Shown here one piece after another: positions 1 through 38,701 of a stretch of 38,701 bases of DNA; position 1 is the stretch's first letter; each line of letters starts with the position of its first letter. Both the position numbers and the translations under genes were made by a program. The notes below the pieces were generated by a model. It saw only the letters and a list, made by a program, of their open reading frames with translations. It searched no databases and was not told the DNA's origin. This stretch comes from a virus. The stretch covers positions 1 through 38,701 of the IMG/VR virus record IMGVR_UViG_3300043431_000612; one strand, written 5' to 3'.

Positions 1-127
1 AACTTCCTGTCCTTCTTCTTTTTCCGTAGTAATCATGCTTGTCTTCCTCCTCCATCCGTGGCCATATCGCGCTTAAATCAGGGTCTAGTATGCGTGCCAT
101 GCAATCCATCATGTCATCATGCACAGG
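1..127. repeat. Terminal direct repeat, left copy (circle closure)
   Basis: Bases 1-127 are identical to 38575-38701. The large terminase reading frame runs continuously through the joint and stops in frame at 38561, so the two ends are one locus of a circle. A repeat of exactly 127 bases is a typical k-mer overlap left by a short-read assembler, so it is more likely an assembly signature than a biological terminal redundancy. The unique genome length is 38,574 bp. Confidence 0.95.
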
Positions 128-1534
128 TACAGGAAAAGCAAGGTATTCTTCGTTAATAAAAACTTCCACCAAGTCCTGTACACGGCCTTCATAGTTCGTT
201 TTAAAAATGTTATCAGGAAAATACCATCGCCTTTCTGAAAAGGAGGGAATTAAGCCTTTGATACGGTCATTTTTAGCCACCGCACCGCCCATTTCGGTGA
301 TGTTGAAATGATAGGTTTCGCGGTGCATTTTTTCTTTTAGGTATTGAATATCTGAGTCTTTTCCATATTTTTCATACCCCACCTTCAAGGGCCTCCATTT
401 TCGGTGAAGACGAAAAAGAGCGTCGGCTCTGTCTAATAAATTCAGACGGTCACGCACCATATCTAAAAGGTAATAATTGTTATCTATTCCAAGTCCAACC
501 ACACAAATAGCAGTATAGTCGCTGGTTTTCTTTTTTTCCCCTGCAGGGTCTACCAAAATATACCGGTTGAGATTGGCACCATCGCTTCCCTTATAAAACT
601 TAAGCCATTCACGTTTAAATCCTTGTGTTTCATCTGCCAAAGGATTAAGAAGCATTTGACAGGCAAAGACATACGGCCCTTGAATGCGCCGTTTCTTTTC
701 AATCTCTTCGCGATCTAAAAAAACAGGTTTTCCTTCCGGTGTGGCATCATCTGTTGCGGCATGTTTTCGTACTTTGATTTCGCCTTTGGAAATAAGGTCG
801 CGGTAGGTATCATTAAAATGGTAACGTGTGCCAATAATGCGCTTTTTATAGTTTTTTGCCCCAAGATTATCCGCTAAAGCCAAAGCCTCACTGGTCTTTT
901 CAATCATCAATGGGGAGCGTACATATTCAATGGTCACCAAATCATCAAACACTAAAACGTTAAAATGTTTTGATGTCGGCTGTCCTTCGACCACCCCCCA
1001 GGCCTCCACAGTGGATTCTTTAGGGTTGGAGTTTCGTTTCACCACCAGCCCATCATCTTCTGACCATTTGGGAGCCTCTTTATGCGGTTCTGCCCAAAGA
1101 ACATCTGAAAAGATATCTTTTAAAAGGGGGTTAGACTCCAGCTCTCGTTTGATTTGACGCAAAAATCCCTTGGCGATAGGGCGGGTGCAACTGAATATGC
1201 CGAAGGTTGGCTCCAACCCACCCCAATGCGACAGTGGGTTCTCCCCATGGCTGGCTAAAATATCCTGTATGGTTTTACCAAAGGTGATAATAGTGGACTT
1301 GTAGTGTCCACGAGCCCATAAATCGAGACATTCATCAGGCTTTTCTTGTACCTCTTTGCATCGCTCTAATAACCACGGGTGTTCAATGTCTTTTCGACCG
1401 CAGCCGTACCAAAGCAAGAAAAAGAGGTCAGTTCGGCATAAAAATCGGGCGCAGTGTCTGCGCTCTTGTGTGGGAAGGTTTTCGAGTTTAAAAAAAAGTG
1501 TGCGATAATCGGCTATTGTGTTGAGTGTGTCCAT
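1..1534 (-). CDS. terL: Terminase large subunit (continues across the joint to 38561)
   Basis: ATPase/nuclease motor that pumps DNA into the prohead through the portal. I read it by hand from the ATG at 1534; across the joint it totals 515 residues, a normal TerL length. Residues 74-81 (ARGHYKST) are a Walker A-type motif. Residues 193-198 (VLVFDD) are Walker B. D329 in ILVDPAG and the acidic HDDMMD (472-477) fit the RNase H-like nuclease domain. The last residues lie at 38561-38574, where the gene overlaps the portal start by 50 bp. The start has no Shine-Dalgarno sequence: the upstream bases are pyrimidine-rich and the frame closes six codons upstream, so no longer form is available. A plus-strand insert begins 20 bp upstream. 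Confidence 0.93.
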   Translation of the reverse strand, partial: MDTLNTIADYRTLFFKLENLPTQERRHCARFLCRTDLFFLLWYGCGRKDIEHPWLLERCKEVQEKPDECLDLWARGHYKSTIITFGKTIQDILASHGENPLSHWGGLEPTFGIFSCTRPIAKGFLRQIKRELESNPLLKDIFSDVLWAEPHKEAPKWSEDDGLVVKRNSNPKESTVEAWGVVEGQPTSKHFNVLVFDDLVTIEYVRSPLMIEKTSEALALADNLGAKNYKKRIIGTRYHFNDTYRDLISKGEIKVRKHAATDDATPEGKPVFLDREEIEKKRRIQGPYVFACQMLLNPLADETQGFKREWLKFYKGSDGANLNRYILVDPAGEKKKTSDYTAICVVGLGIDNNYYLLDMVRDRLNLLDRADALFRLHRKWRPLKVGYEKYGKDSDIQYLKEKMHRETYHFNITEMGGAVAKNDRIKGLIPSFSERRWYFPDNIFKTNYEGRVQDLVEVFINEEYLAFPVPVHDDMMDCMARILDPDLSAIWPRMEEEDKHDYYGKRRRTGS

Positions 1535-1542
1535 ACAGGGGG

Positions 1543-1571
1543 TATATAGTTAAGTGATATATAAAAATCAA
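1543..1571 (-). promoter_or_regulatory. Possible promoter for the large terminase
   Basis: On the minus strand TTGATT (1571-1566), 17 bp, then TATATA (1548-1543). Transcription would begin about 1535-1537, one or two bases from the terminase ATG at 1534. Together with the missing ribosome-binding site this suggests a leaderless or nearly leaderless message. Both hexamers are imperfect, and the sequence is AT-rich enough to produce such matches by chance. Confidence 0.35.
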
Positions 1572-1847
1572 AGCAATAAAAGTCTTAAGGTTTGCCGTAA
1601 ACTACACGCAGACATTGAAAAAATATTGGTGAAAATATTTGAAGAATCAGAAAAAAATAAACTTAGTCCTTCTGAGACTACCTCTGTGCTTTCTTGGTTT
1701 GTGTCTACATGTGCTATAAGTTCGGCTCAATCAATTTCTAGTAGCGTGAGCCCTAAAGCCCCTTGGTATGATTTCTTCCTTTTAATTTTAAATGGAGCTT
1801 TAAAAACCGCTTTTTCTACTTGCGAAAAAGATGGGGAAAATCCTTAG
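1554..1847 (+). CDS. Hypothetical protein, first gene of plus-strand insert
   Basis: 97 residues if the GTG at 1554 is used; a purine run (aggggg) lies about 12 bp upstream. There is no in-frame ATG, so the start is uncertain and TTG/GTG codons near 1627 are alternatives. The N-terminal half is charged and helical; the C-terminal half contains serine-rich and hydrophobic stretches with a weak amphipathic or membrane character (WYDFFLLILNGALKTAF). No family recognised. It heads a three-gene plus-strand block lying between the large terminase and the small-terminase-like gene, both on the other strand. Confidence 0.5.
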   Translation: MIYKNQSNKSLKVCRKLHADIEKILVKIFEESEKNKLSPSETTSVLSWFVSTCAISSAQSISSSVSPKAPWYDFFLLILNGALKTAFSTCEKDGENP

Positions 1848-1887
1848 TTTTAAGAATGAAATAAAGATACTCACTAAAGTAGTTATA

Positions 1888-1952
1888 GGGCCAGTAACTC
1901 AGTGGCAGAGGCGTCTCAGACGTAGGACGGTGGTTCGATTCCCCCCTGCCCA
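1888..1952 (+). other. tRNA-like sequence with collapsed anticodon arm
   Basis: The 65-nt stretch looks like a tRNA at both ends. The acceptor GGGC(C)AG (1888-1894) pairs with CTGCCC (1946-1951) apart from one bulged C. A D-arm consensus agtggcagag lies at 1901-1910. A T-arm with loop TTCGATT (1934-1940) has stem GGTGG/CCCCC with one mismatch. The middle is about six bases too short: it can form CGTCT/GGACG around an eight-base loop, but no U33-anticodon arrangement fits and the variable loop is missing. No CCA is encoded. It is likely a decayed tRNA or a tRNA mimic. It sits just 5' of the gene at 1975. Confidence 0.5.
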
Positions 1953-1974
1953 TTCGTTACAAGAAGGAATATTT

Positions 1975-2301
1975 ATGAAAGATTTAAATGAAGAACAAGA
2001 GCATATGGAAGCCTTTTGCCTCACGACAGCGCAGACTGCACAAAGTGTTTTAGATTTATTGAATAATAATATTATTTCTGTTTTAGAGGTTCGCGAAAAG
2101 GCCGTATATAAATCATCTCCTATTGAGACGGCAGAGATGTTTTTTGGTTTCATTTTTGGAAAAGTAATTTACGCAATTTCTGAAAAGTTTCAAGATAGTG
2201 ATAATGGAGTGCTCGCGCCTGAGATTCGAGAAAAAATTATTTACTGGATTAAAAGTTTTATAGAGGTGCTTGAAGCTAACGAAAAGGAGAAAAAATGCTA
2301 G
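1975..2301 (+). CDS. Hypothetical helical protein, second gene of insert
   Basis: 108 residues from the ATG at 1975, chosen because AAGAAGGA lies seven bases upstream. The open frame extends back to 1831, but that extension would translate the tRNA-like sequence and has no comparable ribosome site. The protein is predicted helical with an acidic N terminus; the segment around MFFGFIFGKVIYAIS is hydrophobic and may be a membrane or core helix. No family recognised. Its stop overlaps the next start by seven bases, so the two are probably translated together. Confidence 0.65.
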   Translation: MKDLNEEQEHMEAFCLTTAQTAQSVLDLLNNNIISVLEVREKAVYKSSPIETAEMFFGFIFGKVIYAISEKFQDSDNGVLAPEIREKIIYWIKSFIEVLEANEKEKKC

Positions 2302-2555
2302 CCGATGACTTCACGGAAGAAGAAATCAAAAACGAGCTTAAAGATTTTGTTCTAGAGTGCGCAAGACCCCTCATAGAGGAGCTTCGCCAAGACTTAACAC
2401 ACGGTGAATCCGTGTATAGCAACGCAGAGCAAAATGGGGCGTGGCGTGCGCATATGCAAACCATCTGGTTTTGTTTGGATAAGATGGGTCTTTCTACCAA
2501 AGACAAAGAGGGGGTGACACTATTAATTCAAAAGGCGATAGATAGAGTGCTCTAA
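2295..2555 (+). CDS. Hypothetical protein, third gene of insert
   Basis: 86 residues with a strong ribosome site (GGAG four to five bases before the ATG). Highly acidic and helical at the N terminus (DDFTEEEIKNELKDF), no membrane segment, no recognised domain. It overlaps the preceding gene by seven bases and ends four bases before the convergent small-terminase-like gene, so it marks the right edge of the insert. Confidence 0.65.
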   Translation: MLADDFTEEEIKNELKDFVLECARPLIEELRQDLTHGESVYSNAEQNGAWRAHMQTIWFCLDKMGLSTKDKEGVTLLIQKAIDRVL

Positions 2556-2558
2556 TTT

Positions 2559-2993
2559 TCACTCTCCACCCATAATCTCTCTAATTCTTTTTCTTGTTTC
2601 ATCTTCAGGCTCATTCACATTAATGCTATGCTGAACAGGGCCGCCATTTTTTCCTGTACTTTCAACGACTTGTGTTTCTTTCCAGCCTAGGCGTGTTTTT
2701 AATCCAAAAATAATACAGGCATCACTTCCGGATTTCACCCTTTTCCAGTAAGAATCCAAGAGGGTTCCTGCCGCCATGGCATCTCCCTTTTTTATAGCGT
2801 CGGAAAATGCAGGGTTATCTTTCATGCGTTCAAAAATTGTGTCACGGTTTTTATCAAAAAAACAAGCAATCTGCTCTCTACTTAAACCATGAGCCGCATA
2901 TTTTTCAACCCGCTTAATGTCTTCTTCGGTGGGCGTCCACTTTGGGCGACCCCCTTTGTTTTTTTTAGTCGGTTTTATTTCTTTTTTGGGCAT
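2559..2993 (-). CDS. Small terminase-like DNA-binding protein
   Basis: 144 residues. A lysine-rich N terminus carries GGRPKWTPTEEDIKRVEKYA (14-33), then a helix-turn-helix region (GLSREQIACFF), a variable helical part, and a C-terminal FGLKTRLGWKETQ segment followed by a conserved-looking tail. This layout is known from phage proteins encoded beside the large terminase and often annotated as small terminase, which selects viral DNA for packaging. The ribosome site AAGGCAACGGA precedes the start. The 1-kb plus-strand insert separates it from the large terminase. The small-terminase role is inferred from family resemblance and position. Confidence 0.65.
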   Translation of the reverse strand: MPKKEIKPTKKNKGGRPKWTPTEEDIKRVEKYAAHGLSREQIACFFDKNRDTIFERMKDNPAFSDAIKKGDAMAAGTLLDSYWKRVKSGSDACIIFGLKTRLGWKETQVVESTGKNGGPVQHSINVNEPEDETRKRIREIMGGE

Positions 2994-3016
2994 TCCGTTG
3001 CCTTGCTGGGTTTGCG

Positions 3017-3244
3017 TTATTTATCCACATACGCTTCTTTCATTTCACTTTCGAGCTCCTGGGCCATCACCCCCATTGTTTTAAGCATTTCAGAAAAATG
3101 TTTTATCCCTAGTTTTTCTTGCAAGGCATTGAGTGCGAGATGGCGTTGTTCTTGACTCATATTTTCGGTCAACTCAATCATGTGTCCTTTTTTTACTGCC
3201 TTTTTGGTGAAGGAGATAAGTTTATCTAGGTCTTTTGTCTTCAT
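3017..3244 (-). CDS. Hypothetical protein
   Basis: 75 residues from the ATG at 3244, preferred over a longer frame because AGAGG lies seven bases upstream. Charged and helical, with several methionines in the C-terminal half, no membrane segment and no recognised family. It sits between the small-terminase-like gene and its truncated relative, all on the minus strand and probably co-transcribed. Confidence 0.6.
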   Translation of the reverse strand: MKTKDLDKLISFTKKAVKKGHMIELTENMSQEQRHLALNALQEKLGIKHFSEMLKTMGVMAQELESEMKEAYVDK

Positions 3245-3253
3245 TACTGAGCC

Positions 3254-3273
3254 TCTTTTCAATATCCTCAATA
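3254..3273. repeat. 20-bp direct repeat, copy 1
   Basis: The 20 bases cttttcaatatcctcaatat recur at about 4042-4061. Both copies sit just upstream (minus-strand sense) of small genes in the terminase-adjacent cluster. With the shared protein segments in this cluster they suggest duplication and recombination between neighbours. Confidence 0.75.
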
Positions 3274-3338
3274 TTCCGTCGCCTTACTATAGAAAACCCG
3301 CCAGCGTTGCGCTTTCAAGAGAGGCGTGGCGGGTGTTG

Positions 3339-3686
3339 TTAACCTTGTTTCTTCGCCTTCATTTTCTGCTTAATGCGATTTCTTTTATATTCATCCACGG
3401 CCTCTGCTATTGACAGGCAGGCTTCGTCGCAGACTGCGTAAAGAGCCCCTGTTACCCTAGCCGCGGCTTTCGCCTCTCCTTTTTTTATAGCCTCGGAAAA
3501 CTCAGGGGTATCATTTATTCTCTGGTAAATAGTGTCCGGATTTTTATCGAAAGTGTATGCAATATGTTCTTTACTATAACCTATAGAGGCCAGCCTTTCG
3601 ATTTTAGAAATATCTTCTTCGGTGGGCATCCACTTTGGGCGACCCCCTTTGTTTTTTTTAGTCGGTGTGGCTTCTTTTTTGGACAT
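3339..3686 (-). CDS. Chimeric small-terminase-like paralogue
   Basis: 115 residues. The N-terminal half (about 1-75) closely matches the protein at 2559-2993: the same KKNKGGRPKW and PTEEDI segments, the same helix-turn-helix region and the same ribosome site. The C-terminal part (about 78-110, LYAVCDEACLSIAEAVDEYKRNRIK) instead matches the end of the protein at 3735-4019. The gene therefore looks like a recombinant of its two neighbours. It lacks the GLKTRLGWKE tail of the putative small terminase, so it may bind the same DNA without the same packaging function; that is inference. Confidence 0.7.
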   Translation of the reverse strand: MSKKEATPTKKNKGGRPKWMPTEEDISKIERLASIGYSKEHIAYTFDKNPDTIYQRINDTPEFSEAIKKGEAKAAARVTGALYAVCDEACLSIAEAVDEYKRNRIKQKMKAKKQG

Positions 3687-3734
3687 TCCGTTACCTTAGT
3701 TAATTTTTGTATCTACTATGTCACTGAGCGTCTT

Positions 3735-4019
3735 TTAAAACTCATCGGCTAACTTACGCTGTCTCTTTAGTTTAATGCGATTTCTTTCGTATTCATCCAC
3801 ACCCTCTGTTATTGCGCGGCAGACCTCGTCGCAGATTGCATAGATGCCTTTCTTTTTATCAGCATCGGCAATATTCGAAATAACTCTTACGGAGTGCTTT
3901 ACTAGCATAGTAATACTAGGTTTTTCACAGATGTCTACTTTTTGTGTAAGCTCGGCGGTATCCTCTTGTGAGGCTAGATTTACTCTTTGTGTATTTCGTG
4001 TAGATTTACGTTCCGTCAT
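3735..4019 (-). CDS. Hypothetical protein sharing its C terminus with the 3339 gene
   Basis: 94 residues with a good ribosome site (AAGGAG, six bases). The N terminus is polar and basic (MTERKSTRNTQRVNLASQ). The C-terminal 40 residues (GIYAICDEVCRAITEGVDEYERNRIK) match the C-terminal block of the chimeric gene at 3339-3686. The conserved cysteine pair (CDEVC / CDEAC) is notable. Function unknown. It is the first gene of the small terminase-proximal cluster in the direction of transcription. Confidence 0.65.
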   Translation of the reverse strand: MTERKSTRNTQRVNLASQEDTAELTQKVDICEKPSITMLVKHSVRVISNIADADKKKGIYAICDEVCRAITEGVDEYERNRIKLKRQRKLADEF

Positions 4020-4041
4020 TTCGTTCTCCTTGGTTCAATTG

Positions 4042-4061
4042 CTTTTCAATATCCTCAATAT
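4042..4061. repeat. 20-bp direct repeat, copy 2
   Basis: Same 20 bases as at 3254-3273, here upstream of the gene at 3735-4019. Confidence 0.75.
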
Positions 4062-4096
4062 ACTGCGCTTCTTTCTCAATTAGAATAAGTCATAAA

Positions 4097-5215
4097 TTAA
4101 CCCACATACTCAAAAGTATAAGTTTTTACTTTTTCTCTAACCCCTGTATTTTTTCTACAAATAGAGTTTTTTCCATATCTTTGAATTTTACTTACAATTC
4201 TTTCTATAACTTTTAGTTTCCATAGATTGCTTTTTGACATCGCATAAAATATAGGGGTGGAAGAGAATTTACACATGACTTTATAATTTTGTGATTTTAT
4301 TATTTTGGCTGTTTCATTAGTTAATAAAATTCCAAGCCCAATACCCGCATAGTCTGGATGTATTACAATACGATTTGCATGCATTATCATTTTTATGCCT
4401 TTGATTTTCATAATATTTCGATATGGAATATAGTTTGCATAACAAATAAAGCCAATTTGATTTTTATCATGAAACAAACCAAATAGTTTGATTAGACCGC
4501 CTGGAATATTTTCGCTCAAATAATGATATTTGCTAAAATATTTCCATGTTTCTCGTCCAACTTCTTTGATATCAAATCTAATTTTTTCTTTTCTTTGATA
4601 GTTTTGCCAAAGAGACCTCCGGTTTTGATACTCTTGTTTGTTACAATCAATTATCCAATCAGCATTTAACCATTCCACTACATCATAATGACAAGAAAGT
4701 AACACAATCCTCTTTTTTTCACGTCTGGCGTGCTTTTGAATGGAATAACTCATGATTTTTCCAACATTTCTATCCACAACACTGGTCCATTCATCAAGTA
4801 TCGTTAAATCACTTTTGCACATTGATAAAGCAGCCTCTGCGCGAGCTTTTTGACCATTTGACAATGTATTAACTGGGCGTATCCAACAAGGAACTTGTGT
4901 CAAGCCTATGCCACATAATATTTTTGCACATGTTTCATAATCATACTCTTTAGGAAATTGCTCAATAATAGGCTTTGTTTCGTCAATAAAAATTTGAAAA
5001 CAATTTTCTCCAAAGATTTTTTGGGCAAGCGTTGTTTTGCCGCTTCCACTTGCCCCTAGAATGAGACCTATATTATAGGGCGTTTGTAAGTCTGCGTTGA
5101 CACTTAATTGATGAGTGGATTTCTTTTGTGTGTCAATATCAAGGGAATCAGCTGCTCTTCTACACCGATAAGAGTTAGAAATGGGACTTTGAAGAGTTAC
5201 ATCATAAGTTTGCAT
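4097..5215 (-). CDS. ABC-type ATPase fused to a GNAT acyltransferase
   Basis: 372 residues in two domains. The first is an ABC-class ATPase: Walker A GASGSGKT (54-61), signature LSNGQ (118-122), Walker B LTILDE (137-142) and H-loop H176. No membrane segments are seen, so it is not a transporter. The second domain (about 212-345) has the GNAT acyl-CoA-binding pattern HPDYAGIGLG (286-295). It overlaps the ParB-like gene upstream by 19 bp. ParB-like proteins beside ATPase/acyltransferase genes occur in phages and have been linked to DNA modification; Mu Mom, which modifies adenine, is also GNAT-fold. A modification or anti-restriction role is inferred, not shown. A terminator and late promoter lie upstream of the pair. 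Confidence 0.8.
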   Translation of the reverse strand: MQTYDVTLQSPISNSYRCRRAADSLDIDTQKKSTHQLSVNADLQTPYNIGLILGASGSGKTTLAQKIFGENCFQIFIDETKPIIEQFPKEYDYETCAKILCGIGLTQVPCWIRPVNTLSNGQKARAEAALSMCKSDLTILDEWTSVVDRNVGKIMSYSIQKHARREKKRIVLLSCHYDVVEWLNADWIIDCNKQEYQNRRSLWQNYQRKEKIRFDIKEVGRETWKYFSKYHYLSENIPGGLIKLFGLFHDKNQIGFICYANYIPYRNIMKIKGIKMIMHANRIVIHPDYAGIGLGILLTNETAKIIKSQNYKVMCKFSSTPIFYAMSKSNLWKLKVIERIVSKIQRYGKNSICRKNTGVREKVKTYTFEYVG

Positions 5216-5745
5216 GCAAACCCTCTTGTTTCGAGCTCTTCAAACAAGTCTCGTTGCGTTGATTCATTTTTACAATCAATCACAATAAGATACTCTGTTT
5301 TGTTCTCTACAGTAGAGTCAGCGCAAAAGTCCGTTTCTTTTATACCTTCAAATTGAATGTCAAACTCATTAAAATTAAAATCTAGCGTTTCAAACTCTTC
5401 TTTTAAAATATCATTTTCCCAGCTGGTCTCTGATATTTTATTATCCAGTATGCGATAAGCACGTATTTGTTTTTCACTCAAATCACTTGCAATAACACAA
5501 GGGACTTTTTTTAAACCAATGAGTTTTGCAGCCTCTAATCTTCCATGACCTGCAACTACCGTTGAATTCTTATCTATAACCAAAGGAACTTTAAATCCAA
5601 ACTCAGATATTATTTTTGATAGAGATTGAATTTGTCTTTGAGAATGCCTTTTTGCATTAAGCTCATAAGGTTTTAATTGCTCAATCGAGCAATCATACAC
5701 GCGCATTATTTCAGATAGTGCTCCTTTAACAGTTTGAATTTCCAT
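5197..5745 (-). CDS. ParB/sulfiredoxin-fold protein (phage ParB-like)
   Basis: 182 residues. The N-terminal domain carries the ParB-like signature: KPYELNAKRH, PLVIDKN and the GHGR box at 66-69, followed by a helical segment with RAYRILDNKISE. The C-terminal part (about 145-182) resembles the tail of phage ParB-like proteins that accompany DNA-modifying enzymes (TRGFACKLM). It is not the plasmid partition partner: ParA lies 4 kb away with its own RHH gene. It overlaps the ATPase/acyltransferase gene by 19 bp, so they probably act together, perhaps with this protein recognising or nicking DNA. Confidence 0.8.
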   Translation of the reverse strand: MEIQTVKGALSEIMRVYDCSIEQLKPYELNAKRHSQRQIQSLSKIISEFGFKVPLVIDKNSTVVAGHGRLEAAKLIGLKKVPCVIASDLSEKQIRAYRILDNKISETSWENDILKEEFETLDFNFNEFDIQFEGIKETDFCADSTVENKTEYLIVIDCKNESTQRDLFEELETRGFACKLMM

Positions 5746-5772
5746 ATAAAATATATTCCTAAGATAATAAAA

Positions 5773-5800
5773 AACCCTCAGAGCTTTCGCCGTGAGGGTT
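5773..5800 (-). terminator. Intrinsic terminator (tR'-like)
   Basis: AACCCTCA (5773-5780) pairs perfectly with TGAGGGTT (5793-5800); on the minus strand the stem is followed by a run of six T and TATTAT. It lies about 70 bases downstream of a strong leftward promoter and just upstream of the ParB-like gene, the classic layout of a Q-controlled late leader. Confidence 0.9.
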
Positions 5801-5876
5801 CTAGAGGGACGAATAAGAATACAGAACGTACAAAGACCTAATATTGCAATGGATACGCTTTTTTTAGGTTAATTAA

Positions 5877-5904
5877 ATTTTAATGTTTAAAAACCGTTTG
5901 TCAA
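5877..5904 (-). promoter_or_regulatory. Strong leftward promoter, candidate late promoter
   Basis: On the minus strand a perfect TTGACA (5904-5899), 16 bp, then TAAAAT (5882-5877). The start would be near 5870. It reads into a short untranslated leader ending at the terminator 5773-5800 and then into the ParB-like and packaging genes. Position after a Q-like gene suggests a pR'-type late promoter. Confidence 0.75.
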
Positions 5905-5907
5905 GAT

Positions 5908-5991
5908 TTACATGACAGGAAGCAATCCTATAAGGGTCAATAACACAATGATGCAGAGTGTCCCAATAAACATTTTAAGAAAAATATTCAT
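5908..5991 (-). CDS. 27-residue membrane peptide
   Basis: MNIFLKMF followed by about 19 hydrophobic residues (IGTLCIIVLLTLIGLLPVM) and a stop. The ATG overlaps the TGA of the preceding gene (ATGA), the same coupling that joins the two genes upstream, which argues that it is translated. A single membrane helix without a charged tail fits a small membrane-active or regulatory peptide. Its 3' end contains the -35 box of the late promoter. Function unknown. Confidence 0.6.
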   Translation of the reverse strand: MNIFLKMFIGTLCIIVLLTLIGLLPVM

Positions 5992-6311
5992 AATTTAATA
6001 TCTTCTCCATACGCTATTTTAAATTTTGCAACAGAGGTTGCTATTTCATAATCCGTCTGACCTCGACTAATACCGCTTATAAAGGCTTCATAGGCATTAG
6101 TAAAGTTAGAATTATCATAGGCCCACCAATCTAATCCTTCCATTTCAACAGCTCCGGTTCTTAAAAGGAAATCCCATAACCTATGGGCATTACGCTCATT
6201 TTTCATTTCAAAATGTTCCCAGTTTTCTCTTTTTAGAGTGTCTTTGCTCATGCAAAGCGAGAACACCCATTGCTTATTCTGAACTATAATATCTTTTATA
6301 TCGCGTTTCAT
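5988..6311 (-). CDS. Hypothetical protein coupled to Q-like gene
   Basis: 107 residues from the ATG at 6311, chosen because it overlaps the stop of the upstream gene as ATGA. The longer frame to 6347 would start inside that gene. Soluble, tryptophan-rich (WVFSL, NWEHFEM, LDWWAYDN), no recognised family. It is coupled at its own end to the 27-residue membrane peptide. Part of the short leftward operon 7336 to 5908. Confidence 0.65.
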   Translation of the reverse strand: MKRDIKDIIVQNKQWVFSLCMSKDTLKRENWEHFEMKNERNAHRLWDFLLRTGAVEMEGLDWWAYDNSNFTNAYEAFISGISRGQTDYEIATSVAKFKIAYGEDIKL

Positions 6312-6754
6312 AGTCCAAACTCCGAAACAATTCTCCCACACAGCCATGCTTTCGCGATGCGAATTCTTTCATTCAAGGTTGTGATAGATATCTTTAGCCG
6401 ATGCGCGGCCTCGGGGCGTGAGCGTTGACCCGCATAATACGTTTTAACCGCCTCCGCCCCACGCTTATCAAAACACATCAATTGCAAAATCAATCGCTCC
6501 ATCTCTTGCGCCTTAGGGTCTTCGGGCGTGGGTTTAAACCCTGCCATGCGTGTTAAGATGCCCCCATTGTCTATAATGCGTTGAATGTTCGATTTTTTAG
6601 AATACCCTAGGTTAATTTTATTCCCATAATAAGCCCATCGCCCCCAATGGTTTAAAAGGGCCTCTATAGTCTCTTGTAGGCGCGTATTATCCTGAAATAC
6701 GGGTTTATCTTGATTCACCCACCCCATCATCTCTATTTGACTGACACTTTGCAT
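6308..6754 (-). CDS. Q-like late antitermination protein
   Basis: 148 residues. The segment LLNHWGRWAYYGNKINLGYS (33-52) and the C-terminal helix-turn-helix (RPEAAHRLKISITTLNERIRIAKAWL) match the pattern of phage antitermination Q proteins, which load on RNA polymerase at the late promoter and let it pass a downstream terminator. The ribosome site GGGAGG is four to five bases from the ATG. Context supports the call: downstream lie a consensus promoter (5877-5904) and a terminator (5773-5800) before the late genes. A sigma-70 region 4-like regulator is the main alternative. Confidence 0.68.
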   Translation of the reverse strand: MQSVSQIEMMGWVNQDKPVFQDNTRLQETIEALLNHWGRWAYYGNKINLGYSKKSNIQRIIDNGGILTRMAGFKPTPEDPKAQEMERLILQLMCFDKRGAEAVKTYYAGQRSRPEAAHRLKISITTLNERIRIAKAWLCGRIVSEFGL

Positions 6755-6965
6755 GCAACCTCCCTGTGTGCATTCTCTCTTTTAATGCTTCTTTCTCACG
6801 AAGCTCCCGTAAATTCCTTTCCCTATTGAACAATTTAAGTAAAACCTCTTTTCTTATTTTTCCTTCTAGAGATTTAATGATCACCGCTTTGTCGTATGGT
6901 GTTTTAGCTAAAACAATACGCATGAAAATACGATTAATTTCAGACTGTTTTAATAAATCGACCAT
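6705..6965 (-). CDS. Hypothetical basic helical protein
   Basis: 86 residues; ribosome site AGGAAAAAG before the ATG at 6965. Rich in lysine, arginine and glutamate, with a likely coiled coil around LLKLFNRERNLRELREKEALKERM. Its last 50 bp overlap the start of the Q-like gene in another frame. No family recognised. Member of the leftward regulatory operon. Confidence 0.6.
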   Translation of the reverse strand: MVDLLKQSEINRIFMRIVLAKTPYDKAVIIKSLEGKIRKEVLLKLFNRERNLRELREKEALKERMHTGRLHAKCQSNRDDGVGESR

Positions 6966-7336
6966 CTTTTTCCTTTTTTTTTCGCAATTTTAATCTTGAG
7001 GGGATAAGCATCTTCCACCTGTTTTTTTTTCAATAAGAAGACAGGGGTTAAGGCCCCTTTGACATCAATAAACTCATAGCGACCGTCAGAATAAAAAATT
7101 AGATTATCAACAATGAGTTTAGTCCCGCTTTTTAAGCGGATGGGGACGTCTGTTAGAAAAAATAAGATTTCTCCGGCTTTTACACTCAATTTAAGAAGTT
7201 GGTGAAACTCTCCTTGTGCCATAGAGGGAAAACGAATGTTATCTATCACAATAGGCTTTGCATTGTATTTGTGTTTCTTTTGTAATTTCCCTTTGATGAG
7301 ATTGGAATATTCGTGAAGCGACATTCTGGTTGTCAT
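6950..7336 (-). CDS. DUF1064-type PD-(D/E)XK nuclease-like protein
   Basis: 128 residues from the ATG at 7336; ATGs at 7345 and 7348 are alternatives because AAGGATGATG lies right there. The pattern KYNAKPIVIDNIRFPSMAQGEF, then IVDNLIFY, then YEFIDVKGALTPVFLLKKKQV matches the phage DUF1064 family: an acidic residue, an E/D-V-K-G strand and a basic helix of a PD-(D/E)XK nuclease core. Such proteins are thought to act in recombination or branched-DNA processing. First gene of the leftward operon that includes the Q-like gene; overlaps the next by 16 bp. Confidence 0.7.
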   Translation of the reverse strand: MTTRMSLHEYSNLIKGKLQKKHKYNAKPIVIDNIRFPSMAQGEFHQLLKLSVKAGEILFFLTDVPIRLKSGTKLIVDNLIFYSDGRYEFIDVKGALTPVFLLKKKQVEDAYPLKIKIAKKKGKRWSIY

Positions 7337-7537
7337 GCAATGCATCATCCTTGATGAAATTTGGTGCCACTATAATGTTTTATGTGAAACTTTCAACCTT
7401 TCTTTTCTTAAAAAAATAAATTTAAAAAAGTAAAAATATAAGTGTTAAGACTGTATATATCTCTTCTTAAGAGACACAGCGCAGAAGAGAATTTTTACTA
7501 AGCAGAAGAATTTAGACTTTTGCGGCCTTGTGATAAG

Positions 7538-7546
7538 TTATCCACA
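7538..7546 (+). promoter_or_regulatory. DnaA box
   Basis: TTATCCACA, a perfect match to the DnaA-binding consensus TTATNCACA, in the gene-free region beside rep. Confidence 0.7.
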
Positions 7547-7563
7547 GAAATGGGGGATAAGGA

Positions 7564-7572
7564 TGTGGAAAA
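7564..7572 (-). promoter_or_regulatory. Second DnaA box, inverted
   Basis: TGTGGAAAA reads TTTTCCACA on the minus strand, fitting TTWTNCACA. It lies 17 bp from the perfect box in the opposite orientation. Confidence 0.55.
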
Positions 7573-7725
7573 TAGAGGGGAATGGGTTGAAAGTGGGTCA
7601 AAATCCTTTTGAAAAAGAGAAAAGAGGGGAATTGTTCAATTTTTAGGCGAGTGTTTGTATAGCTATGAGCGCATCTTAGATAAAATGGTTATTTTCCGAG
7701 GCATTTTTTGGGGTTTATGGTTATT

Positions 7726-8574
7726 TTACGGGTCAGGGGGTTTCTTTTTAATTCTGGCAACCAGCATCATGGCGAGCTCGCGCGGGGTTAAATCAGGGTG
7801 GAGTCGTTGTAACTCTTTGACGTTCTCTTCCGATACTTCTTTTTTAGCGTCTAGGAACAGTTGATGGATGGGCTTGGGGTGATACTTTTCTTTTTCAGCG
7901 AGAATAAAGGCATGAATCTCTTTTGCCTTTTCCTTCGTCATTTTTTCAGTACGCTCTTTTTCTTTGAGGATATTTTTAAGTTTACGTTCACGCTCAAGGC
8001 CAATTTCTTTCAAAGAAATGCCCAGTTCCTTAAAAACTTTTTGAGTAAGCTTTTTAATGGCAACGGTTGCCCTTATTTTGCCATAGCGATTCATGACAGC
8101 CCGTGTGCGCACATCCAGATACCCCGCGCGTTTTAAATCGCCTAGAGCACGCATCATGCGCCCGTAAGTAATCGTTTGATGGGGCTCTCTTCCACGATTA
8201 ATTTCTCTAAGCAATGAAAAAGAATCTTTTCCCATGCGCCGGTCTTTTAAGGTGGGGCGGCATGGCATGGCTCCAATATCGGCCATCCCAAAAAATATTC
8301 CAATTTCAAGGGATATAAAATCGGTGAATTGAAAGAGAGCCTCTAAAATAAGTAAGGCGGCTTCTCGGCGTTGGGATTTCTTTTGATGGGTTTCAAGAAA
8401 ATTAAAGGACGATAAAAATTTTTTGGTTTCAGTATAGGCGAGGCGTATATGTTTGGATGCTTTTCGCCCTATGTCTGGGCGCGGACGATGGTGCGTGGGC
8501 GCAATATAGACACAGGGCGTGGTGCGAAGGTGAGCGCACGTACGCGGGCTCAACAGAAAGTTTTGAGACGTCAT
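7726..8574 (-). CDS. rep: RepA-type plasmid replication initiator
   Basis: 282 residues. The centre (about 70-200) has the pattern of IncFII-like RepA initiators: ALLILEALFQFTDF, then TITYGRMMRALGDLKRAGYLDV, a winged-helix DNA-binding segment, then KIRATVAIKKLTQKVFKELGI. The C-terminal third is a lysine/glutamate-rich coiled coil. The start is fixed by GAGGA seven bases upstream and by ATGA overlap with a 48-codon leader ORF. A candidate antisense RNA is encoded against the leader, and DnaA boxes lie just past the stop. No phage-type helicase or polymerase is present, so this is probably the only initiator. Confidence 0.75.
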   Translation of the reverse strand: MTSQNFLLSPRTCAHLRTTPCVYIAPTHHRPRPDIGRKASKHIRLAYTETKKFLSSFNFLETHQKKSQRREAALLILEALFQFTDFISLEIGIFFGMADIGAMPCRPTLKDRRMGKDSFSLLREINRGREPHQTITYGRMMRALGDLKRAGYLDVRTRAVMNRYGKIRATVAIKKLTQKVFKELGISLKEIGLERERKLKNILKEKERTEKMTKEKAKEIHAFILAEKEKYHPKPIHQLFLDAKKEVSEENVKELQRLHPDLTPRELAMMLVARIKKKPPDP

Positions 8575-8717
8575 GATAACGTCCTCAAAAGACTTGCTTT
8601 TTGTTTTTCGCCTTTGGTATAATGCGCTCGTTGACTAGGCATCCTTGAGAATAGTTCGTACAACGGCCGCAAACCCTTATAAAAACCTATCTCAAGGATG
8701 TTGTTTTTTTCCAACAT
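8571..8717 (-). CDS. Rep leader peptide, translationally coupled to rep
   Basis: 48 residues, MLEKNNILEI... ending LLRTLS, read by hand from the ATG at 8717. Its TGA (8573-8571) overlaps the rep ATG (8574-8572) as ATGA. A ribosome site AAGGA lies about nine bases upstream. The whole antisense-RNA gene (8630-8710) and its promoter lie inside this frame on the other strand. IncFII (tap) and IncI/L/M-type plasmids use a leader peptide in this way: its translation opens the rep start and antisense RNA blocks it. The sequence itself is not recognised; the arrangement is the evidence. Confidence 0.7.
   Translation of the reverse strand: MLEKNNILEIGFYKGLRPLYELFSRMPSQRAHYTKGEKQKASLLRTLS
8594..8623 (+). 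promoter_or_regulatory. Promoter of the antisense RNA
   Basis: TTGCTT (8594-8599), 18 bp, then a perfect TATAAT (8618-8623) preceded by TG at 8615-8616 (extended -10). The start is expected near 8630. Confidence 0.75.
8630..8710 (+). ncRNA. Antisense RNA controlling rep (CopA/RNAI-like)
   Basis: Plus-strand RNA of about 80 nt from the extended -10 promoter. CATCCTTGAG (8640-8649) pairs with CTCAAGGATG (8691-8700), extended inward by ATAG/CTAT, giving one long stem with a 36-base loop region, followed at once by TTG and seven T: a complete intrinsic terminator. It is fully complementary to the rep leader mRNA and ends about 55 bases before the rep start. Strong constitutive promoter, single stem-loop and target are the hallmarks of plasmid copy-number RNAs. 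No sequence match to a named RNA is claimed. Confidence 0.75.
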
Positions 8718-8721
8718 CCTT
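8694..8721 (-). promoter_or_regulatory. Alternative hairpin in the rep leader
   Basis: AAGGATGTTG (8694-8703) pairs with CAACATCCTT (8712-8721), a perfect 10-bp stem around an eight-base loop. It shares AAGGATG with the long antisense-RNA stem, so the two structures exclude each other. In the rep mRNA it covers the leader peptide start codon (8717-8715). Confidence 0.6.
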
Positions 8722-8774
8722 CACTTTCCTTTTTTTCCACGTGGTTACTTCCTGTATTCCACTCAAAATTTCGA

Positions 8775-8792
8775 GCACTATAGCATTAGTGC
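8775..8792. promoter_or_regulatory. Inverted repeat over a possible rep promoter
   Basis: GCACTA (8775-8780) and TAGTGC (8787-8792) flank a six-base centre. On the minus strand the repeat contains TATAGT, usable as a -10 for the rep leader transcript. Possible operator, perhaps for the neighbouring RHH protein. Confidence 0.4.
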
Positions 8793-8807
8793 CGTTTTAG
8801 ATCTAGT

Positions 8808-9074
8808 CTATCGTTTTTTCTCTTTTTCTTGCTCACACTGGCGGACATAGTCCTCAATAAATTGCTTTAAAATCTCCGAATAGCTTTTTCCATTTTCAGC
8901 AGCCACCGCTTTAAATTTTTTTCTTAACCCTCTTTCCATAACCACTTGAAAGGCAACCCTGTCAGAATCACTGTTTTTTTCTGGATTTATTTTAGACATC
9001 AAGACATCTAGGCTCTTTGATTTTTTAGAAGGCTTTGACTCACTGACTGAAAATACGTCATTATTTTTTTTCAT
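8808..9074 (-). CDS. Ribbon-helix-helix partition protein (ParG-like)
   Basis: 88 residues. A polar, lysine/serine-rich N-terminal tail (1-35) is followed by a ribbon-helix-helix domain (about 40-80): strand VAFQVVM, then helix LRKKFKAVAAENG and helix YSEILKQFIEDYVRQ. This size and layout fit the centromere-binding partner of small ParA proteins. It overlaps the end of parA by 14 bp, so they form one operon. It probably binds the repeat array upstream of parA both as centromere and as autoregulatory operator. Confidence 0.75.
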   Translation of the reverse strand: MKKNNDVFSVSESKPSKKSKSLDVLMSKINPEKNSDSDRVAFQVVMERGLRKKFKAVAAENGKSYSEILKQFIEDYVRQCEQEKEKKR

Positions 9075-9738
9075 TGATGAACTCCATTAACTCTTGACTA
9101 ACCTCATGAATCTCACGCGCTAACTTAAGCCCCCAGGTGGTTTTACTATCCACAATAGGCGAGCCTCGCATCAATGCCTCCACATGATGCACACTTCGAC
9201 TAATTCTATGTTTTAGGATTGGAAACCCAAATTCTTTTTTTAAAGCCGCTCCTATTCCTCGTGATAAGTGCGTGGAAGGCATATCTGCATTAATTAAAAA
9301 AACGCACACCGGAGTGCCTTGATTGACCGACTGACGCTTTTTTAAGAGTGGACATAAAATATCCAATCCATCCATGTCTAGCCCTGAGGGTTGAACAGGA
9401 ATCACCACCATGTCGCTTACACAAATGATTTTTAAAAGCCTCTTATCTATCTCAGAAGAAGCGTCGAGCAATACCTTGGATTCCCCATCTAAAAAAATAA
9501 AATCGTACCTCTTTTTGAGGTTCAACATTTTTTTATCTAAGCCCGCTGAGTCCTCTAACGTCACGACCGGAGGGTGTTCATCGAGTTTTGAGAAATATCG
9601 GTTGAGTGTTTGTTGCGGGTCAGAGTCAATTGCTAAAACGCTCAATCCTTTTTTACAAAAATCTAAACTAAAGTTTTGAGTGCAGGTGGATTTCCCAACC
9701 CCCCCTTTCGGGTTTAAAAATGAAATAATTTTTCCCAT
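9061..9738 (-). CDS. parA: ParA-family partition ATPase
   Basis: 225 residues, the short type Ib form without an N-terminal DNA-binding extension. Deviant Walker A KGGVGKST at 11-18, Walker A' AIDSDPQQT (36-44), and Walker B region DFIFLDGES (74-82). The family drives segregation of low-copy plasmids by dynamic binding to the nucleoid. Operon with the RHH gene. Upstream lie a palindrome (9768-9783) and a TATAGTTT repeat array. A phage carrying its own ParA system is expected to persist as a plasmid. Confidence 0.9.
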   Translation of the reverse strand: MGKIISFLNPKGGVGKSTCTQNFSLDFCKKGLSVLAIDSDPQQTLNRYFSKLDEHPPVVTLEDSAGLDKKMLNLKKRYDFIFLDGESKVLLDASSEIDKRLLKIICVSDMVVIPVQPSGLDMDGLDILCPLLKKRQSVNQGTPVCVFLINADMPSTHLSRGIGAALKKEFGFPILKHRISRSVHHVEALMRGSPIVDSKTTWGLKLAREIHEVSQELMEFINEKK

Positions 9739-9767
9739 CCCTTTGTCCTTTTTGTTATTAGTATAGA

Positions 9768-9783
9768 AATATAGCTCTATATT
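9768..9783. promoter_or_regulatory. Palindrome upstream of parA
   Basis: AATATAG-CT-CTATATT, a perfect 16-bp palindrome ending 30 bp before the parA start. Likely an autoregulatory operator. Confidence 0.55.
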
Positions 9784-9811
9784 AACCTTATAAAGATATT
9801 AATCAAGTTTT

Positions 9812-9891
9812 TATAGTTTTAATAAGTAAATATAAGTATAGTTTTATAGTTAATATAGTTTGATATTAATCATGATTTATATTAAACTATA
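9812..9891. repeat. TATAGTTT repeat array, candidate centromere (parS)
   Basis: TATAGTTT occurs at 9812-9819, 9837-9844 and 9854-9861, with TATAGTTA at 9845-9852 and an inverted AAACTATA at 9884-9891. The last direct and inverted copies form a 12-bp-arm inverted repeat (TTAATATAGTTT and AAACTATATTAA). Short reiterated sites of this sort upstream of a ParA/RHH operon are typical centromeres. The sequence is very AT-rich, so some copies could be chance. Confidence 0.6.
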
Positions 9892-10002
9892 TTAACATTT
9901 GAAAATCTTTAATGATTTTTATTATTTTATCCAATAGTGGATGATAAGTCTTATTCAAAAATGGATAGGTGTGTGAAGGATTGTCACAAATAGGAGATAT
10001 TT

Positions 10003-10998
10003 ATGTTTAGACCAGCAGAAAGAAAACGTGCCAAATTGAGACTTGCGCTTTGTGGGCCTTCGGGGAGTGGAAAAACGTATAGTTCTATATTAATTGCTAA
10101 GGGAATGGGTGAAAAAATAGCCATGATTGATACCGAGCATAGAAGTGGGGAGCTGTATGCAGATATTGCAACCTATGATGTTTCCCCGTTGGGAGCTCCC
10201 TATTCTCCTGAGCGGTATATTCAAATGATTGTCGAGGCTGAAAAGCAAGGGTACGACGTTCTCATTATTGACTCCTTGTCACATGCCTGGTCAGGCGACG
10301 GGGGAGTTTTAGAAATGGTGGATAAGGCGACCCGTGCGAGCAAAGTGCAAAATTCCTACACTGCTTGGAGATATGTTACGCCGGAACACAATCGCTTAGT
10401 GGATGCCATGCTTAAAGCAAACTTGCATATTATAGCAACCATTCGATCTAAAACAGATTATGAGACCTCCAAGGATTCTGATGGAAAAATGAAGGTGACC
10501 AAGCTTGGGTTAGCCCCTATTCAAAGGGAAGGAATGGATTATGAGTTTACAACAGTGTTGGATATTTCGTTGGAGGGACATGTTGCAAGTGCGTCTAAAG
10601 ACCGAACACGAATTTTTGACGGAAAGTTTTTAGTGCCTGATGAAGAAACGGGGAAAGCCCTACTTCATTGGTTGAATGAAGGAGTGGATGAAAGGAAAAG
10701 ACATGAAGAAGAAATGGCAGAGGCTCTTCAAAAAATAAGCGAGGCTAAAACAATTGAAGAATTGCAGATATATTGGGAAGGCAAAGGCGGCGTCAATGTC
10801 AATGTCAAAATTAAGGAATGGAGCACTAATAAAATGGCGGGTGAAATTATGAAAAACGCAAAAGAAAAGAGAAAAAAAGAGCTTGAGAACGAGATTAAAT
10901 TTCAAGAATCAAAAAAGAAACTTGAAGAAACTCAACGTCTTGAGAAAGAAATGTATGGCCCTGACTTGGATCAGGGGGAGTCCCAACCAAGCTGTTAA
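10003..10998 (+). CDS. Sak4-like RecA/Rad51-fold recombinase
   Basis: 331 residues; AGGAGATATTT precedes the ATG. Walker A GPSGSGKT (18-25), Walker B VLIIDS (86-91) followed by SHAW, and a core typical of phage Sak4-type ATPases (KLRLALCGPSGSGKT, MIDTEHRSGELYAD). The family is a single-domain Rad51-like recombinase that anneals single strands with SSB, and an SSB gene follows 550 bp downstream. The C-terminal third (about 230-325) is a charged coiled coil. First gene of the plus-strand operon 10003-13276. Confidence 0.8.
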   Translation: MFRPAERKRAKLRLALCGPSGSGKTYSSILIAKGMGEKIAMIDTEHRSGELYADIATYDVSPLGAPYSPERYIQMIVEAEKQGYDVLIIDSLSHAWSGDGGVLEMVDKATRASKVQNSYTAWRYVTPEHNRLVDAMLKANLHIIATIRSKTDYETSKDSDGKMKVTKLGLAPIQREGMDYEFTTVLDISLEGHVASASKDRTRIFDGKFLVPDEETGKALLHWLNEGVDERKRHEEEMAEALQKISEAKTIEELQIYWEGKGGVNVNVKIKEWSTNKMAGEIMKNAKEKRKKELENEIKFQESKKKLEETQRLEKEMYGPDLDQGESQPSC

Positions 10999-11012
10999 GG
11001 CAGCTTGGTTGG
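10983..11012 (+). other. Strong hairpin with the recombinase stop codon in its loop
   Basis: Two perfect 12-base arms (10983-10994 and 11001-11012) enclose the six-base loop ttaagg, which holds the TAA stop of the recombinase gene. No T-run follows on either strand, so it is not a standard terminator; it may stabilise the mRNA end or lower expression of the next gene. Confidence 0.7.
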
Positions 11013-11048
11013 ATTGTCCAGCAACAAAAAAACTTTGTGGAGTTCTTG

Positions 11049-11489
11049 ATGTCAACAGAACAGAATCATGTTATCAAAAATTTAGAAAAAGCAAAAGCTG
11101 AGACTAACATTCTCTTGGTGGAGGATAACCCTATTCTTCAAAAAGCCACGGGAAGTATTCTCGCCTCTTTAGGGTATGCGTATGAGGTTGCTGAAAGCGG
11201 CGAGAAAGCGTTAGAGATGTGGAAAGAGGGGAAATATCATCTCATTTTGCTGGATATTGGGTTACCAGGCCTCAGTGGACTGGAGGTGCTGAAAGAAATT
11301 CGTTTGTTGGAGAATGGCGGAAACACATCAACCCTCATTGTTATCTATAGTTCTGAGTCAGGACTGAAAGAAATGGAAATTATAGCGGCGGATGCGGTCT
11401 TAGAAAAACCCGCGAAGCCACTGGTTTTAGAGGACACGCTTGCAAGATTGCTTTTCAAGGAGAGCGTATATTGGACGACTCTTCTCTGA
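11049..11489 (+). CDS. Stand-alone response regulator receiver domain
   Basis: 146 residues from the ATG at 11049, preferred over GTG at 11037 because GGAG lies six bases upstream. A complete receiver domain (about 18-140): acidic pair E25/D26, phosphorylatable D69 in LLDIGLPGLSG, S101/S102 at the switch position and K120 in EKPAKP. No output domain and no kinase in the window, so it would have to take phosphoryl groups from host kinases. It resembles the receiver modules of hybrid sensor kinases. A phage-encoded receiver inside a recombination operon is unusual. Confidence 0.85.
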   Translation: MSTEQNHVIKNLEKAKAETNILLVEDNPILQKATGSILASLGYAYEVAESGEKALEMWKEGKYHLILLDIGLPGLSGLEVLKEIRLLENGGNTSTLIVIYSSESGLKEMEIIAADAVLEKPAKPLVLEDTLARLLFKESVYWTTLL

Positions 11490-11542
11490 TATTTTTTGTG
11501 GTATTGTTTTTTATTTTTTTTGACGATTGAAAGGAGGTCAAC

Positions 11543-11986
11543 GTGGGACGTGGAATTAATAAGGTGATTTTGATTGGAAATGTAGGGGCCGATCCGGTGG
11601 TACGCTATTCGGCGGCCCCCGTAGGGTCAGCCATTGCCAACTTGAGTGTGGCCACATCCAGTGGGTGGAAAGATAAATCCACTGGAAAGATAGTAGAGAA
11701 AACTGAGTGGCATAGGGTTGTTTTTTTCAATAAAATTGCTGAAGTGGCAGCGCAGTACCTAAAAAAGGGATCGCATGTTTATATCGAAGGCAGTCTCCAA
11801 ACACGAAAGTGGAGAAACAAAGAGGGAGTGGAGCAATATTCTACAGAAATATTAGGGTCGGAAATGCAAATGCTGGATTCACGTTCAGAAAACGAAAAGT
11901 CATTTCTGCCACCTGTGGAAGAAGGTAGCTCTGCGTTTTCTAAAACAGATCTTCCCGATCCTGATTTTCAAGATATACCTTTTTGA
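11543..11986 (+). CDS. ssb: Single-stranded DNA-binding protein
   Basis: 147 residues with a GTG start behind a strong AAGGAGGT. The OB-fold pattern is clear: [65 protein letters not shown] short linker leads to the acidic tail DPDFQDIPF, which binds partner proteins. It is probably the partner of the Sak4-like recombinase in the same operon and protects replication intermediates. Confidence 0.95.
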
Positions 11987-12000
11987 TCGGAGAGTGGAGA

Positions 12001-12234
12001 ATGAGTCATTGCTGTGGGGCACCCGTCTACGTTGTTAAAAAGGAGATGTGGTGCACCCGCTGCAACAAACAATGTCGCATTGATACAGAAAATAGGGACT
12101 ATGTAGTCAAGATTCGTGACAACGGGGAAATGCTAATACATTTTAGCTGTGAAAAAGGGCCCCACGCTGTGACTACGCTGCAAACCTATATTGATGCAAG
12201 AAGATGCAAGGCGTGTGAAAAATTTTTAAAATAA
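12001..12234 (+). CDS. Small zinc-ribbon protein
   Basis: 77 residues from the ATG at 12001 (GGAG eight bases upstream); a longer frame to 11983 would need a TTG. Cysteines in HCC and CTRCNKQC near the N terminus and ARRCKACEKF at the C terminus suggest one or two zinc knuckles. No specific family recognised. It follows ssb by 14 bp in the DNA-metabolism operon, so a nucleic-acid-binding role is plausible. Confidence 0.65.
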   Translation: MSHCCGAPVYVVKKEMWCTRCNKQCRIDTENRDYVVKIRDNGEMLIHFSCEKGPHAVTTLQTYIDARRCKACEKFLK

Positions 12235-12396
12235 CCGTTCTCCTGACATATAAAGAAAAACAACCGGATTATGACATGAATTTTATTATAGTTAAAGTCG
12301 ATGCGCGTTATACAATCACTTTCCAGATATTATAGAAAAACCTATTTGGAGCCATGAGATTTCTGCGCGGAAAATTTTACATAGACAGGGTGAGGA
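12235..12396 (+). other. Spacer before the RNA ligase gene
   Basis: 162 bp with no convincing gene. It holds a 19-codon frame without a good ribosome site and AT-rich segments that could carry a promoter for the ligase gene, but I see no clear -35/-10 pair. Confidence 0.5.
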
Positions 12397-12957
12397 ATGA
12401 AAAAAATTCAAACTATTTTTGAAAGAGATTGGGAAGGGAACAAAAAGGTTGTCGACAAATATATTTCTGGCTTAACCCCTGAAATTTTATTTAAATCTAT
12501 CCCCACAGAAAAGCTCGATGGTACAAACATTCGTGTCACCATCCGAAATCATACTGTGGTTCGTGTTGAAAAAAGACGCAACCCTTCCAAAATAGAAAAG
12601 CATAAAGGAATTGAAGAGCCTTGGTATATTGATGCAAGCGAATCTTCCTCCGAAGACAAGTGGATATATGATGCAGTAAAAAATACAGACTTTAGTGATA
12701 TCGATGAGGGAGAATGGAGCGGGGAAGCCATTGGTAAAAACATTCAAGGCAACCGGCTTAATTTAGAAAAAAATATGGTTATTTTATTTTCTGCAGGAAA
12801 AGCACCGATACTGGTAGACGCTCCAAACAGCTATAAAGAACTCAAAGAGTGGCTACCAAAACAAAAAAGCAAAATTGGTAATGATTGCGGCATTGAAGGT
12901 ATTGTGTGGCATTGTGACAATGGAGACATGTTTAAAATTAAACTGAGGGATTTTTAA
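12397..12957 (+). CDS. RNA ligase
   Basis: 186 residues. The covalent nucleotidyltransferase motif is EKLDGTN with catalytic K39. Downstream RVEKRRNPSK, GEAIGKNIQGNRL (109-121), EGIVWH (167-172) and the C-terminal FKIKL with K180 and K182 correspond to the later motifs of the RNA ligase family. The ligase forms an enzyme-AMP, then joins RNA ends. It is short, an adenylylation domain with no C-terminal extra domain. In phages such enzymes repair tRNAs cut by host nucleases. The tRNA-like sequence at 1888 may or may not be related. Confidence 0.85.
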   Translation: MKKIQTIFERDWEGNKKVVDKYISGLTPEILFKSIPTEKLDGTNIRVTIRNHTVVRVEKRRNPSKIEKHKGIEEPWYIDASESSSEDKWIYDAVKNTDFSDIDEGEWSGEAIGKNIQGNRLNLEKNMVILFSAGKAPILVDAPNSYKELKEWLPKQKSKIGNDCGIEGIVWHCDNGDMFKIKLRDF

Positions 12958-13004
12958 AATGAGAAAAGTCTTTTGGGCTGCAAATTAGACCCTCTTTTAT
13001 GTAA

Positions 13005-13034
13005 TCACACCAGATGTAGAAGAACATGGTGTGA
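13005..13034. repeat. Inverted repeat between ligase and membrane protein genes
   Basis: TCACACC (13005-13011) and GGTGTGA (13028-13034) flank a 16-bp centre. No T-run follows on either strand. Possible operator or mRNA structure. Confidence 0.45.
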
Positions 13035-13105
13035 AAAAACATTTTTCAATATTCATCCAGGGGCAAAAAAAGACTTTCCCCTTTCATTCAAACAAGGAAA
13101 GAAAA

Positions 13106-13276
13106 ATGAGCAAGCATGTAAGAAATAAAGAAGTGTCTGCAAGCGTGCAGCCTACTCAGTATGACATAGACATTGTTATTAAGTTCGCCCAAGAGATGAA
13201 GGCTGGGTTTAGGTTAGTAACCCTGGCTCTGTTGTTACTATCTTTTAGCACTCTTTACTTAGCTTTCTTCAAGTAA
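13106..13276 (+). CDS. Small tail-anchored membrane protein
   Basis: 56 residues from the ATG at 13106 with AAGGAAAG upstream. A polar N terminus (1-35) is followed by one C-terminal membrane helix (FRLVTLALLLLSFSTLYLAFF), ending FK. No family recognised. Last gene of the plus-strand operon; its end overlaps the convergent sigma-factor gene by 18 bp, so antisense interference between the two transcripts is possible. Confidence 0.6.
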   Translation: MSKHVRNKEVSASVQPTQYDIDIVIKFAQEMKAGFRLVTLALLLLSFSTLYLAFFK

Positions 13277-13948
13277 ATATTTTTTCATTTTTGCTAAAGC
13301 ACGGGTTCGAAGCTGCGACACCCTCGATTCCGTAACCCCGATTCGTCGTCCAATCTCTTTCAACAAGAGTTCATCTTGAAAATAAAACTTTAAAATATTC
13401 TGCTCTTGCAAAGAAAGCTTTGAAAAACATTCACATAAAGTGTTAAAAAAATCTTCCTTAAAATATTCCTCTTGGGGTATTTTTAAAGAACTCAGCAATG
13501 TGTAGTTATCTTCTGAAAAACTCTCCAGCTTTATCTGAGTTCTTTCAATCAGAGAAATAGGCAAGGAAAGAAAGTATGAAACCTCTTCTGCGCTTGCACC
13601 CCTTCCCATCTCTTGCTCTATTTTTCTGGATGCCTCTGAAATCTTTTTTGAAAAACCATAGTCAGCGTGTGACAAAAAAGAATCCTGCCGAAACGCACTA
13701 AGCATGGCTCCTCGCACACGAATCTTTGCATAGGTTAGGATAGAGGAACCCTTGTTTGGATCAAAATTTTGATAGACGCCCATGAGTGCAATCAGACCTT
13801 CTTGAACTAAGTCATCTTTTTCAAGGTTTGAGCGCGAGTGCAAAAAAATATTTCTGGAAATTTTTTTAACTAAAGGGCGCATCATGCGAATGAAATCATC
13901 AAGTGGGGGCAAGCGTTGGTTGTAAGTCCTTCCGTGTTTTCTTTCCAT
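13259..13948 (-). CDS. FliA/WhiG-type RNA polymerase sigma factor
   Basis: 229 residues from the ATG at 13948; GTG and TTG codons up to 13972 extend the frame. Region 2: DDLVQEGLIALMGVYQNFDP then SSILTYAKIRVRGAMLSAFR. A region 3 follows (SRKIEQEMGRGASAEEVSYFL). Region 4 is LSLQEQNILKFYFQDELLLKEIGRRIGV then TESRVSQLRTRALAKMKK. The order matches sigma-28-family factors. No anti-sigma gene is visible. It may redirect host polymerase to phage promoters or reprogram host genes such as motility. Upstream lies an 8-bp-arm inverted repeat (14020-14052). Confidence 0.9.
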   Translation of the reverse strand: MERKHGRTYNQRLPPLDDFIRMMRPLVKKISRNIFLHSRSNLEKDDLVQEGLIALMGVYQNFDPNKGSSILTYAKIRVRGAMLSAFRQDSFLSHADYGFSKKISEASRKIEQEMGRGASAEEVSYFLSLPISLIERTQIKLESFSEDNYTLLSSLKIPQEEYFKEDFFNTLCECFSKLSLQEQNILKFYFQDELLLKEIGRRIGVTESRVSQLRTRALAKMKKYLLEES

Positions 13949-14019
13949 GTGAGCACTGCCCCCCACTAACAAGGGTAGTACATTTTTATAATTTAGATTT
14001 GATTTTGCTTTTTATTTTT

Positions 14020-14052
14020 TTGAGGCTATTTTTTCGACCGATAGAGCCTCAA
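14020..14052. promoter_or_regulatory. Inverted repeat upstream of the sigma factor
   Basis: TTGAGGCT (14020-14027) and AGCCTCAA (14045-14052), perfect 8-bp arms with a 17-bp centre, about 70 bp upstream of the sigma-factor start. Runs of A/T lie on the wrong side for a terminator on either strand; an operator is possible. Confidence 0.45.
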
Positions 14053-14071
14053 CCTCTACATATGAAAACTG

Positions 14072-14102
14072 CTTAGCGTGTATTTACGCACGAATCTCGC
14101 TG
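14072..14102 (+). repeat. 31-bp direct repeat, left boundary of recombinase cassette
   Basis: The 31 bases starting cttagcgtgtatttacgcac and ending aatctcgctg recur exactly at 15572-15602 in the same orientation; the offset is exactly 1,500 bp. The repeat has a weak internal dyad (AGCG at one end, CGCT at the other; CGTG and CACG inside), as expected for a serine recombinase crossover site. Confidence 0.9.
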
Positions 14103-14189
14103 ATACCCTTATAAAAATTCAAAAAAGCTATGAAACTTTTCGCCATATATGTCAAGAGAACCGTGCGTTAAAATTTACATATTCATTAT

Positions 14190-14633
14190 TTATTCCGGCC
14201 AATCTATCTGCTGATTTAATAGAGCCAAGAGAAGCTCTTCTGGGCTCATCTTTAATATTTTATCAATGGTATGATGTTGATAATGTTCTGCTAAAAAGCT
14301 AATTTGTTGGCAGGTTCTTTCTAATGCTGTTATTTTCTCATCGAGCTGTCGGAGAGGCTGGTACTGTTTATCAGTCAATGACTCATCCCACCAACGTTGA
14401 CTCTGTTCTTTAAGAAAAGCGATGTGGGTATGTTGTTTTTGCAGTGATTTGAGAACAAGTTGAATGGTGGCATCGTCTAAGACGTGGGCTTTGCCTTTTG
14501 CTTTTTCTAGCTGGCGAAGCTGCTCTTTGGTGGCCTCTAAAATGCCGCCGACCAATTCCATGAAGAATTGAATCTTGTCTGGTGCATACCAATTTTTATT
14601 CAGAATATTTTTAATCTCACACTTTCCAAACAT
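14190..14633 (-). CDS. Hypothetical helical protein, cassette gene 3
   Basis: 147 residues. Predicted all-helical with a long coiled coil (about 35-120; ILEATKEQLRQLEKAKGKAHVL, then LDEKITALERTCQQ). No membrane segment and no recognised domain. It starts only two bases after the preceding gene ends and lies with it and the recombinase inside the repeat-bounded 1.5-kb segment, so it may be an accessory factor of the recombinase or cargo. Confidence 0.65.
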   Translation of the reverse strand: MFGKCEIKNILNKNWYAPDKIQFFMELVGGILEATKEQLRQLEKAKGKAHVLDDATIQLVLKSLQKQHTHIAFLKEQSQRWWDESLTDKQYQPLRQLDEKITALERTCQQISFLAEHYQHHTIDKILKMSPEELLLALLNQQIDWPE

Positions 14634-14635
14634 TT

Positions 14636-14899
14636 TTATTCAACCTTTTTTAGCAGCCTATCTAGCCGTCTATGTTTTTCTTCTTTGTTAATGGGCTTAA
14701 AACCTAGTGCCTCCGCTCGTTTTTGCCTTTCTTTTGATTTTTCGAGTTTCTCTGCCTTGTACTTTTCAATAGGCTCCATAGCGCACCTATAAATCTCGCC
14801 TAGCAATGCACTAAATTCTTCTTCCGTTGTGTTTTCATCCAAGGACTTAACCTTAAGTTTTTCTATGAGTGTATTGAATTTCAAGTTTGATGTGGTCAT
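14636..14899 (-). CDS. Hypothetical charged protein, cassette gene 2
   Basis: 87 residues from the ATG at 14899, which overlaps the recombinase stop as ATGA. The frame extends further upstream, but that part lies within the recombinase gene. Highly charged and helical, lysine/glutamate-rich C terminus (KAEKLEKSKERQKRAEALG), resembling a small nucleic-acid-binding or accessory protein. No family recognised. Translational coupling to the recombinase suggests a joint function. Confidence 0.65.
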   Translation of the reverse strand: MTTSNLKFNTLIEKLKVKSLDENTTEEEFSALLGEIYRCAMEPIEKYKAEKLEKSKERQKRAEALGFKPINKEEKHRRLDRLLKKVE

Positions 14900-15519
14900 T
14901 GATTCAGCACTTTCCTTTTCTGAATAAAACAATTGAGTGAATTGTAACTGCCATAATGCAAGTGCATTCTTAGAATAGTGGGTATATTCACACCCAGCGA
15001 GTATAAATGAAAAATTCTTTCTTTGTCTTGGTCATAAATCGTTTTTTGAATGCATCCTTTGGGCTTACCTAATTTTACACCTCTGGCTTTGATCACTGCT
15101 AAACCCTCCCTGGTTCGCTCTGAGATTGCGTTGCGCTCTAACGCTGCGGCTAAAGAAAACATACTGATTTTAACAGCATTATCTATGGAGTGGATGTTGT
15201 GCGGCGAGATATCAATGCTGTCTTTAATGCAAATGATACGCGCCTTCTTTTCTTCGACAATATTGTGAATCACGTTATGGGTTTCGCGCATCGAGCGGGA
15301 CAATCGTGAAAGCTCGGTTGAAATAACCACATCTTCTGGTTTGAGTCTTTCAATCAGCTCTACCACCCTTCTTTTTAAGAGAGACTTTCGAGTAGAGATT
15401 TCCAACTCCATCCATTCATCAATGTGAAATTTTCGTTCCACACAATAGCGGCTAATGACGTTTTTTTGACTCTCTGAGTTTTGGTCGGTTGTTGATACAC
15501 GTACGTAGCCGTAGATCAT
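14896..15519 (-). CDS. Serine recombinase of the resolvase/invertase family
   Basis: 207 residues from the ATG at 15519; GTG at 15528 would add three. YGYVRVSTTDQN contains the nucleophile S9; LSRLSRS is the conserved arginine region; AAALERNAISERTREGLAVIKARGVKLGKPKG is the E-helix and arm. A short C-terminal helix-turn-helix part follows (FHLYSLGVNIPTILRMHL). Small size fits resolvases and invertases, not large integrases. Exact 31-bp repeats lie on both sides of its operon, so it may excise or mobilise its own 1.5-kb cassette; resolving plasmid multimers is the alternative. Confidence 0.9.
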   Translation of the reverse strand: MIYGYVRVSTTDQNSESQKNVISRYCVERKFHIDEWMELEISTRKSLLKRRVVELIERLKPEDVVISTELSRLSRSMRETHNVIHNIVEEKKARIICIKDSIDISPHNIHSIDNAVKISMFSLAAALERNAISERTREGLAVIKARGVKLGKPKGCIQKTIYDQDKERIFHLYSLGVNIPTILRMHLHYGSYNSLNCFIQKRKVLNQ

Positions 15520-15571
15520 GTTAGTCACCCGAATACTTTACATAGGTTATCATTTTTTGATGGTCACCATC

Positions 15572-15602
15572 CTTAGCGTGTATTTACGCACGAATCTCGC
15601 TG
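15572..15602 (+). repeat. 31-bp direct repeat, right boundary of recombinase cassette
   Basis: Exact second copy of 14072-14102, located 52 bp upstream of the recombinase start codon, so it may also be part of the recombinase promoter region. Confidence 0.9.
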
Positions 15603-15711
15603 GTAAAGAGTAATATTTCATCTTAACCATAATTAAGACACTAAAATGGTACCACAGATTTCTATTTAATCAATACTTTATTATGAATAAATATTTGCGT
15701 ATAAGTGCCCC

Positions 15712-15741
15712 TTTACCTGAACCATAGTCTATACTTATAGT
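15712..15741 (+). promoter_or_regulatory. Candidate promoter for the 15.8-16.3 kb genes
   Basis: TTTACC (15712-15717), 18 bp, TATAGT (15736-15741) on the plus strand. Downstream, two copies of tttaggggaga (15758 and 15815 regions) precede possible starts; the second serves the gene at 15833. Confidence 0.5.
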
Positions 15742-15832
15742 GTGAGAAGAAAAAAGCTTTAGGGGAGAGTGCTAACGTACAAACGACATAAAAGTCTCAC
15801 GAGGAACAAGAAAAATTTAGGGGAGAATGAAA

Positions 15833-15964
15833 ATGGACAGAATCAATAGCAAGGCTCAAGTTCTTTTTAATCTTTTAAAAGATGCCAAAGTGATTAAAGT
15901 GGATGAAAAAGTAGAAAAAGACTTGAGGGAAACTTTAAAAAGAGAATGCGTTCGCCAAGCCTAG
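15833..15964 (+). CDS. 43-residue hypothetical protein
   Basis: MDRINSKAQVLFNLLKDAKV... ending CVRQA, from the ATG at 15833, seven bases after AGGGGAG. Lysine-rich and helical, with no membrane segment. Too small for family assignment. A similar ribosome-site block (taggggagagtg) occurs about 57 bp upstream and could start a 26-codon leader frame that overlaps this gene. The next gene starts 18 bp downstream. Confidence 0.5.
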   Translation: MDRINSKAQVLFNLLKDAKVIKVDEKVEKDLRETLKRECVRQA

Positions 15965-15981
15965 AAATGGGAGGGTTTAAA

Positions 15982-16275
15982 ATGTTTACGCTGTGTGTAT
16001 ATGCCATTGGCATCTATATCCTAGTTTATATAGGGTACCTTATTTTGATGGGGCTATTTGGATTATATTTGCATATGGGTGAGAAACGGACAGAAAGGGC
16101 TAAAGAGAAGGAGAGAGTCCTGCTGAGAGATAGGGGATTTTTGGCAAAGATTTTTTACATATTTTTTAATGGCGAGGAAGATCAGGCCGAAATACTCAAT
16201 AAGCCCATGAAGGAGTTATACCTGACGCGAGGCATGAGCGAAGATAAAATAAATCAAAATAATTCATCACGTTAA
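15982..16275 (+). CDS. Single-pass membrane protein, unknown
   Basis: 97 residues from the ATG at 15982, chosen because GGAGG lies seven bases upstream. A strongly hydrophobic N terminus (FTLCVYAIGIYILVYIGYLILMGLFGLYL, about 2-30) makes one long or two short membrane helices, followed by a basic cytoplasmic-type tail (GEKRTERAKEKERVLLRDRG) and a polar C terminus. No family recognised. It might be a membrane regulator or superinfection-exclusion-type protein, but nothing in the sequence proves this. Confidence 0.6.
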   Translation: MFTLCVYAIGIYILVYIGYLILMGLFGLYLHMGEKRTERAKEKERVLLRDRGFLAKIFYIFFNGEEDQAEILNKPMKELYLTRGMSEDKINQNNSSR

Positions 16276-16427
16276 TATTGTTAGGGTTTACAGATCGTAC
16301 TTATTTTGAGTTTGTATTAAAGGGTATTAGGCATTTTTGTGCGTAAATGCAACACAAGCACTACTTGATAAGCTTTTTGTCCAATAAATATTCGCCGTAG
16401 AGCAACACATTATCCCACCCAATAGTA

Positions 16428-16460
16428 TTTACAAAAAAATCTAAATACGTATAATACGTA
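16428..16460 (+). promoter_or_regulatory. Toxin-antitoxin promoter with overlapping operator
   Basis: TTTACA (16428-16433), 16 bp, perfect TATAAT (16450-16455). The -10 is embedded in the palindrome ACGTAT-A-ATACGT (16447-16459), which is 30 bp before the antitoxin start. Autorepression by antitoxin binding here is the normal mode for this family. Confidence 0.75.
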
Positions 16461-16488
16461 CAGTCTAAACTAAATAGAGGGGGTGGTT

Positions 16489-16719
16489 ATGTTGGTCACG
16501 GCGACAGAGCTTAATAGGCATCCAGGAGCATACTTGGATAAAGCGGCGAGAGAGCCAGTGATTATCAAAAAGTTAGGCCGACCTTCTGTCGTGATGGTGG
16601 ATTATGACTATTATCTGAAATTAGAAGATGGCTACTGGGGTGAAAAGGCCATCAAAGCGGATGCTGAACAGTCATTGGGTCTTGAGAAAACAATGGAATT
16701 TTTAACAGGCGACTCCTAG
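16489..16719 (+). CDS. Phd/YefM-family antitoxin
   Basis: 76 residues from the ATG at 16489, behind a G-rich ribosome site. The N terminus VTATELNRHPGAYLDKAAREPVIIKKLGRPSVVMVDYDYYLKL is the Phd/YefM DNA-binding dimerisation domain; the C-terminal tail (about 50-76) would wrap the toxin. Its stop and the toxin start share one base (TAGTG). It would neutralise the RelE-type toxin and repress the operon through the palindrome over the promoter. Confidence 0.9.
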   Translation: MLVTATELNRHPGAYLDKAAREPVIIKKLGRPSVVMVDYDYYLKLEDGYWGEKAIKADAEQSLGLEKTMEFLTGDS

Positions 16720-17000
16720 TGCCGCAACTTGACCTAAAGCCCAGAGCAAAGAAATTTATTGAATCTCTTCCTCAAAAACAAAAAAAACAAATAAAGGATT
16801 ATATTTTGAGCTTGCAAGAAAACCCATACCCGCAGGATGCGCGTGCTCTTAAAGGGTATGACTATTACATTCGGGCAGATGTGGGTGAATATCGCATTAT
16901 TTATAAATACGACAAAGTCGCAGACTTGCTTGTGGTGGTTCTCGTAGGAAAGCGTAATGATGATGAGATTTATCGTATGGCTCGACGGGTTTTGAAGTAA
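16719..17000 (+). CDS. RelE/ParE-superfamily toxin
   Basis: 93 residues, GTG start overlapping the antitoxin stop. LDLKPRAKKFIESLPQKQKKQIKDYILSLQ, then ARALKGYDYYIRADVGEYRIIYKYD and VVLVGKRNDDEIYRM are typical of RelE/StbE-type toxins, most of which cut mRNA at the ribosome. The central arginine (GEYRIIY) and the lysine/arginine near the C terminus (VGKRNDDEIYR) are present, so it looks active. With the antitoxin it would maintain the plasmid state or act against competing phages. Confidence 0.9.
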   Translation: MPQLDLKPRAKKFIESLPQKQKKQIKDYILSLQENPYPQDARALKGYDYYIRADVGEYRIIYKYDKVADLLVVVLVGKRNDDEIYRMARRVLK

Positions 17001-17027
17001 TCATGAAGAGAAAAGGAGTTTTCGGAT

Positions 17028-17279
17028 ATGAAATTAATGTGTATGGTTCTTGCAAGTATAACTCTATTCGGCTGCTCTCCCTCGCGTGCTCCTATGGTTT
17101 TACCGGTTGCCTCAGAATGCCCGAAACCCTCTTTGCTTCCAAAGCCTGTTCTTTTAAGCGAGCAGTTGAGCCCATCTTCTGCCCCCGATGACGTAGAAAA
17201 AGCGCATGTGTCTGACCTCATGATTCTGACGCAGTATGCAGATTATTTGCATGCTCAAATCAACCCGATGACCCATTAA
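17028..17279 (+). CDS. Outer-membrane spanin-like lipoprotein
   Basis: 83 residues; GGAG nine bases before the ATG at 17028. N-terminal lipoprotein signal with lipobox LFGC (about 13-16). The mature part is proline-rich (SRAPMVLPVASECPKPSLLPKP) and ends with a helix DVEKAHVSDLMILTQYADYLHAQINP, the pattern of P2 LysC/Rz1-type outer spanins. It would join the inner spanin across the periplasm to fuse the membranes at lysis. The oddity is strand: it lies on plus, 28 bp after the toxin gene, and its 3' end overlaps the 3' end of the inner-spanin gene, which is on minus, by 20 bp. Confidence 0.7.
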   Translation: MKLMCMVLASITLFGCSPSRAPMVLPVASECPKPSLLPKPVLLSEQLSPSSAPDDVEKAHVSDLMILTQYADYLHAQINPMTH

Positions 17280-17622
17280 AAGCTTTTGCAATTTTGGCAG
17301 TCTCTGAAGCACCCCACTTGACGGCACCTAAACAATCTTTTGCCACGGGCAGTATATTTATTTTAAAAACTTCTTGCGTGGTTTTGGATAATGATTTTTT
17401 ATATTTTTCATGTTCATCGTTCATCTTCTTTTGAATACTTTCTGTTTTTTCTAGCTGAATGCGCGAAATTTCTTTATAGGAACTGATCTGAGATTGGCAG
17501 TTCATTAGTTTTCCATCGATGTCTCTCACTTCATTTTTGAGCAGATGAACGTGCGCGGTTTGTATCGCGGAATATATAAAAAGAGCCGTCATAGAAATCA
17601 GGAGAGCTTGAGTAAAATTCAT
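17260..17622 (-). CDS. Inner-membrane spanin (Rz-like)
   Basis: 120 residues. One N-terminal membrane anchor (LLISMTALFIYSAIQTAHVHLL, about 7-28) is followed by a long periplasmic coiled coil (KNEVRDIDGKLMNCQSQISSY to about residue 90), the inner-spanin plan. The start overlaps the holin stop as ATGA, so holin, muramidase and spanin are translated together. The outer partner is not nested in it as in lambda; the best candidate is the convergent lipoprotein at 17028-17279. Confidence 0.75.
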   Translation of the reverse strand: MNFTQALLISMTALFIYSAIQTAHVHLLKNEVRDIDGKLMNCQSQISSYKEISRIQLEKTESIQKKMNDEHEKYKKSLSKTTQEVFKINILPVAKDCLGAVKWGASETAKIAKAFNGSSG

Positions 17623-17840
17623 GATTTTGGCTCCGTTTCACGCTTTAAATGTAAGCTTGCCCCAGTGGCAACCATAATTAATCCAAATCCTTCGGCAAAC
17701 TGAACAGGGTTCCAAGTTTCATCAATAGAGAAAAATTGCATTGCAAAATAGACAAGCAAGGCCACACAGGTAAAGACCCGCATAAAATCGTAGGTTTGAT
17801 TATCAATGCCCGTTAAGCAATCTTTCACAAGTTTTTTCAT
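17619..17840 (-). CDS. Holin
   Basis: 73 residues with two membrane helices (VFTCVALLVYFAMQFFS, about 22-38; FAEGFGLIMVATGASLHLK, about 48-66) and charged ends, the class II holin layout. NQTYDFMRVF before the first helix is a pattern seen in proteobacterial phage holins. ATGA overlaps couple it to the muramidase upstream and the inner spanin downstream. It would open the inner membrane at lysis time so that the muramidase reaches the wall. Confidence 0.8.
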   Translation of the reverse strand: MKKLVKDCLTGIDNQTYDFMRVFTCVALLVYFAMQFFSIDETWNPVQFAEGFGLIMVATGASLHLKRETEPKS

Positions 17841-18322
17841 GCCACCGCCCTCCTAAGCCAGGATTTGATGTTTACGATTTGATCTGGGTTCACAATGATG
17901 CGCCTTAAATAATGTTTCACGCGCTCCACGCGATAGCGGTCGGTAAGCCATACCCCGTCTGTTTCATTCGCGGCTGTAATCGTTTTTGGCCCGATGATTC
18001 CGTCTATAGTTATTGGGATATCACACGACACCAAAGCGCATTGAAGTGCTAACACAGCATCTTCTTGTCCAGCATTCACGCACATATCGTACAAATGATT
18101 AGCCAGAGGTTGGTATGCAATTTCAACGGCCATCAAGGGAGTCCAATAGTCATGGTGCAATAAGAACTTCGCTCGCTCTAGGGTGAGGCGTGGAATATCT
18201 TCATTAGGGTATTGCCTTTTGCTTATTCCATATTTCGTTTCTCCGCCGAGGTCTGTTTTACTGTTGGCGTATCCGCCCTCGTGATTTTGGGTAAATAGAA
18301 AAGCCGTTTCAAATGAGGCCAT
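17837..18322 (-). CDS. Endolysin, GH108 muramidase
   Basis: 161 residues. The N-terminal domain starts FLFTQNHEGGYANSKTDLGGETKYGISKRQYP, the glycoside hydrolase 108 signature with catalytic E15 in EGGY. The C-terminal half (ALQCALVSCDIPITIDGIIGPKTITAANE) is the peptidoglycan-binding domain that follows GH108. It cuts the glycan backbone of the cell wall. No signal peptide, so it depends on the holin. Ribosome site AAGGATG precedes the start; first gene of the lysis cluster. Confidence 0.92.
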   Translation of the reverse strand: MASFETAFLFTQNHEGGYANSKTDLGGETKYGISKRQYPNEDIPRLTLERAKFLLHHDYWTPLMAVEIAYQPLANHLYDMCVNAGQEDAVLALQCALVSCDIPITIDGIIGPKTITAANETDGVWLTDRYRVERVKHYLRRIIVNPDQIVNIKSWLRRAVA

Positions 18323-18350
18323 GAATTACATCCTTTTAAAATAAATACAG

Positions 18351-19691
18351 TCAAGCTCTCACGCCATATAATGTAAATACGCCAGATGCGATATTTCCAC
18401 TGGACATAATGAACTGTATGGCATTTGTGGCACTTGCTGCACGTCTTGCTCCGACACCAAAACGAGCACGGCCTGCCGCTGAGGCCTGGCTTGATTGCGA
18501 AAAAGTATATGAAAATCGAGTAAATGTGGACGTTGAAGGCTTATGTAAATGTATGAGACCACTAATAGTTTCATTGCTCCCAGTTCCTGCTTGGTCAATG
18601 GCGGATATTTTTGAATCCCCGTCTGTTCCCCCAGTCGCGGCTGTTGTAGTTGCAATTGTCCAATCTTGATAATTGTAGTCACTTGCAGAGGCGTCGTAAG
18701 AAGATCCATTATTGGAGCTTGTTCTTAACCAGAGTGCTGTGTTATCCGTGGATGGAACTAAATCAGTTATTTCTATGATGTATAAATTATACGTGCTAGA
18801 TAATCCTGTAAAAACAACACTGGAGCTCGACGATGCAGTTGTTGAAGTAATTTTGATCCAGTCTTTAGCATTATTCAGTAAAACTTTTTTATTCCCACTT
18901 GCGGACGCATCATACGATGGAAAGTAATCTGCGGTTCCATCAGGGGTCGTGTCTTCTGTTAATCCATTGATATCCAAAGTTGAAGCGGTGACTGTTGCTG
19001 TTCCATCTTTTTTTGTATAAGAGATACACTTCCAATTTCCAGACCCTAACGACCTGAATATGGCTGTATCTCCATCTGCCGTGCTGATATTCGCCTCCCC
19101 TGGCAAAATCAAGCTGGTGGCGTTATGAGTGAGCGTTAAAGCTCCCGTAAAACGCACGGTGCGTTCCACTCCTGCGGTAATCGTGCCTAAACCTGTAATC
19201 GTAGTCGTCCCTGTGACATCCACAAAATCACCCGAAGCCGCGCCAATGTCGGTCGTCGTCGCTGAAGCAATATCCGCTCCCTTTCGCCCTATCGTGGAGG
19301 GAATAGAGATAGAAGAGGGAGTTAATAAGGCTATGGCGATGGAGGATAAACTTGTGGAAAGGTTTCCCGAGTCGGTGGCCACTGTTACAGTAGTATCTGG
19401 ATTGGAGTAAATCGAAGAAATAATAGTGGCATAAATTGTTGAGGTATCAAAACATTTAATTCTCCTATGAACGCTATAACGAGCGGTGACATTGGTGGGA
19501 ATTTTAAATGTAGTGGAGGAAGCTTGAGAAGGAGTATCCCCCCAGTTGAACCATTCCGCATCATTTGTGTATGATCGAATATCTGCTTGAACTTGGCGCA
19601 TACCGTCATTGACGGCAGAGGGAGCCATGTTTTCAGGAAAAAGTGAAGTGTTACTGCTCGGGGTGGTGGAATAATCTTTAATGCCGGACAT
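18351..19691 (-). CDS. Tail fibre protein, short paralogue
   Basis: 446 residues. The first 240 closely match the fibre at 19995-21749, including a near-identical DNA block. One copy of the LDINGLTEDTTPDGTADYFP repeat type is followed by a serine/threonine-rich C-terminal domain (TASSSSSVVFTGLSSTYNLY onward) ending FTLYGVRA. The shared start suggests that both attach to the virion the same way or one to the other, while the ends differ and probably bind different receptors. Function inferred from composition, position after tail genes and paralogy. Confidence 0.75.
   Translation of the reverse strand: MSGIKDYSTTPSSNTSLFPENMAPSAVNDGMRQVQADIRSYTNDAEWFNWGDTPSQASSTTFKIPTNVTARYSVHRRIKCFDTSTIYATIISSIYSNPDTTVTVATDSGNLSTSLSSIAIALLTPSSISIPSTIGRKGADIASATTTDIGAASGDFVDVTGTTTITGLGTITAGVERTVRFTGALTLTHNATSLILPGEANISTADGDTAIFRSLGSGNWKCISYTKKDGTATVTASTLDINGLTEDTTPDGTADYFPSYDASASGNKKVLLNNAKDWIKITSTTASSSSSVVFTGLSSTYNLYIIEITDLVPSTDNTALWLRTSSNNGSSYDASASDYNYQDWTIATTTAATGGTDGDSKISAIDQAGTGSNETISGLIHLHKPSTSTFTRFSYTFSQSSQASAAGRARFGVGARRAASATNAIQFIMSSGNIASGVFTLYGVRA
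19122..19301. repeat. Conserved 180-bp block shared by fibre genes, copy 1
   Basis: Nearly identical to 21171-21350 (offset 2,049 bp), with long uninterrupted matches on each side of a more diverged stretch near 19184-19225. Far more similar than the flanking fibre DNA; a likely substrate for recombination or recent gene conversion. Confidence 0.85.
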
Positions 19692-19725
19692 CTTCTTACT
19701 CCATGTAATCTAATGTTTGTGTGGT

Positions 19726-19998
19726 TTAGATAGGTTTTGGAAACTCTTCTTTTATTGCTTTTAAAGACTCATAAAAAGAATTATCTCGAGGAATTTTTCC
19801 TTCATTCATGGCATGCCACAGCATGTCGAGCTGCTCACCTATGGGCGGGTATGCTGATTTCCGTTGATCTTTATAGGATAAATTCGCCTCATAATAAGCC
19901 TGCTTTTGTGCAAAGGCTTTCTCTTCCAAATCCCTTGCTCTTTCTTCTTCAAGCGTAAAAGGCACCTGCTTTCCGTTGATTAAATGATGTCTGCTCAT
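19726..19998 (-). CDS. Small fibre-associated protein
   Basis: 90 residues, coupled by ATGA to the long fibre gene. The N terminus HHLINGKQVPFTLEEERARDLEEKAF is helical and charged; RKSAYPPIGEQLDMLWHAMNEG is a conserved-looking pattern often seen in small genes beside phage tail fibres. It may be a fibre assembly chaperone or a capping protein. I do not know a defined function for the family. Confidence 0.65.
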   Translation of the reverse strand: MSRHHLINGKQVPFTLEEERARDLEEKAFAQKQAYYEANLSYKDQRKSAYPPIGEQLDMLWHAMNEGKIPRDNSFYESLKAIKEEFPKPI

Positions 19999-21749
19999 GC
20001 AATGATCCCATAAAGTTTAAATGTTCCGCTGGTAATATTTCCAGAACTTGTTAAAAATTGAATGGCGTCTACATCGGCGGCGGTATTTCGTGCTCCACAC
20101 CCTCTTTGTGTAATCATAGAAGTATTCGCCTCTGTTTTTGCAGCACACCATTCCACTAAACACCGATCGGCTGCTGAAGGTCTGTAAATATTAATATATC
20201 CGGTATACAGGCCTGAACTATCTAAATCTTGATTAACATCTGTTCCGGTTAAGTTAATCGCTGTATCTCCCGTACTGTTACTCGTAGCATTTTGTGCTCC
20301 CGCTCCATTGTGAGCCCATAGGTAATCTGAGGCACCACTATCATAGCTTGAGCCATTATTTGTTGATGTCCGAAAGTAAAAATCAACATTGTCTGTCGCT
20401 GGGATCACAGCGATAAAAAACACAATATAACTTGAATAAGTACTTGATAAACCTGTAAAAGTAATGCTGGATGAGGCACTGGCAGTGGCACTCGAAATCA
20501 GCGTCATGGCTCCAGTCGCTCCCGAGGGTAAATTATTCATCAACACCTTTTTAGGAGCCGAAGCTGAATCATCATAGCTTAAGACATAATCTGTGGAGCC
20601 CACGGGCGTGGCATCGGCGGATAACCCGCTAAAGTCAAAATGTGTGGAGGTTTTTGGGAAATTATTGATGAGTACTTTTTTCGGTGCTGTTGCTGAATCA
20701 TCATAGCTTAAGATGTAATCTGCCGAATTATCAGGGCTTGCGTCAGCAGAAAGACCGCTAAAATCAAAGTGCGTCGTCGTTTTAGGGATATTGTTTAAAA
20801 GAACTTTTTTAGGGGCGGTGGCAGAGGTGTCATACGTAAGCATGTAGTCATTTGAGACGTCTGGCGTGGCATCTGCGCTTAATCCACTAATATCAAAATG
20901 AGTGGTGGTCTTTGGAAGATTATTCATCAACACCTTTTTAGGGGCGGTGGCAGAGGTGTCATAACTTAAAAGATAATCATTGGCTGAATCCGGTGTGGCA
21001 TCAGCAGATAACCCACTAATATCAAATGTTTCAGATCCTAAGAGTGCTTGTCCGCTGGCCCGTTGATAGGCCACACAGAGCCAATTACCCGACCCTAAAG
21101 AGCGAAAAACTGCTCCATCATTCGCGGCGGTTGTAATGCTTGCGCCTCCTGGAAGAATGAGGCTGGTTGAGTTATGAGTGAGCGTTAAAGCTCCCGTAAA
21201 ACGCACGGTGCGTTCCACTCCTGCGGTAATCGTGCCAAGCCCCGTAATGGTGGTCGTTCCCGTCACATCCACAAAATCACCCGAAGCCGCGCCAATGTCG
21301 GTCGTCGTCGCTGAAGCAATATCCGCTCCCTTTCGCCCGATGGTGGAGGGCACCGAGATAGAAGAGGGACGCAGAAGGGCTAAAGCGACAGAAGATAAAC
21401 TTGCGCTTAAATTCCCTGTATCCGTCACAACTGTGACGGTAGTATCGGGGGCGGAGTAACTACTAGAAATAATGGTGGCGTAGAGAGTAGTGGTATCAAA
21501 GCATTTTAAACGACGGTGAGCGGCGTACTCAGTCGTGACATCCGTTGGGATTTTAAAGGTGGTGTTGGAGGCGCGAGACGGAATATCGCCATGATCAAAC
21601 CATTCTCCCTCAAGCCACTGTGTTTTATGGTCGGCCATTTGTTGCCGTGCGGTGTCATTAACTTTACTGGCAAGCATATATTCCGGCCAACCGTTAGGCG
21701 GGGCCGCATTATTATTAGCGGGGGTCGTGCTCCAATTTTTAATTGGCAT
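19995..21749 (-). CDS. Tail fibre protein with four 43-residue repeats
   Basis: 584 residues from the second ATG (21749): AAGGA lies nine bases before it but touches the first ATG (21758), which I think is too close. Residues about 1-235 match the other fibre. Then come four tandem repeats of 43 residues (F/D-GLSADATP...DY.LSYD.SA.APKKVL.NN.P), spanning 20511-21026 in DNA, then a C-terminal domain (SSITFTGLSSTYSSYIVFF onward) ending FKLYGIIA. Repeats probably set fibre length; the tip would bind the host. No chaperone or lyase motif seen. Confidence 0.8.
   Translation of the reverse strand: MPIKNWSTTPANNNAAPPNGWPEYMLASKVNDTARQQMADHKTQWLEGEWFDHGDIPSRASNTTFKIPTDVTTEYAAHRRLKCFDTTTLYATIISSSYSAPDTTVTVVTDTGNLSASLSSVALALLRPSSISVPSTIGRKGADIASATTTDIGAASGDFVDVTGTTTITGLGTITAGVERTVRFTGALTLTHNSTSLILPGGASITTAANDGAVFRSLGSGNWLCVAYQRASGQALLGSETFDISGLSADATPDSANDYLLSYDTSATAPKKVLMNNLPKTTTHFDISGLSADATPDVSNDYMLTYDTSATAPKKVLLNNIPKTTTHFDFSGLSADASPDNSADYILSYDDSATAPKKVLINNFPKTSTHFDFSGLSADATPVGSTDYVLSYDDSASAPKKVLMNNLPSGATGAMTLISSATASASSSITFTGLSSTYSSYIVFFIAVIPATDNVDFYFRTSTNNGSSYDSGASDYLWAHNGAGAQNATSNSTGDTAINLTGTDVNQDLDSSGLYTGYINIYRPSAADRCLVEWCAAKTEANTSMITQRGCGARNTAADVDAIQFLTSSGNITSGTFKLYGIIA
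20511..21026 (-). repeat. Four tandem 129-bp coding repeats in the fibre gene
   Basis: Four in-frame units of 129 bp (43 residues), each centred on GLSADATP and APKKVL. Single diverged copy in the other fibre. Slippage could change fibre length by whole units. Confidence 0.9.
21171..21350. repeat. Conserved 180-bp block shared by fibre genes, copy 2
   Basis: Partner of 19122-19301, encoding the HNSTSL to STIGRKGADIASATTTDIGA region of the long fibre in reverse order on the plus strand. Confidence 0.85.
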
Positions 21750-21780
21750 TTTTGACATTCCTTGTCAAATAAAAATGAAT

Positions 21781-22497
21781 TTATCTCATATAGGATAAAA
21801 CGCGCTTCATATACGTAGGGACACTCGTCCCCGTCACATCTTTGCTAAAGTTATTAGAGGCAGGTCTACCTGAAAACCACATACTCGCGACATCATGAGG
21901 GGTTCCAAATCTTTTGTGGTATTGCCCCATCTTGGCTAACGCAACCTGGTCTTGCGCCTGTTGGTTTGATAAAAATTGCTGCGGGGTGAGGCTTTGCCCC
22001 AAGACCTCTCGTGTCCATACGGGAATATTATTGCCCATGACTTGATACTTCCCATACGCCCTATCACCATTTTTAGTTTGAGGGCCTAACGCTTTATAAT
22101 TATTCGAGCTTTCAACCATACCAATGGCATGCGCAATGCGAGAAACTATATCATTTGCGCCTTGACCTATATTTTTAATCGCGCTCACACCCTGCGACAA
22201 AAGACCCTCTGGCGGTGGAGTGGGTGTGAGCATTAAATTTTTCTGGGATGGAATAGACGCAGGAACGTTTCCAGCGTTTGAAGAAGCCATGCTAAGGAGT
22301 GGTGTATCTACATGGATGGGCGGTTGTGGTGCTGCTGCGTTAGAAGTGGGTGAATTTAGGTTTTGAAGCATTTGCATTTGAAGCACATTATTCATGATTC
22401 CCAAAAAAGGATTGTTTGAGTTTTTATTCATGCTGGCCCCTAACAACCCTAAGAAAGGCATGAGGTTGCTTTGAGTAAATTCAGGGTTTGAAAGCAT
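21781..22497 (-). CDS. Virion-associated lytic transglycosylase-like protein
   Basis: 238 residues. The first 115 are low-complexity (N, Q, P, M-rich). The C-terminal domain IAHAIGMVESSNNYKALGPQ then RAYGKYQVMGNNIPVWTREV resembles a soluble lytic transglycosylase with catalytic glutamate E129, and a downstream ASMWFSGRP. It lies among ejection proteins, so it probably digests the wall locally during DNA entry. It starts directly after the stop of the previous gene, behind GAGGAGG. Similarity is to the lysozyme superfamily; exact family uncertain. Confidence 0.78.
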   Translation of the reverse strand: MLSNPEFTQSNLMPFLGLLGASMNKNSNNPFLGIMNNVLQMQMLQNLNSPTSNAAAPQPPIHVDTPLLSMASSNAGNVPASIPSQKNLMLTPTPPPEGLLSQGVSAIKNIGQGANDIVSRIAHAIGMVESSNNYKALGPQTKNGDRAYGKYQVMGNNIPVWTREVLGQSLTPQQFLSNQQAQDQVALAKMGQYHKRFGTPHDVASMWFSGRPASNNFSKDVTGTSVPTYMKRVLSYMR

Positions 22498-24591
22498 CTA
22501 CTCATCCTCCTCGAATTGTCCGCGAGGGTTCGTCGCTTGCTCTGCTGCGATACGCGATAGCAAGGAAACAAATTTTGCAGCCCGTGCATTTGGCTCTTTA
22601 TTTTGCATGATGGTTTTAAATTCTTTATCCCATTTGCCGCTTTGAACAAATTCAATGGCCGCCTCGTCATATTTTGAGCCTAATGCATTTTTAGCCAGCT
22701 GTGCATATGAGCTTAAGTCATTTCTAGGATTATCAATATTTTTACGGGCTTGAAATGCCGCTGTTTTCACTCCTTCAAAATTGATTAAGTCTTTGAAAGC
22801 ACGTCGCATATCAATGAGCTTTTGTGTAGTTCCTTTGATATTTTTTGAAGCCGTCAATAATTGATTAAAGCTTCGGTCATTTTTTAAGAATTTATTATAA
22901 AAAGCAGACCCACCCGCACTGGGGCCTCCTACCCTATCTAAACCATTTTCTAAATGATTTCTCAAAATCCCACGCCAAGCGTCAGGATTGACCTGAGTAA
23001 TTTTATCTCTTAACTGTGCCAATACTTTCGGATTCGTTTCAGCTGGGTCGAAAATAATACGCGAGACACTTTTTAAGTCCTTGTCTTTTAAATTGGCTAA
23101 ACGCCCCAAAGGACTCTCTTTGAGTTTCTGTAATCGACCGGATCCTTCCCCATAAATGTACAGCGCGTTTTTGTAATCATCGCTCACTGCCACCAATTCA
23201 TCTTTAAGTCTATTTTTAGAATCGGTTAGTATGCGTGATATATTGGCTTTCCCTTTTCTAACCGCCGCCCCGTTTAAATCATCAATATGTTTTTTCACCA
23301 CATTAAGATATTGCAGACTGTTGGGGGCAGCCCCCACTAAATCCTTTTGATATTCAGGTATTTTTGAGATTCTGCCGAAAGAACGATTAATGACGGGATC
23401 TTGTAAGAGCATATTGAGAGTATCTTCAGGAATAGATTTTTCATAGGCTTTATCATAGTAGGGCTTAGCGGCTTTTTGTAATAGTTCACTTTCTTGCTTA
23501 AAAAGTCCTTTTGCGGCTCCGCGCACATTGGCTGCGGCGGGTTGCCCTGTCCCTTCAATTTCATCCAGTAAGTTTGTAATAGATTTTTGCTGCTTTTGTT
23601 TTTGTGCTTGGCTAAAGGCATACATGCTTTGCGCACCTTTTTTGGTTGTGCCTAGATTTCCTTCAGCGGCGGCGGCTAATGGACTGCCGCTTGCTTCTGC
23701 GGGTCTTAAATTCAACCCTAATCGCTCTCCTGCTTGTTTTACTTTGAGCGCAGCTTTAGCATCTACCCCCGTTAACATATCTTGAGCGACTGCTGCATTC
23801 ACAGGATTTGCATTGGGGTTTTGGGTAAAGAGAGGTTTGCCACGCACTTTCTCACTTGCTTTATTAGCCAAGTTTTTAACCGCTTCAATGCCTAAAGCGG
23901 GTGCAAAAGGTAATCCTAAACCCAAAAGTCCCCCTGCTGCCGCCCCTGTGGTACCCCCTAATCCCAATCCCATTAAAGCTCCCACCCCCGCACCCGTTCC
24001 ACCTTTGATATAAGGATTTTTAGAGCCCAACCCTAAACCAATCGGAGTGCCTAATGCGCCTAACCCCCCACCAATTAAAGTATTTTCAAGACGACTACCA
24101 TTTTCAGGGACATATTGCGCAGCTCCTACCCCCGCGCCTATTCCGGTGTTGACGGCAGTATTTTTGAGAATTCCTGCGCCTCTGGCGAAAGGTAAGGCAA
24201 GGTACTTTTCAAGATTGAGCGTTGTGCGTAATCCTTTCGCAATGGTGTCTTTTCCGGCTTCGCTATTTTCATACGCACGGCGGCCTGCATCAGCCTGTTG
24301 CGTATATTGATTGTAGGTATCATCTGAAACGAGACCCACGGTGTTTCCACCGGCTAAAGCCAATTGTGCAAGCTCTTCTTTAGTATCTTGAAGTGCACGC
24401 CCCGCCGCTTGATTGGAGATATCAATCCCTTTGCGCGTTGCTTTCCAAATGTTTTCACCCGTGAGACCTTGCAGAGTAGGGGTCTCCTTTGGGGGTTGGA
24501 AATTGCTTTGAATGGCTTGTGACATTTGCTCTTCGGTCATGCCTTCTGGAAATTGGATGCGTCCCACGCCTGGCACATCAACGATTGGCAT
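22498..24591 (-). CDS. Internal virion (DNA ejection) protein, large
   Basis: 697 residues. The N terminus PIVDVPGVGRIQFPEGMTEEQMSQAIQ is a motif found at the start of several phage internal proteins. Residues about 145-235 are rich in glycine and alanine with repeated hydrophobic stretches (IGAGVGAA, LGLGLGG, AAAGGLLGLGLPF), suited to membrane insertion. The rest is long-helical. It is probably one of the proteins ejected with the genome to build a channel, like P22 gp16/gp20 in role. It overlaps the upstream gene by 14 bp. Confidence 0.75.
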   Translation of the reverse strand: MPIVDVPGVGRIQFPEGMTEEQMSQAIQSNFQPPKETPTLQGLTGENIWKATRKGIDISNQAAGRALQDTKEELAQLALAGGNTVGLVSDDTYNQYTQQADAGRRAYENSEAGKDTIAKGLRTTLNLEKYLALPFARGAGILKNTAVNTGIGAGVGAAQYVPENGSRLENTLIGGGLGALGTPIGLGLGSKNPYIKGGTGAGVGALMGLGLGGTTGAAAGGLLGLGLPFAPALGIEAVKNLANKASEKVRGKPLFTQNPNANPVNAAVAQDMLTGVDAKAALKVKQAGERLGLNLRPAEASGSPLAAAAEGNLGTTKKGAQSMYAFSQAQKQKQQKSITNLLDEIEGTGQPAAANVRGAAKGLFKQESELLQKAAKPYYDKAYEKSIPEDTLNMLLQDPVINRSFGRISKIPEYQKDLVGAAPNSLQYLNVVKKHIDDLNGAAVRKGKANISRILTDSKNRLKDELVAVSDDYKNALYIYGEGSGRLQKLKESPLGRLANLKDKDLKSVSRIIFDPAETNPKVLAQLRDKITQVNPDAWRGILRNHLENGLDRVGGPSAGGSAFYNKFLKNDRSFNQLLTASKNIKGTTQKLIDMRRAFKDLINFEGVKTAAFQARKNIDNPRNDLSSYAQLAKNALGSKYDEAAIEFVQSGKWDKEFKTIMQNKEPNARAAKFVSLLSRIAAEQATNPRGQFEEDE

Positions 24592-25912
24592 TTGTTTTAT
24601 TCATCCTGTTATTGTTCCAGTCGAAAACAAAATCAATGCCTTGCTTCACATTGCCACTGACGTTTGTTAAATCCATGGGTTGGCGTTGATTTTTACTGGG
24701 CGACGTTTGAGACAAGCTTTGGTTTTGTGGGGATGTTTGAGGAGCTGGAGGCATATAATCACTAAAGTTCACTCCTTCTAAAGAGCCTTTTCCTCTGGCT
24801 GTTTTTTCCAAAGTTTGATTATGAGTTACGACCGATTGATTGATTTCTCTGAACCTTTGTGATCCTTTTACAAGCGTTTCATAGTCACGATTTAATCCCA
24901 GCGAGGCGGCCTCTAGGAAAGCTAAATCGGTGTTACTGAATCCGGCAGAGGGCATTTTTAACATACCTTTCGCCATCAACGTTAATTGATTGGATAATTG
25001 CTCAAGCTGCTGGGCATCTTTGCTGCGATAGGAAGCGGCTCCGCCCACGACGGGCCCTAGAATCTTTGGATCTACTTTCTTAAGAACCCCGTCAAATTGG
25101 TCTAAAGTCTTTAAGAAAACGCCTGCCGACTCCGCGCCTTCACGTGAACGACCTACTGTTTGCGCATCCAGCTTTGCAAGCTCGCGTCCAAACACGGTGT
25201 CACTTTTATCTCGTTCAACTTCAGCTAATTTTTTACCGCTGGAGTCAAATAAAACCTGCCCTTGACTCAAGGTCTGATTTTTTCCGCGCTCTGCAATTAA
25301 TCTCCCATTAGCATCATAGCGGCCCTGTCCTTCGCCAATGGTAAAGGCTTCCTCTTGTTTTGGCGCAAGCATTTCAATGGCTTTGTCTGTATTGCCTGAA
25401 AGTGCTAATATTTCAGCGAATTTTCGCCTTTGGGGGTCGACAGTAAAGGTCGGCATCTGTGGTTGAGAGTCAGAGGGTGGCTGCTGTGGCAGACCCCCTT
25501 GCATTCCCCCCGTTGCTTGAGATAAAGCCTCTTGGCTCGTGGCAGGGGCGTTTTGCCGCATCTGCCCACCCAACATACTTTTTAATGCTTCTTGTGCTTG
25601 CATTTGCTGGGCAACTTTGGCTTGTTTTTCCTGCATTTCTTGCATCAGTGCTTGCATTTGCATGTTTTGCAAAGGGTTGCCTCGCATCTCTTGCAGTTGC
25701 TTCATGCCATCCGCCATACCTTGCCCGAAGGGTTTGTAATTTTCTCCCCCCGCGCTGGCTCCTGAAAGTGCCGAGCCCAGTATAAAAGCAGCGGGGGAAG
25801 CTAAAAAACCGCTAAACCCTTCTTTAGGGGTAGATGCCTGTGAAAGCAGGCCTGGTTGTTGCGCCATGTTCTGCTGGATTAAAAGCTGTTGCTGTTCAGG
25901 TGACATAAGCAT
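24578..25912 (-). CDS. Internal virion protein, Q/M-rich
   Basis: 444 residues. Residues 1-160 are rich in glutamine and methionine (QMQALMQEMQEKQAKVAQQMQ), predicted coiled coil, with a short glycine/alanine membrane-like part (FLASPAAFILGSALSGASAGG). The rest is helical and ends with a polar tail. AAGGA lies eight bases before the start. It is placed between two other candidate ejection proteins, so I assign it to the same class. No named family recognised. Confidence 0.65.
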   Translation of the reverse strand: MLMSPEQQQLLIQQNMAQQPGLLSQASTPKEGFSGFLASPAAFILGSALSGASAGGENYKPFGQGMADGMKQLQEMRGNPLQNMQMQALMQEMQEKQAKVAQQMQAQEALKSMLGGQMRQNAPATSQEALSQATGGMQGGLPQQPPSDSQPQMPTFTVDPQRRKFAEILALSGNTDKAIEMLAPKQEEAFTIGEGQGRYDANGRLIAERGKNQTLSQGQVLFDSSGKKLAEVERDKSDTVFGRELAKLDAQTVGRSREGAESAGVFLKTLDQFDGVLKKVDPKILGPVVGGAASYRSKDAQQLEQLSNQLTLMAKGMLKMPSAGFSNTDLAFLEAASLGLNRDYETLVKGSQRFREINQSVVTHNQTLEKTARGKGSLEGVNFSDYMPPAPQTSPQNQSLSQTSPSKNQRQPMDLTNVSGNVKQGIDFVFDWNNNRMNKTNANR

Positions 25913-25926
25913 GATTCACTTCCTTG

Positions 25927-26835
25927 TTAAAATAATCCGCCCAGTAATCCAAGCCCACCGCCTAAAAATGGATTTAATCCAAAGATAGAGGCGGCAGAGG
26001 CACCTTGAAGAGCCCCACCTAACGCACTTCCTAAGCCTGAACGACCGCCATTAACTTGCGCAGTTTGGCTGTTAGTGCCTCCATAATTTCCTTGGATCAT
26101 ATTGAGAAAGTCTGAAACCTGCTGTTGACGTGCATTTTGATTAAAATCATATCGCGCAATATCTTCAGCGGTTTGTTCTTGGCCCAGCGTCTCTTTTTGT
26201 GCCCCAACTTCGGCCAATTTTGAAATATTGTCATAATCTAAACCGGCGACTTGCGGGGCAAAGAACATGGAGCGTAACTGATTTTCACGCTCATTGCCGT
26301 ATTGCCCTGCGAAGGCATCTGCAATTGCTTGAGTTTGGGCCGTTTGAGCAAGGCCTGAGCCGGTGCGACCCGCACCCTCAAAGGTACTGTTGACTTGGGG
26401 CAATATCTTTCGAGTCGCCGCATCAATGGCCTCATTAAATCCTTGCCCCCCGTAAAGATAGTCTCCATTTAATGTATTGGTCAGTTGATTATTCGCCGCT
26501 TGCTGAATGGGAGAACCATTAATCGCCCTGTTCGTTTGCATTTGCATGGCCATTTCACTTTCAGGTGAAAAAGGAACAACGGTCGATCCTGGGTAAAATT
26601 GGCGAGTCGGGGCATTGAGTAAATTTTGTGCTTGTTCAAAGCCGGTTAAGAGATAGGGTTTTTGTTGATCCCACGGGTCAGATTTTTGCACCGTCGTCGT
26701 CGAGCCGCCTCCCCCGCCTTTGCATTCAGCCACGATACCATCATAAAGATAATGAGAGCTCTCGTTTTCTAAACGAATATAGCGGCCTTCCTGTTCATTC
26801 CATTCATAAACCGCTTGGGTGTATATCTTTCTCAT
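25927..26835 (-). CDS. Internal virion/ejection protein with C-terminal hydrophobic region
   Basis: 302 residues from the ATG at 26835 (a TTG one codon earlier opens the frame). After an N-terminal strand-rich segment, CKGGGGGSTTTVQKSDPWDQQKPYLLTGFEQAQ and FYPGSTVVPFSPESEMAM form a motif common in podophage proteins encoded near ejection genes. The C terminus GLGSALGGALQGASAASIFG then NPFLGGGLGLLGGLF is glycine-rich and hydrophobic, suited to membrane insertion. Likely the third ejection component (P22 gp7-like role by inference). Confidence 0.7.
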   Translation of the reverse strand: MRKIYTQAVYEWNEQEGRYIRLENESSHYLYDGIVAECKGGGGGSTTTVQKSDPWDQQKPYLLTGFEQAQNLLNAPTRQFYPGSTVVPFSPESEMAMQMQTNRAINGSPIQQAANNQLTNTLNGDYLYGGQGFNEAIDAATRKILPQVNSTFEGAGRTGSGLAQTAQTQAIADAFAGQYGNERENQLRSMFFAPQVAGLDYDNISKLAEVGAQKETLGQEQTAEDIARYDFNQNARQQQVSDFLNMIQGNYGGTNSQTAQVNGGRSGLGSALGGALQGASAASIFGLNPFLGGGLGLLGGLF

Positions 26836-26856
26836 CAATGCATCCTTGCCTCGTGT

Positions 26857-27330
26857 TTATTGACCTAAAGACCGCAAACCTAAGTAGCGACCCATTCGAG
26901 GTTGCGCAAAGGCTGGGCGATTCATTCCTTGAGGGTTTTGAGCCATTTGGCTTGAAAATCGATTGGCTAAAGAAGGCATGCCCCCTTGACCCATAGGCAT
27001 CATGGGAGGAGCTTGCATGGGAGTTTTTTGATCTTGCTGCCCGTTTTGCCCCATGAGTTGCTGCATATAAATCATACGCCGCAAATTGTCTTGCTGGGGG
27101 TTAGCCATAGGAGAAGATTGAGGAGAAAGGGGCTGGCCTGGCATTCCAGGGGAACCTGCAGCCATCCCTTGCGGCATTTGATCAGGATTCATCCAAGGAT
27201 GAGCCTGGTCTGGGTTAGCCCACGGCATTTGAGCTTGAGTAGGAAGAGATCCCTGGAGCATTCCAGGTTGCGTCCCAGGCGATTGGCCGAATAATCCGCC
27301 CATATTAGTCATAAAATCAAAAAAAGACAC
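26857..27330 (-). CDS. Met/Pro/Gln-rich virion protein
   Basis: 157 residues, GTG start behind AAGGAGGT. Very low complexity: methionine, proline, glutamine and glycine dominate (PGMPGQPLSPQSSPMANPQQ). Likely disordered and flexible. No family recognised. Placed between the GNAT-like gene and the ejection proteins in the virion operon, so probably a structural or scaffolding part of the tail or ejection apparatus. Confidence 0.6.
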   Translation of the reverse strand: MSFFDFMTNMGGLFGQSPGTQPGMLQGSLPTQAQMPWANPDQAHPWMNPDQMPQGMAAGSPGMPGQPLSPQSSPMANPQQDNLRRMIYMQQLMGQNGQQDQKTPMQAPPMMPMGQGGMPSLANRFSSQMAQNPQGMNRPAFAQPRMGRYLGLRSLGQ

Positions 27331-27351
27331 GTGAACCTCCTTGTTCCAGTA

Positions 27352-27780
27352 TTATAAAAGTAATCTTAGGGCTGTATGTATTTTCTTAAACCCGAAAGGC
27401 TTCAGTTCTCTTTCCCATCCATCGCGCCCTTGCGTCTCGACACTGTCGCACCCATGCTCCAAGGCCCACTCACGAATGACATACCACCCACTTTTCCATT
27501 CTTTAAAATCAGTTCCTGCAATAAAGGGAATGCCTAACCGTTTTGATTGAGGATACTCTATAATTTGTGTAATACAAATTCCTTTCAGGCCGGTGTTATT
27601 ATAAATCAACCAGAGCTGCATATCACGCTCAATCAGCATTTTTTTTACATCATCAGCCTTAAATTTTCCATCGGAGTATGCTAAAGCACGCTCTAAAAAA
27701 GGCAACACCTCATGCCACAGTCCTTCAATTTTGTCAAAGAGAATTCCATAAAGTCTACATTTATCCGATGAGTGAATATC
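27352..27780 (-). CDS. GNAT-like phage protein
   Basis: 142 residues from the ATG at 27780; the frame opens at 27813, deeper inside the preceding gene. IEGLWHEVLPFLERALAYSDGKF, then MQLWLIYNNTGLKGICITQIIEYPQSKRLGIPFIAGTDF resembles the small acetyltransferase-like proteins found in many podophage structural operons. The acyl-CoA loop is not a standard GNAT motif, so activity is doubtful. The family has no firm role; it may be structural or modify a virion protein. It overlaps the preceding gene by 20 bp. Confidence 0.6.
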   Translation of the reverse strand, partial: DIHSSDKCRLYGILFDKIEGLWHEVLPFLERALAYSDGKFKADDVKKMLIERDMQLWLIYNNTGLKGICITQIIEYPQSKRLGIPFIAGTDFKEWKSGWYVIREWALEHGCDSVETQGRDGWERELKPFGFKKIHTALRLLL

Positions 27781-28093
27781 CATATATTTTGTCCGTAGCG
27801 GCAGTTGAAGCATGTGTTAAAGTTAAGGTATTGGTACTGACATTTCGGCTGGAAATGTAAAGCGAACTGAGCGCACCGGCTGCCGTTGACGTTTTAGGAA
27901 TGAGAAAAATACAGGTATCTTGTCCGATTTGCCCTGTGGCAAACGTCAACACGGTGGTCGTCGAGCTAGGAGTGAGCGTGAGGGTACCTGTATTGTTGGT
28001 TTTCCCCTGCATCATGCCTTTAGTCACGCGAATCATTTTTCTCAATAAATTCTCGTGATTTTTTTCATATTCTGGGATGTCTAAAAAAGCCAT
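27761..28093 (-). CDS. Hypothetical virion protein
   Basis: 110 residues. The first 30 are helical and charged; the rest is threonine/serine-rich beta (LTLTPSSTTTVLTFATGQIGQDTCIFLIPKT), like a small decoration or tail protein. Its ATG shares one base with the stop of the tail-hub gene (TAATG), so they are coupled. No family recognised. Confidence 0.6.
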   Translation of the reverse strand: MAFLDIPEYEKNHENLLRKMIRVTKGMMQGKTNNTGTLTLTPSSTTTVLTFATGQIGQDTCIFLIPKTSTAAGALSSLYISSRNVSTNTLTLTHASTAATDKIYGYSLIG

Positions 28094-29568
28094 TAACGCA
28101 CTCCAACTCTAGCAATCCCTGGGATTTCTATCCCTTGGGCATGCTCAAAGCCCCCACTAATATTAAGGCGGATGGTTTGATAACGAGCATTAGAGCGCAC
28201 AGGACAATTTCCGGTAGAATTGGCAGAGACTGCAGATCCATATGTGACGGATTCACTTTGTAAGTTGCGTGTCCCCATTTGAATAGTCATGGTTCCCGTG
28301 CCTTCTACAATGGGGCGAACTAGATTAATGAGGCTTCTTGAGCTTGGGTAGGGTTGAATTTCCCCTGGTTCTAGGCGTGCGGTTAAAGCGGAGCCTGTAA
28401 AATTCACTTGTTTATGGTCTGCATTAAAGCCAGACAGAATAAAGTTCTCGCCTGTCCAAACCCTTGAATCCAATGAGAAAGGCAAGGTGTCTAAATTGCT
28501 GCTAATAGAATCTAATGTTTCAAGCGTAAATCCTTCACTCAAAGAGGTATAGAGAGTTTCTAAATTTCCAGGCTCTATCTGTGTCCAGCGTGTTTTAGCA
28601 CTGGGAGAATAGTTATAGGCTAATATTTTATTAGACAGCCCATTGGTATTTCCGCTGGCGGCATACGCCCAATAGACCACTTGATTATCTAAATCCGCCG
28701 TTCCGCTCACGCGCCCAATGTAATTCGTATCTACCTCGGAAAAGAAAGTTTTATCGACTTTGTTTGCCCCAATGGGAATGGATTGGCCACCATCAAACGC
28801 ATAAAACCCGTCTAAACCAAGATAAAAAATAATGTTTCCGACTTTGACCACCGACCCAGGAGATTTGGTGCCTTTTCCACTTTCCACTTCGTCAAATCTC
28901 CAAATGGTAGGAGAGCCAACATAGCTCATGCGTGAAATGGCTTGTTCTTGAAAAATAATTCCGACTTCTCCGCCTACGACCTGCCTGACCCACCCTTTCG
29001 AGGCATCCAAGTCTTGAAAATCAGACTGTGTAGACGGGTCGACCACATAATCCGTATCATCATTTAACGCTGACCAACGCACACGGTGAGGCACGTTTCC
29101 ATCCGTTAAATCAAATGTATTTCCAAAGACCACAAAGCTATTAATGGTCGTCACATAGCGTGCTTTTAACTCGGTCGTGAGATTTGAGAAACCCCCCCCT
29201 GAAAACACGGAGACTTTTTGAGGATAGTCGGAGAAATTGGTGGCAATCAGATGATCATTGAATCGGGTGAACGACCATAGTTCCTCTTCTAAAGTTGAAT
29301 ACCCACCGGCTAAGGATGCGTCTCCATATACGGTAGCCGCCATTTTATAAAGCTTGGTGGCATCCCCTGCATAGTTTGACGTATTCCCGTCTTTGTCTTT
29401 CGTGGAAACTGCCCCTTGACAACGCCCCTCTAAAGCACTGGAATACACGACAGGACTTAAAAAAGGCCCGTAATCTGGCCCTTGTGGAAGCACATTGGTC
29501 GCTACTTTTAATCCAGGGTTTTTGTAGCTTGGCAAGTCGGGTAAGTATTCACCGAAAGGAATGTCCAT
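28093..29568 (-). CDS. Tail hub / DNA stabilisation protein (P22 gp10-like)
   Basis: 491 residues, close to P22 gp10 (about 470). Repeated beta segments (GFYAFDGGQSIPIGANKVDK, YWAYAASGNTNGLSNKILAYNY) suggest a beta-propeller, the gp10 fold. In P22 this protein plugs the tail channel after packaging and carries the spike. It follows the head-tail adaptor gene, as gp10 follows gp4. AAGGAT lies eight bases before the start. Assignment rests on length, fold pattern and gene order. Confidence 0.65.
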   Translation of the reverse strand: MDIPFGEYLPDLPSYKNPGLKVATNVLPQGPDYGPFLSPVVYSSALEGRCQGAVSTKDKDGNTSNYAGDATKLYKMAATVYGDASLAGGYSTLEEELWSFTRFNDHLIATNFSDYPQKVSVFSGGGFSNLTTELKARYVTTINSFVVFGNTFDLTDGNVPHRVRWSALNDDTDYVVDPSTQSDFQDLDASKGWVRQVVGGEVGIIFQEQAISRMSYVGSPTIWRFDEVESGKGTKSPGSVVKVGNIIFYLGLDGFYAFDGGQSIPIGANKVDKTFFSEVDTNYIGRVSGTADLDNQVVYWAYAASGNTNGLSNKILAYNYSPSAKTRWTQIEPGNLETLYTSLSEGFTLETLDSISSNLDTLPFSLDSRVWTGENFILSGFNADHKQVNFTGSALTARLEPGEIQPYPSSRSLINLVRPIVEGTGTMTIQMGTRNLQSESVTYGSAVSANSTGNCPVRSNARYQTIRLNISGGFEHAQGIEIPGIARVGVR

Positions 29569-29585
29569 ATTCCAAATCCTTTATC

Positions 29586-30206
29586 TTAAAAGTGAGTGGG
29601 GGTAACTTGTTCTATTGAAATCAATTTTCGTGTTTTTTCCCGAAGCGCGGCTAAGGCTTCGTTCTCTTCTGTCTTAGCAATTTGAGCCTGGTCAATGTCT
29701 TTGATCACCCGCGCATAGAGCCACGCCCTGGCTCTCGCTTCAATCAAATCTTCCGCATCGGTGGTAAAATCATTTGTATCTGCATCGAGGGTCAGTTCAC
29801 TGTATTTTTGTTGGTAAGATACAGTGATGGTATAGACCGCATTTGGAATCAACCACAGATAAAAGTTTTCTTGATAATAGGCATATTCAGAAGGTACCCC
29901 TGTGGCATCACTGCCTTGCTTTTCTTTGATGTACGGATAGGGCTTTAAATACAATGGGAACTCTTTTCCAGAAACCGTTACCTCGACATAATCAATTTCG
30001 GCAATGTCGGTGGGAATGCTGTCGGAGGAGCTATAATTTTTTTGATTGGCGACGGTGTTAAAGGTGGCTATCTTTTCGCTAAACCAAAACCGTTCCTTTT
30101 CATAGTATTCAATGGCACGGTTAATGGCTTTATCAATTTGGGTGCTTAAGTCGCTACGGTCTAAATCATCCGCTATCCGGCTTCGCATCTGGGCGAGAGT
30201 GCTCAT
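29586..30206 (-). CDS. Head-tail adaptor (P22 gp4-like)
   Basis: 206 residues from the ATG at 30206, chosen for AAGGA seven bases upstream; the open frame extends to 30287 without such a site. STLAQMRSRIADDLDRSDLSTQIDKAINRAIEYYEKERFWFSE is the typical helical N terminus of podophage adaptors that attach under the portal; a beta segment and a C-terminal helical arm (EDLIEARARAWLYARVIKDIDQA) follow. It would form the ring between portal and tail hub. Confidence 0.8.
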   Translation of the reverse strand: MSTLAQMRSRIADDLDRSDLSTQIDKAINRAIEYYEKERFWFSEKIATFNTVANQKNYSSSDSIPTDIAEIDYVEVTVSGKEFPLYLKPYPYIKEKQGSDATGVPSEYAYYQENFYLWLIPNAVYTITVSYQQKYSELTLDADTNDFTTDAEDLIEARARAWLYARVIKDIDQAQIAKTEENEALAALREKTRKLISIEQVTPTHF

Positions 30207-30346
30207 AGGTACATCCTTGTAGGTTTTTAAGGCTCTCCAATCCCTTAGAGGGCCCGTTGATAACAAATGATTTGGGTAAGGAATCACTGCCTTCGCTTGT
30301 AGATTGCACGCGCAATAAAAGCTCGTCTGGAAGCTTGAGTAAACCT

Positions 30347-31057
30347 CTATTTTTCACGCACGAGTCCTTTGGCTAATAATTCTTTCGCTATAAATTTTGG
30401 AACAAGCTCCCCATTAATCAAAGCCGAATGCACGGAGTTTCCCATTAATTCCTCCCAAGACAGTGCACTATTTACCGATTGGTGGTATTGATGCCAGTGC
30501 TGTGCATATTCGCATTCCTTTGTTTTAGGAAAGCAAGGGACTCCTTGCGTATAGTGCACCAATTTCGCATTCGGGTTAGGATCATCATAACCCACCAAAT
30601 GATTCCATTCAGGGGGTAATAGTCCTATTTCCTCTTCTTTGGCCCACGCTAATCCATGCAAGTTTTTCGCCACTTCAATATAGCCTGGTGTGAGAATTTT
30701 GCACTTGGCACAATTGAAAAGCATAACGGAAGCGCGTTCAAAATTAAGTCTAGGGTCGCTATTTTTCGCCGCCATCACACAATAGTGCTCATCCGCTAAA
30801 TCAAACAGCTTGGAAATATCATCTTTCAATAGCATGTCGATATCTAAAAATAGTCCCCATCCTTCGTAATTACAAAGGTAAGGCACTAAAAAACGTGTGA
30901 AGGTAAAAGGGGTTAAGCCCATGCGTTTTACAGGGAGCTGCTCAATCACCAAGGGTGTAATAGAGACGGGTTTGGAAGATTTGGTGAAAATAGATTGTTG
31001 AAGTACATTATACGAAATCGGTTGACGGTGGTCGTAACCAATAAATATTTTGAGCAT
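30347..31057 (-). CDS. Glycosyltransferase with GT-A fold (GT8-like)
   Basis: 236 residues. MLKIFIGYDHRQPISYNVLQQSI starts a nucleotide-sugar-binding domain; GLFLDIDMLLKDD contains the metal-binding DxD (72-74); later NFERASVMLFNC and LLPPEWNHLVGY match the acceptor half of GT8-like enzymes. It would transfer a sugar from a nucleotide donor to a glycan or protein. AAGGA lies six bases before the start. It belongs to a sugar-modifying cassette (30347-33173) set among the virion genes. Confidence 0.82.
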   Translation of the reverse strand: MLKIFIGYDHRQPISYNVLQQSIFTKSSKPVSITPLVIEQLPVKRMGLTPFTFTRFLVPYLCNYEGWGLFLDIDMLLKDDISKLFDLADEHYCVMAAKNSDPRLNFERASVMLFNCAKCKILTPGYIEVAKNLHGLAWAKEEEIGLLPPEWNHLVGYDDPNPNAKLVHYTQGVPCFPKTKECEYAQHWHQYHQSVNSALSWEELMGNSVHSALINGELVPKFIAKELLAKGLVREK

Positions 31058-31068
31058 GGAGTGTCCTT

Positions 31069-31281
31069 ATGAATAAAAAACTTAGGTTTAAACTAGAATA
31101 CCTTGAGGTTCTCTCAAAAGAGCTTTGTGAGTTTACACAGAAGATTTTCTTTGAAAAAGACAGGAGTTTGATGACGCCAAACGAAAGGAAGATTCTTGAA
31201 AGCTGTGCTGAAAATACAGCAGACTCCATTTATCGCATGGTCACATCAATCCCTAAGAAAATTGAAAAATTTGATTTATAA
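31069..31281 (+). CDS. Small plus-strand hypothetical protein inside the glycan cassette
   Basis: 70 residues, charged and helical (LRFKLEYLEVLSKELCEFTQKIF), no recognised family. GGAG lies seven bases before the ATG. The 11 bp between this start and the divergent glycosyltransferase start act as a ribosome site in both directions (GGAGTGTCCTT one way, AAGGACACTCC the other), which favours it being real. Its end overlaps the methyltransferase stop by 6 bp. It is the only plus-strand gene in the 21-kb late block. Confidence 0.5.
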   Translation: MNKKLRFKLEYLEVLSKELCEFTQKIFFEKDRSLMTPNERKILESCAENTADSIYRMVTSIPKKIEKFDL

Positions 31282-31782
31282 GGGTGCGACTACAAAGATA
31301 ATTTCATTCTTTTCTTCAGTCAAAGAAATAATTTTAAAGTATTGTTTGATTTTGGTTTCCCACCACGCTTTATTTTCCACAATAAGGTGCGCATTTCGCC
31401 CATCTGGAAGAAACTTGTGGGCCTTTGTCGTGCAAGCTGTAAAAAACCCTGCTTTTTGAGTGAGGCTTTTTAAGTGAAATAATACATCATCCAGGCGCAA
31501 AGGTTCGATGTGCTCTAAAACATCGGTACATACCACAATATCCGAAGGCAACGGCATGGCCGCATGTTTTGCAACCGCAGGATCATATTCATGGATATTA
31601 AAAGGCATGTTTCGCGCCAATGAGCTTTTGCCACATCCATAATCCAGTATATCCATGGTGTCGTATTGTGCAGCCAACTTTAAAATGTCTACCATATGTC
31701 GGAACCCGATGGCCCCATAAAACCGATTGTCGCTGTGGAGATTTTGGTTTAATACTTTGTATTCATCTGAAATAAGTTGCAT
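31276..31782 (-). CDS. SAM-dependent methyltransferase
   Basis: 168 residues. MDILDYGCGKSSLA (43-56) is the SAM-binding motif I; VVCTDVLEHIEPLRLDDVLFHL is the motif found in class I methyltransferases of the small-molecule type. A perfect GGAGGTGAT precedes the ATG. It is short, a bare catalytic domain. With glycosyltransferases on either side it probably methylates a sugar or glycan; DNA methylation is unlikely as no NPPY/DPPY motif is seen. It overlaps the TPR-glycosyltransferase gene by 34 bp. Confidence 0.82.
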   Translation of the reverse strand: MQLISDEYKVLNQNLHSDNRFYGAIGFRHMVDILKLAAQYDTMDILDYGCGKSSLARNMPFNIHEYDPAVAKHAAMPLPSDIVVCTDVLEHIEPLRLDDVLFHLKSLTQKAGFFTACTTKAHKFLPDGRNAHLIVENKAWWETKIKQYFKIISLTEEKNEIIFVVAPL

Positions 31783-33173
31783 ATCACCTCCGTCGCTTTA
31801 TCTATTACAGGCTTCCATTCCACTGCCTTGGTTTGCCAAATATTACTCACGCACCCATACCAAGGCATATCCTGCCCATACACGCCCATTTGCCACATGG
31901 CTTGCTTTGGGGTCAGTTGAAGCGTTGGAACCCCGAGAGCCCCTGCCAAATGCACGACGCTTTGTGGAACGGAAATCACATAATCGAGCGCACTCACAAG
32001 TGCTGCGGTTTCATCATAGTCATCAATTGCGTCTTGCCAGTGGTGAATGGTATGTCCGTGTGTTCTTGAAAAACTTTTAATCTCATCCATTGCGCCTTTG
32101 GTGTATTGCAAGCTAATAAATTCGGCATCCAGCTCATCAAAAAGTGTCAAAAACATCTCCAGTGGAATGATGCGCTGCTTAAGATTGGTTTGCTTGGTGC
32201 CCCCCCTCCAGGATAATCCAATTTTCGGTCTAGGGCCTAAGGCATCTAATTTAAGCTGGTATTTTTCTTTAAGAATTTCATCGGCTTTGAGGTAAGGCGT
32301 GCCTGGGAAATCCGATGTTTTATTGCGATAGAATTTTCCAAGCGAGGCCAAGGGGATGCAAGCATCAATGGCGTGAATTTGTGGCCAAGATATCTCTTTA
32401 TCTTTTCTTGTTCCATAAATAGAAATTGTTGGGAAGGACTGTCTAAAAATTTTATAGAGCCTAGGATGTGCATCAAAAATTACACTGCAGTCCTGCATAA
32501 GGTCTGGAATCATGGAGGCAAACATGATCTCATCACCAATACCCTGCTCCCCATACACCACCACTGTTTTTCCTGTCGCCCCATTCCATTCTGGGGTTTT
32601 TAATGACGTATAGTTACGCATTACTTTTTCTGTGGCTCGAACCCCATTGGAATACCAACGCCAACCTTTCTCATATTCACCTTTCTCCAAAAGAGCAAGT
32701 GAACCATTCCAGAATGCGTCAGGATTATTCGGCACAAGTGTGAGAGCGGATTCAATATAGCGAAGAGCTGTGTCTGGTGTGCCTTGTGCAACATACGTGG
32801 ATCCAAGATTCACCATACAATCAGACATATCTTTATCCGATGCGCCAAGCTGTCGCTGAAGTGTCAGCGCGGTTTCAAAAGCGGCGCGGGCCTCAGTGAT
32901 TAATTCATCTTTTTTATAAGCAAAACCAAGATTAAACCAGGCGTTCCAAGAGCTTTTATCCTTTGAAATAACCAGGCGATATAATTCAATAGCGAGCGCG
33001 TTATATTCTTTTTTCATGCATGCAACGGCAATCATAAACAAAATTTGAGAATTATCTTTATCAATATTGAAGACCGCATTAAAGATATTCAGTGCTTGGT
33101 CTAGGCTTTGCGCGTCATCTTTTTTGACCAAATCCATGGCCAAATCAATTTGTTCTTGAAGGTTAATTTTCAT
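31749..33173 (-). CDS. TPR protein fused to a GT9-like glycosyltransferase
   Basis: 474 residues from the ATG at 33173 (AAGGACG upstream); the frame opens at 33215, inside the terminator hairpin. Residues about 1-165 are tetratricopeptide repeats (SSWNAWFNLGFAYKK, DMSDCMVNLGSTYVAQGTPD, NPDAFWNGSLALLEKGEYEK). The rest (about 180-470) is the glycosyltransferase typical of such fusions: VVVYGEQGIGDEIMFASMIP, then KIGLSWRGG, then LVSALDYVISVPQSVVHLAGALGVP. It may glycosylate a protein or surface glycan. First gene after an intrinsic terminator, so the cassette needs read-through or its own promoter. Confidence 0.85.
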   Translation of the reverse strand: MKINLQEQIDLAMDLVKKDDAQSLDQALNIFNAVFNIDKDNSQILFMIAVACMKKEYNALAIELYRLVISKDKSSWNAWFNLGFAYKKDELITEARAAFETALTLQRQLGASDKDMSDCMVNLGSTYVAQGTPDTALRYIESALTLVPNNPDAFWNGSLALLEKGEYEKGWRWYSNGVRATEKVMRNYTSLKTPEWNGATGKTVVVYGEQGIGDEIMFASMIPDLMQDCSVIFDAHPRLYKIFRQSFPTISIYGTRKDKEISWPQIHAIDACIPLASLGKFYRNKTSDFPGTPYLKADEILKEKYQLKLDALGPRPKIGLSWRGGTKQTNLKQRIIPLEMFLTLFDELDAEFISLQYTKGAMDEIKSFSRTHGHTIHHWQDAIDDYDETAALVSALDYVISVPQSVVHLAGALGVPTLQLTPKQAMWQMGVYGQDMPWYGCVSNIWQTKAVEWKPVIDKATEVICNLFQMNTKY

Positions 33174-33185
33174 TTTCGTCCTTGA

Positions 33186-33225
33186 AAATAAAAAGCCCCT
33201 CCTATGCATGCACACAGGAAGGGCT
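33186..33225 (-). terminator. Intrinsic terminator ahead of the glycan cassette
   Basis: AGCCC-c-TCCT (33194-33203) pairs with AGGA-a-GGGCT (33216-33225) with one mismatch; on the minus strand a T-rich tail follows (33193-33186). It separates the head genes upstream from the glycosyltransferase cassette downstream. Confidence 0.85.
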
Positions 33226-33239
33226 GGGTGTTTTAGAGC

Positions 33240-33656
33240 TTATCTATCCATCGTGTAGCTCACTGAATACGTCAGCTTAAAGCTTGTCGTGCTGGAGGCC
33301 AGCGTTGGAGTTGCTTTTAAGATAGAGTAATTCACTGTTGCGTCATCCGAAAGACTGACCTGGTAGCCTACATTGGCACCTACGGTCATGCGGTTGATAA
33401 CACCCTGCGTGCCTTGAGAACCAAAAGCACTCAATGTGGAATCAATGCCTAAATCCACAGGACAGCTGGTGGCACCGGTCGTATGATGCTCCATAGTGTC
33501 CAGGATGGTTGCTTTATTTGGAATCTTACAAAGAAAAATTGTTTGAGCTGAGGCCTCTAATGCAGAGGATGCATTAAAAGATCCTGTCACTGAAATAACG
33601 CCTCTTTCGTTACTGCGTGGATTCAACGCAAAGGTAGTTGCGGTTAACGTTGCCAT
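33240..33656 (-). CDS. Small head protein, likely decoration
   Basis: 138 residues, rich in serine, threonine and alanine with beta-strand pattern (GVISVTGSFNASSALEASAQTIFLCKIP ... NYSILKATPTLASSTTSFKLTYSVSYTMD). It directly follows the major capsid protein, the usual place for a decoration or head-completion protein. No family recognised. The terminator at 33186-33225 comes just after its stop, so capsid and this protein would be the most abundant end of the head transcript. Confidence 0.65.
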   Translation of the reverse strand: MATLTATTFALNPRSNERGVISVTGSFNASSALEASAQTIFLCKIPNKATILDTMEHHTTGATSCPVDLGIDSTLSAFGSQGTQGVINRMTVGANVGYQVSLSDDATVNYSILKATPTLASSTTSFKLTYSVSYTMDR

Positions 33657-33674
33657 AATAGTTACCTTCCTTGG

Positions 33675-34733
33675 TTAGTTAGGGTGAGCGGCACCACTGG
33701 TTGAAATGACAATAGTTCCAAAGTCGGCACTATTAAAGACCGCCTTCTTCGCTCCCCAAATCAGACCCGCAGAAACACCCAACTGATTGCCATAATCAAA
33801 CATTTTTTCAACCCAATTCATGGACGTTTCACTGTTGTAGTCTTGGCCAAAGCCAACGACCCCAGCTTGCGCCCCACAGAAGATGGCACGATAGGTTCCG
33901 GCCACCGATCCCGCAGGCACACGGGTAGATTCATGAATCACCGTGTTGTTGTACATCCCTAAGGCCCCTTTAAAAATAGGAGAATCAGAGGCCTTCATAC
34001 CGGCCATCGCAGCTTTTTGGATATCGAGCCATTGACCCGTAGACGTACTGGTACGAAGGTCATAGACCTGGTATGGGTGAACAAACACAACATACAAATC
34101 CTCCCCATCTACACGCACAGGGCGTATCGTTGGGGTCGCTGTGGTTGCTTTTTCGCGTGCGGCATCGATGTAGGTGAGAATCATCTTGTTAGATGCGGAA
34201 GCAGACGCCACCTGCGTTTCATTGGAGTTTCCACCCGCATAGATAATGTTTCCACTACTAGGAGCGATAGTGGCGTTGTGGCCGGTAAATCGCGTGTCAG
34301 ACTGTGCAGTATTTCCAGCCAATTGATTAAACAAAGCGGTGTCAATACGCCCTGCAAACCAATCCTGTAGACCCGCACGAGCCTCTTCACGCACCGAAAA
34401 TGGCACACGTTGCTCACTCATTTTTCCGTCAGATTTGACTGCGTTTCTAAGTTGATTGATATAGAGTGCATCCGTGTAGATGGAAAGTGCTTCTTCGTTT
34501 CCCTCTAAAGTCGCATCGCCTTCTACACCATTCCCCGCCAATTGCATCCGAAGGCCGAAGGTGACCTTGTCGCCAGGGCCTTTAGACATTTCGTTTTTGA
34601 TTTGGATAATAGAATCGGTTCCCTTACCCATAAATTTCGCCAGCCAAGTTTGTTTTAAAGCTTCTTGAAAAAGCTTTGCAGACCATAGCTTAACTGCCAT
34701 AGGGTGATTCACCCCATACTGTGAAGTTGCCAT
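33675..34733 (-). CDS. Major capsid protein, N4-gp56 family
   Basis: 352 residues from the ATG at 34733, where GGAG lies six bases upstream (an in-frame start four codons earlier has none). MATSQYGVNHPMAVKLWSAKLFQEALKQTWLAKFMGKGTDSIIQ and the following LRMQLAGNGVEGDATLEGNEEAL are characteristic of the N4-gp56 major capsid family (HK97 fold). Many copies form the icosahedral shell. A scaffold gene and a small basic gene lie upstream. The 206-bp leader contains three copies of an imperfect repeat. Confidence 0.9.
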   Translation of the reverse strand: MATSQYGVNHPMAVKLWSAKLFQEALKQTWLAKFMGKGTDSIIQIKNEMSKGPGDKVTFGLRMQLAGNGVEGDATLEGNEEALSIYTDALYINQLRNAVKSDGKMSEQRVPFSVREEARAGLQDWFAGRIDTALFNQLAGNTAQSDTRFTGHNATIAPSSGNIIYAGGNSNETQVASASASNKMILTYIDAAREKATTATPTIRPVRVDGEDLYVVFVHPYQVYDLRTSTSTGQWLDIQKAAMAGMKASDSPIFKGALGMYNNTVIHESTRVPAGSVAGTYRAIFCGAQAGVVGFGQDYNSETSMNWVEKMFDYGNQLGVSAGLIWGAKKAVFNSADFGTIVISTSGAAHPN

Positions 34734-34794
34734 TTTTCGCTCCATGAAAATTGTGAAAGATACAAAGTCGCTACTTGTTTTCTATGACGTCGAA

Positions 34795-34902
34795 AACGTA
34801 CGAACTTGTGCCTTTAACGTTGGCAACCCACGAGCACCCTATAACGCAAGGGCGGGGCGAGTATTGTTTTTCGTGTCAACTCACGAGAACTCTTTAACGC
34901 AA
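34795..34902 (-). repeat. Imperfect repeats in the capsid gene leader
   Basis: Read on the minus strand, GCGTTAAAGAGTTCTCGTGA (34902-34878 region) and GCGTTATAGGGTGCTCGTGG (34849-34825 region) match at most positions; a third, more diverged copy (ACGTTAAAGGCACAAGTTCG) lies at 34821-34795. The gaps are about 53 and 27 bp. Possible RNA structure or protein-binding elements tuning capsid expression. Confidence 0.7.
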
Positions 34903-34939
34903 AGAGAAGCGGATGTCGTCTAGTTTAGCTGAGAAAATA

Positions 34940-35086
34940 TTATTTTCCTTTTTTATGAACCATCGTGGTTCCCCCCTTCCTAGAAGGCATCGGTGTAGGC
35001 TTAATACCTTTTGGGGCCATCACTGTTGTGGAAGTATCCTTTTTAAGCGTGGCAGCCTTAGTGTTTTTTCCTAACTTTCCTTTCAT
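34940..35086 (-). CDS. 48-residue basic protein between scaffold and capsid genes
   Basis: MKGKLGKNTKAATLKKDTST..., ending GGTTMVHKKGK, read by hand; AAGGA lies six bases before the ATG at 35086. About a quarter of residues are lysine or arginine and two thirds are polar, so it is likely disordered and nucleic-acid- or scaffold-binding. Small basic genes at this site occur in related podophages, but I recognise no family. It is spaced nine bases from the scaffold stop, in the same operon. Confidence 0.65.
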   Translation of the reverse strand: MKGKLGKNTKAATLKKDTSTTVMAPKGIKPTPMPSRKGGTTMVHKKGK

Positions 35087-35095
35087 AATGATTCC

Positions 35096-35980
35096 TTATT
35101 GCATAGAGCGAGTAATTTTATCCCACTGTGTTTTGACGACCTCGTCAAACTCCTCTCGATCTAAGTTTGCGAGACTTTCTAAGCTGAATCCCTTGGAAGA
35201 TTTTCCACTGGCATTGCTTAAAGACTTTCCGGCTTGTACTACTTTGGCCACCTGCTCTAGTTTATTTCCACCTTGCTTGGGGGTATACCCTCGTGCTTTT
35301 GCCAAAGCATATATTCTTTCAGCAGGATTCACACCGGCCTGAAATGCTGTGGCAGCGATGCCAAGCTCATCGTCAATGAGAAGCTGCTTGGCTTGCTCAT
35401 CGGTGTATCCTGCTATTTTGTGCTCATTGATTTGAGACCCCACGAGAAATTGATATGCCTCTGAAAAATCAGGATTATTTTTTGAAAATTGGCGTGCGCT
35501 TTCAGCATATTGGTTGATGAAAGCATCTCGACGACTTTGGAACTCTGCTTGTTGTTGCTTTTGGTATTCATTCTGGTAAAGCTGCTGAACAGCCTGTTCA
35601 TGCTGTTGGGTTTTGTGGTGAAGTGCTGCCAGGGGGTCTTCATCAAAAGAAGGGGCTCGATAAGCGGGGGTCTGCGCGTCCACGAAGCGTTGAAATGCTT
35701 CTTCCATCTTTTGTGTTTTTTCTAAAAGAATCTGCTTATCGCGTTGGATCTCTTTTCGTAGGTTTCTCTCCTCGCTTAAGGCAGCTTTCAAATTTCGGTC
35801 AATTTCAGCCTCACGCGACTCTTTTTCTTCAGGTGGCTCTTGGTGGGTAGCCTCACCGCCCTCATCATCCTGAGAGGGTTCTAATGGGGCCTCCACGGGC
35901 ATCTCGCCGCCTGTTTCAAAAAATTTATCCACCGCCTCATGATCGAGATTAGATTCTACTGGTAACGCATCCTGCGTCAT
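35096..35980 (-). CDS. Scaffolding protein
   Basis: 294 residues from the ATG at 35980 (AGGAG seven bases upstream; a GTG two codons earlier is too close). Acidic, disordered N terminus (residues 1-55, DDEGGEATHQEPPEEKESRE), a long coiled coil (55-160; LSEERNLRKEIQRDKQILLEKTQKMEEAFQ, later QQLYQNEYQKQQQAEFQ), and a basic C terminus (SNASGKSSKGFS then DKITRSMQ), the usual plan of P22-type scaffolds. Position between portal and major capsid genes agrees. Confidence 0.82.
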   Translation of the reverse strand: MTQDALPVESNLDHEAVDKFFETGGEMPVEAPLEPSQDDEGGEATHQEPPEEKESREAEIDRNLKAALSEERNLRKEIQRDKQILLEKTQKMEEAFQRFVDAQTPAYRAPSFDEDPLAALHHKTQQHEQAVQQLYQNEYQKQQQAEFQSRRDAFINQYAESARQFSKNNPDFSEAYQFLVGSQINEHKIAGYTDEQAKQLLIDDELGIAATAFQAGVNPAERIYALAKARGYTPKQGGNKLEQVAKVVQAGKSLSNASGKSSKGFSLESLANLDREEFDEVVKTQWDKITRSMQ

Positions 35981-36010
35981 AGTCACACTCCTTGTGTTTA
36001 CTAAAAATTC

Positions 36011-36054
36011 TTTATTAAGAAAAATCCTTAATAAAAGAAAGTCTACTTTCTTTT
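36011..36054 (-). terminator. Two tandem hairpins between small head gene and scaffold
   Basis: AAAAGAAAGT-ct-ACTTTCTTTT (36033-36054) and TTTATTAAG/CTTAATAAA (36011-36035) are perfect but share bases, so only one forms at a time. T-rich stretches follow each on the minus strand. Probably a weak terminator or mRNA-processing site; AU-rich stems make full termination uncertain. Confidence 0.5.
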
Positions 36055-36307
36055 ATTTCTTTCCTTTTGTGCCTGCTATTTTGAGCTCTGATTTCCACTC
36101 TAAAAAACAGATGATTTCATAGTTTTTCCCTTTATTATATTCTGCCAGCAACTGTTTTGTTTTTCCCCAATGCGTACCTAGGCAAAATTGATGGAAGCCT
36201 TCTTTAGACTTCCATTGTGCAATAAAAGGATCTTTCAAAAAGTCATTAATAGAGATGGAACCATCATAGACAAGGGTGGGAATATAGCGTTCGTTTGTAG
36301 CGTGCAT
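36053..36307 (-). CDS. Hypothetical protein between portal and scaffold
   Basis: 84 residues; AGAGG lies five bases before the ATG at 36307. Mixed alpha/beta with many aromatic residues (IAQWKSKEGFHQFCLGTHWGKTKQLL, YEIICFLEWKSEL), no membrane segment, no family recognised. The ribosome site lies inside a possible stem (AAAACCT/AGGTTTT, 36309-36341), so translation may be limited. Confidence 0.55.
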   Translation of the reverse strand: MHATNERYIPTLVYDGSISINDFLKDPFIAQWKSKEGFHQFCLGTHWGKTKQLLAEYNKGKNYEIICFLEWKSELKIAGTKGKK

Positions 36308-36372
36308 AAAAACCTCTTTTATTGTTATTAAACAAGGTTTTATTATGATCTCTTTTTAGGAAGATGCAAGCC

Positions 36373-36540
36373 TTAATACTGAACCCCATGCCTCGTCTTA
36401 TAAGGGATATAGTTTGCTTGATTCACAATTGCATTCTTCATGTTCTGATTACGATATTCATACCATGAATGAAGGCACTTTTTAAGTTTTACTATATAAA
36501 AAACAAAAAGAATTAATAAAATAAAAGTAAGGTTATCCAT
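36373..36540 (-). CDS. 55-residue membrane protein behind portal gene
   Basis: MDNLTFILLILFVFYIVKLKKCLHSWYEYR..., ending KTRHGVQY, read by hand. GGAG lies eight bases before the ATG at 36540 and within the last codons of the portal gene (stop at 36544). One N-terminal membrane helix (about 4-18) with a basic cytoplasmic tail. No family recognised. A membrane protein in this position is unusual among head genes and may be an accessory host-interaction gene. Confidence 0.6.
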   Translation of the reverse strand: MDNLTFILLILFVFYIVKLKKCLHSWYEYRNQNMKNAIVNQANYIPYKTRHGVQY

Positions 36541-36543
36541 TTT

Positions 36544-38610
36544 TTATACTCCTCTATACGGATTACTCTGTTGCACTTGCTGCTCCTTAATCCTCATATT
36601 CATCTTCGATTCTAGCTCTTTTCGTTGCATGTTTAAAAGCATTTCTAAATTCTTTCTATCCTGCTCTCGTTGCATGGCCTCTTGCTTCATTTGATGCTCG
36701 GCGTGATTCATCCCCATCTTTTGCATCGCTTGCGCTCCCTCATCTTGGCCTATCGCATGCGCTTGCTCTCCTTTAGCATAATTGAGGCTGGTTTCACTGG
36801 AGGTCTTTTGAATGTCTGCTTGCTTTTGCTGTGTTTCTAGCTGCGCCAGCATCAATTGAATTTGCTTCATTTGTTCGGCCGTCGGATCTTCTTGGTTTTT
36901 CGCTAACATACCCTTCCATTTTTGAACCAATGCATCCGGAAGCGGCGCATAATCTAAAATTTCAGGGGGGACAGGAAGCCCCGCTTGTAAGGCCATCGGC
37001 AATAATTGGGCCATCACACTAAAGGTGCGCTCTTTCATGTTCGGGCTGGTTGGGGCATCGTCAACAATAATATCATATTCAAAATCAACTGCCTCTTTGA
37101 TGAGCGGGATATATTGTGCCCCTTGCTCTCCTAACACACGAATCAAGCGACCATCTGAAATGTATGCTTTAATAAAGTAGTGCAACACCCGCCCTTGTTC
37201 TTTGCGGTAGCGGCGCAAGGAATCAAAAAAATTCGCTAAGACGGTGACGCCCGCTTGCTTTCGGTTCTCCTCCAGCCCCATGGCTTGATCGCGCCCCGCC
37301 ATGCCTAAAAATTCTAAGCTTACTCCTGGAACATCGTTAATACTTTGGATGGCATATTGTAAAAGTCTGTCGACACCATCAGGATACGGAGAAGGAGACT
37401 TCTGCTGAAATTTTCCTCCGGAGAGAGCTCCATCCCGAAGAACACTAATAGAGCCTGGCTTCGCGTGGTTTTCTTCAAATTTTCTTTGATTAGGAATCAT
37501 TCCCTCTTCCACATATACCCCGCTTTTCGCGCCTGTGTTTACAATGTGTTGAACTTGCGAAAAAAATTTATTTGCCCACCGTTGCGGGTCTTTCATGAGT
37601 TCAACTAACCCAAACCACACATTGTTGTTACGGTCACGAAGGCCCGTGATACTTTTAAAAGTAAAATGATTACACCCTAAATCTTGCTGGTCTAAAATAG
37701 ACGTTCCGCTTAAGAAATATTGTTTATATTGGCGTTTATATGTTTTAACGAAGGGAAGACCTTGTGCTTCTAATATCTGTTTTAAAGCGTTAAATTTTTG
37801 TTCATCCAGTTCAATGATTTTTCCGTTTTCTTCGAGCTTATAGACAGGAACTCGCGCCCATGTTTGATATTGGGCGACCGAGCACATATTGCTTTTCGTG
37901 TCATTAGGGTTGCTTTTCGTATCGTTCTCATATTTCCATTCGTCTGTGCCGTCGACTACGGCACCATCTGATCCTCCCCAAAAATTCCCTGAAGTAAAAT
38001 CAGCGTCTGGAAAAAGTGCCTCAAACTCTTTTTTGTTGATACTCTTAATTCGTGCCACCCAACGGGCGTCATCGTGATTTCTTTTTTTTGCATCAGGGTC
38101 TATAAGCATTTCAAGTGGATCTATTCTATCAATACACACTTTGCTTTCAGATCCACTTTCTGTATCCAGTCGCGTCTCTGTCCAACCTTCCCCGCAAATC
38201 AATGTGTCTTGAAATGCCTCGCTTTCTTCATCTTCCGCATCGCAACTATCCCGCACCCACTTAGCTGCGCTGGTCAGCATGTCACTCAATCCCGTGTCGG
38301 AAGTTTCACGAGGGGAATAGCGAACTTCTTGTCGATTTTGAAGCTCTAACCCTGCCACCGCGTTGACTGTTCTTGCAATACGATTAAAGGTCACGCAAGG
38401 TCGCCCTTCGTCTTGGAGAAGCTCCCTATCTTCAATGCTCCATTGATCCCCTGAAAAAAAGTCATAGTTTTCTTTAGCCGTGTTGCGCCAATCTGAAAAA
38501 TGAGTTCGTGCGTCTTTCAGGTTCTTGAGTATTTCTTTGAGCTTTTCTTGTTCTTCTTCCTCAGGCAGCCCAGGAACTTCCTGTCCTTCTTCTTTTTCCG
38601 TAGTAATCAT
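36544..38610 (-). CDS. Portal protein, P22 type
   Basis: 688 residues, close to P22 gp1 (725). The N terminus has LKDARTHFSDWRNTAKENYDFFSGDQWS and RPCVTFNRIARTVNAVAGLELQNRQEVRYSPR, the typical P22-portal opening. LGMAGRDQAMGLEENRKQAGVTVLANFFDSLRRYRKEQGRVL follows in the crown/stem region, and the C terminus is a Q/K/M-rich helical barrel (QMKQIQLMLAQLETQQKQADIQ). Twelve copies form the DNA channel to which terminase docks. It overlaps the terminase gene end by 50 bp; GGAGG lies about ten bases upstream of the start. Confidence 0.92.
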   Translation of the reverse strand: MITTEKEEGQEVPGLPEEEEQEKLKEILKNLKDARTHFSDWRNTAKENYDFFSGDQWSIEDRELLQDEGRPCVTFNRIARTVNAVAGLELQNRQEVRYSPRETSDTGLSDMLTSAAKWVRDSCDAEDEESEAFQDTLICGEGWTETRLDTESGSESKVCIDRIDPLEMLIDPDAKKRNHDDARWVARIKSINKKEFEALFPDADFTSGNFWGGSDGAVVDGTDEWKYENDTKSNPNDTKSNMCSVAQYQTWARVPVYKLEENGKIIELDEQKFNALKQILEAQGLPFVKTYKRQYKQYFLSGTSILDQQDLGCNHFTFKSITGLRDRNNNVWFGLVELMKDPQRWANKFFSQVQHIVNTGAKSGVYVEEGMIPNQRKFEENHAKPGSISVLRDGALSGGKFQQKSPSPYPDGVDRLLQYAIQSINDVPGVSLEFLGMAGRDQAMGLEENRKQAGVTVLANFFDSLRRYRKEQGRVLHYFIKAYISDGRLIRVLGEQGAQYIPLIKEAVDFEYDIIVDDAPTSPNMKERTFSVMAQLLPMALQAGLPVPPEILDYAPLPDALVQKWKGMLAKNQEDPTAEQMKQIQLMLAQLETQQKQADIQKTSSETSLNYAKGEQAHAIGQDEGAQAMQKMGMNHAEHQMKQEAMQREQDRKNLEMLLNMQRKELESKMNMRIKEQQVQQSNPYRGV

Positions 38611-38701
38611 GCTTGTCTTCCTCCTCCATCCGTGGCCATATCGCGCTTAAATCAGGGTCTAGTATGCGTGCCATGCAATCCATCATGTCATCATGCACAG
38701 G
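38561..38701 (-). CDS. terL: Terminase large subunit, C-terminal end (same gene as 1-1534)
   Basis: This is the right-hand end of the large terminase frame. Bases 38575-38701 repeat the coding sequence seen at 1-127, and 38561-38574 add the last few codons (ending SSWAA) and a TGA. The tail lies in another frame over the first 50 bases of the portal gene, a common overlap in packaging operons. Confidence 0.92.
   Translation of the reverse strand, partial: PVHDDMMDCMARILDPDLSAIWPRMEEEDKHDYYGKRRRTGSSWAA
38575..38701. repeat. Terminal direct repeat, right copy
   Basis: This is the second copy of the 127-base end overlap, exactly matching 1-127. It holds the 5' end of the portal gene and the 3' part of the large terminase gene. 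Confidence 0.95.

Follow-up and report, generated by a model that had tools for sequence, protein, structure and literature searches.

Plasmids of the IncFII and IncI/L/M groups control RepA by means of a leader peptide and an antisense RNA. In the IncFII plasmids R1 and R100 (CopA/CopT, tap, repA), a long interrupted target stem-loop follows an A-run, the opposite-strand RNA is 80-90 nt long, no pseudoknot is involved, translation from a sealed rep start is coupled to that of a 24-codon leader, and a DnaA box lies about 180 nt after rep. In the IncI plasmid ColIb-P9 (repY/repZ, Inc RNA) and the IncL/M plasmids pCTX-M3 and pMU604 (repB/repA, RNAI), the antisense RNA is directed against the first stem-loop of the rep leader, a leader peptide is coupled to rep, and a pseudoknot between loop and leader is needed. 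The REx-C modules of Pseudomonas plasmids (RepJ, RepA-PFP and RepA-Pa, e.g., pPA7790) combine stem-loops, a putative antisense RNA and a leader upstream of rep; the Pseudomonas module, including that of pPA7790, has been shown to be portable, and replication in the laboratory depends on it (PMC5304414).

IncFII typing has been reported on phage-plasmids of the P1 and pMT1 types (PMC11652158), and extrachromosomal mycobacterial prophages are phage genomes with parABS and with RNA- or RepA-based prophage replication (Wetzel 2020, PMC7157519); plasmid-style RNA control on a phage is therefore not new in itself. The former are 100-kb enterobacterial elements, whereas the genome described here is a podovirus-like one of 38.6 kb with a divergent Rep, and the latter use an initiator RNA or an actinobacterial RepA rather than an antisense/leader-peptide switch.

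The locus that we describe shares the IncFII features listed above, its opposite-strand RNA being predicted and its translational coupling being read from a sequence signature, and it encodes an initiator of a related family. It differs from IncFII in that the leader starts 5' of the target and reads through it (48 versus 24 codons), an extra hairpin lies over the leader start, CopA has no sequence match, RHH and ParA genes take the place of a CopB-like gene, and the setting is a phage genome. It resembles the IncI and IncL/M systems in its predicted antisense RNA and probably coupled leader, but their pseudoknot was not found. A homologous Rep occurs in pPA7790 (L006) and an ATGA-type junction in Pseudomonas luteola relatives of the REx-C modules; unlike these modules, which have three short stem-loops and a GC-rich terminator hairpin, the locus has one long R1-like stem. 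We consider it likely that the locus serves a phage-plasmid as its module for copy-number control and initiation, with antisense/leader control like that of IncFII (R1/R100). The interest of the module is its phage setting, its read-through leader and the competing hairpin over the start codon.

Genome organization

The window, by which we mean the whole stretch of DNA analysed, is the virus record IMGVR_UViG_3300043431_000612 (38,701 bases). Its ends overlap exactly over 127 bases; the genome is therefore circular and about 38.6 kb long. Virion genes for a P22-like portal (2e-110), a capsid protein (2e-81) and an SU10-type adaptor are accompanied by plasmid replication and partition genes, which form the minus-strand series parA, RHH, leader and rep. 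Because a circular record combines these two sets of genes, the window looks like a phage-plasmid; the same identity, proposed in the preliminary description, is well supported by the circularity, the P22-like portal and capsid, and the ParA-RHH pair adjoining rep. The features of the locus are as follows.

9061-9738, minus strand: ParA-family partition ATPase (NF041546, 7.7e-36; phrog_164, 5e-31)
8808-9074, minus strand: RHH (Arc/ParG-like) protein, partner of ParA (RHH_10, 7.7e-6; phrog_582)
8775-8792, minus strand: palindrome with a TGCTATAGT extended -10, candidate rep mRNA promoter/operator (inverted repeat)
8726-8732, minus strand: leader Shine-Dalgarno sequence AAAGGAA (-5.6 kcal/mol, 8 nt from the start)
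8571-8717, minus strand: 48-codon leader ORF, its stop overlapping the rep start as ATGA
8694-8721, minus strand: hairpin A, whose 10-bp stem covers the start codon of the leader; CATCCTT is common to it and SL-I (folding)
8640-8700, minus strand: SL-I, the target stem-loop of the rep mRNA, with apical UUUGCGG and a long interrupted stem (folding)
8630-8710, plus strand: predicted antisense RNA (about 81 nt), a single long stem-loop with T7 (8704-8710) at its end; start predicted from the -10
8594-8623, plus strand: antisense promoter, TTGCTT (8594-8599), 18-nt gap, extended -10 TGGTATAAT (8615-8623); from sequence and motif counts
8561-8590, minus strand: hairpin sealing the rep Shine-Dalgarno sequence (8582-8586) and AUG, UUUUGAG.ACGU / ACGUCUCAAAA (opening energy)
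7726-8574, minus strand: rep, replication initiator of 282 aa, predicted to have a winged-helix core and a long basic helix (profile, NCBIfam, AlphaFold2)
7564-7572, minus strand: weaker second DnaA box, 153 nt after the rep stop
7538-7546, plus strand: consensus DnaA box TTATCCACA, starting 179 nt after the rep stop
7395-7460: AT-rich stretch past the DnaA box, by its layout a candidate for the region where the origin unwinds

Upstream of parA, positions 9756-9930 are AT-rich and hold many TATAGTTT/AATATAG repeats together with a 24-bp near-perfect palindrome (9849-9896); the ParA/RHH pair may have its partition site here. Portal and capsid proteins identical to those of the window are encoded by two further contigs. 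Searches with Rep, ParA, portal, capsid, the Sak4-like protein and two stem DNA patterns found no close relative; in the other phage relatives, many of them fragments, rep or par was not found, and the matches to the stem patterns carry no Rep.

Replication initiator and predicted origin

A Pfam scan of Rep gave no match. The NCBIfam model RepA_IncFII_LM aligned with residues 133-220 at 18.3 bits (E = 0.0015), far below its curated cut-off of 70 bits, so that Rep falls outside that family; the model matched three of the eight members of the Rep family scanned (best, 1.5e-8). In tblastn, Rep matched a Methylomagnum plasmid (2e-6) and, weakly, plasmids of Pseudomonas, Stutzerimonas and Methylocaldum as well as Vibrio phages. 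Through an alignment of these matches, 42 further loci were collected (8 viral contigs and 34 genome contigs, mostly gammaproteobacterial and plasmid-like). The family profile, built without the window protein, matched Rep over residues 12-262 with 105.9 bits (E = 7e-34), which places it in the gammaproteobacterial plasmid Rep family of pPA7790/RepA-Pa. The same profile gave about 45-48 bits with the Vibrio phage Reps and 13 bits (1.5e-5) with R100 RepA; direct BLAST of Rep against R100 RepA found nothing.

The AlphaFold2 model (pLDDT 77.9) consisted of a winged-helix core and a long basic helix. A fold search in the PDB returned winged-helix look-alikes only (best E, 0.2), and one strong match was to an unnamed viral protein, A0A219YAM3 (2.7e-8). 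We conclude that the predicted rep product is a real, very divergent plasmid initiator that is distantly related to RepA_IncFII/LM and is not a member of it. Its occurrence here extends to phages a poorly annotated initiator family, mostly labelled 'hypothetical' in the records.

A distant Rep homologue, annotated as hypothetical, is also encoded by Vibrio phage-plasmids of 36-38 kb (L004, L005, L010 and L077-L079: K303, VPHZ6, pVPGX2, p-ED287 and a V. cidicii plasmid), a group of 82 phage records and several plasmids with homologous Rep. These elements have a conserved antisense-type GC-rich stem-loop that varies compensatorily, and CTGCAAG before rep is strictly conserved; in phage K303, a 9-bp loop-to-leader pairing was found that none of 300 shuffles equalled.

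Upstream of rep, an antisense-terminator stem is present in about half of the relatives of the window Rep. Control within this one Rep family seems to be of two kinds or more, and the comparison suggests that the control module has been swapped between Rep homologues. In Methylococcales loci (L020, L026, L031, L035 and L045), an Xre-like gene lies near rep, mostly without an antisense stem.

The layout downstream of rep resembles an IncFII oriR. The distance from the rep stop to the consensus DnaA box (179 nt) compares with 177 nt after repA in R100 and with 110-223 nt in several relatives; in R1, the corresponding DnaA box belongs to oriR (PMC5883639).

Predicted antisense cassette and competing hairpins

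The predicted antisense promoter has a perfect extended -10 and a poor -35 (3/6). By itself, TGNTATAAT was not significant (2 in the window versus 1.5 expected). The combination of an extended -10, a stem of at least 9 bp and a T-run within 160 nt, defined after the site had been seen, occurred once in the window, at this very site, and in none of 200 dinucleotide shuffles. The plus-strand RNA folded with -20.2 kcal/mol (z = -2.8); the stem of the cassette is formed by 8640-8650 paired with 8690-8700 and reaches further inward on the mRNA strand.

On that strand, SL-I (8640-8703, folded alone) gave -30.5 kcal/mol (z = -7.84; 0/200 shuffles), in the shape of a long stem with small internal loops, and the antisense strand folded less well. 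At the same settings, the target structures of R100 and ColIb-P9 gave -18.4 and -27.6 kcal/mol, respectively, and an A-run precedes the target structure on the mRNA strand here and in both plasmids. An antisense cassette over the rep leader thus faces a strong target stem-loop, as in IncFII. The Rfam covariance model of CopA (RF00042) had no match in the window, and the R100 control matched; none of the Rfam families matched the window, a loose threshold giving chance matches only.

Hairpin A has a perfect 10-bp stem and an 8-nt loop (z = -3.6 in context). Perfect 10-bp hairpins were found at 3 places in the window versus 0.8 per shuffle and are therefore rare, not unique. Hairpin A and SL-I both use CATCCTT and are mutually exclusive. 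Long contexts favour SL-I over hairpin A (outer pair about 0.97 versus about 0.14); short contexts do not.

Leader ORF and rep translation start

The preliminary description had reported a 48-codon ORF whose TGA overlaps the rep ATG at 8574, an opposite-strand promoter with a long stem and a seven-T run, and a second hairpin over the leader AUG that competes with the first for the same bases; our analysis recovered all three. The leader Shine-Dalgarno sequence equals in quality those of rep, RHH and parA. The leader peptide had no match in protein family searches, and no relative closer than about 33% identity carries it. In the P. luteola/P. asuensis relatives, a 25-codon leader has the same ATGA junction and the same -5.6 kcal/mol site. 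The internal AUG at codon 26, the usual position of an IncFII leader start, was rejected as a start, having no Shine-Dalgarno sequence. The leader's one AUG with a ribosome site is thus 5' of the target, and the leader therefore reads through it.

The rep start lies in an 11-bp hairpin, UUUUGAGGACGUUAUCAUGACGUCUCAAAA (8561-8590), which was absent from the preliminary description. Opening the rep start requires 12.8 kcal/mol, tied for the highest of the 33 gene starts in the window, and opening the leader start requires 2.9 kcal/mol, among the cheapest. The corresponding leader/rep energies were 10.0/15.0 kcal/mol for tap/repA of R100 and 4.2/10.9 kcal/mol for repY/repZ of ColIb, and the Pseudomonas plasmids gave 7.3/22.5 and 8.0/11.4; all of these controls showed the same order as the window. 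An open leader start, a sealed rep start and an ATGA junction between the two ORFs form an IncFII-like signature, which supports IncFII-style, leader-coupled translation that would be blocked by the antisense RNA.

Proposed mechanism and alternative explanations

Under IncFII-like control, translation of the leader would melt the rep hairpin, and the ribosomes would re-initiate at the AUG that overlaps the leader stop. The antisense RNA (about 81 nt), made constitutively, would bind the target stem-loop through loop contact. The duplex would start 5 nt past the leader AUG, within the footprint of an initiating ribosome; we therefore propose that leader initiation, and hence rep, is blocked. 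More genome copies would give more antisense RNA and less Rep, so that copy number would be fixed while the phage is a plasmid. By hiding the leader start and competing with SL-I, hairpin A may further damp leader translation or have a role in its timing.

A more elaborate version of this model is tentative, and we hold it to be somewhat doubtful: since the leader begins before the antisense target and its translation continues across it, and since its start codon lies in hairpin A, which vies with the target stem for CATCCTT, initiation at the leader, folding of the target and binding of the antisense RNA would form a three-way switch that runs copy number on a small podovirus-like phage-plasmid. 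In IncFII, IncI and IncL/M plasmids, by contrast, the best leader start is beyond the target; it was 3' of the target stem-loop in R100, ColIb-P9, pCTX-M3 (an ATG leader) and the Pseudomonas relatives. A review of pCTX-M3 places the RNAI target within repB (PMC8125031), and a read-through leader may therefore have a precedent.

The 48-codon leader could instead be incidental, the antisense RNA controlling rep while the inverted repeats act directly, as a transcription attenuator or a translation block, with no leader coupling. Chance could plausibly yield an in-frame extension of 22 codons over SL-I, the nearest Rep relatives (the Methylomagnum plasmid and viral contig L012) are without such a leader structure, some REx-C modules have no leader gene, and the related RepJ replicon still replicated after in-frame removal of most of its putative leader (PMC5304414). 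This explanation is nevertheless unlikely, given the good Shine-Dalgarno sequence and cheap opening of the leader start and the sealed, ATGA-joined rep start; a sense-strand terminator, looked for in the leader, was not found. It is harder still to believe that the inverted repeats serve only as DNA, as operators or as partition sites recognized by the RHH protein or ParA, and that no antisense RNA is made. The RHH and parA genes are immediately upstream and the region is rich in palindromes, but the repeat is interrupted and asymmetric and is far more stable when folded as mRNA than as the complementary strand, the promoter and T7 stand in the right order, and the AT-rich repeats upstream of parA are the better candidate for a partition site. 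We regard this explanation as very improbable.

The preliminary description had assigned the locus to the logic of both IncFII and IncI/L/M plasmids. Its IncFII half is supported computationally, by an initiator related to RepA_IncFII/LM, an IncFII-like origin, a leader that overlaps rep as ATGA and has a good Shine-Dalgarno sequence, a sealed rep start and a predicted antisense cassette. The other half, in which leader translation would permit a pseudoknot between the SL-I loop and the sequence before rep and so activate rep, was not borne out and is very unlikely to apply. The loop UUUGCGG does resemble the UUGGCG loops, and pairing is possible between GGGUUUGC and GCAAGUCU immediately ahead of the rep Shine-Dalgarno sequence, but the best pairing (-4.7 kcal/mol, with wobbles) was equalled by 370 of 500 shuffles. 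The same comparison gave 6/300 for ColIb-P9, 1/300 for Methylobacter contig L038, 10/300 for pPA7790 and 0/300 for Vibrio phage K303, and the Rfam model PK-repZ (RF01087) matched the ColIb control and had no match in the window. A hint of a pseudoknot from the Vibrio phage-plasmids, which share GCAAGTCT before rep, was rejected on the shuffles and because the Vibrio CTGCAAG does not covary with the loop. With no pseudoknot above shuffles, IncFII is the nearest of the known types.

If IncFII-like control operates here, a small tailed phage maintains itself at low copy in plasmid form by means of an R1-like antisense brake beside a partition operon, and such phages would be predicted to be incompatible with plasmids having the same target loop. 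The locus would also be a compact system for asking how an antisense brake is released on turning lytic.

Other genes of the window

At 30347-33215, glycosyltransferase-like and methyltransferase-like genes and a gene for a 488-aa TPR protein lie amid the structural genes, between those for capsid and adaptor, a placement that is unusual for a P22-like head module. A 372-aa protein (4097-5215; phrog_11143, function unknown) has an N-terminal ABC-ATPase and a C-terminal GNAT acetyltransferase, and a small RNA-ligase-like protein is encoded at 12397-12957 (Pfam RLIG1, 9e-10). An antitermination Q-like gene and a DUF1064 Holliday-junction-resolvase-like gene (6308-7348) are located directly beyond the predicted origin; the lytic control region therefore abuts the plasmid origin.
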